Both the position numbers and the translations under genes were made by a program. DNA of 64,000 nucleotides from Chroococcidiopsis sp. CCMEE 29. Lineage in GTDB: Bacteria; Cyanobacteriota; Cyanobacteriia; Cyanobacteriales; Chroococcidiopsidaceae. The notes below the pieces were generated by a model, which saw nothing but the letters and a program-made list of their open reading frames with translations, was not told where the DNA came from and did not search any database. Positions 1 to 64,000 of this stretch are shown piece after piece. Each line of letters opens with the position of its first letter. Position 1 is the stretch's first letter. The DNA lies in the NCBI RefSeq assembly GCF_023558375.1, contig NZ_CP083761.1, positions 4,419,001 through 4,483,000 on the forward strand. Reading direction: 5' to 3'.

Positions 1-128
1 GCTCCGAATAAGTATTCTGCCGCTGCGGAGAGGATGGGGTGACGCGTACCTACTAACTGTATTAAATTCTCTGACAGCAAACGCAGGTCTGCTTCAACTG
101 GGGAAAAGAGGGAGGTCGCTGATGTCAT
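1..128 (-). CDS. sds: Solanesyl/polyprenyl diphosphate synthase, N-terminal part
   Basis: Only the first 42 codons lie in the window; the gene runs off the left edge. The visible N-terminus has the segments LFSPVEADLRLL and LVGTRHPILSAAAEYLFG, which match the start of cyanobacterial all-trans polyprenyl (solanesyl) diphosphate synthases that make the plastoquinone side chain. The catalytic DDxxD motifs would lie outside the window. The ATG at 126-128 is the only start that fits. It lies downstream of amiC and murI on the same strand, an order I recall in other cyanobacteria, but a 950-base spacer separates it from murI, so it probably has its own promoter. Confidence 0.75.
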   Translation of the reverse strand, partial: MTSATSLFSPVEADLRLLSENLIQLVGTRHPILSAAAEYLFG

Positions 129-903
129 GTATTAGCTGACGCAATCTTTTTTTACGAAAGTTTACATATCCTGTACTCATTTTAAGCGAAGCCTCGACAA
201 GCTGAAGTTGGAAGTTTCATGATTTAGCCACTCGTGTTTAGTTAACTTAACCTTTTTCTCAGTTGCAACAGAGGGGAGCAATGCTCAAAATCAAGTTAAA
301 GTACTTACGCGATCGCTTCCTAGAATACCTCACCGACCTGACTGAAGTGAATCTACCCAAGCCTCCTTTATTTTGTATAGAATTTTGAATTTAGTTAAAA
401 ATTAGGTGTTAAAACTTTATGTTCTTGTGATAGTCTAGATTATAAGCATTTAAACAAGTTCACACATTCAACATAGCAGAGGGGGTTACTGAGGAGTGAC
501 TACCAATAGCTAGGTTGGGTGAGTTCATATAGTTAATTGCAGCCTGAGTATGAATTCCTTGGAGCTAGGAACTTGTTTGGCTAAATAGACTGCTTATCTG
601 CCGGAATCAGCTTGCTAGGCAGCATTTAAAGATACTGGCTAGATAACGTCTTGGATGAAGATTAACAACAAGATTACCAGCAGATTGCAAAGTATAACTG
701 GCTAGCTTGACTTGGCACCTAACAACAGCTAAGAGCTTTTTCTGATGGCTGATTTTGAGTTGTATGTATTGAACTTGGTATTCCCGATTTAAATTGCTGG
801 CGGCAACCGTTTTCGGTTAAGCAGGCTACAACTCAATATGCTGTAAGTACCTTGCAGCAATGGTTACTCAATCCAAAATCTAAAATCCAAAATTAGTAGC
901 ACA
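129..903. other. Spacer upstream of sds, with one doubtful 35-codon ORF and a dispersed repeat
   Basis: No recognisable gene. An ATG frame at 281-388 (35 codons, preceded by AGGGGAG) would encode a short basic-then-acidic peptide; I do not recognise it. From 806 a hairpin-forming ACCGTTTTCGGT is followed by text that recurs near 52231, ending in AAAATCC-type heptads at 870-897. Confidence 0.5.
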
Positions 904-1050
904 ATGACTTACAGTAGTATTCCTGTAATTATTCCTATTCTCGCAACTGGTTATTTGTTGACTGTTTATCTGTTGTTGGTACTGGTACAGCGGAACCATA
1001 AAGATTCTGAGTCCAGTGTAGTGCCTGCCTCAAAGACACTGCATGAATAA
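904..1050 (+). CDS. Putative 48-residue single-span membrane protein
   Basis: An ATG at 904 opens 48 codons ending with TAA at 1048. Residues about 7-28 form one uninterrupted hydrophobic helix (IPVIIPILATGYLL...VYLLLVLV), followed by QRNHK and a polar tail, so a positive-inside, single-pass topology is likely. No family is recognised. Small one-helix proteins are frequent in cyanobacterial photosynthetic complexes, but nothing here ties it to one. There is no strong ribosome binding site; the heptad repeat lies just upstream. It converges with murI, leaving 26 bases between the stops. Confidence 0.4.
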   Translation: MTYSSIPVIIPILATGYLLTVYLLLVLVQRNHKDSESSVVPASKTLHE

Positions 1051-1076
1051 GGGGTGAATGGCAAGAAGACCGCCGA

Positions 1077-2006
1077 TCAAAGTGTCCGAGTTTCCTCTTC
1101 TTTCTCCGCGTCTCCATGTCTAGGTATCCCCGTGTCCTCTACTACCTGATTCCTGATTTCTAGTTTGGTCAAGCATACGGAGTCAACTACTGGAGTGTAG
1201 CCTAGCCAGCGCACGGCAGACTGGGCAAACTGCTGTGGACAACCACTGACACAGAAGCGAGTTGGTAATGGAGTGTGAGTATTCCTTAATCCCAACAAGT
1301 CTAACTCTTGGGCGGCCGCTGCCACAACATGAACAGCTGGGTTAATTAGCTTAACCGTTCGGGGGAGAAGCGATCGCAGAACTGGCGCTAGGAGAGGGTA
1401 ATGGGTACAGCCATAGACTAAGGTATCAATTTGCTGCGCTAGCAAAGGAGCCAAGTAGTAACGAGCCACTTCAGTTGTATGAGGGTCATTGATGCGGTTT
1501 TGCTCAATCAGTGGTACAAACTCTGGACAACCAACTTGCCAAACCTTTGCACTCCCATCAATTTCTAGAATTGCTTGTCGAAAGGCATCGCTAGCAGCAG
1601 TTAATGGGGTCGCAATTACACCAATGCGTTTACCTTGCTGTACAGCGGCTCTTGCCCCTGGTAGGATCGTCCCCAAAATTGGAAACGGAAATTCAGACTG
1701 CACTGTCTCCAGTGCCAAGGCAGAACTAGTATTGCAAGCCATGATTACCATCTTGACCTGTTGCTGATGCATCCAACTGAGGATTTCCCGAACGAACTGT
1801 AAAATCTCTGCTGGCGAACGAATGCCATAAGGCAGTCGCGCTGTATCCCCAAAGTAAAGAATTGATTCGCTAGGGAGTTGTCGGTAAAGCTGACTTAAGA
1901 CAGTAAGACCACCCACACCACTATCAAAAATTCCAATTGGGTACTGCTGCGGTTCTCGACTGGGAAGATGGGAAGTAGTGCTATGGGAGGCGGAATCGTA
2001 AAACAC
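1077..2006 (-). CDS. murI: Glutamate racemase
   Basis: Converts L-glutamate to D-glutamate for peptidoglycan stem peptides in the cytoplasm. The Asp/Glu racemase signs are clear: DSGVGGLTV (about residues 28-36), the first catalytic cysteine in MACNTSSA (Cys91) and the second in YGCTHYP (Cys200). The length of 309 aa is somewhat above the usual 265-285, because of a 20-residue polar N-terminus and a charged C-terminal tail. The start is GTG; no better start lies before the DSG motif. amiC lies 83 bases upstream on the same strand, giving a cell-wall gene pair that may share a transcript. Confidence 0.93.
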   Translation of the reverse strand: MFYDSASHSTTSHLPSREPQQYPIGIFDSGVGGLTVLSQLYRQLPSESILYFGDTARLPYGIRSPAEILQFVREILSWMHQQQVKMVIMACNTSSALALETVQSEFPFPILGTILPGARAAVQQGKRIGVIATPLTAASDAFRQAILEIDGSAKVWQVGCPEFVPLIEQNRINDPHTTEVARYYLAPLLAQQIDTLVYGCTHYPLLAPVLRSLLPRTVKLINPAVHVVAAAAQELDLLGLRNTHTPLPTRFCVSGCPQQFAQSAVRWLGYTPVVDSVCLTKLEIRNQVVEDTGIPRHGDAEKEEETRTL

Positions 2007-2089
2007 AGTTTGAATTTGATCAGAGGTCAGATGAGTGGTGAGTGACGAGTGGCGAGTGGTGAAGGCTAGAAAATCTCTTCCTCCACTCT

Positions 2090-4027
2090 TTAATTTTGCT
2101 TAATGTACTGGAGGATACCACGAACGATCGCTTCAGCCATTTGATTTTGGTAAGCTGGATCTGCCAGACGGGGAGAATCTTCCCGACCCGTCATATAACC
2201 CAGTTCTACTAAGACAGAAGGCATCGAAGTCTTTCTCAACACATAAAACCTGGCTCGCCGCACTCCTCGGTCTCGGACATTAACACTCCGCAAAATGCTG
2301 TTATGGATTGTCCGCGCTAGTCGCTGACCACTATCAAAGTAATAAGTCTCCAAACCATTGACATCGGGGCGGCTAAGACCCATTGAATTAGCGTGGATGC
2401 TGACAAACAAGTTGGCATTCAACCCCTCTGCCTTGGCTACCCGTGGAGCTAGATCGACGAAATAGTCAGAGTCGCGCGTCAAAACTGCTTTCACGCCCTC
2501 TTTCTCTAGAAGTTCTGCTATCTTTTTGGAAATAGGTAGGATTACGTCTTTTTCTTGCCTACCCGCAATACCAATTGCTCCAGGGTCTTTGCCTCCGTGT
2601 CCTGGGTCAACGATAACAACGACTCGGGACTTCGGTGGAAGCGACGGTGGGGTTGCTGGGGGTTCGGGAGCAGGTGCTGGAGATGGAATGGGAATTGAAT
2701 TACTCGGAGCGGTAGAGGGCGGTACCAACACTGTAGAAGAGCGTTGTAACTGTAAAGATAATAACTCTGGTCTAGGCTGATTGAGTTCCCCGATTCTTAC
2801 GCCAGTCGCCGGTTGCACCAAAATTACCACAGTGCGGGGGTCGGACTGTCGCAACCGTACCCGGAGTACAGGACTATTGGCATTCAAATCAGGACCTTTA
2901 ACAGATCTAGCCAACTGGGCGTTGGGAATAGTGATGCTGTAGGAGGCAGAGGATCGATCCCAACCACTAGCATAAGTTAAGCCTTGATCTGAGTTGATCA
3001 ACAGTTGCGTTCCATTCTCAGTCAGTTCTACAGACTGAATCGTTGCTACTGCTGGTGATTGATTGGCTAAGGGTGTATCTGAGTTTTGTGCCGCCTCTAC
3101 TGTTCGCCTCGGAGTATTAGAGGCAACATTTGTTCTTGTGGGCAGTAAGACCACGCCACCGACTCGACTGACTGTTGCCCGCCAATTGGGGCTATTTTTA
3201 TTCACCTGCATTGTCATGCGGACAACAGGTGGAGAGTTTTGAACTTGGGTCAGTTGGATGCGATTGACACCATAACGATTGACTCGAAGCTCCTTTCGGG
3301 TGCGCGGCGCTAGAGTCGCGCCTCTGACGTCGACATTGATCTGGCCTTGATCGGCGCTACGATTTACCTGGATCTCAGGGGTTCCCCCACCACGAGTGCG
3401 GATAAAAAAACCATCGCCTGTGACTTGCACGCGCTCCACTTGAACAGTTGCCCTGCTAGTGGTGGCAGTTTTATCTAGGGACGATGGTCTGGAATTTTGG
3501 GAGCTACTAGTAGGTGTAACGACTGAAAAGATTGACCTTGGGGAAGTGGATCTGCTCCATTCATCCACACGCGAGCGAGACGGTGAGGCATTACTAAGTG
3601 GGCGAGGCGGTGAAACCGGACTGGGCGAGTTAGATATCTCTCTTTCAGGTGCCGGTAACTGTACCGTCCACTGGCTAGGGGAAGCACCGCTAAATTTTAC
3701 TTGCTGGGGGTCTAACCGATAACCTGGACTTAGTTCAATCACCACACGAGTTGTCTGGTCATCAAACTGCCCAACGCGTAGAGAGCGAATTGCGCCACCG
3801 ACTTCCTGCTTCACGGTTGTACGCTCCAGGGTGGTTCCTGGTAAATCAATCACTAAGCGAGTTGGGTTGAAAATCAGCTGTGCCGTGGGTTGAACCTTGG
3901 CATCTGTTTTTAACTCCAGCCGATTTTGCTTAGCATCAAAATGCCACGATTTCAGTTTCGCCGCCTCAGCAGGAGACGATAGTAGAAAAACGCTTAAAGT
4001 ACTGGGTAGTAGCCAGTGGAATCTCAC
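2090..4027 (-). CDS. amiC: N-acetylmuramoyl-L-alanine amidase with AMIN domains
   Basis: A periplasmic zinc amidase that cuts the peptide from MurNAc, used in septum and cell-junction remodelling. An N-terminal signal peptide (about residues 1-22, ending SPAEA) is followed by an AMIN domain (about 25-125), a Ser/Pro-rich linker, further AMIN-like segments (about 195-300 and 330-430), a Pro-rich hinge (about 440-467) and the Amidase_3 domain from 469 to the C-terminus. The zinc ligands and catalytic residue are visible: His477 in DPGHGG, Glu492 in RQEKD, His545 in SIHANS and Glu608 in VELGYMTG. The GTG start has GGAG eight bases upstream. murI follows on the same strand. Confidence 0.92.
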   Translation of the reverse strand: MRFHWLLPSTLSVFLLSSPAEAAKLKSWHFDAKQNRLELKTDAKVQPTAQLIFNPTRLVIDLPGTTLERTTVKQEVGGAIRSLRVGQFDDQTTRVVIELSPGYRLDPQQVKFSGASPSQWTVQLPAPEREISNSPSPVSPPRPLSNASPSRSRVDEWSRSTSPRSIFSVVTPTSSSQNSRPSSLDKTATTSRATVQVERVQVTGDGFFIRTRGGGTPEIQVNRSADQGQINVDVRGATLAPRTRKELRVNRYGVNRIQLTQVQNSPPVVRMTMQVNKNSPNWRATVSRVGGVVLLPTRTNVASNTPRRTVEAAQNSDTPLANQSPAVATIQSVELTENGTQLLINSDQGLTYASGWDRSSASYSITIPNAQLARSVKGPDLNANSPVLRVRLRQSDPRTVVILVQPATGVRIGELNQPRPELLSLQLQRSSTVLVPPSTAPSNSIPIPSPAPAPEPPATPPSLPPKSRVVVIVDPGHGGKDPGAIGIAGRQEKDVILPISKKIAELLEKEGVKAVLTRDSDYFVDLAPRVAKAEGLNANLFVSIHANSMGLSRPDVNGLETYYFDSGQRLARTIHNSILRSVNVRDRGVRRARFYVLRKTSMPSVLVELGYMTGREDSPRLADPAYQNQMAEAIVRGILQYIKQN

Positions 4028-4504
4028 GGTGCTTTCTCCTAATTCGCAATCATCCCAGCAGTTAAAGTCTCTTCTGTTGGACCCTGTTCACTCCATCAAA
4101 CGTTAGAGGCTTGGTTCTATGTCGACCTTGAGTATACCCGAGTAGTAACTAAATAGCTGAAATTAGACTTTTAAACATACTATGAAGCGATCACATCTGA
4201 GCCGACGATTAGCGCTTAATTTCGATCTTAAAGGGGTCAGCTTACACCAACGGGCGAACCACAATCAACTAAGGTATTAATTTACAGACAATTTATGTTG
4301 GGATGAGCTAAGGATTGTGAGCCTAGAAAAAAATCCATCAAAATTTACAATTTGCGACGTATATCTGGGACGGATATCTGGACCATGAAGTTTCCAGTGG
4401 TACTATTTGGGGAGCAGGGGAGCTCGGGGCTCCCACGAAGTGGGGATTAGGGGCAGCAGGGGAAGAAATTCCCCGCGTCACCGTGTCCTCTTCCTCACTC
4501 CTCA
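4028..4504. other. Spacer between antiporter and amiC with a G-rich dispersed repeat
   Basis: This is the amiC upstream region and lies beyond the antiporter 3' end. No gene is seen. Positions 4411-4462 hold a G-rich repeat with an internal inverted repeat; a close copy lies at 47691-47738. Confidence 0.6.
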
Positions 4505-5983
4505 CTACTCTTTAGGCAACGATTCGGCAGTATCAGGGGAATGGATTGCTAATGTTTCTGATTTAGCATCGCCTAAAACTGCATTCTCTGGTTCAATTGC
4601 TGCTGGCGCTTCGTCTGGAAATACGAAACGCAATAAGGGGGGCGCTACAAAGGTTGTCAGGATGACCATCATAATAATTGCCGCTTCCAGCGGTTTTGAG
4701 AGGGCACCACTGGCAGAGCCAACACCGGCAAATACTAGTCCTACCTCGCCTCGGGGAATCATGCCTACACCAATTGCTAAGCGGTTGATTCGGTCTTGAC
4801 CAAATACTGCCAATCCTGTAACGACCTTACCGAGAATTGCGATCGCAATTAAGAACGTGGCGATAATTAAACCCTCCCGATTGCTGGGAATTGCTGGGTT
4901 CAACACACCCAGGTCAGTTTTAGCCCCAACAGTCACAAAGAAAATCGGCACCAGCATATCGGCAATGGGAATTACCTGTTTTTGTAGCTCTTTACGCTTA
5001 TCCGTCTCGTCTAAAACTAAGCCAGCTGCAAAAGCTCCCAAAATTGCTTCTAAGTTGATAGCGGCAGCCAAATAAGCCATGACGAAGGCGAAGATAAATG
5101 CTGGTATGACTAACTCACCGCGCGTCTTGAGTTGATTGACGATCGCCACAAAGGAATTGTTGAAGACTTTGCCCAACAGAATTGCACCCACTAGGAAACC
5201 ACTGGCGCTAATGATGAGATAGATAACGTTACTCACATCCACCTCGCCAGTTTTGGCAAGGCTTGCTACCACTGCCAAAACGATAATTCCTAGTACGTCG
5301 TCGATCACAGCAGCACCAAGAATAATCTGACCTTCCTTAGAATTGAGTCGTCCTAGTTCTGCTAACACCTTGGAAGTAATCCCAATACTGGTCGCAGTTA
5401 AAGCTGCTCCCGCAAAAATCGCAGGCACAGCTGGCACACCAAACAACGTCATTAACCCTACAGTGCCAGCGGCAAAAGGTACAGCCACCCCCACTACTGC
5501 CACCAGGGTTGCTTGGAAACCAACTGCGATCAGTTCTCTTAAGTTCGATTCCAAACCAATTTCAAATAGCAGGACGATTACACCCAGTTCAGCCAAAACG
5601 GAAACAACCTCACTCTGCGCTTGAAAAGTGGCAGCTGCTGTGTCAGGACTTAAACCCGCAGTGGTTTGGAGAAAACTCATAATTACAGAACTAGAGCCAT
5701 CTCCCCCGTTTTCGGGAAATACCAACAAATTCAGGGCAGAGACACCGACTACTACACCACCTACCAATTCGCCTAATACTGGTGGTAAGCCTACCCGATT
5801 AGAGAACTCCCCACCGATTTTGCTAGCAAGGTAAATTACAACTAAACTTAGCAGCACCCCCGCCAGCACCAACGCACTGTTTTCTGATTCTGTTGCGGTT
5901 GCCAGCAAGGAAGTAGTTTTTCCCCAAGTTGGGAAGAAGCTTGTGGTGAAGGAATTCACCCAATCAAGTGCATCTAAATTCAT
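4505..5983 (-). CDS. CPA2-type cation:proton antiporter
   Basis: An integral membrane Na+ or K+/H+ exchanger of the monovalent cation:proton antiporter-2 family (KefB/NapA-like). The protein is almost wholly hydrophobic with about twelve predicted spans. The start of the exchanger domain reads ASKIGGEFSNRVGLPPVLGELVGGVVVG, the typical N-terminus of the family, and AAVIDDVLGIIVLAVVAS carries the paired Asp residues of the transport core. No TrkA-N domain is attached; the C-terminus is a short acidic tail. I take ATG 5983: an AAGGAGG lies inside the longer frame that begins at GTG 6010, so it more likely serves translation from 5983. Confidence 0.88.
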   Translation of the reverse strand: MNLDALDWVNSFTTSFFPTWGKTTSLLATATESENSALVLAGVLLSLVVIYLASKIGGEFSNRVGLPPVLGELVGGVVVGVSALNLLVFPENGGDGSSSVIMSFLQTTAGLSPDTAAATFQAQSEVVSVLAELGVIVLLFEIGLESNLRELIAVGFQATLVAVVGVAVPFAAGTVGLMTLFGVPAVPAIFAGAALTATSIGITSKVLAELGRLNSKEGQIILGAAVIDDVLGIIVLAVVASLAKTGEVDVSNVIYLIISASGFLVGAILLGKVFNNSFVAIVNQLKTRGELVIPAFIFAFVMAYLAAAINLEAILGAFAAGLVLDETDKRKELQKQVIPIADMLVPIFFVTVGAKTDLGVLNPAIPSNREGLIIATFLIAIAILGKVVTGLAVFGQDRINRLAIGVGMIPRGEVGLVFAGVGSASGALSKPLEAAIIMMVILTTFVAPPLLRFVFPDEAPAAIEPENAVLGDAKSETLAIHSPDTAESLPKE

Positions 5984-6010
5984 TAGCTGTCCAAAAATCC
6001 TCCTTTTCAC

Positions 6011-6405
6011 TGTACAAGTTTGTTTACAAAGTTCGCTTTTAGGTAGCTAATTAAGTCGATTAGTCGCTGTGATTAAACCGAAGTAAAAACTAAAAACCAC
6101 TTCTAAGTTTCCAAATCTGTAACAAATAAGACATTCTAGTAACTGCAATGCCAGATTAGGAACAAATCTTTTACTAGGGATTAGGGGCTAGGGATTAGGG
6201 ATTAGGGAAAACCTTACGGATTTATCCTTGGAATTGAAGAATGGCGCTTGGCATATTCGTGCAGAAGCAGCCTAGGCAAATTTTTTATTCTTTTGTCTAG
6301 ATCTAGCCAGGGGAGATTTTAGGGCTAATTCTTCTCTTGCCCTAACCCCTAACCCCTAACCCCTCTCTAGTCAGCGTGGTTTCTAGCCTTAGGAATATTA
6401 AGTCG
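6011..6405. other. Divergent spacer, antiporter / SIMPL gene
   Basis: Holds the 5' regions of both flanking genes. TTAGGG-like heptads occur at 6175-6206 and, in reverse, at 6340-6366. No gene or clear promoter is recognised. Confidence 0.5.
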
Positions 6406-7167
6406 ATGAATTGCTCAGTTTTAGTTCAGTCGCGGTGGAATTTTTGGCATCAGTTTCGGGTTGCAGCTTTAGCCTTGGGTCTAATTACTCTATCTTTTGC
6501 CAATCCTGTTGTGGCGCAAGAGAGTAAGGGCGGATTTGAAACCCGTCCCTCCAAAACTTTGACGGTTACAGGTAGGGGCGTTGAGACGATTCCTACAACT
6601 CTAACGCAAGTACGTTTGGGAGTTGAGGTTCAAGGTAAGACAGCGCAGGAAGTACAGCAGGAGGTTGCACGCAGGTCATCCGCTGTGGTGGCACTACTGC
6701 GATCGCGCAATGTCGAAAAACTACAAACCACTGGTATTAGCCTGAATCCGATTTATAGCTACAACAACAACGTGCAGCGCCTGACGGGGTATACTGCCAC
6801 CAATATCGTGAGTTTTCGGATTAACACTGAGCAAACAGGCACTTTATTGGATGAAGCGGTTAAAGCTGGTGCTACCCGGATTGACGGCATTAATTTTGTC
6901 GCTGCTGATAGTGCGATCGCCGCAGCCCAACAACAAGCTTTACGAGAAGCTACCCAGGACGCTCAACAACAAGCAAATGCTGTGTTAAGCGCCTTGAATC
7001 TTCAGTCTAAAGAAGTGGTAAGCATTCAAATTAATAGCGCCAGCCCACCTCAGCCACCTATTCCGTATGGACGTGAGGCAGCTTTGGCTGACAAAGCTGT
7101 TCCCACACCAGTTATAGGTGGTGAGCAGGAGGTAGAAGGATCGGTCACATTGCAAATTAGCTACTAG
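6406..7167 (+). CDS. SIMPL-domain (DUF541) periplasmic protein
   Basis: An exported protein with a signal peptide (basic start, hydrophobic FRVAALALGLITLSFA, cut after VVAQ) and one SIMPL domain, seen in TLTVTGRGVETIPTT, TGYTATNIVSFRI and the C-terminal VEGSVTLQISY. Members include periplasmic stress proteins and outer-membrane-associated proteins; the biochemical role here is unknown. A frame is open from GTG 6376, but ATG 6406 with AGGA upstream gives a better signal peptide, so I use it. The spacer after it is heptad-repeat DNA. Confidence 0.8.
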   Translation: MNCSVLVQSRWNFWHQFRVAALALGLITLSFANPVVAQESKGGFETRPSKTLTVTGRGVETIPTTLTQVRLGVEVQGKTAQEVQQEVARRSSAVVALLRSRNVEKLQTTGISLNPIYSYNNNVQRLTGYTATNIVSFRINTEQTGTLLDEAVKAGATRIDGINFVAADSAIAAAQQQALREATQDAQQQANAVLSALNLQSKEVVSIQINSASPPQPPIPYGREAALADKAVPTPVIGGEQEVEGSVTLQISY

Positions 7168-7298
7168 AAGAGGGCAGGGGAGGCAGGGGGAGCAGGCTTC
7201 GACCTGAGCTCAGGCGAAGGGGAGGCAGGGGGAGCAGGGGAAGATTAAATCTATAATATTTATCCTTCAGCCTTCAGCCTTCCTTCTGGCTTTAGAGC
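7168..7298. repeat. GGGGAGCAGGGG-type heptad repeat spacer
   Basis: About 60 bases (7170-7225) of GGGGAGGCAGGGGGAGCAGG units with a short interruption containing GACCTGAGCTCAGG. The same heptads recur at 15791, 25616, 47685 and, in reverse, near 11521. Confidence 0.75.
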
Positions 7299-7667
7299 CT
7301 AAAACTCGTCTTCATCGCCGCGACTATTGACCATGCTGGAGTTTGTATCTTGTTTGGAACCTAACAAATCCATTTTGTCTACTTGGATGATCGGTGAGGA
7401 GCGGGTTACTCCTGTGTTGCGATCGCTCCACGTATCAAACTTCAACGAACCTTTCACCCCAATTAGGCTTCCCTTACGCACAAAGTTTCCCGCCACCTCT
7501 GCCGTCTTTCCCCATAATTCCAAAGTGAACCAGTCTGGTTCATCACTATTACGGGTTTTTCGTCTGACTGCCAGTGTCAATCGGCACTTTACACTACCAG
7601 ACTCAAAATATTTCATATCTGGGTCGCCGCCCACACGACCTACCAAGGTCACAACATTGAGACTCAT
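7299..7667 (-). CDS. ssb: Single-stranded DNA-binding protein
   Basis: A 122-residue OB-fold protein that coats single-stranded DNA in replication and repair. MSLNVVTLVGRVGGDPDMKYFESG and VRKGSLIGVKGSL are the typical SSB start and the central L45 region. The C-terminus ends in the acidic tip GDEDEF, which in this family docks partner enzymes, so the gene looks complete in spite of its short form, which is usual in cyanobacteria. It converges with the SIMPL gene over the heptad repeat and diverges from mreB. Confidence 0.92.
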   Translation of the reverse strand: MSLNVVTLVGRVGGDPDMKYFESGSVKCRLTLAVRRKTRNSDEPDWFTLELWGKTAEVAGNFVRKGSLIGVKGSLKFDTWSDRNTGVTRSSPIIQVDKMDLLGSKQDTNSSMVNSRGDEDEF

Positions 7668-8087
7668 GTGCGTTAATCTTCAGTACAAGTGTACTCTATC
7701 GTGACTTATAATCATAGCGAATTGCGAATCCAGTCGCTTAAACTGACAAAAAATCTTCTAGATTTTATTTAAACGCAAGTGTAGGGCTACTCATTTAGAG
7801 ACGCATGAGACTCTGTGTGATACTACGGTATATTTACTTAATGATTTTCCAGATAAGAATATAGGCTGCGAACTTCTCCGTAAAATTACGATTGGACAAA
7901 CAGCAGCAGTAAAGATAATTATCTTTAGCTTAAAGATTATATTTTAAGCAAGGCAAAGCACTGAAACTGAGTCAAATAAGTTTCATCTGCTCAACTAAAC
8001 TCTAGACGGAAGACGTAATAGAATCCAGCACGGTTTTTATTGCAGTTTACACAAACGTTATTACACTTTGTGAGGGGAGCGAGGCGC
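7668..8087. other. Divergent spacer, ssb / mreB
   Basis: AT-rich, no gene seen. It must hold the promoters of both ssb and the mreB operon. No unambiguous -35/-10 pair is chosen. Confidence 0.4.
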
Positions 8088-9137
8088 GTGGGCGTTTTTG
8101 GTGTTTTCAATCGGTTTTCGTTATCTAGAGATATGGGTATCGATCTCGGTACCGCCAATACTCTAGTTTACGTATCGGGTAAAGGTATTGTTCTCCAAGA
8201 GCCTTCGGTGATCGCCATCGACCAAAATAATAAGACACCACTGGCAGTAGGAGAAGAAGCAAAAAAAATGCTGGGCAGAACGCCTGGAAATGTCGCGGTT
8301 ATCCGTCCCTTGCGCGATGGTGTGATTGCCGACTTCGATACAGCTGAGCTGATGCTCAAGCACTTTATCCGGCGCGTACACGAAGGCAGAATCGTTTCTC
8401 CCCGAGTTGTGATTGGTATCCCCAGCGGTGTTACAGGCGTAGAACGGCGGGCGCTGATGGACGCAGCGACACAAGCTGGTGCAAGAGATGTCTACTTGAT
8501 TGATGAGCCAGTAGCGGCGGCAATTGGGGCGGGACTTCCCGTGGCAGAACCCATCGGCAACATGATCATTGATATCGGCGGTGGCACAACAGAAGTGGCA
8601 GTCCTAAGCCTCCAAGGGACGGTTCTGAGTGAATCAGTACGCATTGCCGGAGATGAGCTGAATGATTCCCTCATCCATTACATGAAGAAAGTTCATAACC
8701 TGGTGATTGGCGAGAGAACCGCTGAAGAAATTAAAATTCGGATTGGCTCAGCTTATCCTACGCGCAATGATGATGAAAACTTCATGGAGGTGCGGGGCTT
8801 GCATTTGCTGTCTGGTTTACCGCGAACGGTCACTATCAAAGGACCAGAAGTGCGTGAAAGTATGTCGGAACCCCTATCTGTGATTATCGAGGCGATCAAG
8901 CGGACGTTAGAAAAAACACCGCCAGAACTGGCAGCGGATATCGTTGACCGAGGTATTATGTTAGCTGGGGGTGGCGCTTTGCTAAAGGGGTTAGATACGC
9001 TCATTAGCCATGAAACTGGCATTGTTACCCATGTGGCGGCGGAACCGTTGAATTGTGTAGTGTTAGGAACAGGGCGTGTACTAGAGAATTTTAAACAGCT
9101 AGAACGAGTGTTCAGCGGACGTTCTCGCCCACTTTAG
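8088..9137 (+). CDS. mreB: Rod shape-determining protein MreB
   Basis: Bacterial actin homologue that forms membrane-bound filaments guiding wall synthesis. The ATP-binding motifs are visible: DMGIDLGTANTLVY (phosphate 1), IIDIGGGTTEVAVLS (phosphate 2) and GIMLAGGGALLKGL (adenosine). I use GTG 8088, giving 349 aa that begin MGVFGVFNRFSLSRD, because AGGGGAG sits eight bases before it; a TTG 48 bases earlier is also open. mreC would normally follow directly but here lies 1.6 kb away behind an insertion sequence. Confidence 0.96.
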   Translation: MGVFGVFNRFSLSRDMGIDLGTANTLVYVSGKGIVLQEPSVIAIDQNNKTPLAVGEEAKKMLGRTPGNVAVIRPLRDGVIADFDTAELMLKHFIRRVHEGRIVSPRVVIGIPSGVTGVERRALMDAATQAGARDVYLIDEPVAAAIGAGLPVAEPIGNMIIDIGGGTTEVAVLSLQGTVLSESVRIAGDELNDSLIHYMKKVHNLVIGERTAEEIKIRIGSAYPTRNDDENFMEVRGLHLLSGLPRTVTIKGPEVRESMSEPLSVIIEAIKRTLEKTPPELAADIVDRGIMLAGGGALLKGLDTLISHETGIVTHVAAEPLNCVVLGTGRVLENFKQLERVFSGRSRPL

Positions 9138-9224
9138 CTATCAACAAATAAGGGAGTAGAAAGTAGGAAGTAGGAAATAACTTAACTGCCTGCTCTAGTC
9201 CTGATTAATCGCTGACTACTAGAA

Positions 9225-10714
9225 CTGGAGCTTAGACTATCCATAGCAAAGAGACCCAGCAGTGCTGGGTAAATGAGTTAACACTAAAAAATGGCGCTTT
9301 GAAGAGTTAAGCAGACTCAGGCAAGGATTGCTTTCGCCTACTCACACTTTTTTTGACGACAGGATAACGAGGTTTACTCAAACGAGGTTGCCCTGTTATC
9401 CAGCCAGGGGACTTTCCGCGTGGTTTTGGTGGCAGTGCTGGAGTACCAATCACCGCTATTACTCCAGCCATAGCTTGGGCAACTCTTCCTGGGGTTAATT
9501 TCGTGCTGCGATTCTGCCAAGGTAGGGGTCGATCGGTAACGATATCACGTGCTAGCCACAATTCCCAAGTGATCAGCGGCATCAAATCACTCCAGCGCTC
9601 ACATTGCTTTGGTGTACTGAGCTTGGGCAGTGTCCAGTGTAGACGTTGTTTCAAAAATCTATACCAATGATCGACAGCAAAGCGGCGCAGATATAACCGC
9701 CAAACTTCAGCCAAGGTTGGCATCTGCTGACCAATCCAAGTCAACCACATTGGTTTTACGGCTTTTCCTGGGCGTTTGCCCAAGCGCTCTACTCTGAGTA
9801 ACGACATGGGATGTCCTGCAGCTTTACGGAAATGCAAATTCTGCCATAGGGAAATTTGTACTCGTCCCAGTTGAGGCTCGTCAACCTCTAAGCTTTCTAC
9901 TGGCACAGACCAAGTAGAAGAGTCATTTAGTTTAAACTTGTCACCATGAAGTCGCGGTCTGCCTTTGCCACAGTAGGGCAGCGGTGCGCCATACAAAGTC
10001 AGGTTTGAGCGCAGACGCATCAACTTATCTGCTGCAATCTGGGCAGTCCTTAAAACAAAAGGAGCGCAACCATATTCACTATCCCATAGAGAAATTGGTC
10101 GTTGTGGTAAATGTTGACATACTTGTGAGAGTTGCCATACTGCCTTGTCAATCGGGGATTCCCAACTGGTGATCCGCTCATGTCGTAATGGCAGTGCCCA
10201 ACTGCCTTGAGCTTCTGGTATCCATGCAATCGTGCTGTAACCTTGCCCCTTTGTAATTGGACGATTTTCACCTCCTCCTACTGTGTAATGTTCGCTCGTT
10301 CGCTCCTGGAGTGTTACTGCTTCTGGTCTAGACCACGCTGTGTGGTCTCCTGCCAGGATAATCTGCTCCACATCAGGCATTTGCTTGATGTATAATTGCA
10401 TCAACTTCTGCCGTTGTGGTCGGCAATCTTGCAATGCCTCGTAGATGCTAGACCACTTGCGGCGAAATACTGGACACAACGAAAAGTCTGCCAAACAATA
10501 AGCGTTGCGCGTCAGCATTACCGCATCTGTCAACTCAAATGTTGCATCATGTGCTTTACCCAATCGTTCGTATGCATCTTGACGAAATGCCTTCAATTGC
10601 GCAAGAACATCCATAGCGGTATGAAAGTTGGTGGAACTTCTTTCATCTTCCGCTACAGGGGAGCCAGTGCATTGCACGGAGTCCCCTTTCCTTCCCTATT
10701 AGTCTAAAGTCCAG
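9225..10714. mobile_element. Insertion sequence in the mreB-mreC spacer (1490 bp)
   Basis: The ends are imperfect inverted repeats: CTGGAGCTTAGACTA at 9225 and, read inward from 10714, CTGGACTTTAGACTA (13 of 15 match). The 7 bases ACTAGAA flank both ends (9218-9224 and 10715-10721) as a target duplication. It holds one transposase gene in the orientation opposite to mreBCD. A small hairpin, CCCAGC/GCTGGG at 9255-9269, lies beyond the transposase stop. The right end stops ten bases before the mreC ATG. The core CTAG of the duplication resembles the target preference of IS701 elements. Confidence 0.85.
9307..10677 (-). CDS. DDE transposase, IS701/IS4-like
   Basis: A 456-residue cut-and-paste transposase. 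The acidic residues fit a DDE core: Asp in LAGDHTAWSRPEA, Asp in SLWDSEYGCAPF, and, in the expected YxxR..E position, RRFAVDHWYRFLKQ, where Asp stands in place of the usual Glu. The frame is open from ATG 10677, but a start at ATG 10614 (MDVLAQLKAFRQ) is also plausible and would give a more family-like N-terminus. The C-terminus is strongly basic. The gene appears intact, so the element may still be active. Confidence 0.85.
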   Translation of the reverse strand: MQCTGSPVAEDERSSTNFHTAMDVLAQLKAFRQDAYERLGKAHDATFELTDAVMLTRNAYCLADFSLCPVFRRKWSSIYEALQDCRPQRQKLMQLYIKQMPDVEQIILAGDHTAWSRPEAVTLQERTSEHYTVGGGENRPITKGQGYSTIAWIPEAQGSWALPLRHERITSWESPIDKAVWQLSQVCQHLPQRPISLWDSEYGCAPFVLRTAQIAADKLMRLRSNLTLYGAPLPYCGKGRPRLHGDKFKLNDSSTWSVPVESLEVDEPQLGRVQISLWQNLHFRKAAGHPMSLLRVERLGKRPGKAVKPMWLTWIGQQMPTLAEVWRLYLRRFAVDHWYRFLKQRLHWTLPKLSTPKQCERWSDLMPLITWELWLARDIVTDRPLPWQNRSTKLTPGRVAQAMAGVIAVIGTPALPPKPRGKSPGWITGQPRLSKPRYPVVKKSVSRRKQSLPESA

Positions 10715-10724
10715 ACTAGAAGCT

Positions 10725-11462
10725 ATGTACATAATACGTCGCTGGTGGGATAGGTATGCATTGCAAATCCTGCTAGTAAGTTTAGCTCTGGTTGCCGCTT
10801 GGGCAATTCGGCAGACTCAGGGTGCTGCAATCTTTGAGATGTACCAGGTGATTACTCATCCGTTCCAGTCGGAACCCACTCAAGCAGAACGATTGGGTAA
10901 TGCCCGGCTGCTGGAACTACAAGCGCGGGTAGTAGAACTTGAAAGCCAAAATCAAAAGCTAAAAGAATTATTAGACTATGGGACACCAGGGGAACGCCGA
11001 GGTATAGCAGTTCCCGTTGTGGGTCGCAGCGCTGACCACTGGTGGCAACAAGTAACTTTGGGTCGTGGCAGTCAAGGGGGGATTCAAGTCGGCTTCATTG
11101 TCACCGCTCCTGGCGGTTTGGTAGGTCGGGTGATTAGTGTCACTCCCAATACTTGCCGTGTGTTGTTAATTAGCGATCCCTCCAGTCAAATAGGGGTGAC
11201 AATTAGTCGCAGCCGTTATGTGGGCTTTCTGCAAGGACAGTCGGCTAGCTATGCCGTGATGCAGTTTTTTGATAAAGTTCCAGATGTGCGGCGTGGAGAT
11301 GTCGTTTCCACGTCTCCTTATAGTCAGATATTTCCTTCCGGCTTGCCTGTAGGACGTGTAGAGTCGGTAAATATGAACAAAAGCCCAGCACCAGAAGCGG
11401 TGATAGCGCTTTCAGCGCCAATTCCTTACTTGGAGTGGGTCGTTGTTTATCCTCATAACTAG
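10725..11462 (+). CDS. mreC: Rod shape-determining protein MreC
   Basis: A bitopic inner-membrane protein that links MreB to periplasmic wall enzymes. Residues about 10-30 form the membrane anchor, a coiled coil follows (LGNARLLELQARVVELESQNQKLKELL, about 57-85), and the rest is the two-barrel periplasmic domain, with the typical VGRVISVTPNTCRVLLISDPSSQIGV. The ATG is ten bases from the end of the insertion sequence; the present upstream bases give no strong ribosome binding site. Transcription from the mreB promoter must cross 1.5 kb of IS. Confidence 0.93.
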   Translation: MYIIRRWWDRYALQILLVSLALVAAWAIRQTQGAAIFEMYQVITHPFQSEPTQAERLGNARLLELQARVVELESQNQKLKELLDYGTPGERRGIAVPVVGRSADHWWQQVTLGRGSQGGIQVGFIVTAPGGLVGRVISVTPNTCRVLLISDPSSQIGVTISRSRYVGFLQGQSASYAVMQFFDKVPDVRRGDVVSTSPYSQIFPSGLPVGRVESVNMNKSPAPEAVIALSAPIPYLEWVVVYPHN

Positions 11463-11496
11463 TAGCGAGGGGTGAGGGGCGAGGGGATTTTGGATT

Positions 11497-12135
11497 TTGG
11501 ATTGTTGGACTGAATTTTCTACCCCTGCTCCCCCTGCTTCCCCTGCTCCTCTGCACCCCTCTTCTAAGTGGAGACTTAAACTCTTGAGTCGGATCTCTGA
11601 TTGGTATCCTCGTAAGCGTCAACTTTTGAATTGGACAGTGACAATTGGTTCTGTCCTCGTATGTTTGTTGCTCTTGCCAATGCGCTTACCAGGGATGGAA
11701 TTACTGGGTATTACACCTAACTGGCTATTGATCTGGGTGGTGGCATGGAGCGTTAAGCGCACAGCTATTCAAGGAGCGATCGCTGGTACAGTTCTGGGAC
11801 TACTTCAAGATGGCATGACATCTCCTCATCCGACTCATGCCCTGAGTTTAGCTATGATAGGAATACTGACAGCTCGCTTGCAGAAGCAGCGTTATGTTCA
11901 GGAAGATTTTATTTCTGTCGCCTTAATTGTCTTTGCTATGGTAGTGGTGGCAGAGGCTATTACCACGCTGCAATTTAGTTTCTTGACCGATGCGGCAGGA
12001 GATTGGGCTGAAGTTTGGAAATCCCGCCAGCCTATTGCTCTGGCTTCAGCAATTGTTAGTAGCCTTTGGGCACCAGCGGTTTATTATCCCCTTAATCGGT
12101 GGTGGGGAAAAATGAAAGTTTTAGAATCGATGTGA
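11497..12135 (+). CDS. mreD: Rod shape-determining protein MreD
   Basis: A small multi-span inner-membrane partner of MreC. After a soluble lead, MRLPGMELLGITPNWLLIWVVAWSVKRT and four more hydrophobic segments match the family. The start is uncertain. The longest frame opens at TTG 11497 and would translate CCCCTGCT-type heptad repeat into a Pro/Ala-rich lead (residues about 9-24); a TTG at 11584 would start after the repeat with MSRISDWYPRK. I give the long frame but expect the shorter protein. The gap to mreC is 34 bases, so the two are cotranscribed. Confidence 0.82.
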   Translation: MDCWTEFSTPAPPASPAPLHPSSKWRLKLLSRISDWYPRKRQLLNWTVTIGSVLVCLLLLPMRLPGMELLGITPNWLLIWVVAWSVKRTAIQGAIAGTVLGLLQDGMTSPHPTHALSLAMIGILTARLQKQRYVQEDFISVALIVFAMVVVAEAITTLQFSFLTDAAGDWAEVWKSRQPIALASAIVSSLWAPAVYYPLNRWWGKMKVLESM

Positions 12136-12207
12136 ACTACCTTACAGAAACTTGCAGCGCGGGCATAGTACTGCCTTGCCGACTCTATAATATGCCCAGA
12201 CTTATCG

Positions 12208-13410
12208 ATGGTTTTTAGCGTGAATGCTCAACCAGATGCCTCAGAGGTTCGCTCAGCATCCCCAACGGATTCACATCTAGAGGAACCCGTGGGAACTGCT
12301 TTTGACCGCGCGATGATGCAGCGGTGTTTGGCACTCGCCCGCCGTGCTTTGGGACGTACTGCCCCAAATCCCCTAGTGGGATCTGTGATAGTTCAAGCTG
12401 GAGAAATCGTGGGGGAGGGGTTTCATCCGGGTGCAGGTCAGCCTCATGCTGAAGTATTTGCTTTAAGGGCAGCAGGCGATCGCGCTGTTGGTGCAACCGC
12501 TTATGTCAATTTAGAGCCTTGCAATCACTACGGACGCACTCCGCCTTGTTCTGAAGCATTGATTGCGGCTAGGGTGGCAAAGGTGGTTGTAGGGATGGTT
12601 GATCCTGATCCACGGGTATCAGGAAAGGGTATTGCCCGATTACGAGCAGCGGGTATTGAAGTGCTAGTGGGGGTAGAGGAGAACGATTGCCGTCAGTTAA
12701 ATGAAGCTTTTATTCATCGCATTCTCTACCACCTGCCCTTTGGTATTTTAAAATATGCCATGACCTTGGACGGTAAAATTGCCACAACCAACGGTCACAG
12801 TGCTTGGATCACAGATTCTATTGCCCGTACAGAGGTGCATCAGTTGCGGTCTGCTTGCGATGCTGTAATTGTCGGTGGCAACACCGTGCGACGGGACAAT
12901 CCTCATTTAACCAGCCGTCAAGCAGGGGCTGCTAGTCCCCTACGAGTGGTGATGAGTCGGACTCTCGCTTTACCAACAGAGGCTTACCTCTGGCAGACAA
13001 CAGAGGTTTCTACTTTGGTGTTGACCCAGGTGGGAGGTAATCCTGATTTCCAACAACTGCTGCGGCAAAAGGGAGTGGAAGTGGTAGAATTACCTTCCCT
13101 CACACCAACTAAAGCAATGGCTTACTTATACGACCGGGGATTCCTCTCCGTGTTATGGGAATGTGGTGGCACGCTAGCAGCACGAGCGATCGCCGAAGGA
13201 GCAGTGCAAAAAATCCTTGCGTTTATTGCGCCCAAAATTATCGGCGGCAGTACTGCTCCCACACCAGTTGGCGACTTGGGTTTCACAACCATGACTGAGG
13301 CACTATCTCTAGAACGAGTCAACTGGCGAACTGTGGGTTCTGCCTGTTTAATTGAGGGTTATTTGCCTTTAGAGCAACTGAAAGCAGATCAGCCTCCACA
13401 GTCCCCTTGA
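12208..13410 (+). CDS. ribD: Bifunctional riboflavin deaminase/reductase RibD
   Basis: Second and third steps of riboflavin synthesis: a pyrimidine deaminase (N-terminal half) and an NADPH-dependent reductase (C-terminal half, from about residue 180, starting GILKYAMTLDGKIATTNGHSAWI). Zinc ligands and the catalytic Glu are His80 and Glu82 in PHAEV, Cys105 in EPCNHYGRTPPC and Cys114. Length is 400 aa with an N-terminal extension of about 30 residues beyond the usual start; an ATG near residue 36 (MMQRCL) is an alternative. It is a single gene, not part of a rib operon here. Confidence 0.94.
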   Translation: MVFSVNAQPDASEVRSASPTDSHLEEPVGTAFDRAMMQRCLALARRALGRTAPNPLVGSVIVQAGEIVGEGFHPGAGQPHAEVFALRAAGDRAVGATAYVNLEPCNHYGRTPPCSEALIAARVAKVVVGMVDPDPRVSGKGIARLRAAGIEVLVGVEENDCRQLNEAFIHRILYHLPFGILKYAMTLDGKIATTNGHSAWITDSIARTEVHQLRSACDAVIVGGNTVRRDNPHLTSRQAGAASPLRVVMSRTLALPTEAYLWQTTEVSTLVLTQVGGNPDFQQLLRQKGVEVVELPSLTPTKAMAYLYDRGFLSVLWECGGTLAARAIAEGAVQKILAFIAPKIIGGSTAPTPVGDLGFTTMTEALSLERVNWRTVGSACLIEGYLPLEQLKADQPPQSP

Positions 13411-13547
13411 TGCTCCTAATGTGTCATTAGACATGCTCGAAATTGTCGTTTGCAGTCTATGTGTCGATAGCTTGAGAGTGCAGGCTGTATTAATAGGTAG
13501 CTGATGCATTTGCAACAAAATATATTATTTCAGAGGGGTTATGGATC

Positions 13548-13601
13548 AGTTTTCTTCTTTCCCTAATCCCTAATCCCTAACCCCTAACCCCTAGCCCCTT
13601 T
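13548..13601. repeat. CCCTAACCCC-type heptad repeat
   Basis: Tandem CCCTAATCCCTAACCCCTAA units. The same motif, in either direction, occurs at 6175, 6340 and 41095. Confidence 0.7.
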
Positions 13602-13624
13602 TTAGTGCAGAAGCAGGCTGGATT

Positions 13625-13879
13625 ATGCTAGAAAAACTCGACGATCAGCGTGTGCGGTTTAAGCGACCGATCGGCATGCGGGATGTTATTAAAGCTGAAT
13701 TCTTAGAAAATGATCCTTATCGCTGCCACTATAGTTCCTCATGGCAGCCGCTGCCTTGGTTAGAAGCGATCGCTTTTCTGGTGTCAATGGTTCTACCCGC
13801 TGATCTGGGCTATACTTTTGTGTCGCATCAATTGGCATCGCATCCAGCACAAAGTCTGCCTGCTGATTTCCCCCACTGA
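13625..13879 (+). CDS. Hypothetical protein, 84 aa
   Basis: Starts at ATG with AGG about ten bases upstream. The N-terminal half is charged (MLEKLDDQRVRFKRPIGMRDVIKAEFLENDPYRCHY) and the C-terminal half holds a hydrophobic stretch (WLEAIAFLVSMVLPADLGYTFV) that could be one weak membrane span. I recognise no domain. Codon use looks like the neighbours. It converges with the next small gene, leaving 22 bases between them. Confidence 0.5.
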   Translation: MLEKLDDQRVRFKRPIGMRDVIKAEFLENDPYRCHYSSSWQPLPWLEAIAFLVSMVLPADLGYTFVSHQLASHPAQSLPADFPH

Positions 13880-13901
13880 AACAGCCACTCAGTCGGTAAC
13901 T

Positions 13902-14132
13902 TTAATACTGTTGCCAGGAAGAATGCCGTTCTTGAGCTAGCTCCCGGATTAGGGTAAGCCGCGATTGAATATAGTCACTCAGTACATGAGCTTCATTTTG
14001 ATCAAGCGATGCTTGTGTTTTAGTTTGCTTCAGTAACCACTGCACCAAGCTAGCATCGTCAAGCTTCAACAGAGTATTCGATTGGGTCGTTTCAACTACA
14101 GACCACAGTTGACGGAGGATTGTGGGAGTCAT
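13902..14132 (-). CDS. Hypothetical protein, 76 aa, helical
   Basis: Begins MTPTILRQLWSVVETTQSNTLLKLDDASLVQWLL and is predicted to be wholly helical, without membrane spans. This look, Trp/Leu-rich with a Gln/Thr-rich middle, resembles small conserved cyanobacterial proteins of unknown function, but I cannot name the family. The ATG is followed by an open frame to the tip SSWQQY. Confidence 0.55.
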   Translation of the reverse strand: MTPTILRQLWSVVETTQSNTLLKLDDASLVQWLLKQTKTQASLDQNEAHVLSDYIQSRLTLIRELAQERHSSWQQY

Positions 14133-14330
14133 AAGACCTTAACTTAATTATTCCTTTATCTTTTTATGAGGATACCTAACCGGATCGCTCCAAAAAACAG
14201 GAACACACAAGATGACACAAGAGTTACAAAAAGCTTAATAAAGCGATGCATAACTTGACTCAAGTGAAGCCTCAGGGAAATTTAGCTTAGGCGTAGCGCT
14301 AGGCATTAGATGGAGTTCATTAATTGTCAT

Positions 14331-14400
14331 AAAGCTTTTCTTTCAGTGGCTCCATTACAGGTGGAGATCAGCTTCTCCATCTGTAATGTCCCCGCGTCCT
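14331..14400. repeat. Dispersed hairpin repeat, copy 1
   Basis: ATTACAGGTGGAGA (14354-14367) pairs with TCTCCATCTGTAAT (14374-14387) with one mismatch. The hairpin and about 25 bases on its left (AAGCTTTTCTTTCAGTGGCT) recur in reverse orientation at about 45820-45885. The remainder of the 14133-14454 spacer shows nothing else. Confidence 0.7.
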
Positions 14401-14454
14401 CTTCAAATCATTAAAGGGCAAGGGTTCTAACGCGTTGATATTTATACTAAATCA

Positions 14455-14528
14455 TGGCTCAGGCGTGATTTGAACACGCGACCTTGGGCTTATGAGTCCC
14501 CTGCTCTGACCAACTGAGCTACTGAGCC
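14455..14528 (-). tRNA. tRNA-Met (anticodon CAT)
   Basis: A complete cloverleaf reads on the minus strand: acceptor GGCTCAG/CTGAGCC with discriminator A, D-stem GCTC/GAGC, T-arm GCGTG-TTCAAAT-CACGC and anticodon loop CTCATAA. The anticodon stem GGGGA/GCCCA pairs only in its three middle positions, which is odd. A CAT anticodon may also mark elongator tRNA-Ile2, whose C34 is changed to lysidine; the E. coli-like acceptor and D-arm make elongator Met the better guess. CCA is not encoded. Confidence 0.8.
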
Positions 14529-14606
14529 AACTTTATCATTTACAGTTTTACTACCTTAGCATAGACTAGCAAGCAATCGCCATCTTACAGGAATTACAGA
14601 AATTAG

Positions 14607-14795
14607 AGCAAAGCCCACCACTTCAAGGCAATCAAAACAGGAGATGCTTTACCCTTGATAGGAGCGTTGGCGCTAACTGGAATACCGGTTGCAGGTTCTA
14701 CCTGGTACCGCCGTCGTCGCAGTTTTCCCAAAAAAGTAGTAGAGATTTCTAAAAAATCAAAGCAATCAGATTATACAGATTCTGAGGATGAATAA
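14607..14795 (+). CDS. Doubtful small ORF with membrane span and RRRR motif
   Basis: This open frame lies between an in-frame TAG (14604) and TAA (14793), directly before the glycosyltransferase and in the same frame. It reads GDALPLIGALALTGIPVAG, then STWYRRRRSFPKK and an acidic end SDYTDSEDE. A hydrophobic span followed by an arginine cluster looks like a membrane stop signal. The only start with a ribosome site (AGGAG at 14639) is TTG 14655, giving 46 residues. It could be a remnant of a longer gene. Confidence 0.25.
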   Translation, partial: SKAHHFKAIKTGDALPLIGALALTGIPVAGSTWYRRRRSFPKKVVEISKKSKQSDYTDSEDE

Positions 14796-14798
14796 ACG

Positions 14799-15845
14799 GT
14801 GCTACCAAAGTATTCCTTTATAGTTCCCATATATAACGAGGAAGAAACGCTTCCTGAACTTTACCGTCGGGTTCGCACCCTGATGGAGCGGATGGACGGA
14901 CCAGTAGAATTAATCTTGGTGAATGATGGCAGCCGTGATCGCTCTCTGAAACTTATCCGCGAACTGCACGATCAAGACTCCCGCGTTTGCTACATCAGCT
15001 TTGCTCGTAACTTCGGACATCAAATTGCCGTAACAGCGGGTTTAAACTTTGTGCGCGGTCAAGTCATTGTCATCCTTGATGCTGACTTACAAGATCCACC
15101 AGAACTGATCCCCGACATGATAGAAAAGTGGCGGCAGGGTTATCAAGTTGTCTACGCCCAACGCACTCAACGCCGTAAAGAAGGCTGGTTCAAGCGAGCC
15201 ACCGCTTATTTCTTTTATCGCCTGCTGAAGCGCCTTGCAGATGTAGACATTCCCACTGATACGGGCGATTTCTGTTTAATGGATCGCCAAGTTGTAGATC
15301 TGCTCAATTCCATGCCAGAGCGCAACCGCTATCTACGGGGACTAAGATCTTGGGTGGGCTTCCATCAAACATCTGTAAAGTTTGAGCGCAATCCGCGTTT
15401 TGCTGGTAAAGTCAAGTACACCTTTAGAAAATCCTTGGCATTAGCTGTGAATGGTCTGGTGTCCTTCTCCAAAGTGCCACTGCGACTTTCAACTTATGTT
15501 GGGTTACTATCCGCTGCGATCGCAATTTTAATGGCTTTGTTAGTGCTTTATTGGCGGATTTTTGTGCCGCAATCGCCATTAGCTGGGTTTACGATGATCC
15601 TGGTAGCAATTTTCTTTATTGGAGCTGTCCAACTGGTGAGTATTGGCATTTTAGGTGAATACATTGGGCGAATCTATGAAGAAGTCAAAGGTAGACCCCT
15701 TTACACACTCACAGAAGTTGGCGGTTTTAGCACTCAAGGTTTGAACGGCGATCGCCACTTTACTCCCTTTCCACCTAAAGAGTACTCATTGAGGCAGCAG
15801 GGGGAGCAGGGGGAGCAGGGGAAGCAGGGGGAGACAAGAATCTAA
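14799..15845 (+). CDS. GT2 glycosyltransferase, membrane-anchored (GtrB/DPM1-like)
   Basis: Probably moves a sugar from a nucleotide donor to a polyprenyl phosphate at the inner membrane. The GT-A fold starts [20 protein letters not shown]; the donor/metal motif is [15 protein letters not shown], and [11 protein letters not shown] and RNRYLRG are typical of the DPM1/GtrB group. Two membrane spans lie at about residues 233-255 and 265-290. Start is GTG 14799; no other start precedes the fold. The last sixteen residues ([16 protein letters not shown]) are translated heptad repeat that replaces the natural end of the gene. Confidence 0.88.
15791..15835. repeat. Heptad repeat inside the 3' end of the glycosyltransferase gene
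   Basis: GGCAGCAGGGGGAGCAGGGG units, otherwise found between genes, are here in frame and encode a Gly/Gln/Glu tail. Confidence 0.8.
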
Positions 15846-15897
15846 AGTTTAGAGATTTAGAGGGAGCCACTACTAAAACGTTACTCTAACCCAAGCC

Positions 15898-16746
15898 TCA
15901 ACCTTTCGTTGCAACTTTTGGAGGTAACACAACTTTCTTAGCTAAACCTAGAGCCTGCAAAATTTGAATTGACCACCAAGTCATATCAATTTCCCACCAA
16001 TGCAATCCCGCTGGTGCTACATTGGGGTGAGCATGATGATTGTTGTGCCAACCTTCTCCATAAGTTAGAATTGCTGCCCACCACAAGTTCCGAGAATTGT
16101 CATCTGAGTTAAAATTACGATAACCGCGCAGGTGAGTTGCAGAATTAATTAGCCATGTGGTATGCCAAAGCACTACTAACCTAACAAATATCCCATAAAT
16201 TACAAAAGACCATCCTCCCAAAACATACAAGAGGATGCCAAGGGGAATCTGAAGCAGCAAGAAATTGTGATTTAGCCAACGATAGAATGGGTCGCGGGCT
16301 AGGTCAGGGGCAAATCTTTTAAAATTTTCGTAGTCAAAAAACTCTGGACGTGGGTAAAAAATCCAAAGCATGTGGCTCCACCAAAAACCACGCTGGGAAG
16401 AATAGGGATCTTTGTTTTCGTCCTCTACATGAGCGTGATGCAAACGGTGTCCGGCTACCCAAAAGATCGGCCCTCCTTGGATTGCCAGCGCTCCCAAAGT
16501 AGCGATCGCATATTCCAGCCACTTTGGCACCTGGAAACTCCGGTGAGTCAAAAGTCGGTGATACCCTAAACAAATACCAATACTGCCAATTAACCAATGG
16601 AGGAATATCATTACTCCCAAAGCAGACCAAGAAAAAAACCAGGGAGCTAGCAACGCCAATGCATGAATCGTACCGAAAAATGCCACGGTAATCCAGCTTA
16701 GAGTAAGCGGCTGCTTATCCTCGGCAGCAGCTAAATCTACGGTCAT
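15898..16746 (-). CDS. desC: Acyl-lipid delta-9 fatty acid desaturase
   Basis: A membrane di-iron desaturase that puts the first double bond into acyl chains of membrane lipids, central to cold adaptation. The three histidine boxes are intact: HRLLTH (63-68), HRLHHAH (100-106) and HNNHHAH (234-240), with GGPIFWVAGHRLHH and WLINSATHLRGYR typical of the cyanobacterial DesC group. There are four predicted spans; length is 282 aa. It is transcribed away from a TetR-type gene, and two palindromes in the 170-base spacer are probable operators. Confidence 0.93.
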   Translation of the reverse strand: MTVDLAAAEDKQPLTLSWITVAFFGTIHALALLAPWFFSWSALGVMIFLHWLIGSIGICLGYHRLLTHRSFQVPKWLEYAIATLGALAIQGGPIFWVAGHRLHHAHVEDENKDPYSSQRGFWWSHMLWIFYPRPEFFDYENFKRFAPDLARDPFYRWLNHNFLLLQIPLGILLYVLGGWSFVIYGIFVRLVVLWHTTWLINSATHLRGYRNFNSDDNSRNLWWAAILTYGEGWHNNHHAHPNVAPAGLHWWEIDMTWWSIQILQALGLAKKVVLPPKVATKG

Positions 16747-16840
16747 AAATCTTTCCTTTTACGTGAGTGCTGAAAACGACAGTCCTGGTTGATGCATTCT
16801 CTGTGGGCACTGGCAAAGACAGCTACAGTAGAAACAGAGG

Positions 16841-16859
16841 ATGCAAGTGCTACTTACAT
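16841..16859. promoter_or_regulatory. Candidate TetR operator, site 1 (desC side)
   Basis: ATGCAAG-TGCTA-CTTACAT is a 7-5-7 inverted repeat with one mismatch. It has the same half-site and the same spacer length as site 2, 48 bases away. Binding by the adjacent TetR-type protein is inferred from position and symmetry. Confidence 0.6.
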
Positions 16860-16888
16860 GCCCCTAGCTTAGCAAGGATAAAATTTAA

Positions 16889-16907
16889 ATGCAAGCGTTA
16901 CTTGCAT
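16889..16907. promoter_or_regulatory. Candidate TetR operator, site 2 (regulator side)
   Basis: ATGCAAG-CGTTA-CTTGCAT is a perfect 7-5-7 inverted repeat ending nine bases before the regulator start codon. It is well placed for autoregulation, since bound protein would cover the regulator's own ribosome-binding and promoter-proximal region. Confidence 0.65.
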
Positions 16908-16916
16908 TTTTAGCTT

Positions 16917-18128
16917 ATGTCTTCTCAACTAGTTTCAACTCGACAGCGATTGATTAATGCAGCGATTGAGTTATTCGCCGTCCAGGGAGTCACCGAAACA
17001 ACAACGCGACAGATTGCAGAATTAGCAAAAGTTAATGAAGTGACGCTGTTTCGGAATTTTGGCAATAAGCACGGATTGCTGTTAGCCGTGATTTCCGAAT
17101 CGCCAGTGTTTAAAGATTTGGGGGAATCCTTAAGGCAGCAGGCAAATCAAACCAGCAGTTTCTACGAGGCTCTAAAAGGCTATGCCAGTGCTCGCTTACA
17201 GGCGCTAGAACAAGTTCCAGATTTAGTGCTATCTGTGGTGGGTGAGGCAAGGCACTATCCAGTCGAAAATCGTCAGGCATTGGGAAAATACTTAACCCAA
17301 GCCAACTACTATGTAGCCGAATATTTAGCAACGGTGATGGAGCGGGAGCAGTTAAACAGCGACATCTCGGCTGAAAAGCTAGCAAGTTTGCTCAATAGTT
17401 TATTGTTAGGATACGCCGTAATTGAGTTTACCAGCGAGTTTCACGAACTTTGGCATGACAGAGATGAATTTTTGGAGAATTTGATAGAGTTATTTTTAAA
17501 CAACTTCACACACTCTACAAGTCTCATAAAAACAGAGTCGATTTCAACCCACCAGGTGGCCGACTTACCTGCAAATTTAGTCCACTTAATTCTGCAACAA
17601 GCCAAAAAATCTGGGCTCCAAGATTATGCCTTAATGTACGTTCTATTTGGAGCAGGCTTGTCTCCAGCAGAAATTGTTAATTTAGAGCGATCGCACCAAA
17701 TAAGCGATGCCAATCAGCACTTATTGCAAATCACTCAAGGTTCTACTCGACAAGTTCCAGTTAATCAGTGGATTATGGGTAAGCGCTATGGTTCCTATAG
17801 TCGTAACCCCCTAACCCAATGGCTAAACAGCCGTAAAGACGAGCGATCGGCAATGTTTCTTAACGATGATGGAATGCCAATTTCAGAGGCAGAAATACAG
17901 GAGCGCTGGCAGGAATTAACTGAGGGATTCTCAACCCCTGAAGAGCAACAGCCAGTAATTGAGCAAGCGCAACAAACTTGGTGTATAGAAATGTTGATGA
18001 AGGGAATCCAACTGGAAGATTTGAGTATTCTAACAGGCTGGGATTTCACTAAATTACAACCTTATGCTCGGAGAACCAGAGAAAAATTAGCACTAGAGCA
18101 AGCACTTCGCCTCGATCAAAAATCTTAG
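16917..18128 (+). CDS. TetR-type regulator fused to a degenerate tyrosine-recombinase domain
   Basis: Residues 1-60 are a TetR HTH (TRQRLINAAIELFAVQGV...TTTRQIAELAKVNEVTLFRNFGNKHGLL), and about 65-195 are the helical ligand/dimer domain. Residues about 215-395 look like a phage-integrase catalytic domain: LMYVLFGAGLSPAEIVNL for the usual GLR.sE..L, RQVPVN for the R.VPL strand, FLNDDGMPIS, WCIEMLMKGIQLEDLSILTGW for the helix around HxxR and the G-H/W, and LQPYARRTREK for the tyrosine box. The first catalytic Arg is Ser249, HxxR is missing, and Trp375 and Tyr383 remain, so cleavage is unlikely. The length of 403 aa is twice a normal TetR. It diverges from desC, its likely target. The recombinase assignment is by motif reading only. 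Confidence 0.75.
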   Translation: MSSQLVSTRQRLINAAIELFAVQGVTETTTRQIAELAKVNEVTLFRNFGNKHGLLLAVISESPVFKDLGESLRQQANQTSSFYEALKGYASARLQALEQVPDLVLSVVGEARHYPVENRQALGKYLTQANYYVAEYLATVMEREQLNSDISAEKLASLLNSLLLGYAVIEFTSEFHELWHDRDEFLENLIELFLNNFTHSTSLIKTESISTHQVADLPANLVHLILQQAKKSGLQDYALMYVLFGAGLSPAEIVNLERSHQISDANQHLLQITQGSTRQVPVNQWIMGKRYGSYSRNPLTQWLNSRKDERSAMFLNDDGMPISEAEIQERWQELTEGFSTPEEQQPVIEQAQQTWCIEMLMKGIQLEDLSILTGWDFTKLQPYARRTREKLALEQALRLDQKS

Positions 18129-18155
18129 CAACGATTCTGTTAGCAACACTAACAC

Positions 18156-18977
18156 CTAGGCACTCTCTGATGTACAAGCCCAGTTGCGTGCCACTGTGAT
18201 ATCAAAAGTAGCATCAGAAGCAAGGATTAGATCTAACGAACCATAGTGTTTGTGAGACCACTCTCTAAAATCCCGAATAGCGGCAGAGAAAATATCTTCA
18301 GGGACTGACCAGCAGACACCGTAAGCTCTTGATTGGTAGGCATCAAGCAACTCACTCACTGTCTGCTCAACCCGCCACTGGGCGGCGATTAAATTCTCGA
18401 CTACCGCACCCTGCTCAATTAATACTTGTGTTATTCCCTGTTTAAAAGGGCTTAGTTGTTGCTTTAGCTGACTTTTCTTCTGCAATCCTTGCTGGTATTG
18501 GGTAAGTATCGCCTGCCACTGTTGCTCAAACTCTTTCTGGTGTGGAGTCATTAAATTCTCACAAGCTAGGTAGAAACCATTTGGCTGCAACACTCGACGG
18601 ATTTCAGCTACACCCTGAAGCCAGTTAGGAAGGCACTGCAGCATGTGCGTAGTCAGTACGACATCAAAGGAGCCATTCTCAAAAGCGAGGGACGATGCAT
18701 CAGCTTGAATTAGCGTGAGATTATGAGGTACTCCTTGCAACTTCCGGCGTAGCTCATCCATCATCTCCTTTGAAATATCAATACCAGTGTAAAAATAACC
18801 CCTTTGGATAATTCCCAGAGAAGTTCGACCTGTACCGATACCTGGTTCAAGAAATCTCGTCTCTGGTGTTGCTGCAACTAGTTGTAGGATACAGTCCGTT
18901 ACTTGTTCAGATACTGACTGTGGTAATGGTCTGGTGACATCATAGATAGCAGCTATCCGGTCATAATAATTGCTCAA
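18156..18977 (-). CDS. Class I SAM-dependent methyltransferase
   Basis: A 273-residue soluble methyltransferase of the Methyltransf_11/25 type. MSNYYDRIAAIYDVTRPLP is the usual start of this group, FLEPGIGTGRTSLGII is the SAM-binding motif I (E/DxGxGxG), GIDISKEMMDELRRKL is motif II, and SFDVVLTTHMLQCLPNW with RRVLQPNGFYLACEN are motifs IV-VI. The acceptor substrate cannot be read from sequence. It converges with the TetR-type gene, leaving 27 bases between stops. Confidence 0.85.
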   Translation of the reverse strand: MSNYYDRIAAIYDVTRPLPQSVSEQVTDCILQLVAATPETRFLEPGIGTGRTSLGIIQRGYFYTGIDISKEMMDELRRKLQGVPHNLTLIQADASSLAFENGSFDVVLTTHMLQCLPNWLQGVAEIRRVLQPNGFYLACENLMTPHQKEFEQQWQAILTQYQQGLQKKSQLKQQLSPFKQGITQVLIEQGAVVENLIAAQWRVEQTVSELLDAYQSRAYGVCWSVPEDIFSAAIRDFREWSHKHYGSLDLILASDATFDITVARNWACTSESA

Positions 18978-19479
18978 AACTATACTCCCAGTTGTGCTTA
19001 GCGATCGCTTTTAGCAAAATATTTATGCTTAGCTAATTTCTTGACATTCTTTGTTGCAGTTGTAAGCCGCTCGTACTAATACTCAATTGATTACATACAA
19101 TCTCAATAAACAATCAAACTACTTTAACCTACTTACTGGAAGATACAGTACATGAGTTTTGCGTTGGTTTACAGGCGGCTGATTGCCTAAAATCATCTTT
19201 TGCTGCTCTAACCAAAGCACAACCTTTGTATTGCTAGGATAGTATTTCTGTACAAAGCCAATGAAGTCATTTATTGTGCAGGGCTTGTTACTCCCTCCCA
19301 TATAATTTTGATGGAACTGATCGTGGACTGCACAAGTTAAAGTAATTAGGTTATTCTCAACATTTGCTAGATGTGGATAACCGTTTTCTGAGTATAGATG
19401 GTGGGCTGCTAGCTTTTGCTGGTCAATCCTGTTCTTCTTTTCCCCAGTAACTTGACAGGTACTATCATCACGAGTCTTA

Positions 19480-20392
19480 GAGGATGTTTGAAAAGTTTTG
19501 AAGGGTTAAATTTTATGCCAGTCGCCTCACCATGATCCGGATCATGGCAAGGTAGATAAATGTCTCCGATGTTTGGGGCAATAACTCATAGTCTCTGACC
19601 AATCGGCGACAGCCCATTAGCCAGCCAAAAGTTCGCTCCACTACCCACCGCTTTTTCAACAACACGAACCCTTTGGTTTGTTCTGGTCGCAGCACTACCT
19701 GCACAATCCAACGACAAACGTTCATCACCCATTGCATGAATGGCTCACCGTCAAAGCCTGCATCAACCCAAATTGTATGCAGACGAGACACTGCTGGAGC
19801 CATCTTTTTAACTCGCTTGAGTACTTGTTTGCCGCCCTCACGCTCTCCAACGTTCGCCGCACTCACTAACACTCGCAGCACTAAGCCCAACGTATCCACT
19901 GTCAAAAACCGTTTGCGTCCCTTAGTTAATTTACCTGCATCAAAGCCGACTGCCTTGCTGACCATTGCCGCGCTTTTGACACTTTGACTGTCAATGATTG
20001 CTTCGGATGGGCTTGGTTGTCGCTCCTGAGCCACTCTCATCCACTGCCGCAGACGCTCATGTATCCTGAGCCAAGTTCCATCAAGACGCCAGTTGCGAAA
20101 GTATGTGTACACTGTTTGCCATGCTGGGAAGTCACTCGGTAAAGATCGCCAGCGCACCCCCTCCACTAGAACATAAAATATAGCGTTGAGAACTGCCCAC
20201 ATCTTGGCTTCACGGGGACGACCACCAGGTTTTGGTTCTGGAATCAGGTCACTGAGCAATTCATACTGGGCAAGAGTCAGATTACTAGGGTAAGCTTTAC
20301 TCATTGTACTCACTCGGTGCTGTGTTCTTTACTATTCGCAGCTTACACTGGGTGAGCTTTTTTACTACCTAACCGACTTTTAAAACATCCTC
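19480..20392. mobile_element. IS5-like insertion sequence (913 bp)
   Basis: Inverted ends GAGGATGTTTGAAAAGT and, inward from the other side, GAGGATGTTTTAAAAGT (16 of 17). A TTA target duplication (19477-19479 and 20393-20395) fits the TNA preference of the IS1031 group. It carries one transposase gene, in the same direction as the gene it breaks. Excision restores the HNH frame, so the insertion is recent or harmless to the host. Confidence 0.92.
19513..20313 (-). CDS. IS5-family transposase (IS1031-like)
   Basis: A complete 266-residue DDE transposase. It begins with an IS5-type N-terminus (YPSNLTLAQYELLSDLIPEPKPGGRPRE, then NAIFYVLVEGVRWRSLPSDFPAWQTVY). The catalytic acids lie in IIDSQSVKSA, WVDAGFDGE and VVERTFGWLMGCRRL, the last followed by the Y/R...R signature RDYELLPQTSE. 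Intact frame and intact ends suggest an active element. A second ATG three codons in (MSKAYPS) is an equally good start. Confidence 0.92.
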   Translation of the reverse strand: MSTMSKAYPSNLTLAQYELLSDLIPEPKPGGRPREAKMWAVLNAIFYVLVEGVRWRSLPSDFPAWQTVYTYFRNWRLDGTWLRIHERLRQWMRVAQERQPSPSEAIIDSQSVKSAAMVSKAVGFDAGKLTKGRKRFLTVDTLGLVLRVLVSAANVGEREGGKQVLKRVKKMAPAVSRLHTIWVDAGFDGEPFMQWVMNVCRWIVQVVLRPEQTKGFVLLKKRWVVERTFGWLMGCRRLVRDYELLPQTSETFIYLAMIRIMVRRLA

Positions 20393-21059
20393 TTAGCTTG
20401 ATTCATCGTCTTCTGAATCTGCTTATTGCGATTAAAGATTTGATTAACAATATCGTCTATCTGGGGCTTAATTACCTCACCGACATCCTTACACTCCTCC
20501 TTACGATTCTTTTTAGTCAGGCGTTCCTCGAAGGCTAGAGATAATTTATAAATGCCTGACAGAGAGAAATACAATCCACCTTGGTCAACAAAATCTTCAT
20601 AGTCTTGACCTATGATTAGAGGATATTGAGTTCGTTGAGTGTGGTCAGCCATCTTTCTTAGATAATCAGACTTAGTGCCAAAGATAGCTAAAACATCAGT
20701 CCTTGAAATAAAGAATTGATTGTTACGTTTGACGAGAGATGAGCAGTTATCTAGAATTTTCTTTCTAATAAAGCTCCTGCGAACTTCTCTCTTGGTGTGC
20801 GTAAACCACTCTTTAATTAAATCCCAGAAATTCTGCTTCCTAGTCGCCTCCAAGTAGCGAGCTATTGTATACGCACCTGATAGGGTATACTCTCGCAGCC
20901 CAGTAGCCTGAATAACAACTTTGTAGTCTTTTGCCTCAATCAACTCCCACTCATCATCTGGAATTGAATCAAAGAATTTTTCAACGTATATCAGTTCTTG
21001 AGCACTGATTTTTAAAGTCTTAATTAGCTCTTGGCAGGTGATGTAAGTTGCCACCATCG

Positions 21060-21611
21060 CTAGAACCTCTCCGTGAGACTGTTGTAAAACACGGTCAGGC
21101 GGTCAAAGATGCGGGCATCACCTGTATTAGGGTTATCTGGGTGATAGACCTTACTTAGTTCTCGATAAGCGGATTTGATATCGTCAGTCTTAGCTGTCTT
21201 CGGATCTAGCCCAAAAGCTTTCCAGGGCAAATCGTATTTAAAAATGTCAATTCCTTGAATACAGCCATATCCCTCCTTGGTTTCTTCCCCAGGCAGAATA
21301 TCGATTAACTTGCGGTAAAGTTTTTCCCAGCTATCTTTCTTGCTTAGGTCAAGCTTGTCCATACTAGATGTAGCCATTTGGAAAGCCCCTAACCGCTTCA
21401 GGGCAGTAGTATCTTTGACTTGGAAGTGCTGGTATATTGCCTGCTTAAGTTGAGTCAATGAAAGACTCTTAGTTGTACTCTTGCTTTTAGTTGGCTCTTT
21501 TTGAAGTACAAATACAGCAAAGTCTCTCAGAACTGACTCGCTATACCCGTATTCTGTAACTAGTTGGTGGATTTCAGATTCCACTCTTTTGGTCAATTTT
21601 TTTGTTGGCAT
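21060..21611 (-). CDS. J-domain protein, partner of the HNH gene
   Basis: 183 residues. The C-terminal 60 form a J domain: LPWKAFGLDPKTAKTDDIKSAYRELSKVYHPDNPNTGDARIFDRLTVFYNSL, with the HPD tripeptide that activates DnaK chaperones. The N-terminal 120 residues are charged and helical (TKRVESEIHQLVTEYGYSESVLRDFAVFVLQKE...) with no recognised domain. The J domain at the C-terminal end is unusual for general DnaJ proteins and typical of adaptor proteins. Two bases separate its stop from the HNH start, so the two were made together. Confidence 0.75.
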   Translation of the reverse strand: MPTKKLTKRVESEIHQLVTEYGYSESVLRDFAVFVLQKEPTKSKSTTKSLSLTQLKQAIYQHFQVKDTTALKRLGAFQMATSSMDKLDLSKKDSWEKLYRKLIDILPGEETKEGYGCIQGIDIFKYDLPWKAFGLDPKTAKTDDIKSAYRELSKVYHPDNPNTGDARIFDRLTVFYNSLTERF

Positions 21612-21828
21612 TAATAGTTATCTCTGTAAAAGTTAAGAAGTTGCCGTTGCAATCCTCTTCATATTGATTGTTCCCAAAATCAATCTCAGAATTAGTACGA
21701 ACACTTCAGTATTTCTAGTTGAGGTTGTCAAGCGAATAAAACGGGTGATCGCGTAGTGTCTGCGTACGCAGAATTGTCCTGATACAGACTATGATTGAGC
21801 TATCGGCGATCGGTGTTAACAGTTGTCT

Positions 21829-22434
21829 ATGGTCTTACTCCAAGACTTATCTGAACTGCTACAAGCAGACGATCCAGAAGAACGGCAGGTTATCAGTGGC
21901 GTGAGTTGGGAAAGATATGAGACCTTGCTCAACGATCTGGGGGATAGTCTCCAGTATCGAGTCACTTATTTGGATGGAGTGCTGGAACTCGTGTCACCAA
22001 GCCGCCGCCACGAACGCAATAAAACAACGATTGGTTCTTTACTAGAGGATTACCTCAAACAGAAGCGTATCCGATACTTCCCTCTAGGTTCTACAACATT
22101 CCGTAAACAAGAAAAAAGAGGCGGCACAGAACCAGATGAATCTTACTGCATTGACACGGAAAAAGAGTTTCCCGATCTCGCAATTGAAGTCGTTGTAACC
22201 AGTAGTAGTGTCGACAAGTTGGAAGTATACAGGCGACTGGAAGTTCGGGAAGTTTGGTTTTTCAAGAACAATCAGTTTGAAATTTACCACCTTCGAGGCA
22301 AAACCTACGAACAGATTGGGCAAAGTGAGGTACTACCAAGTCTAGACCTGGCAATGCTAGCACGGTATGCAATAGCTTCAGATCCACTCGAAGCCGCACT
22401 CGAATTTCGAGAGAAAATTAAAAGCCAAACATAA
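21829..22434 (+). CDS. Uma2-family (DUF820) PD-(D/E)XK endonuclease-like protein
   Basis: A member of the large Uma2 group, very abundant in cyanobacteria and of uncertain function. The restriction-like core is seen in RVTYLDGVLELVSPSRRHERNKTTIGSLLEDYL, GGTEPDESYCID and PDLAIEVVVTSSSVDKLEVYRRLEVREVWFF, where the metal-binding Asp/Glu are kept, while the usual Lys is replaced. ATG 21829 follows a TTG two codons earlier; I take the ATG. Length of 201 aa is normal. Confidence 0.85.
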   Translation: MVLLQDLSELLQADDPEERQVISGVSWERYETLLNDLGDSLQYRVTYLDGVLELVSPSRRHERNKTTIGSLLEDYLKQKRIRYFPLGSTTFRKQEKRGGTEPDESYCIDTEKEFPDLAIEVVVTSSSVDKLEVYRRLEVREVWFFKNNQFEIYHLRGKTYEQIGQSEVLPSLDLAMLARYAIASDPLEAALEFREKIKSQT

Positions 22435-22446
22435 ATCGAGTTGAAA

Positions 22447-23475
22447 TTAATCGCCTACAACTATAGTTTCCCCAGTCTCAGCTGATCGCCTGGCTGCATC
22501 CGCAACCTTAAGAGCGTACAAACTGGCATCTGGAGTGACATACAGTGGTGTACCTTCAAATAAGTGGTCTAATACCATGCCTGTATCTTTGGCAAACAAT
22601 CCCCGACGGGTGCCAACTTCTATGGGTGTAGTTGCCTCTGCCTGGACTAAAATTCCTTCCTCTTTGTCAAAAATCAAGCCGCCTTTCTCACCGTGAACTT
22701 CAAACTTGCGTTCGTCCTGCCAGAGAGTTTCCCCTTTGCCATAAGTCACTTCAGCGACAACTCCATTGGTGAAGCTTAGCTGGGTTGTACAGAGGCAAGC
22801 TTGATAAACGCCATTCCCCCAATAGCGGTTTTGACAGCTAACCGTAGCAACTGTGCCAAATAAATCAGTTAGGCGGTGAATACGGGAAAGTGCGCCACTT
22901 AGGGGGAAGCCAAATAATTCCTGATTGTATGTCCAGCGTTGAGGTGCAGGACGCTGGGGATTGATAGTGCTGTAACGGGCATAAAAGACAGTGCCAATTT
23001 CTGGTAAAGATTGCTTCAGCGCTTGATGTAAGCCACCTAGTAGTTCGATATGCTCTACGTGCAGGACTTTGTTCTGCGCTTGTGCCAGGGTGATGATTGC
23101 TTCTGCCTCAGCTACATCCAGGCAAAGAGGATATTCAACAATGACGTGCTTGTTGTTTTGGAGTGCAGCACGCGCGATCGCCCCATGATCTCGGTTAATT
23201 GTACAGATTACCAACATATCCACATCGGCACGCTCTACCAGCTGTTGCCAGTCACTCATCGCCTCAGCTTGGTAAGTCTGACTAAATGCCTGTGTTTTTT
23301 CTGGTGTATGACCGACAATGGCGATTAACTGCGATCGCTCATCTTTCTGCAATGTCTCTGCCCTTAACTTCGCAGCATATCCAGTACCAACTAAACCTAC
23401 CCGCACTGGGCGAGTAGCAGAGGCAGGAGAAGACGTATCCATCATTGTTACAAGCTCGATACTATCCTCATACAT
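22447..23475 (-). CDS. bvdR: Biliverdin reductase (Gfo/Idh/MocA fold)
   Basis: An NADPH-dependent enzyme reducing biliverdin to bilirubin, known in Synechocystis to affect phycobilin formation. The Rossmann motif is VRVGLVGTGYAAKLRAE. The stretch HVEHIELLGGLHQALKQSLPEIG, VFYARYSTINPQRPAPQRWTY and FGFPLSGALSRIHRLTDLFGTV closely follows the Synechocystis BvdR sequence as I recall it, far beyond general Gfo/Idh similarity. The C-terminal half is the six-strand sheet domain. The start may be the ATG at 23445 (MMDTSSPAS) rather than 23475. It converges with the Uma2 gene. Confidence 0.85.
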   Translation of the reverse strand: MYEDSIELVTMMDTSSPASATRPVRVGLVGTGYAAKLRAETLQKDERSQLIAIVGHTPEKTQAFSQTYQAEAMSDWQQLVERADVDMLVICTINRDHGAIARAALQNNKHVIVEYPLCLDVAEAEAIITLAQAQNKVLHVEHIELLGGLHQALKQSLPEIGTVFYARYSTINPQRPAPQRWTYNQELFGFPLSGALSRIHRLTDLFGTVATVSCQNRYWGNGVYQACLCTTQLSFTNGVVAEVTYGKGETLWQDERKFEVHGEKGGLIFDKEEGILVQAEATTPIEVGTRRGLFAKDTGMVLDHLFEGTPLYVTPDASLYALKVADAARRSAETGETIVVGD

Positions 23476-23599
23476 AATACGGGTGAAGGGTAGCGTAGGA
23501 TGAAGCCCTTGCCCTAGGCATCACTTCTGGCAACAACCACTTCAGAATAAATTCTAAGAAGATTTATTATATATCCAATGGTCGATAGAGGCGCTGATT

Positions 23600-25612
23600 A
23601 TGAGCTACTGCCTCAATCCCAATTGCCAGAAGCCCCTGAATCCTCTGGGAACAAACTTCTGTCAAAGTTGCGGCACGAAAATACAACTGCTGCTACGCAA
23701 CCGCTATCGCATTATCCGCCCATTAAGTGGCGGGGGATTTGGCAGAACTTTTCTGGCAGAAGATGAAGACAAGCTGAACGAACCATGTGTCGTCAAGCAA
23801 CTGACACCGCAACTTCAAGGTACTAACGCCTTACAAAAAGCGACCCAGCTGTTTCAGGAAGAGGCGCGGCGTTTGCAACAGCTAGGGGAACATCCACAGA
23901 TTCCTACGCTGTATGCTTATTTTGAGCAGGATAGCTACCTGTATTTGGTACAGCAGTTGATCGTAGGGCAAACCTTACGGCAAGAATTAGAACAGCAGGG
24001 GATATTCAGTGAGCAAAAGATTTGGAAACTGTTGACTGACCTGTTGCCAGTTCTCCAGTTTGTCCATGCCCATCAAGTGATTCACCGGGACATTAAGCCA
24101 GAAAATATTATCCGCCGCCAGAGTGACAGCAAATTGGTACTGATTGATTTTGGCGTTGCCAAGCACTTGACAACAACAGCGATCACCAAACCAGGAACAA
24201 GCATCGACTCATTTGGATATGCCTCACTGGAACAAATGAATAGTGGTGACGCTTATCCAGCTAGCGATCTCTACAGTTTAGGTGTGACTTGCTTTCATCT
24301 GCTGACGCGAATTCATCCCTCTAAATTGTGGGCAGAACAGGGTTACAGCTGGCTGGCAAACTGGCAGCAATATCTCAACACATCGATTAGTCAAAAACTA
24401 ACTCAAGTAATAGATCGGCTGTTGCAAAAAGATATCCACCTACGCTACCAATCTGTCAATGAAGTAATCCAAGACTTGAATGCTCCAGCACAGCCGCCAA
24501 TAATACCTCCGCCAGTATCTCTGACACAGCCGCCACCAAGCGCGATCGGTCTCAACCAGCCTTTTGAACGAAAACCCTTGCCTATTGCGGAACCAGAACT
24601 CCTACGATCAAAACCTTACAAACATCAGCTATTTCCCACGCTTGCACCAGCAAAACTGTTTAAAAATAGACTGCTAGCAGGGGGCATCATCTTGCTATTA
24701 GGTTTAGCAGGATATGGCTATTGGCAAAGCATTAGGAATATCCCAACCCTAACTGGGCATTCAGGTGAAGTTAATACCATTGCTTTTAGCCCAGATGGAC
24801 AAAATATTGCCAGTGGTAGTGACGATCGGACTATCAAAATCTGGCAGCTGAACAGTCGCAAGGAACTGCGAACGCTTAAGGGTCATGCAGACTGGGTTTA
24901 TGCGGTTGCCATCAGCCCAGATGGTAAAACTCTTGTCAGTGGCAGTAAAGACAATACTATTAAAGTTTGGAACTTGAACACTCGACAGGAACTACGCATC
25001 CTGCCAGACCATAAAAGCTATGTTAATGCCGTTGCTATCAGCCCCGATGGTCAAAAGATTGCCAGTGGTAGTTATGACAAGACCATTAAAATCTGGAACC
25101 TCAACACAGGGCAGATAAGCACCTTGGTTGGACACTCAAGGGAAGTTTTGTCCGTCGCCATCAGCCCAAATGCTCAACAGCTTGTCAGTGCCAGTGCCGA
25201 TAGAACTATCAAGGTTTGGAACCTAAACACAGGAAAAGAACTCAGCACCCTAACCGGGCATTCAGGTGATGTGAACTCTATTGCCATCAGCTCAAATAGT
25301 CAATTACTAGTCAGTGTTAGCGATGATAAGACAATAAAAATCTGGAACCTGAACACAGGAAGGGAAATACGCACTTTTACAGGACATTCAGGTGATATTA
25401 ATGCCGTTGCCATCAGCCCAGATGGTCAAGCGATTGCTACTGGCAGCGATGACAAAACTATCAAGGTTTGGAATCCGATCACAGGAGAAGAAATAAACAC
25501 CCTTAGAGGGCACTTAGGTCCAGTTTATGCCGTCATTTTCAGCCCCAATGGACACACTCTAGTCAGTGGCAGTGCTGACAAGACCATCAAAATTTGGCAA
25601 CTACCGAAGTAA
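23600..25612 (+). CDS. Serine/threonine protein kinase with WD40 propeller
   Basis: 670 residues: a zinc ribbon (CLNPNC...CQSCG, residues 4-24); a Hanks-type kinase domain (about 37-290) with SGGGFG loop, Lys66, HRDIKPEN at 162-169 and DFG at 183-185; a Pro-rich linker; one membrane span (about 355-372); then seven WD40 repeats, each ending D-(R/K/N)-T-I-K-(I/V)-W, enough for one closed propeller outside the membrane. All catalytic residues are present. The architecture is common in cyanobacteria; the signal and substrate are unknown. The ATG at 23600 directly precedes the zinc ribbon. Confidence 0.92.
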   Translation: MSYCLNPNCQKPLNPLGTNFCQSCGTKIQLLLRNRYRIIRPLSGGGFGRTFLAEDEDKLNEPCVVKQLTPQLQGTNALQKATQLFQEEARRLQQLGEHPQIPTLYAYFEQDSYLYLVQQLIVGQTLRQELEQQGIFSEQKIWKLLTDLLPVLQFVHAHQVIHRDIKPENIIRRQSDSKLVLIDFGVAKHLTTTAITKPGTSIDSFGYASLEQMNSGDAYPASDLYSLGVTCFHLLTRIHPSKLWAEQGYSWLANWQQYLNTSISQKLTQVIDRLLQKDIHLRYQSVNEVIQDLNAPAQPPIIPPPVSLTQPPPSAIGLNQPFERKPLPIAEPELLRSKPYKHQLFPTLAPAKLFKNRLLAGGIILLLGLAGYGYWQSIRNIPTLTGHSGEVNTIAFSPDGQNIASGSDDRTIKIWQLNSRKELRTLKGHADWVYAVAISPDGKTLVSGSKDNTIKVWNLNTRQELRILPDHKSYVNAVAISPDGQKIASGSYDKTIKIWNLNTGQISTLVGHSREVLSVAISPNAQQLVSASADRTIKVWNLNTGKELSTLTGHSGDVNSIAISSNSQLLVSVSDDKTIKIWNLNTGREIRTFTGHSGDINAVAISPDGQAIATGSDDKTIKVWNPITGEEINTLRGHLGPVYAVIFSPNGHTLVSGSADKTIKIWQLPK

Positions 25613-25660
25613 GAAGGGCAGGGGAGCAGGGGGAGCAGGGGAGGCAGGGGCAGTAGGAGG
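25613..25660. repeat. G-rich heptad repeat after the kinase gene
   Basis: GGGGAGCAGGGGGAGCAGGG units, as at 7170, 15791 and 47685. Confidence 0.7.
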
Positions 25661-26248
25661 AGATGGAGAGAACTTCTCAACCTCACTCCTGTTTGAACAC
25701 ACCCCCTGACCCCTGATCCCTGACCTCTGATACCAAATCCGCAGATAAAAGCCAAGTTATAAGTTAAGCTGGAAGAATGACAAGAAAAGCTCATCTAGAA
25801 CCGCATCTGTCCAGTGAAGAACTGAAAGCGCGTTACAGATCAACAGTAGATAAGGTAGAAAGTCGTCGTTGGCATCTACTCTGGTTAGTCTCCGCTCAAT
25901 GGACGATCAAAGCAGCCGCAGCCGCAGTGGGGTTGAGTTACGATTACGCGCTTGAGCTTGTTAAGAATTACAATCAGGGAGGACAAGAGGCGCTTAAGAA
26001 TAAACACAAAGGAAGAAAGCCAAGTAAAAAGAAAAATGCGCTGCTAGACGAACTTCAGTTAGCTGAACTTAAGCAATGCTTGCACTCGCCACCCGCCGAT
26101 CAAGGGAGCTGGACTGGACCGAAGGTGGCGCAATGGATAGCGACGAGAACAGGCAGAGAAAAAGTCTGGCCGCAGAGGGGATGGGATTACCTAAAAAAGT
26201 GGCACTACTCCCTGAAGGTTCCCCGACCGAAACACCACAAGGGGGATA

Positions 26249-27267
26249 TAGCGATTCTCAAATAACTCAGGTACAGTGGGAGGAAATTGCTCCGACTGAA
26301 AAGATGAAAGCATACTCTCTTGACTTTCGCCAAAAAATCATCCATGTATATGAGAACGAAAAGATTTCTCAACGTCAACTAGCTCAACGTTTCTGTGTGG
26401 CATTGAGTTTTATTCAAAAGCTACTCAAACAGTATCGGGAAACAGGAGAAATTGCAGCGAAGCCATTTGCGGGAGGAGTCAAACTCAAACTTAACTCAGA
26501 ACAACTGGTGATTCTGAGTGAATTAATTGAAGCAAATAACGATGCCACCCTCAAAGAACTAGTTCATCTGTTCCAAGAAAAAACGGCAGTGAATCTCAGT
26601 CGCGCCACGATGGGAAGAATGACTCAAAAACTCAAGATGACAGTAAAAAAAAACACTGCATGCGGCAGAAAAAGAAAGTGAGCGAGTACTCAAGCTCAGG
26701 GGAGAATTTTGGGAAACGATCCGAGAGATTCGAGTGGAAGACTTAATCTTCATTGATGAGGCTGGGGTCAATCTCGCGATGGTGAGACTATACGCCCGTG
26801 CCTTGAAGGGAAAAAGAGCCTACGGAACTCGCCCCCAAAAACGAGGCAAAAGTGTCTCAATGGTCAGTGCCATCACCTGCCGACAAGTATTAACTTTTTT
26901 CAATGTCTTAGGAGCAATAGATGGCATCACATTTGAAGCTTTTATTGTGCGGAAGTTGGTGCCTTCGTTATGGAAGGGAGCCTGTGTAGTATTAGATAAT
27001 TGCAGCATTCATAAAAGCAAAGAAGTCGAAAAAGCTATTCAAAATGCCGGAGGAAAAGTCCTTTATTTGCCTCCCTATTCACCTGATTTTTCACCAATTG
27101 AAAATTGCTGGTCCAAGCTCAAAGGTATCTTACGGATGATTGGAGCAAGAACTTATCAAGCGTTAGATGTGGCAATAACACAAGCATACCAACAAATCTC
27201 CGAGCCAGACCTTTACCATTGGTTTACTCACTGCTGTTACTGTACTTCATCTATTTGAGAATCGCTA
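26249..27267. mobile_element. Inner IS630-family element (1019 bp)
   Basis: The ends read TAGCGATTCTCAAATA and, inward from 27267, TAGCGATTCTCAAATA, identical over 16 bases, with a further shared GTACAGT nearby. TA is duplicated on each side (26247-26248, 27268-27269). It is inserted in the direction of the gene it disrupts. The two transposase frames are covered below. Confidence 0.88.
26304..27258 (+). CDS. IS630-family transposase in two frames joined at an A9 run
   Basis: The first frame begins MKAYSLDFRQKIIHVYENEKISQRQLAQRF, a typical IS630 HTH domain, and stops at 26681. The second frame carries the catalytic domain: DLIFIDEAG, VVLDNCSIHKS and LPPYSPDFSPIENCWSKLKG. The frames meet at nine adenines (26645-26653): a shift of one base there reads KKTLHAAEKESERVLK and flows into the catalytic part without other damage. 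This is either a programmed slippage site, known for IS transposases with A-rich runs, or a single-base lesion. The start could also lie a little upstream. Confidence 0.8.
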
Positions 27268-28095
27268 TAAAGAACAACAAGAACAATTTAAACAACGCTT
27301 GCCGGAGCGGTGCAAGGAATTACAGCAGAAGTATCCGACGGCCAGGATTGAAGTTTGGTCATTTGATCAACACCGATTAGGACTTAAACCAATCTGGCGG
27401 CGGGTGTGGACACCTATTGGTTCTCGACCAATTGCCACTGTCTATCATCGCTATGAGTGGCTCTATCTTTACAGTTATGTCCATCCTCAAACGGGACAAA
27501 CTGAGTGGTTTATCATTCCGAGAGTGAACGTGCAGTGGTTCAATTTAGTTTTAACATCCTTTGCTGAAGCACTAGGAGCGGGTCAGGATAAGATTGTCTT
27601 GCTAGTGCTTGACCGAGCCGGATGGCATATGAGCAAGAAAGTTATCTTACCCGAAGGGATTATTTTGGAGCCACTACCCGCTTATTCCCCCGAACTGCAA
27701 CCAGCCGAAAGACTTTGGGCGCTAGCTGATGAGCCTCTAGTTAATAAGAGTTTTGACACTCTTGACGATTTAGAAGCTGTTGTTGCTCAACGTTGCCAAA
27801 TTCTTGCACAGATGCCCTCTCAGATTCAAGCCTTAACTAATTACTATTGGTGGCCTAATTCCGATGCTCTTAAATCTGAATAACCTGTCCTTTTATAAAT
27901 AGGGTATTTACCTCGGATTTGGTATTATCTATGCTTGGAACTCGTTCGTCGTATCCGCAGGCGATCGCTAAATCAGCAGTGTTCATTAGATGATGTCTAT
28001 CGGTGAAGGTGAGGGGGAGGGGCAGCAGATAACCTCGAACTCAGCACCAAGATCTCTCAACTGTTTACTCCACCGCCGTGTTGGGCTGCTATCGC

Positions 28096-29372
28096 TCACG
28101 ATGAGATTGAGACTGTTTGAAGCTGTTTTTCAATCGCATCACACGCAACACCAACCCCATTTTCTGCTTGGATAATACGTCCGATTTCTGCTGCTTTGGT
28201 TGCATAGTTAGTATTCTCTAATAACTCGCGTAACTCCTTTGCTACTTGTGGCGCAAAATACTTCTTACGGGAAATCGTGCGAGAAGTTCCTAAACGTTCG
28301 ACTCGTGCTGCATTGTCCGGTTAGTCATGGCTGTAGGGCATCATGAGAGTTGGATGACCTGCCCGTAATGCTTGAGCTGTTGTCCCAATTCCTCCCTGAT
28401 GAACGATCGCACAGGCATAAGGAAAAATTTGGGAGTATGGCGCGTAGCTCACAGCCAAAATATCTGTTGAAAGATTCTCTGGAGGAGCATTCTTACCAAT
28501 TAATAGAACAGCACGGCGGTTTAGCTGCTTGGCAGCTTGAATACTCTCCTGATAGAACTTACCAGGATCTAAGACTGCGGCTGAGCCGAGGGTGAAGACA
28601 ATCGGTGGTTCACCTGAATGCAAAAATTGCTTGAGTTCTGGTGTGGGTTCAACTCCGTCTTGAGTGCCGTCATAGAATGTGAAACCTGCCACGACCGTAT
28701 TTGCAGCCCAATCGGGTTGGGGCTTTGCTAAGACTAAAGAAAACAGCGCAACTACAAGATAGGGGGAAAACTTGTTGTCAATGAAGGGATTGCCATTGAG
28801 TGGAGATAATTCGAGTTCATGGCGAAGTTGACGGATGGGTTCTGCCCAAGAGTTGCTGACTAGCTTGGCAAAATTGATGATGCCCTGATTCACGATCAGG
28901 CCAAGACTGTATAGCTTTGCCAAAAAGGGAAACGGAGCTAACACGGGCGGGTCATAAGCAGAGAAAAACGACATGGGAGCCATTGCGCTCGATGCCCACC
29001 GCATTCCAAGTTTTTCTGCAACTAATGGAGCCGCAGTCACGCCTTCACCTGTCAAGATAAAATCTGCTTTGTCTGCAACGTTCAGTAGGTCTGTATACAT
29101 CTCACGTAAATTTGGATTGATCCACTTACGAACCATATACTCTTGACCTGCCTGCAAATCCATCATCCGCGCCATCTCTTGAGGATCGTCGAGCGCTGTG
29201 AAGTCAGGACGCATTCGGTGAAACTTCAATCCCAAGGCTTCAACTTTGGATTGATATTCTTTGTGCGTCACAAACACGACATCGTGACCACGCTGTCGCA
29301 ATTCAACGCGATCGCAATTTTGGGATGAAGATCACCTAGACTACCAAGTGTGGTTACAACAATCCGGCTCAC
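28096..29372 (-). pseudogene. MGT-family glycosyltransferase, frameshifted and with a nonsense codon
   Basis: A UDP-sugar-dependent, GT1-type glycosyltransferase relic. The start at GTG 29372 (after GAGGGA) gives SRIVVTTLGSLGDLHPKIAIAL, then the frame is lost by one missing base near 29312, and resumes as LRQRGHDVVFVTHKEYQ. The frame then runs to HPTLMMPYSHD, where TAA replaces the expected Gln codon (28321-28323), and the same frame continues PDNAARVERLGTSRTISRKKY to TGA at 28096. Restored length would be about 425 aa. The donor-site motif is IVHQGGIGTTAQALRAGHP. Two lesions make it a probable recent pseudogene. Confidence 0.85.
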
Positions 29373-29533
29373 TATCTTCCCTCTCGATCAGCATCGTTGG
29401 CATAAAACATAACTGCTTGATCTTAAACCTTGTAAATTGCCCCATCGACACAATTGAAGACTATCGAGGTAAAAGAGCTGGCAATCTTTATGACGACAAT
29501 TCCAGCCAGTGAAATTTCACCACGTATAAAAAC

Positions 29534-30745
29534 TTACTCTGAACTAGCGACTAACGCTTCTGCAGCGTAGCGAATGTTAGCTTGCTTGAATCGACGCAGG
29601 ACTTCTTGCAGGCGATCGCACTCAGCAATCAAACTGATCCGTACATATCCCTCACCAGCCGCCCCAAAAGCATTTCCTGGCGTTACGACGACCCCCGTCT
29701 GCTGCAATACTGATAGGGCAAAATCTGTGGAACCCATCCCAGGCGGACAAGGTACCCAGAGGTACATCGTGGCTTTTGTTGTCGGCAGATCCCAACCCAA
29801 CTGTGCCAATCCCTGAATTAGAAAATCACGGCGGCGACAGTAGCGATTCTGCACTTCATGCAAATAAACATCTGGCAGTTGCAAAGCTGTTTCAGCTGCT
29901 GATTGCAACGCCGCAAAAATGCCGTAGTCCAGGTTCGTTTTCAGCGTCCGTAATCCTTGGATAATGTGGCGATTGCCAACCACAAACCCTACTCGCCAAC
30001 CTGCCATATTGTAGGTTTTAGACAGGGTGTGGAACTCAACGCCAATCTCTTTTGCCCCAGGAATTTCTAACAAGCTAGTAGGTTGATAGCCATCAAAGGC
30101 TAACTCGGCATAACACAAGTCATGCACCAGCAAAATTTCGTACTTGCGAGCAAAGGCGACAATCTCTGCAAAGAATTCACGGGGTGCTGTAGCAGCGGTG
30201 GGGTTGCTGGGATAGTTGAAATAGAGAATCTTGGCTTGTTCGGCAACGGCATCGGGAATTGCAGCTAAATCAATTAGCCAGTTGTTCTCTGGTTTGAGAA
30301 TCAGGCTATGAACTTTGGCACCAGCGATGATCGGACCCCGAAAATGGGCTGGATAAGCGGGACTGGGTACTAAAACGACATCCCCTGGATTAATATAGGC
30401 GATCGCTAGGTGAGTCAGCCCTTCTTTAGAACCTAGTAGGGGTAGGGCTTCGCTATCTGGATCGAGATTCACTCCATAACGGCGCTGGTACCAACTGGTA
30501 ATAGCGCGGCGGAAACTAGCAGTACCTTCAAACGGAGGATAGCCGTGATTGGCTGGGTTTTGCAGGGCAGCGATCGCTGCTTCTACCACTGGCTGAGGTG
30601 TTGCGCCATCTGGATTTCCCATCCCCAAGTCAATTAAATCCAGCCCTTGTTCCCTTGCTCGGGCTTTTAACTCATCCAAACGGGCAAATACATACGGTGG
30701 CAGTGCCTGTATGCGTTCAGATGGACTAATCCAATCCAAGCTCAT
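29534..30745 (-). CDS. PLP aminotransferase, class I/II (aspartate/alanine aminotransferase-like)
   Basis: 403 residues with the fold-type I layout. LIDLGMGNPDGATPQPVVEA is the N-terminal motif of the AlaC/LL-DAP-like group, FNYPSNPTAATA and VHDLCYAELAF bind the cofactor, TLSKTYNMAGWRVGF holds the Schiff-base lysine, and YVRISLIAE the C-terminal arginine that grips the substrate carboxylate. The exact amino donor cannot be read. The start codon overlaps the stop of the upstream dehydrogenase (ATGA), so translation is probably coupled. Confidence 0.88.
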   Translation of the reverse strand: MSLDWISPSERIQALPPYVFARLDELKARAREQGLDLIDLGMGNPDGATPQPVVEAAIAALQNPANHGYPPFEGTASFRRAITSWYQRRYGVNLDPDSEALPLLGSKEGLTHLAIAYINPGDVVLVPSPAYPAHFRGPIIAGAKVHSLILKPENNWLIDLAAIPDAVAEQAKILYFNYPSNPTAATAPREFFAEIVAFARKYEILLVHDLCYAELAFDGYQPTSLLEIPGAKEIGVEFHTLSKTYNMAGWRVGFVVGNRHIIQGLRTLKTNLDYGIFAALQSAAETALQLPDVYLHEVQNRYCRRRDFLIQGLAQLGWDLPTTKATMYLWVPCPPGMGSTDFALSVLQQTGVVVTPGNAFGAAGEGYVRISLIAECDRLQEVLRRFKQANIRYAAEALVASSE

Positions 30746-31914
30746 TGAGCTACCTCATCAGCGATCGCCATTGTCGAGATGGAATTGAGGCAGTCTTTAC
30801 CATTCGCAGGAGCAGTGGTTGAAACCATCGCCGCCATTAATTGCTCAGTCACAACCTTAAATGGTAGCCGATGAATGTCAGAATTTGCAGCCAAGGCAAT
30901 TTCCGCAGCTTGTTGTAACTGCGCCAATGTAATATTACTCAGTCCCAAATCACCTAGGGTTTGCGGCAGTCCAATCTCTGCATAGAACTTCAACAGCTGT
31001 TGTCGTGCACTCGCTGCTAGCTGGTTCCCCTGCACCATTTCTTCTAAACGCAGCTGCACTAGAATTCCATAAGCTACTTTCTCACCATGGATGCTGCTAT
31101 GGATGGGAAGGTGAGTTAAACCGTTGTGAACAGCATGAGCTGCTACTGTCCGACATTGAGCGCCTCCCAGTCCACCGATTACCCCAGCTAGTAAAACTGT
31201 GGCATCAACAACTTCTCGCCAGACTGCGCTTCCCGGTTCTTTGAGTGCAGCGGCTGATTTTTGGAACAGAATATCTCGCAGCACTCTTGCTTGTTGGACT
31301 GCGGCAATGATTAAAGTTTGATCGGAATGACCACTGCTAACAGATGCTTCATACCACTTGGCGATCGCATCACCAATCCCAGCTATTAAGGTATGTTGTG
31401 GAGCTGTTTGAATTAATTCGTAATCTAGCACCAGTAAATCAGGACAGCGCTCAAGGCTGACATCGTAGAGAAAAGCTCCTTGGTCAGAATAAACATTAGA
31501 TAGAGCTGTCCAAGCTGCACAAGTGGCTGCTGAGGTGGGAATTGTTACAACCGGTAGTTGAGACTGATAAGCCAGTAACTTAGCAGTATCGAGTGCCTTG
31601 CCTCCGCCCACACCAATAATCAGATCGGCTTGATGTGCTGCCACTGCCTGCCCTAGAGATGCTAATGCAGCTTCACTACAGTCTAAGCCATAAGAGGCTT
31701 GGGCAACTTGTAATTGCTGCTGTTCTAGGACGGATTGCCAACTCGGTTGCGTTACGGCAAGAGTGCGATCGCCTCCCACTACTAGAGGACGGCTACCCAA
31801 GCGGGCGAGCGCTTCTCCCGCCTGTGTCAACGCCTGAGAACCACGAATTACTCGGGCTGGAGCAACACTTAGATATAGCATTGAGGCAGTGGCTGGTGTA
31901 GAAACTGGATTCAT
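30742..31914 (-). CDS. Iron-containing alcohol dehydrogenase (glycerol-dehydrogenase-like)
   Basis: 390 residues of the GldA/group III dehydrogenase family. LIIGVGGGKALDTAKLLAYQ is the NAD-binding GGG segment, VTIPTSAATCAAWTALSNVYSD follows as in glycerol dehydrogenase, and the metal ligands are likely Asp in GIGDAIAKWYEA and the histidines in VAAHAVHNGLTHL and SIHGEKVAYG. The substrate is unknown. It forms the third gene of a tight run (sufU, ycf51-type, this, aminotransferase) and overlaps the last by four bases. Confidence 0.85.
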   Translation of the reverse strand: MNPVSTPATASMLYLSVAPARVIRGSQALTQAGEALARLGSRPLVVGGDRTLAVTQPSWQSVLEQQQLQVAQASYGLDCSEAALASLGQAVAAHQADLIIGVGGGKALDTAKLLAYQSQLPVVTIPTSAATCAAWTALSNVYSDQGAFLYDVSLERCPDLLVLDYELIQTAPQHTLIAGIGDAIAKWYEASVSSGHSDQTLIIAAVQQARVLRDILFQKSAAALKEPGSAVWREVVDATVLLAGVIGGLGGAQCRTVAAHAVHNGLTHLPIHSSIHGEKVAYGILVQLRLEEMVQGNQLAASARQQLLKFYAEIGLPQTLGDLGLSNITLAQLQQAAEIALAANSDIHRLPFKVVTEQLMAAMVSTTAPANGKDCLNSISTMAIADEVAQ

Positions 31915-31936
31915 CAGACCTAAAGTTATATCACAA

Positions 31937-32458
31937 TTAAGCAGGGGGCTTTGGTAGTTGAGCTAGGTTGTCTGGAAAGATTGCTATTTCCATTTGCTCA
32001 TCGTTGCGACTGGAGAGCGATCGCTTAACCTGACCCAAGTATAAAGGCTTTGACACTCCAGGTTCAGGATGAATGATCGTACGCGCCCGGATCGTCAACT
32101 GCTCTTCACCAGTCCGACCTAAACGACCATAAGAATATAGATCGCTGGCAGCTTGACGCAGAGTGGCTTCCAGTTCTGATTCGCTAATTTGAGGTCGAAC
32201 GGCAATCACGGTTTGGGTTGAACCGTTGTCATATACTGTAGAGAATCGCACTGCACCCGGAATTACGCTACGGGTAAATGGCACTAAGCCAAGAGCAAAT
32301 AATCCGCTTGTCAATACACCGAGGAAACCAGTGGCACCGACTAACCGGAACCGGATGCCCCATTTCAAAATGAAACTCAGTACCGTTATGACAGCAAAGA
32401 TCAACGTGATAATTCCAACCCACTTGGTGGCGAGGAGAAAATCAGCAGTAGTTAGCAT
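31937..32458 (-). CDS. Ycf51 / DUF2518 family membrane protein
   Basis: 173 residues: an N-terminal hydrophobic hairpin (LLATKWVGIITLIFAVITVLSFILKWGI and LVGATGFLGVLTSGLFALGLVPF, residues about 7-60) and a soluble domain with YDNGSTQTVIAVRP. This matches the cyanobacterial and red-algal plastid Ycf51 proteins, whose function is not known. It sits ten bases after sufU and 22 before the dehydrogenase, so it is expressed with Fe-S scaffold production. Confidence 0.8.
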   Translation of the reverse strand: MLTTADFLLATKWVGIITLIFAVITVLSFILKWGIRFRLVGATGFLGVLTSGLFALGLVPFTRSVIPGAVRFSTVYDNGSTQTVIAVRPQISESELEATLRQAASDLYSYGRLGRTGEEQLTIRARTIIHPEPGVSKPLYLGQVKRSLSSRNDEQMEIAIFPDNLAQLPKPPA

Positions 32459-32468
32459 AGGTGATTAG

Positions 32469-32942
32469 TTACTCGTTTTCGTTAGTGACGAAACTATCTG
32501 CCTGAGGGTCGTTTGCTTCCAGTGCAGCCTTCAGAGTGTGCCAGGTGAGATTAGCACATTTGATTCGGACTGGAAACTGAGATACTCCTTGCATGACATT
32601 CAGCTTCCGCAATTCCTTGGGGAACTCTTCTTGCCCTTTCATCATGCTTTGGAAGCGTTGCACCATCTCTAGCGCTTCGTTAACTGGCTTACCGTGTAAG
32701 GCATCTGCCATTAAGTCAGCAGAAGCCATCGCGATCGCGCAGCCTTCTCCTTCAAACTTCACATCTTCAATTTTGTCGCCCGCCTCACTCAGCTGCAATG
32801 TCAGCTCAATCGTGTCGCCACAAGAAGGATTATGCCCCTTTTGATACCGATGCACGGGGTTAGTTTTACCTTTATGCCGTGGCTTTTTGTAATGTTCCAG
32901 TATGACCTGTTGATACAGACCACGTAGATTGCCCAGAGTCAT
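32469..32942 (-). CDS. sufU: SufU-type Fe-S cluster scaffold / sulfur-transfer protein
   Basis: 157 residues of the NifU N-terminal family. LRGLYQQVILEHYKKPRHKG is the SufU start; metal-binding cysteines lie in NPSCGDTIEL, EGCAIAMASADLM and IKCANLTWHTL. An insert between the second and third cysteine, FQSMMKGQEEFPKELRKL, is typical of SufU rather than IscU. It probably takes sulfur from a SufS-type desulfurase encoded elsewhere. First gene of a four-gene minus-strand run. Confidence 0.88.
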   Translation of the reverse strand: MTLGNLRGLYQQVILEHYKKPRHKGKTNPVHRYQKGHNPSCGDTIELTLQLSEAGDKIEDVKFEGEGCAIAMASADLMADALHGKPVNEALEMVQRFQSMMKGQEEFPKELRKLNVMQGVSQFPVRIKCANLTWHTLKAALEANDPQADSFVTNENE

Positions 32943-33035
32943 GTTTGCTTCACTACAGCGTTATTTATCCTTATCTCGATCCTATCAGTGCCTACTCAAA
33001 GATTTTGCATCTCAAGCCTGGCTAGCGGTAAAATA

Positions 33036-33815
33036 ATGACAAACCATAGCAATTCACTGGCAGGGATGGTAGCACAGGCTAAAGATAGTTCCGGTACGCA
33101 GTCAGTAAGCGAAGCGATCGCGATCGCGATTCAAGCAAGCGCAGCGGCAGCTAAGTTGGCGGCTGAGACCTTGCACTTTGCTGCTGACAACATAGCCAAC
33201 ACTACCACTGCTGTAGGAGAAACGGTCGCTCCAGTGGCGCTCCAATTAGTGGAGCAAGGTACGGAAAATATAGGTCAACTCGTCACTCCCATCGCCGAAC
33301 ATCCTCTAACTAAGTATGCTGCCAAAGTTCCAGGTCTCAGTTGGGTGCTAGCGGCGCTTGGTCAGGTGGATGTAGAAAAGGCTCAGAAGGAGGTAGAGCA
33401 ACTGCGGCAGCAATATCCGCTAGACACACCGGAGCAGTTAGCACAGCGAATTATTGTCGATACCTGCTGGCAAGCCGGCAGGCTAGGATTAATTAGTAAT
33501 CTCGTGCCGCCCCTAGCATTAACTTTGTTTGCGGTAGAATTGGCAGCGATTACTGCCATTCAGGCAGAGATGGTTTATCGGATTGCCGCTGCTTACGGAT
33601 TTAGACTACAAGAGCCAGCGCGGCGAGGCGAAGTTTTGGCAATTTTCGGTTTGTCTATGGGAGGGGCTGGTGTGCTGAAGGCAGGGCTGGGTTTTGTAGA
33701 ACTCATTCCAGGGCTAGGGGCTGTGGTAGGAGCCTCGAGCAATGCAGCTTTGCTGTACTCGCTGGGTTATACAGCCTGCCATTTCTATCAGGCGAAGAAA
33801 GACGCTGCGGCTTGA
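33036..33815 (+). CDS. EcsC-family protein
   Basis: 259 residues. The second half has the EcsC look: EQLRQQYPLDTPEQLAQRIIVDTCWQAG, then hydrophobic segments LVPPLALTLFAVELAAITAIQAEMVYRIAAAYG and two further amphipathic membrane hairpins ending VGASSNAALLYSLGY. The N-terminal 90 residues are Ala/Thr-rich. The family is named for a B. subtilis gene next to an ABC transporter; its biochemical role is unknown. The frame is open from GTG 32988, but ATG 33036 is the better start. Confidence 0.75.
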   Translation: MTNHSNSLAGMVAQAKDSSGTQSVSEAIAIAIQASAAAAKLAAETLHFAADNIANTTTAVGETVAPVALQLVEQGTENIGQLVTPIAEHPLTKYAAKVPGLSWVLAALGQVDVEKAQKEVEQLRQQYPLDTPEQLAQRIIVDTCWQAGRLGLISNLVPPLALTLFAVELAAITAIQAEMVYRIAAAYGFRLQEPARRGEVLAIFGLSMGGAGVLKAGLGFVELIPGLGAVVGASSNAALLYSLGYTACHFYQAKKDAAA

Positions 33816-33902
33816 TCGGAAGTCAAGCGCGTGCAGATGCGCCTAATGACCGCCAAACCGGTCGCCTGCGCACCTACATTGATTGTAAAGCAAAATAGGC
33901 AC

Positions 33903-34982
33903 TTAGACCGCCTTTGTTTCCTGTAACATCTGCAAAGTTGCCTCCAAGTCGCTGAGGTTGCTCAAGTTAATGTCTGGAGTTTGGCGCTCAATCTCGTTGA
34001 GTGGTCTTAAGTCGCCCTTGGGGGTTCCTCCCGCAGCAAGCGGATACTCATATGTCCTGGTGGCAAAGTAGTTTTGCGCGTTTTCATTCAACATAAATTC
34101 TACAAACCGTTGGGAAATATTGGGGCGTTTGGTAGTGTCAAGAATTGCGACACCGGCAACATTCACTAAGGAACCAACATCATTAGTGAAGTGATGCTCG
34201 ACTGGAACTTGGGGATTTTCTTGTTTGAGTTGTTCTAGGTAGTAGTGATTGACAAATCCCACCCCAACTTCCCCACGGGATAGGGCTTGCAGAATTGACG
34301 CATTGTTGGGATAAGTCCTAGGGTTATTAGCTTGGATACCTTTTAGCCATTCCCTGGCTTTTTCATCCCCTTGGGAGACGCGTAGGGCAGTGACGAAGGC
34401 TTGAAAGGAGCCATTGGTGGGTGCCCAGCCAATTCTGCCTTTCCACTTCGGATCGGTAAACCCAAAAATGGATGTTGGTAGTTCCTCCGGCTTAACCAAG
34501 TTAGTGTTATAGTCTACTGTCCGTACCCGACCTGTGATTCCTGTCCACCTTCCCTCTGGTGAGCGGTAGCGGCTGGCTACCTGATTGAGCAATGAGTCTG
34601 GCAGTTGAGCCGCTCTACCTGCCTGTTGCAAAGCTCCCAGTGCTCCTGCATCCTGAGCAAAGAATACATCAGCAGGACTGTTTGCTCCTTCCTCCAGAAT
34701 GGTTGCTGCTAGTTCTGCTGTATCGCCGTAACGGACTTGTACCTTCGCTCCGGTTTCCTGTTCAAACTGTTGAATCAGTTCACCAACTAATTTCTCATTC
34801 CGACCTGAGTAGATCACTATCTCATTTTCCAATGGTCCACTGGCAGTAGTTGTAGCCGCTGGTGTGCCAGCTGGCGATGTTGTGTCCGCCGTATCAGCGA
34901 CTTGGTTATCAGCACAAGCGATCGCTATTCCACCACTAGCAGTTGCCAGCCCCACTAAAAACATAAACTTTCGGCGCTTCAC
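33903..34982 (-). CDS. futA: Ferric iron ABC-transporter substrate-binding protein (FutA-like)
   Basis: A periplasmic Fe3+-binding protein of class II fold. An RR-type signal (MKRRKFMFLVGLATASGG) ends in a lipobox-like IAIAC, so it may be a lipoprotein or a Tat substrate. The mature protein begins ENEIVIYSGRNEKLVGELIQQFEQETG, typical of FutA/FbpA; ligand tyrosines include those in VNHYYLEQ. GTG start with GGAGG five bases upstream. No permease or ATPase gene is near, as is common for futA. Two palindromes upstream may be metal-regulator sites. Confidence 0.88.
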   Translation of the reverse strand: MKRRKFMFLVGLATASGGIAIACADNQVADTADTTSPAGTPAATTTASGPLENEIVIYSGRNEKLVGELIQQFEQETGAKVQVRYGDTAELAATILEEGANSPADVFFAQDAGALGALQQAGRAAQLPDSLLNQVASRYRSPEGRWTGITGRVRTVDYNTNLVKPEELPTSIFGFTDPKWKGRIGWAPTNGSFQAFVTALRVSQGDEKAREWLKGIQANNPRTYPNNASILQALSRGEVGVGFVNHYYLEQLKQENPQVPVEHHFTNDVGSLVNVAGVAILDTTKRPNISQRFVEFMLNENAQNYFATRTYEYPLAAGGTPKGDLRPLNEIERQTPDINLSNLSDLEATLQMLQETKAV

Positions 34983-35310
34983 ACTTTCCTCCGTCAGAAG
35001 TTAGAAATTGCTCTGTCAAACGTCAGATATTGAAAATTTTTTGATTGTCTTGTTGACTTTAGCTTCTGTCAATGTAACAGAATAATTAGAAAGGACTTGC
35101 TAAGCAAAAATTTGTTTTGTCCTTACAGCAAATAATTCAGTCGTTTTTTAAAGCTATTTTTCAATAATTTATTGACAATCTTTAACTATAGCAGTAAAAG
35201 GAGTTATTGTCAATAATTTTGATTAAGCTGCCAAAAATTTGGTGCAGGAGCAGCAGATTTAAGCTGCGGTGAATTCAATCAGGCATTTAGTTTCTAGTGT
35301 GACAAGTTAG
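34983..35310. promoter_or_regulatory. futA upstream region with AT-rich palindromes
   Basis: TCAATAATTTATTGA (35161-35175) is a perfect 7-1-7 palindrome. TTATTGTCAATAA (35204-35216) is a perfect 6-1-6 palindrome, and TTATTGACAAT (35169-35179) overlaps the first. The shared TTATTG-n-CAAT could be the site of a metal-responsive repressor such as Fur. That is inference; the sites lie 180-235 bases from the start codon. Confidence 0.4.
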
Positions 35311-36306
35311 TTAAACAGGTAAATCATTTCGGGGGTTAAAAGTTTCAATTTGCCGCAATTTTTCGTAGAGTTCCCGTTCTGGAGAGCTGATGTTTTTAGG
35401 AACTACAATCTGAATTTCTACTATCTGATCGCCACGTTTGCCGTTAGCATCTGGATAGCCTTTATTCGCAAGGCGTAAGCGTTGACCTGGTCTGACTCCG
35501 GGTGGTAGATTCATTTTCACTAAACCATCCAGGGTCGGCACTTCAACTGGACCTCCTAACACTGCCTCACTTGGAGTAATTGGTAGCTGAACAGCAATAT
35601 CATTTCCTTTCAGCTTAAAGAAGGGATGTAAAGAAACGGTAATTTTTAGGTAGAGGTCGCCGCCACCGATGCCTTGGTCTCTAAGACGAATGGTTTGACC
35701 TGTAAACATGCCAGGAGGCATCTCAACTTCGAGCGATCGCCCATCTTCAGGCAAGCGAATCCGTTCCACTCCACCTATGTAAGCTTTTTCCAACGGCAGC
35801 GTTAATTTAGCTTCTATATCCCTACGGCTGGCGCGAGAACTAATTGTATATGCTGTTTTTGTAGTACCCGGACGAAACACATCGCGGCTAGTTGTAGCAG
35901 TCGAAGCTGTGCCATTTTTACTTTCTCTACGCCGTCCCAGCACTTGATCGACAAAACTATTGAAGTCGGCAAATGCTCCATAATCGACTTCTTCAGTGGC
36001 GACACGATTACTAGTAGCACGATTATCCCAGGTTTTAGTTCGCGGGGTCTGCTTGCTCCGAAAACCACGCTGATTCCAAAACTGGCTATATTGGTCGTAT
36101 TCCGCCCGTTTCGTTGGATCGGAAAGGACTTCGTATGCTTCACCAATATCCTTAAATTTTTCCTCTGCCTCTTTATTTCCCGGATTTAAATCCGGGTGAT
36201 ACTGCCTCGCTAATCGCCGAAAAACCCGTTTAATTTCCTCATTGGAAGCATCTCTAGGTACTTCTAGAATTTCGTAGTAGTTCCGAAAGTTCTGCAAATT
36301 CTGCAT
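35311..36306 (-). CDS. dnaJ: DnaJ/CbpA-type co-chaperone without zinc finger
   Basis: 331 residues: a J domain at 8-75 with HPD ([19 protein letters not shown]), a charged G/F-poor linker, and the two-lobed DnaJ C-terminal substrate domain ([44 protein letters not shown]). The four CxxCxGxG motifs are missing, making it type II. It lies 84 bases after dnaK and serves as its partner. The spacer between them consists of heptad repeats. Confidence 0.9.
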
Positions 36307-36316
36307 ATTACAGTTA

Positions 36317-36386
36317 TCTATTTTGGATTTTGGATTTTGGATTTTGGATCTTAGACCAATCTAAAATCTAAAATCTAAAACCTAAA
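36317..36386. repeat. TTTTGGA / TCTAAAA heptad repeat between dnaK and dnaJ
   Basis: TTTTGGATTTTGGATTTTGG followed by AATCTAAAATCTAAAATCTA; the two arms are near-complementary and could form a long AT-rich hairpin. Similar heptads lie at 870, 11490 and 52290. Confidence 0.75.
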
Positions 36387-36390
36387 ATTG

Positions 36391-38433
36391 TTAAAGCCAA
36401 TTATCATCTTCATCGTCCCAGTTGTCTTGGTAGGTGGGACGCTTGCGGCTAGACCTCTCACCATAATACGGTTCGCGGGCTTCCCTGCCATACGGTTCGC
36501 GAGTTTCCCTACCGTAATACGGTTCGCGAGTTTCCTTGCCGTAATACGGTTCGCGCTCATCTTCTCCAGTGAAGACACGCCGGATCGAGCCAAACAAGTC
36601 ATCTTCATCGTCCTCAGTGTAGTATTCCCGGACTTCGCGTTTTAGCTCATAAAGTGCATCCTGCAGGTCAGCGTAGGCTTGGTCAATTCCCCGATCGTTG
36701 TCTTGCTCTAGACTTTGGCGCAGTTCTCGGTTCAAGGTTTCGATCCGCTGGCGGCGACTCCGAGCAAACTGCATCCCAAAATCCAGCGCTACGTCTTTGA
36801 GTTGTCGTTCCGCCTCCAAAATTAAAGACTCAGCACGAGTGCGCTTTTCCACCCGTTCTTTGCGTTCGCGGTCTAAGTCTGCATATTGCTCAGCTTCCCG
36901 AATTGCCTGATTGATTTCCGCCTCGCTAAGAGTGGAAGCGCCTTGAATTGTGATACTTTGCTCCCGACCCGTGGTTCTATCTAAAGCGGTTACCAGTAAA
37001 ATTCCATTAGCATCAACATCAAATGAAACCTGAATTTGGGGGATACCTCGTGGTGCTGGAGGAATGCCAGTCAGTTTAAACCGTCCTAAGGACTTGTTAT
37101 CCGCTGCCATCTCCCGTTCACCTTGGACGACATGGATTTCAACCACGGTTTGATTGTTTTCAGCCGTAGAAAATATATCTGAGCGGCGCACGGGAATTGT
37201 CGTGTTGCGGGGAATCAGTTTTTTCATCACTCCCCCGATGGTTTCCAATCCCACAGATAGGGGTGACACATCCAACAGCAGCACATCCTTGAGTTCTCCG
37301 GCAAGAATGCCTGCTTGGATTGCCGCACCTACAGCAACGACTTCATCGGGGTTGACGTTTTGATTGGGTTCTGTACCAATCATTGAGCGTACTATCTGTT
37401 GTACCATCGGCATCCGAGTAGCACCGCCCACTAGAATAACTTCATCGATATCTGTAGGTCTGAGATTGGCATCTACCATTGCTCGCTTGACTGGTGCCCG
37501 CAGGCGTCCGATTAAGTCAGTACACAGTCCTTCAAACTGGGACCGGGTGAGGCGGGTTTCTAAATGTTTGGGACCTTCAGCAGTGGCAGTAATGAAGGGT
37601 AAGTTGATATCAGTGACGGTGACACCGGAAAGTTCGATTTTAGCTTTTTCAGCCGCTTCCATTAGACGTTGTAAAGCTTGGCGATCACGCCTTAAATCTA
37701 CCTCTTCTGCCTCTAAAAATTGCTCTGCCAACCAGTCAACAATTTTCTTATCAAAGTCATTCCCACCAAGTTGGGTATCTCCACTCGTAGCTTTAACTTC
37801 AAATACGCCGTCGCCGACATCTAGAATGGACACATCAAATGTGCCACCGCCCAAGTCAAATACTAGGATGGTTTGACTCTCTTTGCGATCAAATCCATAA
37901 GCCAAAGAAGCAGCGGTTGGCTCATTCAGAATCCGCAATACCTCTAGCCCCGCAATCCGTCCTGCATCTCGTGTTGCTTGCCGCTGAGAGTCATTGAAAT
38001 AGGCTGGAACTGTTATTACTGCCCCGGTTATCGGTTCTCCCAGGTAGCGACTGGCATCGTCTGCCAATTTCTTCAGCACCATTGCTGAGATTTCTTCTGG
38101 GGCAAATTCCTTATTTAGACGCGGACTCTTGATTATGATGTTGCCAGATTCACCTTTGCGGATAGGGTAGGTAACGCGCTTTGCTTCCGAGCTGAGTTCA
38201 GCATAGTTGCGACCAATGAACCGCTTGATCGCGTAGAAGGTGTTTTGCGGGTTGAGAACGATTTGCCGCCGCGCCATTTGTCCAACTACGCGCTCTCCTT
38301 CTTTGCTGAAGCCTACTACAGATGGAGTAGTCCGCATGCCTTCTGCATTGGCAATCACTACAGGCTTGCCGCCCTCCATGACAGCTACTACTGAGTTAGT
38401 TGTACCCAGGTCTATGCCGACTACTTTTCCCAT
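36391..38433 (-). CDS. dnaK: Hsp70 chaperone DnaK with repeat tail
   Basis: 680 residues. The ATPase domain has [41 protein letters not shown] and VGGATRMP; the linker [19 protein letters not shown] and the substrate domain follow. The C-terminus is not the usual EEVKD-like end: after [17 protein letters not shown] it has four tandem copies of about nine residues ([34 protein letters not shown]) and ends DDEDDNWL. This places it with the additional cyanobacterial DnaK1/DnaK3-type paralogues. dnaJ follows on the same strand. Confidence 0.93.
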
Positions 38434-41091
<2,658 letters not shown>

Positions 41092-41092
41092 C

Positions 41093-41125
41093 TAGGGGTT
41101 AGGGGTTAGGGGTTAGGGGTTAGAG
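41093..41125. repeat. TAGGGGT heptad repeat after crtB
   Basis: Four and a half tandem units of GGGTTAG type. The same family as at 6175 and, in reverse, 13548. Confidence 0.75.
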
Positions 41126-41191
41126 CGAATTCCCTACTCCCCTGATTGCATATTATTTCCAAGATCTGCTACCATGAAATTTCATCTTCCT

Positions 41192-41283
41192 GGAGAGGTG
41201 GCTGAGTGGTCGAAAGCGGCAGATTGCTAATCTGTTGTACGGATCGAAAGGCCGTACCGAGGGTTCGAATCCCTCCCTCTCCG
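41192..41283 (+). tRNA. tRNA-Ser (anticodon GCT)
   Basis: A 92-base class II tRNA: acceptor GGAGAGG/CCTCTCC with discriminator G, anticodon stem CAGAT-TGCTAAT-CTGTT region with anticodon GCT, a long variable arm (TACGGATCGAAAGGCCGTA), and T-arm GGGTTCGAATCCC. CCA is not encoded. The whole structure is standard for serine AGC/AGU codons. Confidence 0.95.
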
Positions 41284-41404
41284 TTTTAGAGTTAAAACTT
41301 TAATAAGGCACTACTTGTCATCTATCTTAAGATCGAGTTCATTCCGTAAGTGTGTGAGAATGATTTGATTCTTCATTCATAGATGAGTAGTTGTATATAT
41401 CCCT

Positions 41405-42745
41405 ATGAACAAACTCAATCGGGCGATCGCCAAGCGTGGGTCGAGTGCAGTTGCTCTGGCTTTTGCTACCTTATCAATCGGCTTTCTAGCTGCAGCTTGT
41501 CAAAACACTACTACTAGCACTAATACAGGAGAAGCAAATAACGCCACCTCAGTTAGCTCAGCCTCTCAAACTACTAATACCAAGGGGCTTAAGATTGGTA
41601 CACTACTACCGACAACTGGTGACTTGGCTACCATTGGGCAGCAAATGGTTAGTGCTGTTCCCCTTCTGGTCGAAACCGTTAATGCTTGCGGCGGTGTGAA
41701 TGGGTCACCTGTAACCTTGATTGCCCAGGACGACCAAACCGATCCGAGAGCAGGTGCTGCTGCCATGACTAAGTTGACGGAAGTTGATCGTGTTGCCGGT
41801 GTCGTTGGCTCTTTTGCTAGCAGCGTCTCTAGTGCCGCTGTTCCGATCGCTGCCCGGAATAGAGTCATGCTGGTTTCCCCTGGTAGCACCAGCCCCGTTT
41901 TTACTGAACGGGCGAAAAGAGGCGAATTTAAAGGCTATTGGGCGCGTACCGCTCCCCCTGATACCTACCAAGCCCAAGCGTTAGCTCAACTAGCAAACGA
42001 AAGAGGCTTCAAGCGAGTTTCTACTGTAGTCATCAACAACGACTACGGTGTCGGTTTTGAAAAAGCATTTGTGCAAGCCTTCAAAACCTTGGGGGGAACT
42101 GTAGTTAATGAAGCTAATCCTACCCGTTACGATCCCAAAGCCACTACGTTTGAAACTGAAGCTGCCGCTGCCTTTGCCGGTAATCCAGAAGCAGTGGTTG
42201 CAGTTCTTTACGAAGAAACAGGTAGTCTACTGCTGAAGTCAGCATATCAACAAGGTCTGACGCAGGGAGTGCAGATTATGCTAACAGACGGTGTAAAGTC
42301 AGCTGATTTCCCGGCAAAAGTAGGCAGAGTCAGTGACGGCAAATTCATTGTTACTGGGGTGATCGGCACGGTACCTGGTGCAGATGGTAAGGCTTTAAAG
42401 AGTCTGAATCAGCTCTGGCAATCTAAAAATAATCGTTTACCAGGAGAATATGCACCCCAAGCTTGGGATGCTGCGGCGCTTTTGACATTGGCAGCACAAG
42501 CCGCTAAGTCCAACACTGGTGAAGGGATTCAGAGTAAAATCCGTGACGTTGCTAATTCCCCTGGCACGGAGGTCTCCGATGTTTGCAAGGGCTTAGAGTT
42601 ACTGCGTCAAGGTCAAGACATTAACTATCAAGGAGCCAGTGGCAATGTAGATATCGATCAAAATGGCGATGTAGTTGGGGTTTACGATGTCTGGACAGTT
42701 GCAGATGATGGAAAACTTGCTGTGACTGGGCAAGTTAGTCCGTAG
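41405..42745 (+). CDS. Branched-chain/neutral amino acid ABC-transporter binding protein
   Basis: Type I periplasmic binding protein (LivK/NatB class), 446 aa. A signal with lipobox (LSIGFLAAAC) is followed by a Thr/Ser/Asn-rich linker, then GLKIGTLLPTTGDLATIGQQM, the usual start of the ligand domain, and VVGSFASSVSSAAVPIAARNRVMLVSPGST around the ligand site. Cyanobacterial members (NatB) feed neutral amino acid transporters. No permease genes lie near. The ATG follows a relaxed AT-rich leader. Confidence 0.85.
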   Translation: MNKLNRAIAKRGSSAVALAFATLSIGFLAAACQNTTTSTNTGEANNATSVSSASQTTNTKGLKIGTLLPTTGDLATIGQQMVSAVPLLVETVNACGGVNGSPVTLIAQDDQTDPRAGAAAMTKLTEVDRVAGVVGSFASSVSSAAVPIAARNRVMLVSPGSTSPVFTERAKRGEFKGYWARTAPPDTYQAQALAQLANERGFKRVSTVVINNDYGVGFEKAFVQAFKTLGGTVVNEANPTRYDPKATTFETEAAAAFAGNPEAVVAVLYEETGSLLLKSAYQQGLTQGVQIMLTDGVKSADFPAKVGRVSDGKFIVTGVIGTVPGADGKALKSLNQLWQSKNNRLPGEYAPQAWDAAALLTLAAQAAKSNTGEGIQSKIRDVANSPGTEVSDVCKGLELLRQGQDINYQGASGNVDIDQNGDVVGVYDVWTVADDGKLAVTGQVSP

Positions 42746-42763
42746 TAGCCTCTAACAGCCGAG

Positions 42764-42797
42764 AGGCAAAAGGAGAGATTAACTCATCCTTTTGCCT
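42764..42797. terminator. Shared terminator-like hairpin between convergent genes
   Basis: AGGCAAAAGGA (42764-42774) and TCCTTTTGCCT (42787-42797) pair perfectly over 11 bases with a 12-base loop. It sits between two convergent stops, so it may end both transcripts. A T-run is missing on either side, so function as an intrinsic terminator is inferred. Confidence 0.6.
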
Positions 42798-42811
42798 TCA
42801 GACTTGTATCT

Positions 42812-44488
42812 CTAGAATCCAGGGAAGTTGTAACCAACTCCTACCCAAATACCTACATCTGTGTCATCCCTAAAGTTCGCATTCACAGCAGCTGTAGCTG
42901 TAAATTGAGAAGTTAGAGGCACATCTACACCAGCAGTGAGTAGTAACCCAACGTCAGAGCCATCGTCATCATCACCACCGTTATCGTCGTCTTCATCGCC
43001 GCCAGTGGCAATGCCAACGCCAGCTCCCACATAGGGCGCTATAGAGAACGTTTGTTCCAAGGTTTCTGCTGTCCGGAAGGAAAAGTCGTAGGTGATGGGA
43101 ACGAGGACAGTGGTATTGTCCCCAACCACTACCGCTGGCCGCACTGAGAAGGATCTTAACAACCCAATTTTGCTGAAGACCGCAAAGTTAGTGCCGTCGC
43201 CTAAATCTGAGGCACCACTTAGACCAAAGTTGGCACCAACCCCGATATAGCTGGAGCCTCCACGGGTAGCTCGACCTGGCTCAACATCAAGAGTTTCAGG
43301 CGGGGTGGTTTCTTCAGGAGTAGGTTCAGGAGTAGTGGGAGGAACTTGGGTAACCTGAGGGGGAGGACCCACAATGTAGCCAGCCGCCGCCACTGTGGCA
43401 GGAAGAGGTTGTACCTGTCCCAACCGGACTAAGGCTTGATACAAATGTGCTACTGCTTCCGCACGGGTCAGAGGGACTTGCGGATTGAGCGTTCTTACAT
43501 CTGGATAGTTAACGACAAGATTAGCTTCCGTTGCGGCTGCTACCTGATTAAAGGCATAGCTTGGAACCTGCCCAGCATCTGCGTAGTAGTTAGTGAGGAT
43601 CTGCCCTGGATCGCCACTAGCAGTTAAACCCAAACCATTTGCTAGAGCAGTAATTGCCTGCACTTTGGGGATTTCCTGATTTGGCATAAACGTATTATCG
43701 GGATAACCTGCCATAAATCCGGCTTCGTAGGCTGCTCTAATTGCAGGAGCCGCCCAGTAGTTAGCCGGAACATCTGTAAATCCCTCTGGGCTCAACTGCT
43801 GCACTGGAGATGGGTTCAAAGCTCTTTGGATCATGGCGGCAAACTCAGCCCGGGTCACAGGTTGTTCCGGTCTAAAGGCACCATCAGGAAAGCCAGCGAT
43901 CGCGTTTCTGGCAGCTAGGGCTTGAATAAAGGGTTCTGCCCAGTAATCAGCACTAACGTCAATAAAGTTAACTGCTGGAGCAGCTGGGGCAGTTTGCTCT
44001 GGAGCGGTTGGAGTTGGAGCCGTCTCAAGACCAGGACTTGTGGGAGTCGTTGGAGTTGGAGCCGTCTCAAGACCGGGACTTGTGGGAGTCGTTGGAGTTG
44101 GAGCCGTCTCAAGACCAGGACTTGTGGGAGTCGTTGGAGTTGGAGCCGTCTCAAGACCAGGACTTGTGGGAGTCGTTGGAGTTGGAGCCGTCTCAAGACC
44201 AGGACTGGGCTGATTATTGCTATCGACTTGAGCCATCCTGGGAGCAGCCATGTTCGCAGATTGCTTTGCCGATCGAGGAGTTGAAGACTCCACGTTTGTG
44301 AGATAACTAGCTGAAGTTGCTGTTGTCCCCGGAATTGCTGGTCTTGCGTTACCTGGAGAAGCTTTAGCTGACCCCTCCATACTATCTGTGTCAATAATTT
44401 GTGCTTGAGCAGACAATCCATTACTAACCACGGCTAGCATAGTGCAACTTAGTAATACAGAAAGCCGCCGGGTAAAAATCATGTTCAT
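42812..44488 (-). CDS. SLH-domain outer-membrane beta-barrel protein with Pro/Thr repeats
   Basis: 558 residues. Signal peptide (cut after SAQA), a region with five 14-residue repeats (PGLETAPTPTTPTS), three SLH motifs (FIDVSADYWAEPFIQALAARN...; FTDVPANYWAAPAIRAAYEAG...; NYYADAGQVPSYAFNQVAAAT...), a second Pro/Glu-rich hinge, and a C-terminal domain of alternating strands ending VGVGYNFPGF, whose final Phe is typical for barrel insertion. SLH motifs in cyanobacteria bind peptidoglycan. ATG 44488 has AGGAG five bases upstream. It resembles the next minus-strand gene over the C-terminal domain. Confidence 0.85.
   Translation of the reverse strand: MNMIFTRRLSVLLSCTMLAVVSNGLSAQAQIIDTDSMEGSAKASPGNARPAIPGTTATSASYLTNVESSTPRSAKQSANMAAPRMAQVDSNNQPSPGLETAPTPTTPTSPGLETAPTPTTPTSPGLETAPTPTTPTSPGLETAPTPTTPTSPGLETAPTPTAPEQTAPAAPAVNFIDVSADYWAEPFIQALAARNAIAGFPDGAFRPEQPVTRAEFAAMIQRALNPSPVQQLSPEGFTDVPANYWAAPAIRAAYEAGFMAGYPDNTFMPNQEIPKVQAITALANGLGLTASGDPGQILTNYYADAGQVPSYAFNQVAAATEANLVVNYPDVRTLNPQVPLTRAEAVAHLYQALVRLGQVQPLPATVAAAGYIVGPPPQVTQVPPTTPEPTPEETTPPETLDVEPGRATRGGSSYIGVGANFGLSGASDLGDGTNFAVFSKIGLLRSFSVRPAVVVGDNTTVLVPITYDFSFRTAETLEQTFSIAPYVGAGVGIATGGDEDDDNGGDDDDGSDVGLLLTAGVDVPLTSQFTATAAVNANFRDDTDVGIWVGVGYNFPGF
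44005..44213. repeat. 42-bp minisatellite within the SLH gene
   Basis: Five nearly identical 42-bp units (GTTGGAGCCGTCTCAAGACC plus 22 more bases) encode the PGLETAPTPTTPTS repeat. Copies differ by single bases, which points to recent copy-number change. Confidence 0.85.
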
Positions 44489-44494
44489 AGTCAC

Positions 44495-44942
44495 TCCTCA
44501 GTGTTAAGCCACTTTGTTTAGAACAGTAGCGCTATCAATAATTTTGCGTCAACTAAATATTGCTAATAAATGCAAAGTATGCTGATTTAGTAACTTAACA
44601 GCAAAGCCTCGCCTCATACTCGACCTGTTTGTCTGCTCTCAGACCCTTCGGGAAAGGTGTTGCTGAATGGCATAATAATTCAAGCAAGGAGGAACCCAAT
44701 CGCATACTTTCTAGCTGTCGTTTCCTTCGCTTGCAACCGTTCTTGCTAACTTGAGTGGACTGACATCTAGGATATTTCTATCCCCTTTTGGGCAATTTCA
44801 TATTATACATTTGGTTTAGGTCAGTCCGTTAGCAAGAGCTCCTTGTTAGCAGAATTACCCAATTCAGCTCTAAATTTATACTGCCCTACCCGATGGCAAC
44901 CTCTGTAGGAGGCTGAGAACGGGAAGACCTTCGCTCTACACC
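44495..44942. other. Spacer between the two barrel genes
   Basis: This holds the SLH-gene promoter region on its left. No ORF of note is seen on either strand. No gene, RNA or regulatory site recognised. Confidence 0.4.
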
Positions 44943-45593
44943 CTAAAAGCCAGCAAAATTGTAGCCGATTCCTACTAATATCCCTACATCAGTGTCGTCT
45001 ACAAAGCTCAAATTCAAAGCAGCCGTTGCCGTAAATTGAGGATTTAGAGGAACATCTACACCACCAGTCAGTAGTACACCAGCGGTACTGTCGTCACCTG
45101 TTGAAATTGCTACCCCGGCTCCGGCGTAGGGGGCTACGGACAAGACTTCTTGGAAAGGCTCTGCTTGCTGAATGTTAAAGTCGTAAGTAATGGGAACGAG
45201 AATCATGGGATCGTCTGCAATGATAACTGATGGTCGCAGTGATAGGACGTTGGTAAACCCAATTTTACTGATGACCATAAAGTTACCGTCACCTAATGCC
45301 GTGTTACCACCTATACCAATGTTACCAGCCACCCCGATATAGCTGGACCCCCCCCGAGTAGCTTGACCTGGGTCAAGATCGCCTGGAACTTGAGCAATCG
45401 GAGCACCTGTTTCTGAAGCAGGTTCTGCTAGTTGAGGAGTTAAAGCTTCTGCTTGTGTGAGAGCAGCTGCTGAGGTTGCTGCTGTACCCGGAGTTGGTGC
45501 TGGTATCGTTCCTGCTTGAGCAGACATTCCAGTTCCTGCCACTGCGATCGCAGTGGCACTCAGGAACAAGGAAAGCCGTGGGTTAAATATCAT
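44943..45593 (-). CDS. Outer-membrane beta-barrel protein, paralogue of the SLH protein's C-terminus
   Basis: 216 residues from ATG 45593: signal peptide (MIFNPRLSLFLSATAIAVAGTGMSAQA), short Pro/Ala/Thr linker, then a barrel domain with GQATRGGSSYIGVAGNIGIGG and the end VGILVGIGYNFAGF. The same order, and even the leader AGGAGTGA before the start, is found in the upstream SLH gene, so the two arose by duplication, with loss or gain of the SLH part. A longer frame to 45668 exists but would precede the signal peptide. Confidence 0.8.
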   Translation of the reverse strand: MIFNPRLSLFLSATAIAVAGTGMSAQAGTIPAPTPGTAATSAAALTQAEALTPQLAEPASETGAPIAQVPGDLDPGQATRGGSSYIGVAGNIGIGGNTALGDGNFMVISKIGFTNVLSLRPSVIIADDPMILVPITYDFNIQQAEPFQEVLSVAPYAGAGVAISTGDDSTAGVLLTGGVDVPLNPQFTATAALNLSFVDDTDVGILVGIGYNFAGF

Positions 45594-45819
45594 GTTTGTA
45601 TTCACTCCTGAAGCAATTTTGTTTCGATAAATCGCGCAATTTGCGTTTTTTTGGTCAAGTTTCGTCAATATTCAATATTTAACACGGCAAATCAATTCCT
45701 AAATCAGCAATTTGACAGATGTTCCCGCTTGTGTATATACCTACAGGCAGAGAAATTCCTCGTTTAGCAGCCAGTTGCGCGCCTTGAAGAGGACGCGGGG
45801 ATGGGGAGACGCGGGGACG

Positions 45820-45886
45820 CGGAGACATTACAGATGGAGAAACTGATCTGCACCTGCGATCGAGCCACTGTAAAGACAAGCTTTTA
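45820..45886. repeat. Dispersed hairpin repeat, copy 2 (inverted)
   Basis: Reverse-oriented copy of 14331-14400: ATTACAGATGGAGA pairs poorly here because the other arm has changed (CTGATCTGCACCTG). The flanking AGCCACTGTAAAGACAAGCTT also matches. Confidence 0.65.
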
Positions 45887-45970
45887 GTGGGGGATTGTGA
45901 CCTTTGGATGCCCTGCATCCAGACGCGGTTTGGGAACACTTTACGCTCCGTGGGGACACGTCCCCGCGTC

Positions 45971-46098
45971 ATATCAAATCCGGTTGATTGCCCATGATTT
46001 GGCAGCCCTCACCCCGCCTCCGGCACCCCTCTCCCAAGCTTGGGAGAGGGGCAAGGGGTGAGGGCGAGATTTTACAGTCATTTAAGCGGATTTGATAT
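45971..46098. mobile_element. MITE-like element with long hairpin (128 bp)
   Basis: Perfect 12-base terminal inverted repeats ATATCAAATCCG / CGGATTTGATAT. Inside, GCCCTCACCCC pairs with GGGGTGAGGGC around a second palindrome, CCCCTCTCCCAAGCTTGGGAGAGGGG in two arms of 11. There is no coding capacity. The ends resemble those of the IS630-type element at 25733 (TACCAAATCCG), which could mobilise it. The rest of 45594-46140 shows no gene. Confidence 0.75.
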
Positions 46099-46140
46099 CA
46101 TTTCTTTTCAGACCAGAAGAAATTGATGCATCGTGGCTAT

Positions 46141-47559
46141 TTAGTAGACTAATTCGGCTTGCTGATGCGATTCTTCTACCTGCTCAGGCAACCCGAGGAT
46201 TGATTTATAAAGTTTCACGTACTCCTGAGCAGATTTCTCCCAACTGAAGTCCTGACTCATACCCCGTTGCTGGAGAACTTGCCAATCTTGCTTATAGTGG
46301 AAGCCCTCCCAAGCACGCACCATACAAGTATAGAGGTCAAGCGGCTCATAGCGGTCGAAGCAGTAACCTGTACCTGTATGATTGATTGGGTCATGGTGAG
46401 AAACAGTATCAACTAAACCGCCTGTACGTCGAACAATCGGTACGGAACCATAGCGTAGAGCCAGCATTTGGCTAATACCACAAGGCTCAAAACGGCTAGG
46501 CATGAGGAAAGCATCGCTACCAGCATAGATCCGTCGGGCTAAAGCGTCGTTATAAAGCAAATAGCTTGCCATCCGACCAGGATAGCGGGATGCCATCTGC
46601 CACATTTGACCTTCATAGTAGCGATCGCCCGTCCCCAGCAGCACAAACTGAGCATCGGTATAAGCCATAAAGCGATCCAGCATCTGCAATACTAGGTCGA
46701 TGCCTTTTTGCTCCACCAGCCTAGTTACCATACCAATCAAAAAGGCACTGGAGTTGACTTCTAAACCAACTTCTTCTTGCAAGGCAATTTTGTTTGACTT
46801 GCGTTGTTCCAGAGTATCAGCAGTGAAGGTTTGAGCAATATATTTATCATCAGCGGGGTTATAAACCTCTGTATCGATACCGTTGATAATCCCGGATAAC
46901 TTACCACTGATGAAAGACAACAAGCCTTCTAGAGTTTCACCATAAGCCGCTGTCTGGATCTGCTGAGCATAGGTAGGAGAAACTGTGGTAACTCGATCGG
47001 CAAACTGCACGGCGGCTGCCATTGTGTTATGTCCCTGCATATACCAAGGACACCAGGTAATCCTCTCTAAGTACCACCGCCACGGACCTTGATAAGCGAG
47101 GTTATGAATAGTAAATACAGTAGTGATATCCGGGGATTGGTGCATCCACACTGGAATCATGCCCGTGTGCCAATCATGGCAGTGGATAATTTCTGGCTTC
47201 CAGTGATTCCAGACAAACTCAGCTGCACCATTAGCAAACAAGGTGAACCGCCAGTCTTCATCTTCCCCGGAATAAATTCGACGGGGCAAGAAAGCAGGAT
47301 GACCAAATAAATACAAGGGGACATCAGAACCTGGCAGAACGGTTTCAAAGACTGCGAATGACTGGAACATAGCATTACCGTGCCAGATGGGGTCCTTGGG
47401 AATCTCCATTTTGTCCGGCAGGAAGCCGTAGTAAGGCATGAAGATCCGCACATCATGCCCCATTGCTCTTAGCACTTTGGGCAAGGCACCAACTACATCT
47501 CCCATGCCTCCGACTTTAGCAACTGGCGCTGCTTCCGCTGCAACAAACAGAATTCGCAT
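46141..47559 (-). CDS. glgA: Glycogen synthase (ADP-glucose)
   Basis: GT5 enzyme extending alpha-1,4-glucan from ADP-glucose. [30 protein letters not shown] carries the KVGGMGD substrate loop; [25 protein letters not shown] and the C-terminal [33 protein letters not shown] (with the catalytic Glu) are all present. 472 residues, normal. Cyanobacteria often have two GlgA forms; this one alone does not decide which. ATG start, with a long spacer upstream. Confidence 0.95.
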
Positions 47560-47928
47560 TTTAACCTTTTAGTCCCCTAAAGTTTGTAGTTATTTGAAGT
47601 AAGTCCCCATCATGATAACGGGCAAACGTGCTGCTGACACCACATTAAGCTGTTAAACATCTAATTTGCCTGTTAGGGCAAGCAGGGGAGGCAGGGGAAC
47701 TCGGGGTCCCCACGGAGTGGGGATTAGGGGCAGCAGGGCAAGCAGGGGGAGAAGAATTAATAGCTCCAGTTCAACAATATACAAGTTAAATATGCAATAG
47801 CTTAATGCCATTCGTAGGCATAAATGCTACTTTTACCAGACCACCAGCAGTTTTTGCAAGAGCCGTTTTTTGTTTGTACTCATTCTCCTGTTGAGAGGCG
47901 CGTCTGACACGCCTACAAAGATGCTCAC
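47560..47928. other. glgA upstream spacer with G-rich repeat copy
   Basis: 47676-47752 is G-rich repeat; the part at 47691-47738 closely matches 4411-4462, including the inverted repeat around CTCGGGGTCCCCACGGAGTG. No gene. Confidence 0.6.
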
Positions 47929-48873
47929 TCAGGCAACGGCCTGGCACCGGGTGTATGCAGAAGAGTCTCCCTTGATCACCTCGCTGTGTTTGCCGTCGAT
48001 GCTGACTGGGAGGTCGCCGACGAGCGTCACTCGCTGAACATGGCGGGGCTGATCGCCGTAATCAGCGATCGCGTAGTGCTGAGTCGCGCGGTTGTCCCAG
48101 AACGCCACGTCACCAGTCTGCCAACGCCAGCGAACTGTATTCTCGGGACGCGTTACGTACGACTGCAACAGCCGAAGAATATCGTCCGATTCAGTCTTTG
48201 ATAAGCCGCGGATTCGGCGAGTGAAACCACCGATGAAGAGCCCGCGCTCGCCGGACTCCGGGTGGATGCGTACGACCGGATGAAGGGTCTCGTATACAGT
48301 CGACCTGAAGGCAGCCCAGTAAGCCTTGAGCTCTTCAGAAAGATCGACTGCGGCTGTGGCATAGTCATAGATGTTGCTGTGCACAGCCCAGAGTTGGTCC
48401 GCGAGACTCTGCAAATAAGGCGGCAAGTCCTGGTATGCAGTCACGGAGTTTGCCCAGATCGTGTCGCCTCCTGACGGAGGGATGACGATCGCCCGCAAGA
48501 TGGAGCCGAGCGGGGGGCGGTCTACGAACGTAACATCAGTGTGCCAGGTGTTCGCGCGGGCGGCGCTTTGGCTGGAATCTAGGTCGAGGACTTCTGGGTG
48601 TTTCGAGAGCGACGGCACTGTGGGGTGAGCCCTGGTGACCTCACCGAATCGGCGAGCAAAAGCGATCTGCCCGCCAGCGTCGAGCTGCTGGCGACGGAAG
48701 AAGATCACTTTGTATTGGACTAGTGCCTTGCGGATTTCGCCGATGATGCCGTCGCTGAGGTCAGCACTGAGGCTAACACCTACGATCTCGGCACCGATGC
48801 GTCCTGAGACTGGGTGGATATCAAAGTTTTTAGAACTTATAGGTTGTGTTTCCGGGTGGGTTTTCCTAATCAT
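47929..48873 (-). CDS. TauD/TfdA-family Fe(II)/2-oxoglutarate dioxygenase
   Basis: 314 residues. The iron triad is visible: His and Asp in NTWHTDVTF, distal His in ATQHYAIADYG; the 2-oxoglutarate arginine is in RHVQRVTLVGD. FFRRQQLDAGGQIAFARRFGE is typical of TauD. The family releases sulfite from taurine or alkyl sulfates, but also hydroxylates other substrates; the substrate is not readable. The gene is clearly richer in G+C than everything around it and uses many GCG/CGC codons, which suggests transfer from a GC-rich bacterium. Confidence 0.85.
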   Translation of the reverse strand: MIRKTHPETQPISSKNFDIHPVSGRIGAEIVGVSLSADLSDGIIGEIRKALVQYKVIFFRRQQLDAGGQIAFARRFGEVTRAHPTVPSLSKHPEVLDLDSSQSAARANTWHTDVTFVDRPPLGSILRAIVIPPSGGDTIWANSVTAYQDLPPYLQSLADQLWAVHSNIYDYATAAVDLSEELKAYWAAFRSTVYETLHPVVRIHPESGERGLFIGGFTRRIRGLSKTESDDILRLLQSYVTRPENTVRWRWQTGDVAFWDNRATQHYAIADYGDQPRHVQRVTLVGDLPVSIDGKHSEVIKGDSSAYTRCQAVA

Positions 48874-49417
48874 ACTTTTCTATTTCGCCTGTTTGGAACA
48901 AGTCAGATGCCAACAAGAAATGGTCAGAACGGCTGTTTTGCTAATAGGGGTAATGAAGGTGTTTTCATGGGAATGGATATGCTGGGGAAATTTACGCGAG
49001 CGGCAGGGACAATCTTTTAGCTGACTGGTTGCTTACACCGGCTCATGCTGAAGACATCTCTATCTGATGTAAAGCCACCTGTTATAGAGCCTAACTAATA
49101 GGCTGAAGTTATTCTCCGGTATCTCTATCGATTTAGTCAAGTTTAACTATTGATAGATAGGAAGTGCCAGAATTAGGTCCTCAGCTTGGAGTAGGACTAG
49201 CAGTTCTGGTAGTGCAAGTATTCTGAGCAGAAATACTTAACTTTGCTCAATGAATTGTCGGTATTGTCCTACTCGGCACACAGCCTCACTGAGGATGTCC
49301 GAACGCTTTACCCTATGACAGCAAAATCCTAGAGCCAAATCAACATGTTTGAGCCATCACCACAAGTTTGACCCAATTCACACCTAAATAATCGGGATCT
49401 CAGAACACTAAGGTTAC
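48874..49417. other. Spacer between sulfotransferase and dioxygenase
   Basis: The G+C drops back to the local level. A frame at 48814-49020 crosses the dioxygenase start and looks accidental. No gene recognised. Confidence 0.5.
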
Positions 49418-50389
49418 TTAATCTTCCTCAGAAAAGCCGGGTTTGCCATTACTTGCCACAGCCTCTAATTCTGCCTGAGTTTGTTGAAGCTGGAACTGCG
49501 ATCGCTCCAATTCAGCTCGTAGACTTCTAAGTTGCCCTTCCAAATTGCGGATATTTAGCCAATTTTGAAAAGCCCATTCCCTCTTTGGGGGAGCTTTTAT
49601 TTGTTCAAGCCATAATCGGTCAGGAGTCTCATCAAGTAGCACTTCCCTTTTATTAAGTTCCTGATAAATATCCAAAGCCTGAGGAAAATAATGACCAACT
49701 AAGGTAGGCTCGTGGGCATCCCATGGTTGAGTTTGCAATAATGAGCAATTATAAATATCTGATTTAGGATGAACAAAATTCAGTTTGAATTTTGTATTGA
49801 TTGTATCAATAAAAGATTTTGTCTTATTAGCTATGCTGTAAACACTAACTAAAAGACAACGTTCAGAGAATTTATTATAAAAATCTAAAATTTTTTGGTT
49901 ATAGTTCATCCATATTTTAACTGCCAGCTCAGGCTGCTCAAGAAATATTTCATCCCCTCGACGGTAAATAGAATCAACTACTTCCCAAGGTGCGCGATAA
50001 ATCAGTAAAAATTTGGCATCTGGAAGTAAATTTAACCAAAAATCTAAAAAAAGAGTTGTGCGTGGATCTTTCCATCCCCACAGGGAATTCAACGAATTTT
50101 TGGCAATAATTTCTTTTGCCTTTTCTACATACTGTTCCTGAACATCAATTTTTCCTTGCAAAGTCCACCCAATAGGATTTAATCCTTGTGAACGCAGAAC
50201 CATTTCATGAAACTCAACAAAGTCAAAGTTTTCAAAGAAACCCTTAACATTGCCGTGACCTGGACCCATTAGTCTTTTACCGATATCTAATCCTGCATTT
50301 TGAAGTAAGGATGCTGTAAAAGATGTACCAGAACGAGGCATTGCAGTAACTACTAAAACAGATTGTTTGTTCTTGTTGCTAGTTGGCAT
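49418..50389 (-). CDS. Sulfotransferase-family protein with C-terminal coiled coil
   Basis: 323 residues. VLVVTAMPRSGTSFTASLLQNAGLDIG is the PAPS 5'-phosphosulfate-binding loop (PRSGTS), WGWKDPRTTLFLDFWLNLLPDAKFLLIYRAPWEVVDSIYRRG holds the 3'-phosphate region. A heptad-patterned coiled coil (about 275-312, LEGQLRSLRAELERSQFQLQQTQAELEAV) ends the protein. Such proteins sulfate polysaccharides or small molecules. It follows a broken APS kinase by ten bases, a kinase that would have supplied its PAPS. Confidence 0.82.
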   Translation of the reverse strand: MPTSNKNKQSVLVVTAMPRSGTSFTASLLQNAGLDIGKRLMGPGHGNVKGFFENFDFVEFHEMVLRSQGLNPIGWTLQGKIDVQEQYVEKAKEIIAKNSLNSLWGWKDPRTTLFLDFWLNLLPDAKFLLIYRAPWEVVDSIYRRGDEIFLEQPELAVKIWMNYNQKILDFYNKFSERCLLVSVYSIANKTKSFIDTINTKFKLNFVHPKSDIYNCSLLQTQPWDAHEPTLVGHYFPQALDIYQELNKREVLLDETPDRLWLEQIKAPPKREWAFQNWLNIRNLEGQLRSLRAELERSQFQLQQTQAELEAVASNGKPGFSEED

Positions 50390-50398
50390 AAATCTACC

Positions 50399-50741
50399 TT
50401 AATTTTCACACTTGGGAATGAAACCTCTAAAGTAGAGATATTCTAAAACTCTGTTAAAGCACTGCTCTGTCGTTTCTTCATGAGGTCACCATTGTATTGA
50501 CACCATGCTTATTTAACAAGCTACAAACAAAGCCTACTCTTGCAATATTAGTATCTCTATCTTCACGAGAAAAACCTAACCCCTTAGAGAGATTTGTTCG
50601 GATGATGTCACCATCAAAGCGTTCGTAAGGGATTGAGAGTTTATCCAAAGCTCTAGCAATTTCTACTGCTAGTGTTGACTTACCTGCTCCTGATAATCCA
50701 GTCAACCAGCATGTGAATCCCAACGAATTAAAGTTGCTCAT
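50399..50741 (-). pseudogene. cysC: Adenylylsulfate (APS) kinase with internal deletion
   Basis: The N-terminal 82 codons are normal Cys[23 protein letters not shown] (Walker A), [31 protein letters not shown]. After GVNTMV the frame ends at once (TGA 50478), and in another frame the text reads EETTEQCFNRVLEYLYFRGFIP to a TAA at 50399, which resembles the last helix of CysC. About 65-80 internal codons are missing, with the APS-binding part. The product cannot be active. The downstream sulfotransferase is intact. Confidence 0.8.
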
Positions 50742-51080
50742 CCTGATTTTTCTGATTGCTCTAAGTTGATCGTGTTAGCTGATGCAAATACTACGGGCAG
50801 TCTAGTATTTTCAGCCACTGTGGTAGGATAGTGCTAAATGTTACATGTGTTTTGCCTGTACTGACCTAGCGACTTGCGTGTTCATCTTCCCCTTTTGAGA
50901 ACTGGTGTAACTGATTTGACGGCATGTTTTCTCGGTAGAAGCAACTGTCTTACGGTTTCGCATCCACCTTGGCGGACTCTGACAGAGTTTTAAATTAATT
51001 CAAAATTTTGTAGGGACGGTTTAACCAGATTAAAATCTGTTAAACACGTCCCCACAAACTGATAAATTTTTAGCCGTCTT
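50742..51080. other. Spacer between hemC and cysC remnant
   Basis: Low-complexity AT-rich text; no gene, RNA or repeat recognised. Confidence 0.5.
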
Positions 51081-52061
51081 TTATCCGCGCTGAATCTGGG
51101 TGAAAATTTCATCCAAAATTTCCTGCGCTCCCTGTTCACGCAAGCGTTGCGCTAATTGGATGCCCAGATGTTCTGCCTCACTAGCAGCACCAGTCACAGT
51201 ATCTTTCACTAACTTTTTACCATCCACACTAGCTACTATCCCTGTCAAAGTCAGCGTATCTCCGTCGAGTTGGGTATTGACACCGATTGGCACTTGGCAA
51301 CCGCCTTCAAGTTCTCGCAAAAAGGCTCGCTCTGCTAGAGTGCGATCGCGGGTGGGAACGTGTTCGATCGCCTTAAGTAGTGACAGCACTTCCTGATCGT
51401 CAGCACGGCACTCAATACCTAATGCTCCTTGTCCTACAGCATGTAGGGAAACTTTATCTGGCAGAATTTGATGGACGCGATCGCTCATACCCAGGCGATG
51501 TAACCCAGCTACCGCCAAAATAATTGCATCGTACTCTCCAGCGTCTAGCTTTTGCAGTCGCGTATTCAAGTTCCCCCGGATATCTTTAAAAGTCAAGTGA
51601 GGGAAGTGATGCCGCAGTTGAGCTAACCGCCGTAGCGAAGATGTACCCACCACCGCACCAGCAGGCAATGTATCAACTTGCTTGTCCTTATGCTGCTCAT
51701 GCACCACAAGAGCATCAGCGGGGTTTTCTCGTTCTGTAACGACTCCCAGGATTAAACCTTCTGGCAACCGAGTCGGCAAATCTTTGAGTGAATGCACCGC
51801 AAAGTCAATATCATGCTGGAGCATCCCGACTTCCAGTTCTTTGGTAAACAACCCTTTATCGCCAATTTTGGCTAAGGCTACATCCAGAATTTTGTCACCT
51901 TGGGTGGACATAGTGTGGACTTCAAACGTGCGATCCGGAAATGATTTCTGAAGTTGTTCTTGCACCCAGTAGGTTTGAACTAGAGCCAACTGGCTCTTGC
52001 GGGAACCGATGCGAATGGTGCGGGGAGGACTAGAGATGGTTGGTGAAGCGTTAGGGGACAT
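51081..52061 (-). CDS. hemC: Hydroxymethylbilane synthase (porphobilinogen deaminase)
   Basis: Condenses four porphobilinogens to hydroxymethylbilane for haem, chlorophyll and bilins. [53 protein letters not shown] and [28 protein letters not shown] line the active site. The dipyrromethane cofactor is held by the Cys in [12 protein letters not shown]. 326 residues. ATG start with a 12-residue polar lead. Stands alone. Confidence 0.96.
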
Positions 52062-52386
52062 ATAACAGCAGTATCAAAAGCGCAAATTAAATCACTTGAT
52101 CTAGACTACCGCAGTGCTTGACCACAAAGCTTTTGTATCGCCTGATTAAGATATGCTGACTGCGATCGCCTTTAGCGCAATTATGGGCAAAATATCTCAG
52201 CGGAGCAAGTAAGCTAACAGAAACAATACTACCGTTTTCGGTTAACCAGGCTACAAATAGATACTCTGAAAGTGCCTGCAGCACCAGTTGCTCAATCCAA
52301 AATCCAAATCTAAAATCCAAAATTGGTCGCACCAATGCTAGCTTCCAAAAACCTGCACGCAATGCTCATTGCCACTTACGTAAGAT
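52062..52386. other. Divergent spacer hemC / pentapeptide gene with dispersed repeat
   Basis: 52231-52338 repeats the text of 806-900: ACCGTTTTCGGTTAACCAGG, a variable middle, then CTCAATCCAAAATCC heptads. No gene. Confidence 0.6.
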
Positions 52387-53151
52387 ATGAACTCCCCAAT
52401 CATAGCCACTGCTGTACTACTAACCACGCTCTACATAGCACTTCCGGTCAAAGCAGAAAATTCTGAACATACCAGACAGCTACTGGCAACAAAGCACTGC
52501 CAAAACTGTGACCTGAGTGGTGCTGGTCTAGTTTTGGCTAACCTGTCTGGGGCTAATCTAAATGGTGCTAATCTCAGCGGCGCTAATCTCAGTCGTGCCA
52601 ACTTAAGTGGAGCTGATCTCAGTCATGCTAACCTCAGCGGTGCTTCTTTGTTTGGAGCCAACTTGAGTGGAGCCAAATTAAATGATACCAATCTCAGTGC
52701 GGTTGACTTAAGAGACACTTACCTGGTGAGCGCAGATTTAAATGGTGCTAACCTGAACGGAGCTAACTTGCAGGGAGCGATCGGCATACCTCCCCAGGTT
52801 GGCAAAGCAGAAGACTTTTATGCCTGGGGGGTTGCTCAAGCACAAAAAGCAGACCCCAAGGGAGCAATCGAGTATTTTAATCAAGCAATCAGTGTTAATC
52901 CCAACTATGCCGCCGCTTATATGGCTCGTGGTGTTGCCCGTTATCAATTATTAGACCGAGTCGGAGCAATTCAGGATGCACAGCAAGCTGAAAGCCTTTT
53001 TTTAGCTCAAGGAAATACTGGGGGTCATCAGACAGCGCAGGCATTCGTCAAAGAGCTACAGACACCAACTGCATCTACACCAAAAAGCAAACCAAATTTC
53101 CTCAATTTCCTAGGCGGGCTTGGCTCACTTTTGCTACAGTCATTATTTTAA
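52387..53151 (+). CDS. Exported pentapeptide-repeat and TPR protein
   Basis: 254 residues. A signal peptide (to about residue 20, ALPVKA) and a [11 protein letters not shown] start are followed by about seventeen A(N/D)LxG pentapeptides (residues 37-135), which build a right-handed four-sided helix. A TPR-like pair follows ([47 protein letters not shown], about 148-195). The C-terminus is short and hydrophobic ([14 protein letters not shown]). Function unknown. tenA begins eight bases after its stop. Confidence 0.85.
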
Positions 53152-53159
53152 TCACAACG

Positions 53160-53807
53160 ATGACTGTATCAAGTCAATTGTGGCAAGCTAATAAAGACTT
53201 AGCCCTAGCTTGCCTGGAACATCCCTTTGTTCAAGGTATCGCTAACGGTACACTTGAGCGGAAACAATTTGCCTACTATGTGGGGCAAGATGCCTTTTTC
53301 TTGGAAGCCTTTGCCCGTGCATATAGCATAGTAGCTGCTAAGGCACCCGACTGGGAGGGATTTACTCTTTTCCACAGTTTGGCGGATGGTGTGCTAGAAG
53401 AACTCCGTTTACATGAAACCTATGCCGCAGCGTGGGAAGTCAACTTATCCTCTGTTGTACCGGAACCGGCTACACGTCGTTATACCGATTTCTTGCTGGC
53501 TACTGCTTGGGGTAGTGATATGGGTTTAACTACCGCTGCCATGTTACCTTGTATGTGTCTGTACGCCTTTTTGGGACAACAGCTAGCTCAGGCTGGAATT
53601 CTAGATCAGCCGTATGCAGATTGGATTCGAACTTACAGCAGCCCAGAGTTTGGGCGACTAGCTCAACAATTGGAGAGTTTGGCTGAGCGCTACACTAGCG
53701 CCACCCCATTAGTTTATTCAACTTATCGCTATGCCATGTTGTGTGAGCGAGACTTTTTTCAGGCGGCATGGGAAGTAGGGGCAGGTTTAGCTGAATTTTC
53801 CGTTTGA
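53160..53807 (+). CDS. tenA: TenA-family protein (thiaminase II / aminopyrimidine aminohydrolase-like)
   Basis: 215 residues, all-helical. Typical TenA features: HPFVQGIANGTLERKQFAYYVGQDAFFLEAFARAYSI, and CMCLYAFLGQQLA with the catalytic-position cysteine; the closing helix ends in E near DFFQAAWEVGAGL. TenA salvages the pyrimidine of degraded thiamin. It lies close to the pentapeptide gene but no thi genes are adjacent. A thiamin-diphosphate enzyme lies 9 kb downstream; a link is not implied. Confidence 0.85.
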   Translation: MTVSSQLWQANKDLALACLEHPFVQGIANGTLERKQFAYYVGQDAFFLEAFARAYSIVAAKAPDWEGFTLFHSLADGVLEELRLHETYAAAWEVNLSSVVPEPATRRYTDFLLATAWGSDMGLTTAAMLPCMCLYAFLGQQLAQAGILDQPYADWIRTYSSPEFGRLAQQLESLAERYTSATPLVYSTYRYAMLCERDFFQAAWEVGAGLAEFSV

Positions 53808-53875
53808 TCGCAATATTATGGTGGATAAACCCGCCCTTACAGGAGTAGGTAGTAGGTTAAAGAATTAATATTGTC

Positions 53876-54571
53876 ATGAAAGGTAAGCAGGTTTTACTTA
53901 CAGGTGGGACTGGTGGACTGGGACTAGGTGTAACACCAGCAGTTCTAGCTCAAGGTGCAGAAGTTACAATTCCTTATCGCAGTGTCCAAGAAGTAGAACG
54001 TCTGAAGGGAATTTTTTCGCCCGACGATTTTGAGAGGATTCAGTTCATCCCCGCTAATCTCACGGATGAAGGGTCGGTAGAGAATATTATCAAACGGATG
54101 GAACGGGTAGACGTGTTAATCCATCTAGTGGGAGGGTTTTCAATGGGCAAAACCCATGAATATAGCTTTACAGATTGGAAACGTGACTTTGACTTAAATT
54201 TGAATACGACTTTTTTAGTCTGTAAACACAGCCTGAATAAAATGTTGCAGTCCGGCTACGGACGAATTGTAACCGTGGGGTCAAGAGGCGCAGTTCAACC
54301 AGTTGGTCAGTTAGCAGCTTATTGTGCGTCTAAGGCTGGAGTAGTGGCTTTGACGCAAGCGATCGCCGACGAAACTAAAGGCACCAATATTACCGCTAAT
54401 GTTGTTCTACCCAGTGTGATTGATACCCCCGCGAATCGAGCTGCAATGGGGGCTGAGGATGCTGATAAGTGGGTAAAACCTGACTCACTAGCACAGGTAA
54501 TCTGTTTTTTGGCATCTGAATCAGCTAAAGACGTGCGTGGTGCGGCAGTTCCAGTATATGGAAGCGTTTAG
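53876..54571 (+). CDS. Short-chain dehydrogenase/reductase
   Basis: 231 residues. The cofactor motif is VLLTGGTGGLGLGV (TGxxxGxG). The active site Ser lies in IVTVGSRGA and YxxxK in AAYCASKAG. VVLPSVIDTPANRAAM and GAAVPVYGSV complete the classical SDR pattern. The Arg at the beta2 turn (YRSVQEVER) suggests NADPH. Substrate unknown. Its stop overlaps the stop of the opposite-strand ligase gene by four bases. Confidence 0.88.
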   Translation: MKGKQVLLTGGTGGLGLGVTPAVLAQGAEVTIPYRSVQEVERLKGIFSPDDFERIQFIPANLTDEGSVENIIKRMERVDVLIHLVGGFSMGKTHEYSFTDWKRDFDLNLNTTFLVCKHSLNKMLQSGYGRIVTVGSRGAVQPVGQLAAYCASKAGVVALTQAIADETKGTNITANVVLPSVIDTPANRAAMGAEDADKWVKPDSLAQVICFLASESAKDVRGAAVPVYGSV

Positions 54572-56079
54572 TTTTTGCGCGTGTAACGGTGCTTCACTCC
54601 AATCGGAAAATACTCTGGATCTCCGGTTGGTGCTAAGGCAACCTGCGGCATCTGGTACTCAGCTGGGACATAGTTAGAAAATTCACTATTCAGCCGCAGC
54701 AGATGAGAATGGATAGAGCTAGCGATCGCTTCCTGCTTCTCCTCACTCCCCTCCACTCCTGGCGCTAACTCCACAACCACAGATAGGAATCGATTCTTGT
54801 CTGCATCTTCCTTAACTTGTAATACAAACTTACCTGTTACCCATTCCTTAATCACTGGCTGCTCTAATCCCACTGTCACATTTTCTGGGTAGATGTTCGC
54901 ACCAAAGTAGGAGACGGTGAAGTTGGAGCGTCCAAAAACGTAAATAAAAGGTAGAGGATGAATACCTCTTCCACCCTCACGCTGCAAAGTCTCTACTGGG
55001 TTGAATTGCCATTCTGCCAGGAATTTGAGCATTGCATCATAAGCAAGTACTCCCCCACTATCAGCAATGTGATAGCGCACTAGAGGGATGCCATTATCTC
55101 CAGAAAATAGCAGCGATCGATCGTCGTCCACTTCAAAGTAGCGGCTGAGGGGATCGTACTGTACCAGCGTCGGTAGGCGTGATTCTCCAAACAGGCTACG
55201 AGCTGCATCTGGATGGTTGGCTAAGAAACGGCGAATGCAAATGCTTAGTGGTGTTTCATTACCCAATACTGCCGCATCAGCGGTGCCATAGAGTGCGGCT
55301 GAGTCATAGCAGGGATGTTTCGAGCCGACTCGTTCTCCAACTAGACTGCGCCACTCTTCGCTAAAAACTTCTCCAGCCAGAACTAGCTTAATCTGATACC
55401 GCTGCCACTCCACATCACGCGCAATCCCGCTATCAATTACATCCTTGAGAAATGGCGGGTAGCCTAGCAGTACAACTTGTTCAAATGCAGTGCCAAGTTC
55501 CTGCACGACTCGAAAGATCTCTTCTTTGTTATTGCCTGGAGTAACAACAGTGATGGGATAACCCTTACTAGCAAGATAGCGGCAGCAATTCGTGGTGTAC
55601 ATTCCGCCTACCCAGGTACCCAAAGTGAAACAAATCACAGCTAGCGTGGGTTTGGTGTCGGCATTAAAGCTGTTGTGGAATATCTGCTCAAAGCGTGTGG
55701 CTATCTGAAATTCGTCTGCCACAAACCGAGGCCAAAACGTAGGCTTGCCTGTGGAACCCGACGAAACAGCAATCATATCGCACGTTTCCAGTTGCCCGTT
55801 GCGGCACAAGTCTGCCAGTAAATGATGCTGTAGGTAGTTTTCTTTGTTAATCAGCGGCAGGTTTTGAAAATCCTCAAACGTCTGGATAGATGCAGGATTT
55901 ATGCCGTGTTCTGTCAAAAAAGCTTTGTAAGCGGGTACAGTAGCAGTAACATTGTGAAATAAAGCTAGGGCAGCTGATTCCGGAGAATTATACTGATGCC
56001 GTTCTAGCTGTGTCTCAAGGGGTGTGGTTAGGAACTCTTGAAACGCCTTCAAAGCCCGGTTTTGTCGTTCTTCCTGCAT
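54568..56079 (-). CDS. Adenylate-forming enzyme, phenylacetate-CoA-ligase-like (PaaK/CoF synthetase type)
   Basis: 503 residues. FQNLPLINKENYLQHH and AVSSGSTGKPTFWPR (AMP loop) are typical of the PaaK superfamily; AALYGTADAAVLGNETP and GDNGIPLVRYHIADSG follow at the adenylate site, then FTVSYFGANIYPENVTVGLEQP. The C-terminal subdomain is short. It probably activates an unidentified carboxylic acid as its adenylate. The gene is alone on its strand; no carrier protein or ketosynthase gene is near. Confidence 0.8.
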   Translation of the reverse strand: MQEERQNRALKAFQEFLTTPLETQLERHQYNSPESAALALFHNVTATVPAYKAFLTEHGINPASIQTFEDFQNLPLINKENYLQHHLLADLCRNGQLETCDMIAVSSGSTGKPTFWPRFVADEFQIATRFEQIFHNSFNADTKPTLAVICFTLGTWVGGMYTTNCCRYLASKGYPITVVTPGNNKEEIFRVVQELGTAFEQVVLLGYPPFLKDVIDSGIARDVEWQRYQIKLVLAGEVFSEEWRSLVGERVGSKHPCYDSAALYGTADAAVLGNETPLSICIRRFLANHPDAARSLFGESRLPTLVQYDPLSRYFEVDDDRSLLFSGDNGIPLVRYHIADSGGVLAYDAMLKFLAEWQFNPVETLQREGGRGIHPLPFIYVFGRSNFTVSYFGANIYPENVTVGLEQPVIKEWVTGKFVLQVKEDADKNRFLSVVVELAPGVEGSEEKQEAIASSIHSHLLRLNSEFSNYVPAEYQMPQVALAPTGDPEYFPIGVKHRYTRKN

Positions 56080-56579
56080 TGCTCCCAGTTGTTTTATAGT
56101 ACTGCTGAGCGTTAGCTACGCAGGATGATTGTAACAAGCTTGATGGGATATTAAATTCAGTGTTAACAGCAGCTTTAGAATTCAAAGCGAGCAGTGAAAA
56201 TTGAACTCGCACCATTATCACAACTCATGCCATGACAAATGTAATGGTTTGAACATGATATTTATTCGATGTGGGCGAAAACTCCTTTACATAACATGAA
56301 GCTATCGAATGCAGGAGAATTGCGTGCTAAGGAATATAAAAGACAAACTTCTAGCGGATTTAGAAGCAGCTAAAAAGCACGCGTTTGGTGGGACTACACA
56401 ATCCTTTTCCCGGTCGCAGTTGGTTCTTTGTTGCAAGCCGCAAGCACAAACAGCTTCATAGCAAGCAATAAAATTGGCTGACTTCATCTAGAATCCTAAT
56501 GGTTAGGTTGATGAGCTTCGTCTTTCGGAAAATCCTGATTTTAAGCGTGTAGATATCATTGTTATATTCAGATACCGTC
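56080..56579. other. Spacer upstream of the AraC-type gene
   Basis: A GTG frame at 56324-56461 (46 codons incl. stop, AGGAG eight bases before) could encode a small peptide starting LRNIKDKLLADLEAAKKHA, not recognised. Nothing else stands out. Confidence 0.35.
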
Positions 56580-57497
56580 ATGCAGTTAGCTAATCGCGTT
56601 GCGACTCCACCACAGACACTGACCTTATCTGCCCAAAACCCCGCTCAACCTAGACTAACAGTATTTCACTCCACAGGCTGTTCAAATACTCAATCTTCAC
56701 GTCCTCATGCTCATTCGTTTTTTGAACTTTTCTTCATTGAAGAGGGTGAAGGCTGGTACTCGAGTGGTGATCGCCAAGTTTGGGCTAAACCTGGCGATCT
56801 TTTTCTCATCGCTCCTGGCAAGGTTCACGATCCCAGCGATCTCGATCACGCAACTAAGTGGATTGTTGGTTTTGGAGCTGATGCCCTTAACCCAGCGTAT
56901 ACTGATGCTGACATGTTTTTAATGCTGCCTAATCAACTGCTGGGTTCATTTCTGCACATGGAGCATGTTGAAGCTAAACACTTCTGGGTTTCCCCTGTGG
57001 AACGTCCGCGATGGTTAGCGCTGTTCCAGCAGCTAAAAAATGAACTTTGCGACCAGGAACTTGGTTTTAGAGAGGCAGCACGCGCGCTTTTAATGCTATT
57101 GCTGATTGAAACTGCTAGACTAACAACTCCCAAGTCACCTGAGTTACCTGAGTTAAAACAATCCTCTGCTCAATCTCGCCCAATTGTGAAAAAAGTTTTG
57201 TACTTTATAAATGCTAATTACTGTAATTCCATTGGGCTGCAAGAAGTAGCTGAGGCAGTCAACCTTTCTCCTGCCTACCTGACCAACCTAATCCGGCGGG
57301 AAACTGGACGGACTGTACTGAGTTGGATCGTCGAATACCGCATGGCAGAGGCACGCCGCTTGCTGCTTGAAACCGATCAATCTGTGAATCAAATTTCTGA
57401 AGCAGTAGGCTATTTTGATTCAGGTTATTTCATTCGTCTGTTTCGTCGTCTCAACAGCACAACTCCACAAGCATGGAGACTTTTGTATCGCAGCTAA
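56580..57497 (+). CDS. AraC-family transcription regulator with cupin sensor
   Basis: 305 residues from ATG 56580 (a TTG seven codons earlier is open too). The N-terminal cupin (HAHSFFELFFIEEGEGWYSSGDRQVWAKPGDLFLIAPGKVHDPSD) is a small-molecule sensor. The C-terminal double HTH has NSIGLQEVAEAVNLSPAYLTNLIRRETGRTVLSWIVEYRMAEARRLLLETDQSVNQISEAVGYFDSGYFIRLFRRLNSTTPQAWR, complete. Placed before a five-gene cluster in the same direction, with duplicated promoter-like sites in between, it is the likely activator of that cluster. Confidence 0.9.
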   Translation: MQLANRVATPPQTLTLSAQNPAQPRLTVFHSTGCSNTQSSRPHAHSFFELFFIEEGEGWYSSGDRQVWAKPGDLFLIAPGKVHDPSDLDHATKWIVGFGADALNPAYTDADMFLMLPNQLLGSFLHMEHVEAKHFWVSPVERPRWLALFQQLKNELCDQELGFREAARALLMLLLIETARLTTPKSPELPELKQSSAQSRPIVKKVLYFINANYCNSIGLQEVAEAVNLSPAYLTNLIRRETGRTVLSWIVEYRMAEARRLLLETDQSVNQISEAVGYFDSGYFIRLFRRLNSTTPQAWRLLYRS

Positions 57498-57517
57498 CAC
57501 GAACCCAAAACAGAGCG

Positions 57518-57586
57518 AAAAAATGACCAATTGCACAACAAAATTGTCCCTTGCGTCTAACCGCATAACTTTATAGACTGATTATC
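57518..57586 (+). promoter_or_regulatory. Promoter-like repeat R1
   Basis: AAAAAATGACCAATTGCACA, then AAATTGTCCCTTG, CTAA and, nine bases on, TTTATAGACT as a -10 candidate. 37 of the first 43 bases match R2. It begins 20 bases after the AraC gene stop. Proposed binding by the AraC-type protein is inference. Confidence 0.5.
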
Positions 57587-57830
57587 CTAGAGAAGATTGT
57601 TCAAAAGACAATCGCGATCGCAGTCACTTCAAAAGTATTGAGTTATCACACTATGCTTCAAGCATTTGATATAGAATTGAGAAATTATAATCAATTGCAA
57701 GAAGTCAATAGATAACTATTCCATACCAGATTAAAACCTTTTTAGGTTGAGCAACTTTCTCAAGCATCAAAAAATTGCTATCCACTCAAATGTGAGTAGT
57801 TAGACATCAATCAGCGCAAATACTTTAAGT

Positions 57831-57905
57831 ATATCCCTCTCTTAATTCCTTCCTCTCCAAGCTTGGCTGGGAAATGAGCTAAGAAATCAAAGAGGGATAT
57901 TTTTG
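57831..57905 (+). terminator. Terminator-type hairpin downstream of R1
   Basis: ATATCCCTCT (57831-57840) pairs perfectly with AGAGGGATAT (57891-57900); the arms extend with mismatches and TTTTT follows at 57900-57904. CCAAGCTTGG lies in the loop. With R1 as promoter this would end a transcript of about 310 bases with no good ORF except a 20-codon frame at 57652. Confidence 0.55.
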
Positions 57906-58010
57906 AATTCCTTAATATCGAGCTGCTGATTAAAAACTAGTGTTTATCTGGCTTCTTTTGCCAAGTCAAATAAATATACTGTTAAAGCATATAAAACATT
58001 CCAAGCATAA

Positions 58011-58078
58011 AAAAAATGACCACTTGCACAGAAAAAATGTCCCTTGTTTCTAAATTTTTTACTCTTTATACTAATCAT
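58011..58078 (+). promoter_or_regulatory. Promoter-like repeat R2, upstream of the AGE-like gene
   Basis: AAAAAATGACCACTTGCACA, then AAAATGTCCCTTG, CTAA and, eleven bases on, TTTATACTAAT. It precedes the AGE-like gene by 170 bases and has the better -10 of the two copies. Confidence 0.55.
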
Positions 58079-58247
58079 TAACAAAGCAAAGGTGGCTGGA
58101 GAGGTAGATTCAATACTTCAAACCCTCAAGTATTGCAAATAATTTTTTAATTCTCAATCAAGAATTAATCTGTAATAGCACCACAGGCTTCAAAAAATTT
58201 TGAAAGTTAAAAAATAGATAACCAACTACAAATGAAGGACAAGAACT

Positions 58248-60257
58248 GTGAAGCAATTTACTCAAAGTACAACCCTAATGGGTTACGTGACTGAGATAAA
58301 AGAACAAGACTCTGCCTTTAGTATCAAATGCCGTAGTAGTGAAGAATTTTGGGTATATGTTGGCAGAGAAACTCAATTTCAATTCATGCAAAATCTAGAC
58401 GGTATCAACCGCGATCGCTATCCTACTCCTGAAGGTTTTTCTTGGAATTCCTCACAATTAGTTAGAAAGTATATCCAGCGCGATCGCCTGGTAGTGGTGC
58501 AAGGAGTTTACCTAGAGGACGGCGCTAATCGCCGCTTCGACGCACGTATTGTCAGCTTACTACAATCATTCAACGGTGAATTTCTGTTTGAAGAAACACA
58601 CTGGTGGATTACACAAATTGCTCGTTTAGCTGATACTTGGCTAGGCTTTTTATTTTCTAATAAAATGACCTACGAAATTGATGACTTTAAGCTTTACCGA
58701 ACCAATTTAAACATCATTGGGTTACCAATGGATGACAGCATTCAAGAAAGTTCAACTTTAGCTAGATTGATCTATGGTCTTTCTTCAGCTTACTTGTTGA
58801 CTGGATGCGAAAGTTATCTATCAGCCGCTCGTGCGGGAGTTCAATATCAACGTGAGACTTTCCGCAGCTTAACTAGCGATGGCAAGCATTGTTTTTGGGC
58901 ATCTGGCAAGCGCAAGACACAGTATAGCTATCAACTATACATGACTTCCCAAAACGACGACGATAGAGGCACAATCCCACTCTACGAGCAAATTTATGCA
59001 CTAGCTGGATTAGCTCAATACTATCGAATCACCCTAGATTGGGAAGTACTTGATGATATTCAGCGAACAGTTCGTACTTTTAATGATTTCTTTCTTGATC
59101 TCGAATCGAAGTATGGCAAGGATGCTTACGGAGATTATTTTTCTCACCTTGATTATGCAACGATGAGTTGGGATAGTCCTGCTTTGGGTGACAACCAAGC
59201 CAAGAAAAACTGGAATTCCATTGGCGATCACATCCCAGCGTATCTTGTTAACTTAATGCTTGCTCTGGAACCGCTACCAATCACTGAGGGTAACTTCGAA
59301 GAATTGCAACAGTTCCTCAATATCTGCAAAAAAATCCTCCACACCACCAGCTCCATCATCGTTGAGCAGTTTCCCGATCCAGATCCCAACGTTCCATTTG
59401 TGAACGAGCGGTTTCTCCGCAACTGGCAACCAGATCGAGCTTGGCGATGGCAGCAAAATCGTGCGGTTGTAGGACACAACTTAAAGATTGCATGGAACCT
59501 AACTCGCGTTGCTAATTACTACTACTTTATGGCTGACAAAACTGCGGCTGAGAACCCAGAAGAAGCAGAGCAATTTAAACAGTTGGCAGATAAGTTGATG
59601 AGGCTAGCAGATAAGTTAGGCGCTAGCATGGCGGAGATTGGAGTAGACCTATTCCGAGGTGGAATTTTTGATACTCTTGAGCGCAATCCTCATAATGGGA
59701 TGCCTTTGGAGTTTCCTTGGAGCAACACTAAAGACTTTTGGCAACAGGAACAAGCTCTTCTCGCTTACTTGATTCTGCATGGCTGTAGTAATGAGGATGA
59801 GACCCAAAAGCAAGAGTATTTAAGACTTGCCCAAGAAACAGCTGCCTTCTGGAATTTATTCTTTCTCGATCAGGAGAACAAAGGAGTCTTCTTCCGAGTT
59901 ACTGATGGTGGCATGCCAGTCATTCAAGGCGACTATGACAACAAAGGCGGTCATGCGATCTCTGGGTACCACGCATTCGAGCTAAATTATTTAGCTCACA
60001 TCTATATCAGTTCTTACGTGACGAAAAAACCTTTCTGCCTTTACTTCAAACCAAGTAAAACGTGTCGGCAGCGATCGCTTAATGTATTACCTGATTTCGT
60101 TAAACCCAATACCTTCCAAATCGGCCGCATCAACATTGATGGTAGCGAGCGCGATGCAATCGACCCCGATAACTTTCGGATTACGCTGAGCGATCGCGAA
60201 TTTACCCTCGGTTCAGAGGCAGAAATTGTTGTGGAACTGAAGCCTTTAAGTGCATAG
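58248..60257 (+). CDS. AGE-epimerase-like (alpha/alpha)6-barrel protein with N-terminal extension
   Basis: 669 residues. The N-terminal 110 residues are a beta-rich domain (MGYVTEIKEQDSAFSIKCRSSEEFWVYVG...VQGVYLEDGANRRFDARIVSLL), like an OB/nucleotide-binding fold. From about 115 on the protein is helical with paired helices (LARLIYGLSSAYLLTG, YEQIYALAGLAQYYRIT, RAWRWQQNRAVVGHNLKIAWNLTRVANYY with His410, FWQQEQALLAYLIL). The order and the GH...W motif are those of N-acylglucosamine/cellobiose 2-epimerases. It is much longer than the 400-aa epimerases, so a different sugar or a non-sugar substrate is possible. Start GTG with GGA eight bases upstream; first gene of the cluster. Confidence 0.65.
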   Translation: MKQFTQSTTLMGYVTEIKEQDSAFSIKCRSSEEFWVYVGRETQFQFMQNLDGINRDRYPTPEGFSWNSSQLVRKYIQRDRLVVVQGVYLEDGANRRFDARIVSLLQSFNGEFLFEETHWWITQIARLADTWLGFLFSNKMTYEIDDFKLYRTNLNIIGLPMDDSIQESSTLARLIYGLSSAYLLTGCESYLSAARAGVQYQRETFRSLTSDGKHCFWASGKRKTQYSYQLYMTSQNDDDRGTIPLYEQIYALAGLAQYYRITLDWEVLDDIQRTVRTFNDFFLDLESKYGKDAYGDYFSHLDYATMSWDSPALGDNQAKKNWNSIGDHIPAYLVNLMLALEPLPITEGNFEELQQFLNICKKILHTTSSIIVEQFPDPDPNVPFVNERFLRNWQPDRAWRWQQNRAVVGHNLKIAWNLTRVANYYYFMADKTAAENPEEAEQFKQLADKLMRLADKLGASMAEIGVDLFRGGIFDTLERNPHNGMPLEFPWSNTKDFWQQEQALLAYLILHGCSNEDETQKQEYLRLAQETAAFWNLFFLDQENKGVFFRVTDGGMPVIQGDYDNKGGHAISGYHAFELNYLAHIYISSYVTKKPFCLYFKPSKTCRQRSLNVLPDFVKPNTFQIGRINIDGSERDAIDPDNFRITLSDREFTLGSEAEIVVELKPLSA

Positions 60258-60265
60258 GAGAGCAG

Positions 60266-60967
60266 ATGATTACTGAGACACTTGAAGGCAAAAAAATTGC
60301 TGTACTCGTTGAAACTGAATATATTCCTGAAGAAATTGCGGCTTATCAAACACGCTTTCCCGAACTAGGAGCAACCGTGCATTTAATGTCTCGGCTGTGG
60401 GGTAATCAAAGCGTTCGCTTCGCAAGCGATGTCGATAGTGTAGAAGCGGCGGATAGGATCAATAGACAGGAAACGAGCCTCCCAACATTGGAAGTCAACA
60501 TTGACTTTCAGAACACAGACATTAATGAATATGCGGCTGTGATCATGGCTGCTAACTACACCAGCGTGCGTCTACGCTACTTTCAGCCACCAGAAGGACA
60601 GCCAATCAGCCCAGAACAGACTCGCACTGCCCCAGCAGTACAGTTCTTTGCCAAGGCAATGGCGAATCCCAAAATCATTAAAGGCTTGCTGTGTCATGGA
60701 CTGTGGCTGCTGACACCAATGCCGGAACTACTCAAAGGGCGACGGGTAATCTGTCATGAAGTTGTCCTTGCAGACATCGTGAATGCAGGTGCAGTTTACG
60801 TGCCATCGCCTACCAACATTGTTGTGGATGGCGACTTGGTAACGGGGCGATCGGGGCATGATGTGAATGCATTTATCGATGCGATCGCCCAACAAATCGT
60901 TCTGCAAGAAAAAGGCTTATCTCTGCTGGCTTACGAACAAATGGTATTGCAAGAAGCAGCAAGTTAA
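60266..60967 (+). CDS. DJ-1/PfpI-family protein 1
   Basis: 233 residues. The flavodoxin-like fold starts GKKIAVLVETEYIPEEIAAYQTRFPELGATVHL; the nucleophile is Cys143 in GLLCHGLWLLTP, with the usual elbow of this superfamily, and CHEVVLADIVNAGAVYV follows. An acidic residue near the N-terminus (ETEYIPEE) stands where DJ-1 proteins have their Glu partner. Members act as glyoxalase III, deglycases, hydratases or isonitrile hydratases. The start lies eight bases after the AGE-like stop, with AGGAG. It differs strongly from protein 2. Confidence 0.82.
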   Translation: MITETLEGKKIAVLVETEYIPEEIAAYQTRFPELGATVHLMSRLWGNQSVRFASDVDSVEAADRINRQETSLPTLEVNIDFQNTDINEYAAVIMAANYTSVRLRYFQPPEGQPISPEQTRTAPAVQFFAKAMANPKIIKGLLCHGLWLLTPMPELLKGRRVICHEVVLADIVNAGAVYVPSPTNIVVDGDLVTGRSGHDVNAFIDAIAQQIVLQEKGLSLLAYEQMVLQEAAS

Positions 60968-61019
60968 AGGTTTAACTCAGTCGAGTTGTAGGTAATCACT
61001 TTGATTGGAGATATCTCAA

Positions 61020-61874
61020 ATGACTAGAAAGATTTTGATCGTGCTATCTGAATGGGGTTACTGGGGAGAAGAATTAGTCGGTCCTCTTGAAACCTTCGAT
61101 GCGGCAGGATACCAGGTTGACTTTGCCACTCCAACAGGTAAACGACCGGTAGCCCTCACCCCCAGCATGGATGCTACATTTGTCGATCCACCTTTAGGTC
61201 GTCCTGTAGTCTCCTCAGAGATGGCAGAGAAGGTACGAGCCTTAGACGACCCCAACAACACCCGCTTAAATAACCCAAAAAGTCTGAGAGAGTGGTTGCC
61301 CGAAAGACCTTATTGGAGTTCACCAAAATTCCTACGGGAAATGGAAGCATACTACAGAAGGCTTGAAGAGATACGTGAGAGAGATTTAAGCCAATACGAT
61401 TCTATGTTGATCGTCGGTGGTAGCGGTCCAATGGTCGATTTGGTTAACAACCAAAGAGTTCACGCTTTGATCCTTAGCTTCTACCAAATGGATAAGCCTA
61501 TTGCTGCCGAATGTTATGGTGTACCTTGTCTTGCCTTTGCCCGTGACATCAATGATCGCAAAAGTATTATCTGGGGCAAGCACGTTACAGGTCACTGCTT
61601 GGAATATGACTACAAAGATGGTACAGGATTTATGGGAACGAACGTCGATCCTGGCTTAGGCAACATTAACTTTGGTCCCCCATTCTATCCGCTAGAGTAC
61701 ATCCTCCGCGATGCCACAGGTCCCCAAGGGCAGTTTCATGGCAATGTCGGGCATGAAGTTTCAGTGATTGTTGATTACCCATTCATTACAGGACGCTCTA
61801 CCCCGGATTCTTATGCCACTGGTCAAAGGGTAGTGGAAGTCTTAGAACACGGACTAAGACGGTACGGCTGGTAG
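61020..61874 (+). CDS. DJ-1/PfpI-family protein 2 (Hsp31-like)
   Basis: 284 residues from ATG 61020; a TTG five codons earlier is also open. KILIVLSEWGYWGEELVGPLETFDAAGYQVDFATPTGKRPVAL is the class I amidotransferase-like start of Hsp31-type proteins; MLIVGGSGPMVDLVNN, then the nucleophile Cys165 in PIAAECYGVPCLAFA. A long insert at about residues 70-125 gives it the extra cap of the Hsp31 branch. Third gene of the cluster; 52 bases follow protein 1. Confidence 0.82.
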   Translation: MTRKILIVLSEWGYWGEELVGPLETFDAAGYQVDFATPTGKRPVALTPSMDATFVDPPLGRPVVSSEMAEKVRALDDPNNTRLNNPKSLREWLPERPYWSSPKFLREMEAYYRRLEEIRERDLSQYDSMLIVGGSGPMVDLVNNQRVHALILSFYQMDKPIAAECYGVPCLAFARDINDRKSIIWGKHVTGHCLEYDYKDGTGFMGTNVDPGLGNINFGPPFYPLEYILRDATGPQGQFHGNVGHEVSVIVDYPFITGRSTPDSYATGQRVVEVLEHGLRRYGW

Positions 61875-61956
61875 CAGAGAGCAGAGGGAGCAAAGGAGGC
61901 AGGGGAGATGAAGAAAGTAAATTTCTAGCCCCTAGTCCCTAAAAGGAAACAAAGTT

Positions 61957-63666
61957 ATGGAAAAAAGAAATGGTCGGTTTGCAATTGTAGAACAATTGCT
62001 TGCAGATGGTATTCACTACATGTTCGGTAACCCTGGCACGGTTGAAGAGGGGTTTCTCGATTCGCTCAGCGATTATTACCCAGAGTTTGAATACATCCTT
62101 GCCTTACAAGAGACGATCGCGGTAGCGGCAGCTGATGGCTACGCCCGCGTTACCAAAAAGCCAACCATTGTGCAACTTCACAGTGGAGTTGGTCTAGGCA
62201 ATGGCATCGGTATGTTATACCAAGCAATGCGCGGTCATGCCCCATTAGTCGTATTAGCGGGGGAAGCTGGCACTCAATACGATGCGATGGATGCACAAAT
62301 GGCGGCAGACCTTGTAAGTATGGCAAAGCCTGTTACCAAATGGGCAACTAGAGTTCTTCATCCTGCTTCGCTGTTGCGCGTGTTGCGGCGGGCAATCAAA
62401 ATTGCTGCTACGCCTCCGATGGGTCCGGTCTTTGTTTCTCTACCGATGGATATTCTCGATGAACCGAATGAGGAAGAAGTATTTCCTACCTCGATCCCAG
62501 TGACGCGGGTTGCCCCGGAAGCAGATGCGATCGCTCAAGCAGCAGCAATGCTTGCCACAGCATCAAATCCACTCATGATTGTAGGCGACGGCGTAGCCTA
62601 TTCTGATGCCCAAGCTGAATTAACCCGCGTAGCCGAACTGATTGGCGCTCAAGTTTGGGGTGCAGACTCATCAGAACCAAATATGAGCGCTACCCATCCA
62701 CTATTTGGCGGCTTGCTGGGTCACATGTTTGGAGCAAGTAGTAGCCGCATCACATCCCAAGCTGATGTCGTTCTAATTTGCGGTACTTATGTTTTCCCTG
62801 AAGTGTTTCCCGCTTTATCAGGTGCGTTTGCTCCAGGGACAAAAACGATCCACATTGATTTAAATGGCTATGAAATAGCAAAGAACTTTCCGGTAGATTT
62901 AGGGCTGCTCAGCGATCCGAAAACGACCCTAGCCAAACTGAGCGCTCAATTAGAAAAGACATTGACCCCAGAGCAAAAACGATTAATTTATCAACGAACT
63001 ACTCAGATAGTTGAAGCTAAAAAGCAGCAAATGGTCGAGCAGTTTGAAGCTGACAAAGCCGTACATGACCTCGTACCGTTGCATCTATCGCAGTTTGCCG
63101 AGGAATTAGCTAGACATTTACCGCCAAACGCGATCGTCTTCGATGAGGCAATTACTCATTCTGAAGAACTGTGTCGCTATATTCCACCCACCACACTAGG
63201 GCATTATTTTCAAACGCGCGGCGGTTCTCTAGGTGTGGGCATTCCTGGCGCAATTGGAATTAAACTTGCCCATCCAGATAAAACCGCGATCGGCTTTACT
63301 GGTGATGGTGGTGCTATGTACACCATCCAGGCGTTATGGACTGCTGCCCATCACAATATCGATGCGAAATTTGTCATCTGCAACAATCGCAGCTATCGCA
63401 TTCTAAAGCTGAACATCTTGCAGTATTGGCAAGAGCAGCAGATCCCAGCACACGAATTTCCTGCTTCTTTCGACTTGTGCAAACCAGATATCCGGTTTGA
63501 CGAGCTAGCACGGGCAATGGGAGTGCAAGCAGTGCGCGTGGAAACATCAGAGCAGATCAAACCAGCGATCGCCCAAGCTTTGTTCCACAACGGACCTTTC
63601 CTGATTGACCTAGTAATTAGCAGCGAAGTACCTGGTACTTTGGTTAGCCCTAAGTGCGGACAGTGA
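61957..63666 (+). CDS. Thiamine-diphosphate-dependent enzyme (benzoylformate decarboxylase / acetolactate synthase-like)
   Basis: 569 residues with Pyr, central and PP domains. The catalytic Glu is Glu52 in LALQETIAVAAADGYAR; the ThDP/Mg motif starts at GFTGDGGAMYTIQALW (about residue 450) and ends VICNNRSYRIL. GNPGTVEEGFLDSL at the N-terminus is closest to benzoylformate decarboxylases. The family decarboxylates 2-oxo acids or joins two carbonyl units. AAAGGAAA is a good ribosome site. Not ScyA of the scytonemin cluster, which has other neighbours. Fourth gene of the cluster. Confidence 0.88.
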   Translation: MEKRNGRFAIVEQLLADGIHYMFGNPGTVEEGFLDSLSDYYPEFEYILALQETIAVAAADGYARVTKKPTIVQLHSGVGLGNGIGMLYQAMRGHAPLVVLAGEAGTQYDAMDAQMAADLVSMAKPVTKWATRVLHPASLLRVLRRAIKIAATPPMGPVFVSLPMDILDEPNEEEVFPTSIPVTRVAPEADAIAQAAAMLATASNPLMIVGDGVAYSDAQAELTRVAELIGAQVWGADSSEPNMSATHPLFGGLLGHMFGASSSRITSQADVVLICGTYVFPEVFPALSGAFAPGTKTIHIDLNGYEIAKNFPVDLGLLSDPKTTLAKLSAQLEKTLTPEQKRLIYQRTTQIVEAKKQQMVEQFEADKAVHDLVPLHLSQFAEELARHLPPNAIVFDEAITHSEELCRYIPPTTLGHYFQTRGGSLGVGIPGAIGIKLAHPDKTAIGFTGDGGAMYTIQALWTAAHHNIDAKFVICNNRSYRILKLNILQYWQEQQIPAHEFPASFDLCKPDIRFDELARAMGVQAVRVETSEQIKPAIAQALFHNGPFLIDLVISSEVPGTLVSPKCGQ

Positions 63667-63783
63667 CGAGTGACGAGAGAAAAACAAAATACATAACTGG
63701 TTTCTCTCTTCATTCTCTGCGTTCTCTGCCTCTGTGTGGCTCGTTAAATCATCTCTTCAACCATCACTAAAACGGAGAAAAAA

Positions 63784-64000
63784 ATGGCAACTTCTAACGT
63801 AGAACTTGTGCAAAGAATGTACGAATGCTTCAATCGCGGCGATATGGACACTATTCGCAAAGAAGTATTTGCCCCCGAACTCGTTTGGCGCTTACCTGGA
63901 CATCATCCACTTTCAGGCACTAAACAGGGTGCAGAGGAAGTCATCGCCTTCTTTGAAGAACTTAGCAGGTCGGGTATCCAAGTGGATTTGATCGGATTGG
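63784..64000 (+). CDS. SnoaL/NTF2-like protein, N-terminal part
   Basis: The first 72 codons lie in the window. MATSNVELVQRMYECFNRGDMDTIRKEVFAPELVWRLPGHHPLSG is the typical start of SnoaL-type NTF2 folds, a cone-shaped pocket used by cyclases, isomerases and dehydratases or as a ligand-binding subunit. ATG follows ACGGAGA. It begins 117 bases after the ThDP gene and continues past the window end, so the cluster may be longer. Confidence 0.8.
   Translation, partial: MATSNVELVQRMYECFNRGDMDTIRKEVFAPELVWRLPGHHPLSGTKQGAEEVIAFFEELSRSGIQVDLIGL

Follow-up and report, generated by a model that had tools for sequence, protein, structure and literature searches.

What does the catalytic fold of a tyrosine recombinase do at the end of a TetR-type regulator that is encoded next to a lipid desaturase gene? 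This question is raised by a gene in the 64,000-bp stretch of Chroococcidiopsis sp. CCMEE 29 DNA analyzed here (the window), which the initial annotation had read as a TetR regulator fused to a catalytically dead recombinase fold, the latter being re-used as a second DNA-binding or looping module in desaturase control. The features of the locus are compiled in Table 1.

Domains and fold of the fusion protein

Pfam matched both domains within one 403-aa open reading frame, confirming the fusion. TetR_N was matched at residues 12 to 58 (E 2.4e-12; 46.9 bits against a cut-off of 24), the TetR part was all-helical by prediction, and TetR chains were present among the structure matches. The TetR part also gave weak NCBIfam matches, far under the curated cut-offs, to TetR-family lipid regulators. 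No Pfam match to a core-binding domain was found in the fusion, where the TetR part and the linker occupy its place.

In the C-terminal part, Phage_integrase was matched at residues 220 to 376 with an E value of 4e-8 (33.7 bits, above the cut-off of 27.1), and 23 of 23 diverse C-terminal domains of the family matched it individually (best E 1.5e-11). With a profile of the domain, matches were obtained to the XerC/XerA-like chain 4a8e (1.7e-9) and to Tn1549 Int (1e-4). Structure prediction had been set beforehand as the test that could overturn the recombinase reading. AlphaFold, given the C-terminal domain alone and no templates, returned a model with a pLDDT of 91.9 and a pTM of 0.87, whose best structural match was XerA (5hxy; Foldseek E 2.7e-8; VIA Z 20.6, 175 of 199 residues, rmsd 3.6), and the structural matches listed were tyrosine recombinases, recombinase-like repressors, and type IB topoisomerases. 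Since Pfam, profile, AlphaFold, and structural matches agree, the recombinase fold proposed from sequence can be taken as correct. The model of the full-length protein had a pTM of 0.44, and the arrangement of the domains was therefore left unused. Sequence alignment also revealed nine residues, GKRYGSYSR, without counterpart in the aligned recombinases; within this insertion, Y291 and G292 were invariant across 122 family members.

Table 1. Features of the TetR fusion/desaturase locus, in window coordinates
Feature	Position	Strand	Remarks
Acyl-lipid delta-9 desaturase, desC1/2-like	15898..16746	-	Pfam FA_desaturase 3e-19
Distal predicted TetR operator, ATGCAAGTGCTACTTACAT	16841..16859	.	Overlaps predicted +1 region of desaturase
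Extended -10 of desaturase promoter (TGnTAnnnT), TGCTAAGCT	16866..16874	-	Conserved between operators
Proximal predicted TetR operator, ATGCAAGCGTTACTTGCAT	16889..16907	.	Overlaps predicted -35 of desaturase
Candidate -35, TTGCAT, inside proximal operator	16889..16894	-	17-bp spacer to -10; sequence reading
TetR/dead tyrosine-recombinase fusion gene	16917..18128	+	Single frame, 403 aa
TetR part: HTH (residues 12-58), helical effector/dimer domain (residues about 60-198)	16917..17510	+	
Linker, low pLDDT	17511..17558	+	Length 8-80 aa across family
Degenerate tyrosine-recombinase catalytic-domain fold (residues 215-403)	17559..18125	+	Pfam match, residues 220-376
Family-specific insertion GKRYGSYSR (residues 288-296)	17778..17804	+	Sequence alignment

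Active site and conservation of the C-terminal domain

When aligned with XerA and the intact integrases of the same genome, the GAGLR motif of recombinases corresponded to GAGLS249 in the fusion, and HQLRHSF corresponded to E349-Q-A-Q352-Q-T-W355. The loss of the first Arg and of HxxR, as first noticed in the window protein, extends through the family of 122 members. Position 249 (ArgI, Box I) was Ser in 110 members and Arg in 2, position 349 (the His of HxxR) was Glu in 50 and Ala in 49, with no His among its eight commonest states, and position 352 (the Arg of HxxR, Box II) was Gln in 111 and Arg in 9; HxxR is replaced mostly by [EA]xxQ. The initial annotation had also listed Trp375 and Tyr383 as remaining. 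This stood for Tyr383 (Tyr in 120, Phe in 2) and failed for Trp375 as a family feature, position 375 being Cys in 59 members and Trp in 54. Tyr383 stands 8, not 9, residues past the H/W position, a correction to the earlier reading. The β-hairpin of the catalytic Lys aligned with gaps, and its residues varied (T, Q, I, K).

An active site-specific recombinase fused to TetR, which might for example invert or excise DNA at the locus, would fit the near-universal Tyr383 and the few members with a single catalytic residue (R249 in two, R352 in nine). However, the complete Arg-His-Arg-Tyr set was found in none of the family members examined, whereas the intact integrases of the same genome retain H-x-x-R and the downstream His. 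Furthermore, gene order was identical in all genomes examined, with no inversion of the locus seen. We consider activity of this kind extremely improbable. Divergent members of one family (f28) retain R352 followed by His (RHTW), a pattern that would fit the decay of an active recombinase in steps.

The fusion is widespread. Eighty full-length orthologs, retrieved by name and with 63 to 78% identity, came from many cyanobacterial genera, and a whole-protein profile (cut-off E <= 1e-25) found matches in 201 of 388 Cyanobacteriia genomes, most of them full length and a few shortened. Strong matches to the C-terminal domain in the phylum occurred exclusively as part of the TetR fusion; the other matches in the phylum were weak and lay mostly in frames of integrase length (~300 aa). 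Neither IMG/VR, with the patterns used, nor GenBank phages yielded a phage or viral origin for the domain, and we found no earlier description of a TetR/integrase fusion in the open-access literature.

The median dN/dS of the C-terminal domain was 0.13 (1089 pairs), and the domain is thus under purifying selection; the TetR parts had lower values (HTH, 0.07; TetR core, 0.02). Conservation reached at least 97% at 38 of the 189 domain positions across the 122 members, and R278, R306, and K307 were invariant or nearly so. The C-terminal part could in principle be the leftover of an accidental fusion, merely folded and undergoing ordinary decay, as its dN/dS, the highest of the three domains, its missing catalytic residues, and its loss in at least two lineages might indicate. 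The strength of the purifying selection, the number of nearly fixed positions, and the retention of the fusion across many families of the class Cyanobacteriia argue against this, and we hold such decay to be improbable. Retention across much of the cyanobacteria rather suggests that the former enzyme fold has taken on a new function in regulation.

The divergent desaturase gene and its predicted operator pair

The desaturase ORF carries four His motifs (HRLLTHRSF, GHRLHH, HTTWLINSATH, and GEGWHNNHHA), and the same four His-containing motifs have been given for DesC1/DesC2 (PMC4390868). In each of the 110 fused loci that were examined first, a desaturase 68 to 83% identical to that of the window stood head to head with the fusion gene, some of the matches being partial, at contig ends. 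More distant fused loci, fetched with their upstream sequence, also had the desaturase in this orientation. The proposed link to a lipid desaturase is thereby upheld.

Two 19-bp palindromes, ATGCAAGTNNNACTTGCAT, were present in the intergenic region of 110 of 110 loci. A palindromic operator at the regulator's own or divergent promoter, as in TetR repressors, is thus present by sequence. The start-to-start distance between the two sites was 46 to 48 bp in 114 of 124 loci, and the distance from operator to ATG varied from about 15 to >500 bp. None of 100 shuffles of the window reached its operator count. Perfect 17-bp sites were found in 23 of 23 genomes with the gene compared to 2 of 23 that lack it; the genome from which the window comes has no perfect sites other than the two described here. 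These predicted operators, absent from the initial annotation, provide the stronger functional evidence.

Outside the operators, conservation across 38 non-redundant loci of 47-bp spacing was clearest for TGnTAnnnT, an extended -10 on the desaturase strand; no conserved element besides the operators and this promoter -10 was seen. The predicted desaturase start lies at the edge of the distal operator. A generic promoter scan did not call the desaturase -10 or promoter. As one operator lies on the predicted -35 and the other at +1, both would be expected to block the desaturase promoter.

Some loci departed from this layout. One fused ortholog (L123) had operators 85 bp apart. Two divergent fused orthologs beside a desaturase (L164 and L166, family f50) gave no match to the operator under the threshold applied, and the operator specificity of these regulators may have changed. 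A desaturase/TetR-fusion pair with the same two operators was also found on plasmid pP742403 of Gloeothece citriformis PCC 7424, where it is annotated just as a TetR/AcrR family regulator and a fatty acid desaturase. This plasmid module (L206; NC_011730.1 14897-24135) adjoins a gene for an orange-carotenoid-protein N-terminal domain and a light-harvesting-like gene.

Some short orthologs lack the C-terminal domain. Two of them (L113 and L171, family f18) kept both operators, 47 bp apart, and a third (L178, family f28), on a long branch in the tree, had one recognized operator. All three were nested among fused orthologs, and the domain was therefore most simply lost in the f18 and f28 lineages. 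Because lineages that lost the domain kept operators, the domain is dispensable for operator use, and the TetR part is most likely the operator reader. We also considered the operator spacing as a sign of looping by the domain and rejected it, since L113 and L171 keep 47 bp and promoter geometry fits; the layout of the desaturase promoter most likely dictates this distance. With the 47-bp spacing persisting where the domain is missing, the operator spacing lends no support to the proposed second DNA-binding or looping module, and no separate binding site for the domain was found. In addition, short TetR orthologs whose C-terminal half is rewritten (family f27; L173-L176, L114, and L115) were found head to head with the desaturase, mostly with one clear operator instead of two.

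Possible roles of the C-terminal domain

Building on the fold, the loss of the catalytic set, the conservation, the synteny, and the operators, all established by computation, we propose that the fusion is probably a local, autoregulating TetR repressor of the desC-type desaturase, in which the recombinase fold would serve as an accessory. TetR dimers would occupy the two palindromic operators straddling the desaturase promoter and thereby block RNA polymerase, until they are released by a signal that is probably lipid or acyl in nature. The Xer-like catalytic fold would have been acquired early in cyanobacterial evolution; having lost both its catalytic residues and its core-binding domain, it would now be attached through a flexible linker. 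In this position, it could provide additional contacts, either with DNA or between the bound dimers, resulting in firmer occupancy of the operator pair. We put forward this accessory DNA-contacting or bridging role tentatively, with somewhat less than even confidence. A more specific version, in which the former synapsis surface acts as a bridge, so that the C-terminal folds on the two operators touch each other or the intervening promoter DNA and so keep the desaturase promoter in a closed nucleoprotein complex, seems to us doubtful, and we know of no bacterial precedent for a two-site repressor built by recombinase-surface bridging.

The net charge of the C-terminal domain was -5 in the window protein, with a family mean of +2.8, compared to +11 for the XerA stretch. 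Acidity was also seen in three of the genome's intact integrases, and net charge was therefore rejected as an uninformative test for DNA binding.

The domain might instead receive a protein partner or a signal, docking a partner or sensing a small molecule and so tuning TetR. The XerD C-terminal domain docks FtsK, and XerD-FtsK gamma was among the structural matches. The most invariant stretch of the domain is the GKRYGSYSR insertion, which is what a newly evolved functional surface should look like, and the low net charge, the lack of a DNA element of the domain's own, and its loss without loss of operators point in the same direction. However, no co-occurring partner gene was found besides the desaturase (three window neighbors checked), and the near-invariant R278, R306, and K307 would fit DNA contact too; on balance, a partner or signal domain, the main rival to the accessory role, appears rather unlikely.

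A recombinase-like fold has been re-used for DNA binding without catalysis in the yeast Ndc10, a eukaryotic kinetochore protein. The closest bacterial precedents that we found for dead recombinase-fold repressors are the phage repressors MrpR and SroF. MrpR (YopR), the master repressor of the Bacillus prophage SPbeta, is a DNA-binding repressor with a tyrosine-recombinase fold, for which recombination was undetected and in which ArgI and HxxR are replaced and the Tyr is kept (PMC10516654). MrpR (PDB 8a0a) and SroF chains were among the structural matches of our domain model, and MrpR and the fusion share a recombinase fold without ArgI and HxxR but with the Tyr retained. Unlike the fusion, which has TetR in front, MrpR retains its N-terminal core-binding domain and reads the DNA itself. 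SroF of phage phi3T (PDB 9rd5 and 9rgl; Z about 13) has a recombinase-like fold and is, by the titles of these entries, a DNA-bound repressor; it is a phage protein, whereas the fusion described here is chromosomal, and to our knowledge no TetR part is known for it. The catalytic domains of XerA, XerH, and XerD (5hxy, 5jjv, and 1a0p) resemble the fusion in fold (for XerA, over about 175 of 199 residues) and motif order, but Xer proteins have the active site and core-binding domain that the fusion lacks. The predicted role of the fusion has parallels in FabR, PsrA, and FadR of Bacillus, TetR-family regulators of lipid genes, none of which is known to us to carry a recombinase fold.

The fusion thus presents a chromosomal case of a recombinase fold turned into part of a housekeeping transcription factor, and one that much of a bacterial class has retained. 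It also names a likely dedicated regulator, together with its predicted operators, for the first membrane-lipid desaturation step in many cyanobacteria, which makes desC control directly testable, and the lineages without the domain offer a natural control for its contribution.

Several other features were noted around the locus. Downstream of it, the window encodes an IS4/5-type transposase (19513-20313, minus strand; DUF4096 and DDE), followed on the same strand by adjacent ORFs (20380-21611) of 183 aa, with a C-terminal DnaJ domain, and 225 aa, without a Pfam match. A 456-aa ORF at 9307-10677 (minus strand) looked transposase-like by eye and had no Pfam match at 0.001. Finally, the smaller contig (C2) of genome G000 contained 11 of the 22 Phage_integrase matches of that genome.

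What the first reader, a model, noticed from the sequence alone, without database searches (positions are those of the whole stretch)
57518..58078. Duplicated 69-base promoter-like element, one copy heading a possible small RNA
Two copies 493 bases apart match in 37 of 43 bases, each followed by a TTTATA -10 candidate at nearly the same distance. R2 stands before the five-gene cluster. R1 is followed 260 bases later by a 10-bp perfect stem with a T-run. The pattern suggests an AraC-type activator driving both the operon and a short RNA (about 57590-57905), perhaps a feedback regulator.
Basis: partly seen in the sequence, partly recalled or inferred. Interest (0 to 1): 0.66.

Follow-up and report, generated by a model that had tools for sequence, protein, structure and literature searches.

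The report
AraC-type promoter pair, one copy gene-less
Two copies of a conserved switch-like promoter sit beside an AraC-family regulator gene in a cyanobacterium: one clearly serves the neighbouring metabolic operon, while the other has no protein gene behind it here although its counterparts in related genomes do, so it looks like a promoter whose gene was lost and whose present product, if any, would be a non-coding RNA.

Summary
The repeat is real (51 of 68 bases, 37 of 43 in its core; 0 of 200 shuffles reach either). It is a conserved operator-promoter: two direct half-sites (AAAAAATGACCAATTG / AAAAAATGTCCCTTG) 21 bp apart, the second ending in a TTG that serves as -35, then 17 bp, then TANACT as -10. 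R2 is the operon's own promoter: an equivalent stands before ORF1 in 9 of 9 orthologous operons found. Regulator, element and operon occur together in 6 of 19 genomes of the family; the other 13 lack all three. Related genomes also carry the element before unlinked genes, as a regulon would. R1 lies 20 nt after the araC stop, exactly as an element in another genome does; there and in two other genomes an ORF follows. Here 425 gene-less bases follow. The hairpin cited for a small RNA is weak evidence: 4 of 5 relatives without R1 also have a strongly folded stretch there, most simply the araC terminator. The promoter half of the reading is well supported by sequence; the feedback small RNA is possible but unsupported. 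R1 is most likely an AraC-dependent promoter orphaned by gene loss. No binding or transcription data exist here.

The parts
56580..57497 (+). AraC-family regulator gene (AraC_binding + HTH_18), 305 aa; presumed activator
   Evidence: Pfam AraC_binding 51 bits, HTH_18 78.6 bits; orthologs beside the same operon in 7 other loci
57517..57585 (+). R1: araC-proximal element (tandem half-sites, -35, 17 bp, -10), its A-run beginning 20 nt after the araC stop
   Evidence: Held-out PWM 51.7 bits, next non-element place in the window -7.2; one of only two strong matches in the genome
57518..57532 (+). R1 distal half-site AAAAAATGACCAATT
57539..57553 (+). R1 proximal half-site, ending in the TTG of the -35
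   Evidence: Offset-21 self-match over 12 elements; alignment A2
57574..57579 (+). R1 -10 candidate TAGACT, 17 bp after TTGCGT
57586..58010 (+). Gene-less interval after R1; no ORF over 25 aa on the + strand
   Evidence: no homolog in the own genome or in the relatives' intergenic stretches compared
57831..57904 (+). Hairpin with 10-bp outer stem and short T-run; likely araC terminator, would also end an R1 transcript
58010..58078 (+). R2: operon element (tandem half-sites, -35 TTGTTT, 17 bp, -10 TATACT)
   Evidence: Held-out PWM 63.6 bits; equivalent before ORF1 in relatives
58248..60257 (+). ORF1 of operon, GlcNAc_2-epim-like, 669 aa
   Evidence: Pfam 24.7 bits, cut-off 23.4
60266..60967 (+). 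DJ-1/PfpI family protein
61020..61874 (+). ThiJ_like / DJ-1 family protein
61957..63666 (+). ThDP-dependent enzyme (TPP_enzyme N, M, C)

Best explanation
The 69-base element is the operator-promoter of the adjacent AraC-family regulator. The protein binds two direct half-sites 21 bp (two helix turns) apart, the near one overlapping the -35, and activates a sigma-70-type promoter with a 17-bp spacer and TANACT -10. R2 is the conserved promoter of the metabolic operon. R1 is an older araC-proximal promoter of the same regulon: in related genomes a protein gene follows an element in this position; here that gene is gone and R1 stands orphaned. R1 still has all its boxes and probably still fires, giving a gene-less RNA of about 320 nt ending at the hairpin near 57904, or reading on into the operon as a minor long-leader transcript. 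Shown: sequence architecture, conservation, co-occurrence, positional counterparts. Inferred: binding by this AraC, activation rather than repression, activity of R1, loss of a downstream gene.
For: In 12 aligned elements 18 of 69 columns are invariant. All 12 keep the 17-bp spacing and 11 of 12 have TTG at the -35 (caveat: 4 of the 12 were found with a pattern that fixed the distance, the other 8 by synteny). Half-site period: self-identity 0.60 at offset 21 and 0.57 at 20, at most 0.42 at other offsets 8-33. With both window copies left out they score 51.7 and 63.6 bits, next place -7.2. Own genome: two matches at 57-60 bits, third 12.8 bits. Element before ORF1 in 9 of 9 operons. In the family araC ortholog, element and ORF1 ortholog (70% or more) are all present in the same 6 of 19 genomes. 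Elements before unlinked genes in G016 and before an FMN oxidoreductase in G001. R1 against R2: half-sites 32/37, -10 5/6, spacer 10/20, flanks 15/60 and 12/60, as if selection kept the boxes. araC-proximal position: R1 and G016:C205 both begin their A-run 20 nt after the araC stop, spacers 13/20 identical (202 of 100000 shuffles); G495 and G596 also have an element after araC. It is followed by an 84-aa ORF in G016, a 316-aa protein plus a patatin-like gene in G495, a 122-aa ORF in G596. Own genome has no relative of the 316-aa protein.
Against: R1 is absent in 6 of 8 loci where araC stands beside the operon, so independent gain of R1 is also possible; in G495 the two elements share flanks (47/60 upstream), which shows a lineage-specific copying of that pair. 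No gene remnant was found after R1, and the genes after the araC-proximal element differ between genomes, so which gene was lost is unknown. R1's spacer fits the relatives poorly (-12.9 bits). The standard sigma-70 scan found neither R1 nor R2. Binding and transcription are untested.
Confidence: 0.6

Rival explanations
1. R1 drives a dedicated regulatory small RNA (about 57586-57904) that feeds back on the operon or the regulator.
For: R1 is a complete promoter element; interval 57586-57912 folds better than 100 of 100 shuffles, z -3.0; hairpin with T-run at its end; no ORF over 25 aa.
Against: In the five relatives tested that have no R1, the araC-to-element stretch gives z of -3.1, -5.3, -7.7, -4.7 and -0.5, so the structure need not belong to an R1 RNA; 10-bp stems occur in 15 of 200 shuffles; no conservation of the interval; no Rfam match above gathering score.
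Confidence: 0.15
2. R1 is a second, tandem promoter of the operon giving a long-leader mRNA through R2.
For: Same strand, complete boxes, no gene in between.
Against: Hairpin at 57831-57904 lies in the way; 6 of 8 araC-operon loci do without it.
Confidence: 0.12
3. R1 is a remote operator: the regulator bound at R1 and R2 loops the DNA, as AraC does between araO2 and araI1 (recalled).
For: Spacing 493 bp is about 47.0 turns at 10.5 bp per turn, so both face the same side (arithmetic).
Against: R1 keeps its -10 (5 of 6 bases as in R2; 9.8 of 10.5 bits), which an operator does not need; 6 of 8 araC-operon loci have only one element.
Confidence: 0.08
4. R1 is an inert relic or chance resemblance.
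For: No gene follows; spacer diverged.
Against: Half-sites and -10 are kept while the flanks are at chance; 57.1 bits in the genome search, third-best place 12.8.
Confidence: 0.05

Closest known systems
Escherichia coli araBAD control region with AraC at araI1-araI2 (recalled)
   Same: Direct-repeat half-sites 21 bp apart, the near one overlapping the -35; regulator with an AraC_binding domain and AraC HTH beside its operon.
   Different: Half-site sequence, operon content and position of the extra element (after araC, with its own -10) differ; no araO2-type site is shown; the regulator is far below the NCBIfam AraC equivalog cut-off (91.7 against 208 bits).
AraC/XylS-family class II activators such as RhaS and MelR (recalled)
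   Same: Operator overlaps the -35 of a weak sigma-70 promoter; small local regulon.
   Different: No binding or activation data here; no cyanobacterial regulator of this clade was found described in the searches (listings only).

Membership tests
AraC/XylS regulator family | AraC-type double HTH domain at the C terminus | tested here: met
   HTH_18 78.6 bits (cut-off 33.6), HTH_AraC 51.9 (26.6), AraC_binding 51 (21.1)
AraC/XylS regulator family | Binds DNA at the element | not testable with these tools
   Only indirect: co-occurrence in 6 of 19 family genomes with 13 lacking both
Tandem direct-repeat AraC-type operator with class II promoter | Two half-sites in direct repeat about two helix turns apart | tested here: met
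   Offset-21 maximum over 12 elements
Tandem direct-repeat AraC-type operator with class II promoter | Near half-site overlaps -35, sigma-70 spacing to -10 | tested here: met
   TTG in 11 of 12, 17-bp spacer and T at the last -10 base in 12 of 12 (4 of the 12 were found with a fixed-distance pattern)
Small RNA gene | Own promoter | tested here: inconclusive
   Promoter element present; activity unknown
Small RNA gene | Intrinsic terminator specific to the RNA | tested here: inconclusive
   Hairpin present but 4 of 5 relatives without R1 have strongly folded stretches there as well
Small RNA gene | Conserved RNA sequence or structure | tested here: not met
   No homolog of 57586-58010 in own genome or in the relatives' stretches compared; no Rfam match above gathering score
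AraC-type looping operator pair | Remote site needed for repression by a DNA loop | not testable with these tools
   Only the helical phase (493 bp) agrees

The most novel reading that the evidence does not exclude
An AraC-family regulon in which the target gene of one promoter has been lost but the regulated promoter has been kept under selection, so that a protein-gene promoter has turned into the promoter of a non-coding RNA co-induced with the neighbouring operon: a small RNA gene born by gene loss, with relatives showing the ancestral protein-coding states.
Probability: 0.2. Interest if true: 0.6.

Novelty: new member of a known kind. Interest (0 to 1): 0.36.

Why it matters
It gives a concrete binding-site model for an AraC-family regulator clade of cyanobacteria, found in 14 of 388 sampled genomes of the order, with a small regulon that gains and loses genes around a fixed promoter element. 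R1 is a testable case of a regulated promoter outliving its gene, one conceivable route to new non-coding RNAs.

Tried and rejected
TTTATA as -10: rejected, out of register between copies; TANACT is in register and conserved. R1 as a recent tandem duplication of R2: rejected, flanks are 15/60 and 12/60 identical and the sequences after the two copies do not align beyond shuffles (32 of 200 shuffles reach the score). Insertion element or MITE between R1 and R2: rejected, no second copy in the genome. Hidden small protein after R1: none over 25 aa on the + strand, no similarity to the 84-aa ORF of G016 nor to the G495 genes at meaningful E-values. Known RNA: only Chlorobi-1 at 16.3 bits against a cut-off of 50, on the other strand inside araC. 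First pattern TGNCCNNTTGCACA with one mismatch was uninformative: 99 hits against 56 for the reversed control. Exact core in 388 class genomes at 2 mismatches: only the own genome; relatives needed a profile. The 3-mismatch pattern gave 17 matches in 8 genomes against 3 for the control, so single 3-mismatch hits were judged by their context and by the profile; three G016 hits of this kind are in the profile itself. Alignment A1 had two rows shifted by a few bases by my error and was replaced by A2. Paper searches (listings and starts of abstracts only, no paper opened) gave nothing on this regulator or element; two of them returned no paper.

Full report
Observation. The two copies exist as described: 75% over 68 bases, 493 apart, 37 of 43 in the core and 51 of 68 overall, reached by 0 of 200 dinucleotide shuffles. 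The 10-bp stem with T-run is present at 57831-57904. The gene before R1 is an AraC-family regulator. The operon begins at 58248 with a GlcNAc-epimerase-like protein, two DJ-1/ThiJ proteins and a ThDP enzyme, and continues past the window with SnoaL-like, GMC oxidoreductase and glyoxalase-family genes.

Source. The window lies in a 6.39-Mb genome. The nearest named araC relatives are Pleurocapsa sp. CCALA 161 (69%) and a Hyellaceae MAG (68%).

What the element is. Seven further loci hold araC beside the same operon: L061, L062, L075, L076, L077, L078 and L168; in G016 the operon is on another contig. In all nine operons, the window's included, an element stands before ORF1; in the seven loci measured it starts 113 to 308 nt before the start codon (R2: 237). 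Aligning 12 elements shows the same anatomy: AAAAAATGACCAATTG, then AAAAAATGTCCCTTG 21 bases on (self-match 0.60 at offset 21), the final TTG as -35, 17 bases, TANACT (two of the 12 depart from it by one base, TATATT and TAGGCT). Eight of the twelve came from synteny; four came from a pattern with a fixed distance, so for those four the spacing is not independent. Elements in G495, G411 and G389, none of them used to build the profile, keep the 17-bp spacing too (positions).

Specificity. With both window copies left out, R1 and R2 score 51.7 and 63.6 bits; the next unrelated place in 64 kb scores -7.2. In the whole genome there are two matches at 57-60 bits and the third is at 12.8 bits (here R1 and R2 are part of the model). 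In the order 14 of 388 sampled genomes have a match at E up to 1e-4, in a class sample 4 of 388. These samples overlap. The large searches used stricter filters that lose weak matches.

Link to the regulator. In the family, a full-length araC ortholog (bits above 350) occurs in 6 of 19 genomes, the element in 6 of 19 and an ORF1 ortholog at 70% identity or more in 6 of 19: the same six. The chance of that for two of them is 3.7e-5 if genomes were independent, which they are not. ORF1 relatives at about 40% occur in four genomes with no element. G016, with the operon unlinked from its araC copies, has six matches, among them one before the operon, one after an araC copy and a divergent pair. 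G001 has one before an FMN oxidoreductase. This is what a regulon of this AraC would look like. Binding itself is inferred.

What R1 is. R1 begins its A-run 20 nt after the araC stop. In G016:C205 an element begins at exactly the same distance, with a spacer 13 of 20 identical (202 of 100000 shuffles of that spacer) and the same TAGACTGATTA end. G495 has an element about 105 nt after araC and G596 one about 52 nt after a 45%-identical araC. In these three genomes an ORF follows: 84 aa in G016 (no Pfam family), a 316-aa protein (no Pfam family) and a patatin-like protein in G495, a 122-aa ORF in G596. In the window nothing over 25 aa follows on the + strand, and the genome has no relative of the 316-aa protein (0 matches). 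The simplest account is an araC-proximal promoter whose gene was lost. R1 is absent in the other six araC-operon loci, so independent gain cannot be excluded; G495 shows that such elements can be copied with their flanks (47 of 60 upstream).

Is R1 alive? R1 and R2 agree in 32 of 37 half-site bases and 5 of 6 of the -10, but only 10 of 20 in the spacer and 15/60 and 12/60 in the flanks. Boxes kept while all else drifted suggests selection, unless the gene was lost recently.

Small RNA? The interval 57586-57912 folds better than 100 of 100 shuffles (z -3.0) and the hairpin better than 198 of 200. But in five relatives with no R1 the araC-to-element stretch gives z of -3.1, -5.3, -7.7, -4.7 and -0.5 (60 shuffles each; L062, where genes lie in between, was not tested), so a folded stretch here is usual and most simply the araC terminator. 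No homologs, no conserved sequence, no Rfam family. An RNA from R1 to the hairpin may well be made; that it regulates anything is unsupported.

Verdict. It is a new member of a known kind (AraC-type class II operator-promoter) with an interesting orphaned copy.

Noticed in passing
L168 (G495) around 4855 and 7591 of the reverse complement: The two elements of G495 share much of their flanks (47 of 60 upstream; long similar leaders by eye), a recent copying or conversion of a whole promoter region within one locus.
   Followed up: partly
L079/L174 (G016:C204): One contig of G016 carries four element matches, including a divergent pair between a 344-aa gene and a gene set that reads, by eye and unconfirmed, like DyP-type peroxidase and catalase-like proteins.
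   Followed up: partly
L172 (G596:C168) 7600-7968 -: A 122-aa ORF with a double-glycine-like leader follows an element after a 45%-identical araC; it may be a peptide precursor (by eye).
   Followed up: no
L062 10945-12948: ORF1 of the operon falls into three pieces in different frames in this MAG; assembly error or pseudogene not decided.
   Followed up: no
L190, L192, L193 (G144): Three weaker element matches (29-38 bits) in a genome of another order, with no araC relative within the short loci fetched.
   Followed up: partly
window 54568-56079 -: 503-aa protein without a Pfam family at E 0.001, distantly like phenylacetate-CoA ligase (NCBIfam 33.9 bits, cut-off 646).
   Followed up: no

Follow-up and report, generated by a model that had tools for sequence, protein, structure and literature searches.

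The AGE-superfamily gene, the two DJ-1 genes (DJa and DJb), the ThDP-enzyme gene and the SnoaL-like gene that close the 64,000-nucleotide window analysed here (positions 4419001-4483000 of a cyanobacterial genome of 6.39 Mb in two contigs) make up the first half of a train of about twelve collinear genes on one strand. Co-function of this gene set is well supported. As to its role, we tentatively favour an enzyme cluster, shared across phyla and present here in its AraC-controlled version, that acts on oxidised or reactive sugar-derived carbonyls and is tied to alpha-glucan storage. A multi-enzyme set kept together in at least eight phyla, with a substrate and a product that appear undescribed, represents a gap in basic bacterial metabolism.

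Results

The gene train and its probable regulator

The earlier note had described five same-strand genes separated by 8, 52, 82 and 117 bases; the coordinates reproduce all four gaps exactly, and each of the five family calls is backed by Pfam (Table 1). The five genes are present as a cluster, but this cluster comprises about twelve genes and continues for several kb past the window end. It was followed in locus L001, a 20-kb segment extending beyond the window (L001 position = window position minus 53999), where the train from the SnoaL gene on occupies L001:9785-16849, the part past the window corresponding to window-equivalent 64311-70848. The AraC/cupin regulator announced as lying just upstream is a real gene, but it stands 750 bases from the AGE-like start. 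A tblastn comparison (1e-6) of the reference proteins with the remaining 56 kb of the window gave zero matches.

Table 1. Features of the locus, in window positions unless marked L001
Feature	Position	Strand	Length	Remarks
AraC-type transcriptional regulator	56559..57497	+		cupin ligand-binding domain PF02311, HTH_18 PF12833
Putative operator/promoter box, copy 1	57523..57553	+		TGACCANTTGCACANNAAAANTGTCCCTTG; inside 68-nt near-repeat
Putative operator/promoter box, copy 2	58016..58046	+		about 200 bases upstream of AGE-like start
AGE-superfamily protein	58248..60257	+	669 aa	GTG start; PF07221
DJ-1/PfpI protein A (DJa)	60266..60967	+	233 aa	PF01965
DJ-1/ThiJ-like protein B (DJb)	61020..61874	+	284 aa	ATG start; PF17124
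ThDP-dependent enzyme, benzoylformate-decarboxylase-like	61957..63666	+	569 aa	TPP_enzyme N/M/C
SnoaL-like (NTF2 fold) protein	63784..64000	+	142 aa	SnoaL_2; cut by window end
Tautomerase-SnoaL fusion	L001:10312-10947	+	211 aa	4-oxalocrotonate-tautomerase domain + SnoaL (Pfam)
Sno3	past window end	+	147 aa	without Pfam match
Sno4, SnoaL protein	past window end	+	126 aa
Possible small Zn-ribbon-like ORF	past window end	+		overlaps GMC gene
GMC oxidoreductase	past window end	+	about 510 aa
VOC protein	past window end, after GMC	+
GH13 protein with CBM48	past window end, last of train	+	819 aa	PF00128 clear

Generic scans for promoter and terminator consensus sequences returned sites no more numerous than in shuffles. 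The interval between the AraC and AGE genes does contain a 68-nt near-repeat, of which the 31-bp core is the box of Table 1, and each copy of the box is followed by a TATA-like element. Its 27-bp core is found at only two sites in the 6.39 Mb when up to 3 mismatches are allowed. Related boxes lie upstream of the AGE gene in loci L123 (3 mismatches), L107 (5), L105 (8) and L104 (8), and a match of equal quality was reached by 0, 0, 0 and 7, respectively, of 500 shuffled upstream stretches. In L104, L105 and L107, the operon is likewise preceded by an AraC orthologue (59-68% identity). Such a pattern is what one expects of a dedicated activator site, to which the AraC protein may bind. In the window type, a single AraC protein with its defined box probably controls the cluster, an arrangement in which studies of induction, gene knock-outs and metabolites would be straightforward.

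The AGE-like protein

The earlier note had remarked that the AGE-like protein exceeds known epimerases by 250 residues, and solved AGE enzymes indeed have 372-425 residues. The structure prediction that it recommended (AlphaFold2 with 33 sequences, pLDDT 87.7, pTM 0.91) yields an (alpha/alpha)6 epimerase-type barrel with added beta parts. In this model, the extra length is accounted for by an N-terminal all-beta domain (about residues 1-105, with predicted strands spanning residues 3 to 104), by internal insertions and by a C-terminal beta segment. The fold of the N-terminal domain may be of the OB type or that of a carbohydrate module. The best PDB matches of the barrel are the glucose-2-epimerase 8h1l, cellobiose 2-epimerases and a D-mannose isomerase, with TM scores normalised by target of mostly about 0.7-0.8.

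The superfamily is characterised by an (alpha/alpha)6 barrel bearing HxH, GHxxE and a third catalytic histidine, and the window protein has all of these, the first two motifs being located by profile alignment to 8h1k: H328 aligns with the second histidine of the HMH motif and H410 with the GHxxE-type histidine. H575 is likely the third, judging from its invariance. Across 33 AGE-like sequences, these three histidines are invariant, as are other residues of the barrel, which makes an active AGE enzyme more likely than a pseudo-enzyme, and the latter reading was rejected. The protein scores 24.7 bits against PF07221 with hmmscan (cut-off 23.4), although a search of its own genome with the same Pfam model gave zero matches; the model would thus miss low-scoring AGE relatives, and these were sought with protein queries instead.

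The DJ-1 pair

The hallmarks of the DJ-1 superfamily, a nucleophile-elbow cysteine and an N-terminal glutamate, are present: in DJb, C165 and E17/E18 are invariant in the alignment, and in DJa, which is of the PfpI type, the nucleophile motif reads CHG in the sequence. DJa matches TIGR01382 below its cut-off, and its nearest solved PfpI is 8r3n. The predicted structure of DJb is closest to REP24 (4p5p) and 1u9c, then to glyoxalase III (4lru) and Hsp31. The two genes are fused, in the order DJa-DJb, in L034, L148, L149, L150, L155, L159, L162 and L165, and their union in one polypeptide argues for a joint function. The order within the fusions, the differing best Pfam families and the co-occurrence across phyla led us to reject a recent local duplication. 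Such paired proteins, fused in several phyla, would offer a rare chance to trace a natural DJ-1 substrate through its pathway context.

In the DJb tree, the window sequence groups with Pleurocapsa and Hyellaceae (98/93), then with Amazonocrinis, Aliterella and Chroococcidiopsidaceae. Three changes are needed each for Cyanobacteria and Actinomycetota, which fits some transfer between phyla, short of proof.

The ThDP enzyme and the other enzymes

The full-length ThDP enzyme has benzoylformate decarboxylase as its best solved match, and E52 (the cofactor glutamate), H75 and the GDG..N motif are invariant in 24 sequences. The active site of benzoylformate decarboxylase consists of Ser26, His70 and His281. 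In all 24 sequences of the window family, T28, H75 and V283 are found at these places, and the enzyme scores 326 bits with the NCBIfam benzoylformate decarboxylase model, for a cut-off of 493. With two of the three defining residues substituted, membership in a plain benzoylformate (mandelate) route was rejected; the substrate is probably other than benzoylformate, and homology does not allow the reaction to be deduced.

The GMC oxidoreductase is near choline oxidase, pyridoxine oxidase and HMF oxidase. The GH13 protein is nearest GlgB and TreZ, far under both cut-offs: its PF00128 match is clear, and it reaches 186 bits with the GlgB equivalog, for which 577 are required. The tautomerase domain begins MPIIRV, and thus has the proline after the initiator methionine that characterises 4-oxalocrotonate tautomerases. 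None of the NCBIfam equivalogs was matched at cut-off by any enzyme of the set tested.

Conservation of the neighbourhood

Scanning 84,980 species genomes with a DJb profile gave 260 matching loci, and neighbours were counted in the best 80 of these 260 by DJb identity, which include eight phyla. Within 10 kb of DJb, these best 80 loci contain ThDP in 72 cases, DJa in 54, GH13 in 54, AGE in 52, VOC in 41 and GMC in 38. In 70 of the same best 80, the ThDP gene lies on the same strand and at most 1.5 kb from DJb. According to the earlier note, a pathway would be refuted if the five genes were rarely neighbours elsewhere; on the contrary, the core adjoins in at least eight phyla, and the co-conservation named there as support reaches far beyond cyanobacteria. 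The hosts include named strains of Streptomyces, Streptosporangium, Nonomuraea, Saccharothrix and Kutzneria, Rhodoplanes elegans and Pyxidicoccus, and the spread across phyla is therefore not explained by MAG contamination.

Among 390 Cyanobacteriia genomes, a strong AGE relative was found in 47 and a strong DJb relative in 22. The AGE family is present in 20 of the 22 DJb-holding genomes, compared with 47 of 390 overall (Fisher p ~1e-18, a value overstated by the non-independence of related genomes). Gene maps drawn for 41 loci show recurrent combinations, and the search for the gene order in other cyanobacteria, also advised in the earlier note, recovered the same succession, AGE-DJa-DJb-ThDP-SnoaL-tautomerase/SnoaL-Sno3-Sno4-GMC-VOC-GH13, in Pleurocapsa CCALA 161 (L105), Amazonocrinis (L106), Aliterella (L107, where two AKR-matching ORFs separate the tautomerase gene from Sno3) and a Chroococcidiopsidaceae MAG (L123).

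Two side observations were made on the gene maps. L045 encodes a 1054-aa protein joining CMD, EthD, VOC and SnoaL domains, beside AGE and GH13 genes. Thioredoxin-reductase, aquaporin and LtrA genes are occasional neighbours.

Two architectures

Those of the best 80 of the 260 loci that carry an AGE gene fall into two types. Of the 16 loci with the window-type AGE, 15 have a GlgB-like GH13 and none has STAS, HATPase or SpoIIE genes. Of the 36 loci with the other AGE type, 35 have a GlgX-like GH13 and 30 have these partner-switch genes. The segregation of partner-switch genes between the two types has p ~7e-9, uncorrected for relatedness. In the window genome, the closest SpoIIE match (32%) is more than 2 Mb from the operon.

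The second type recalls the icfG operon of Synechocystis, which encodes the carboxymuconolactone decarboxylase Slr1853, the general stress protein Slr1854, the N-acetylglucosamine 2-epimerase Slr1855, the STAS protein Slr1856, the isoamylase Slr1857 (a GH13 debranching enzyme), the IcfG phosphatase and the kinase Slr1861 (PMC8670252, PMC12329169, PMC3564720, PMC3726282). Expression of this operon is linked to carbon metabolism and salt (PMC8670252, PMC12329169), and Slr1854 is induced by ethanol and butanol (PMC3564720, PMC3726282).

Discussion

The question arises as to what such a set of enzymes could do together. We propose that the GH13 protein would work on a glycogen-type glucan, and that the AGE enzyme would serve as epimerase or isomerase at C2, either on an aldose or at a reducing end. 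The FAD-dependent GMC enzyme could convert a hydroxyl into a carbonyl, and the tautomerase, SnoaL and VOC proteins could shift or hydrate the resulting enol or dicarbonyl. The ThDP enzyme would then cut the C-C bond adjoining a 2-oxo group, and from the 2-oxoaldehyde so formed the paired DJ-1 proteins would make a 2-hydroxy acid. Induction would depend on a small-molecule ligand of the AraC protein in the window type, and on partner switching by stress or carbon state in the icfG type.

This scheme draws on the conserved neighbourhood, the shared order, the DJa-DJb fusions and the AGE barrel with its histidines; on the proximity of DJb to glyoxalase III and Hsp31, of the GMC protein to choline, pyridoxine and HMF oxidases, and of the GH13 protein to GlgB and TreZ; and on the link of icfG expression with carbon metabolism and salt, together with the solvent induction of Slr1854. 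A keto-sugar or a reactive dicarbonyl as substrate would be compatible with the enzyme families. On a footing more tentative still, photosynthetic and soil bacteria may share an undescribed pathway in which a glucan-derived sugar is epimerised at C2 and oxidised by a flavin enzyme, with enol rearrangement, cleavage by the ThDP enzyme and DJ-1 chemistry to follow. The icfG partner switch would have evolved to control this pathway, whose misregulation would explain the glucose and inorganic-carbon phenotypes of icfG mutants.

Three other scenarios are considered. SnoaL, EthD, VOC and GMC proteins are just as characteristic of tailoring in specialised metabolism, which counts against a sugar-carbonyl pathway, and the cluster may instead be biosynthetic, building a small specialised metabolite from a sugar precursor with the ThDP enzyme as carboligase, the GMC protein as oxidase and the SnoaL, EthD, VOC and tautomerase proteins as cyclising or rearranging enzymes. 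The accessory genes do vary between genomes as tailoring genes would (repeated SnoaL, EthD, VOC, CMD, ABM, muconolactone isomerase-like, aldo-keto reductase and NmrA), and the cluster is strong in Streptomyces and other metabolite-rich actinomycetes. However, no carrier-protein, NRPS, PKS, terpene or export genes were found among the annotated recurrent neighbour families. The core, moreover, has been retained across phyla with a family of glucan-active enzymes in it, and in Synechocystis it is connected with the regulation of primary carbon metabolism. We regard this scenario as somewhat unlikely.

A regulon for carbonyl repair, in which each enzyme clears a separate stress-made sugar carbonyl and no linear pathway exists, seems unlikely. 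Two DJ-1 proteins plus VOC would suit it, as would the stress-type partner-switch genes of the sister architecture, the thioredoxin-reductase, aquaporin and LtrA genes that occasionally adjoin, and the solvent induction of Slr1854 (PMC3726282). Yet GH13, AGE and ThDP proteins would be unusual as repair enzymes, and the tightness of the DJb-ThDP pair, like the DJa-DJb fusions, suggests consecutive steps.

Finally, the set splits in Nostoc and some other cyanobacteria, and may therefore represent two pathways. Many Nostoc loci have only DJa-DJb-ThDP-SnoaL-VOC within 10 kb, with AGE absent nearby; in genome G005, about 750 kb separate AGE from DJb, and in G319, G327, G332 and G360 the two are on different contigs. 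Two separate modules, AGE-DJa-GH13 and DJb-ThDP-SnoaL-VOC, would in that case be merely co-regulated and often joined by chance or transfer. This is distinctly unlikely, given that nearly all DJb-holding cyanobacteria also have AGE, that AGE and DJb meet in distant phyla in both architectures, and that DJa has links with either module, besides its fusion to DJb. Also rejected was a scytonemin/ebo-like or mycosporine cluster, whose signature genes are absent.

We found no description of the gene set as a pathway in the open-licence literature, an absence that is weak evidence. The earlier note's suggestion of an undescribed pathway holds at the level of the pathway, but the combination of AGE, DJ-1 and GH13 was already known by name in Synechocystis, where it makes up the metabolic half of the icfG operon. 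While the genes of that operon are known, the cluster in its wider, cross-phylum form appears to be undescribed, as does its AraC/GlgB-like version.

Comparison with known systems

With the AGE superfamily (Runsl_4512 glucose-2-epimerase, cellobiose 2-epimerases, D-mannose isomerase), the window protein has the barrel fold and the catalytic histidines in common; it differs by its length, its added N-terminal beta domain and an identity of about 15% over the barrel. The ThDP enzyme retains the equivalents of Glu47 and His70 of the Pseudomonas putida benzoylformate decarboxylase, whereas its family has threonine for Ser26 and valine for His281. DJb has the fold, the nucleophile Cys165 and the N-terminal glutamate of the glyoxalase III/Hsp31 branch; in contrast to that branch, it belongs to the PF17124 family, with long insertions, its own motif AECY and no equivalog match.

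Another close parallel is the icfG operon of Synechocystis sp. PCC 6803 (slr1852-slr1862), whose composition is that of the GlgX/partner-switch architecture, the two being likened by annotation and order. The AGE-annotated Slr1855, the stress protein Slr1854 (a label that DJ-1 proteins receive) and the GH13 protein Slr1857 parallel genes of the window cluster, in which AGE-like, DJ-1 and GH13 genes also stand together, and the domain of Slr1853 is found in the L045 fusion. STAS, HATPase and SpoIIE genes are lacking in the window cluster, which, unlike the icfG operon, has a GlgB-like GH13, the set DJb-ThDP-SnoaL-GMC-VOC and, as regulator, an AraC protein. Between the window AGE and the icfG-type AGE, identity is only about 40%. 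The metabolic genes of icfG (AGE, DJ-1, GlgX) belong to a wider cluster with a sister that is probably AraC-driven, which provides a clue to a puzzle standing since the 1990s, the target of the icfG partner-switch operon.

Intergenic repeat and locus variants

The two copies of a 68-nt near-duplicate lying between the AraC-type gene and the AGE (epimerase-superfamily) gene share 75% identity, and contain a conserved 31-bp core that, genome-wide, is confined to this intergenic region. Together, repeat and core make up a putative AraC operator with two promoters. Further downstream, the 94-aa ORF preceding the GMC gene gave a sub-threshold zinc-ribbon-like match, and may be either a genuine gene or a remnant.

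Features of the operon and of related loci (L001, 20-kb stretch of the same genome running past the window end; other L numbers, loci of relatives)
Feature	Position	Remark
68-nt near-duplicate	57518-57585 and 58011-58078 (window)	intergenic
94-aa ORF, CxxC pairs	L001:12009-12290	ends at start of GMC gene
AGE gene, three ORFs	L104:7243-9266	Hyellaceae MAG
DJa-DJb fusion, one protein	L034:8044-9627; also L148, L149, L150, L155, L159, L162, L165	
1054-aa protein, carboxymuconolactone decarboxylase, EthD, VOC and SnoaL domains	L045:3250-6414	adjoins AGE/GH13 genes
SnoaL-ankyrin repeat fusion	L093:9608-11062; homologues e.g. L130, L138, L139, L148, L149	

Among relatives, the split of the AGE gene in the Hyellaceae MAG may reflect either an assembly error or decay, the rest of that operon being intact. 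Nostoc-type loci (L113-L122) carry a reduced set, DJa-DJb-ThDP-Sno3-SnoaL-VOC (Sno3, the 147-aa protein), accompanied in some of them by neighbouring genes for a GH63/MGH1-like glucosidase and an aquaporin-family protein. The two DJ-1 proteins, DJa and DJb, are fused (~520 residues) in one cyanobacterium and in several other phyla, and the SnoaL-ankyrin fusion turns up repeatedly within this gene neighbourhood.
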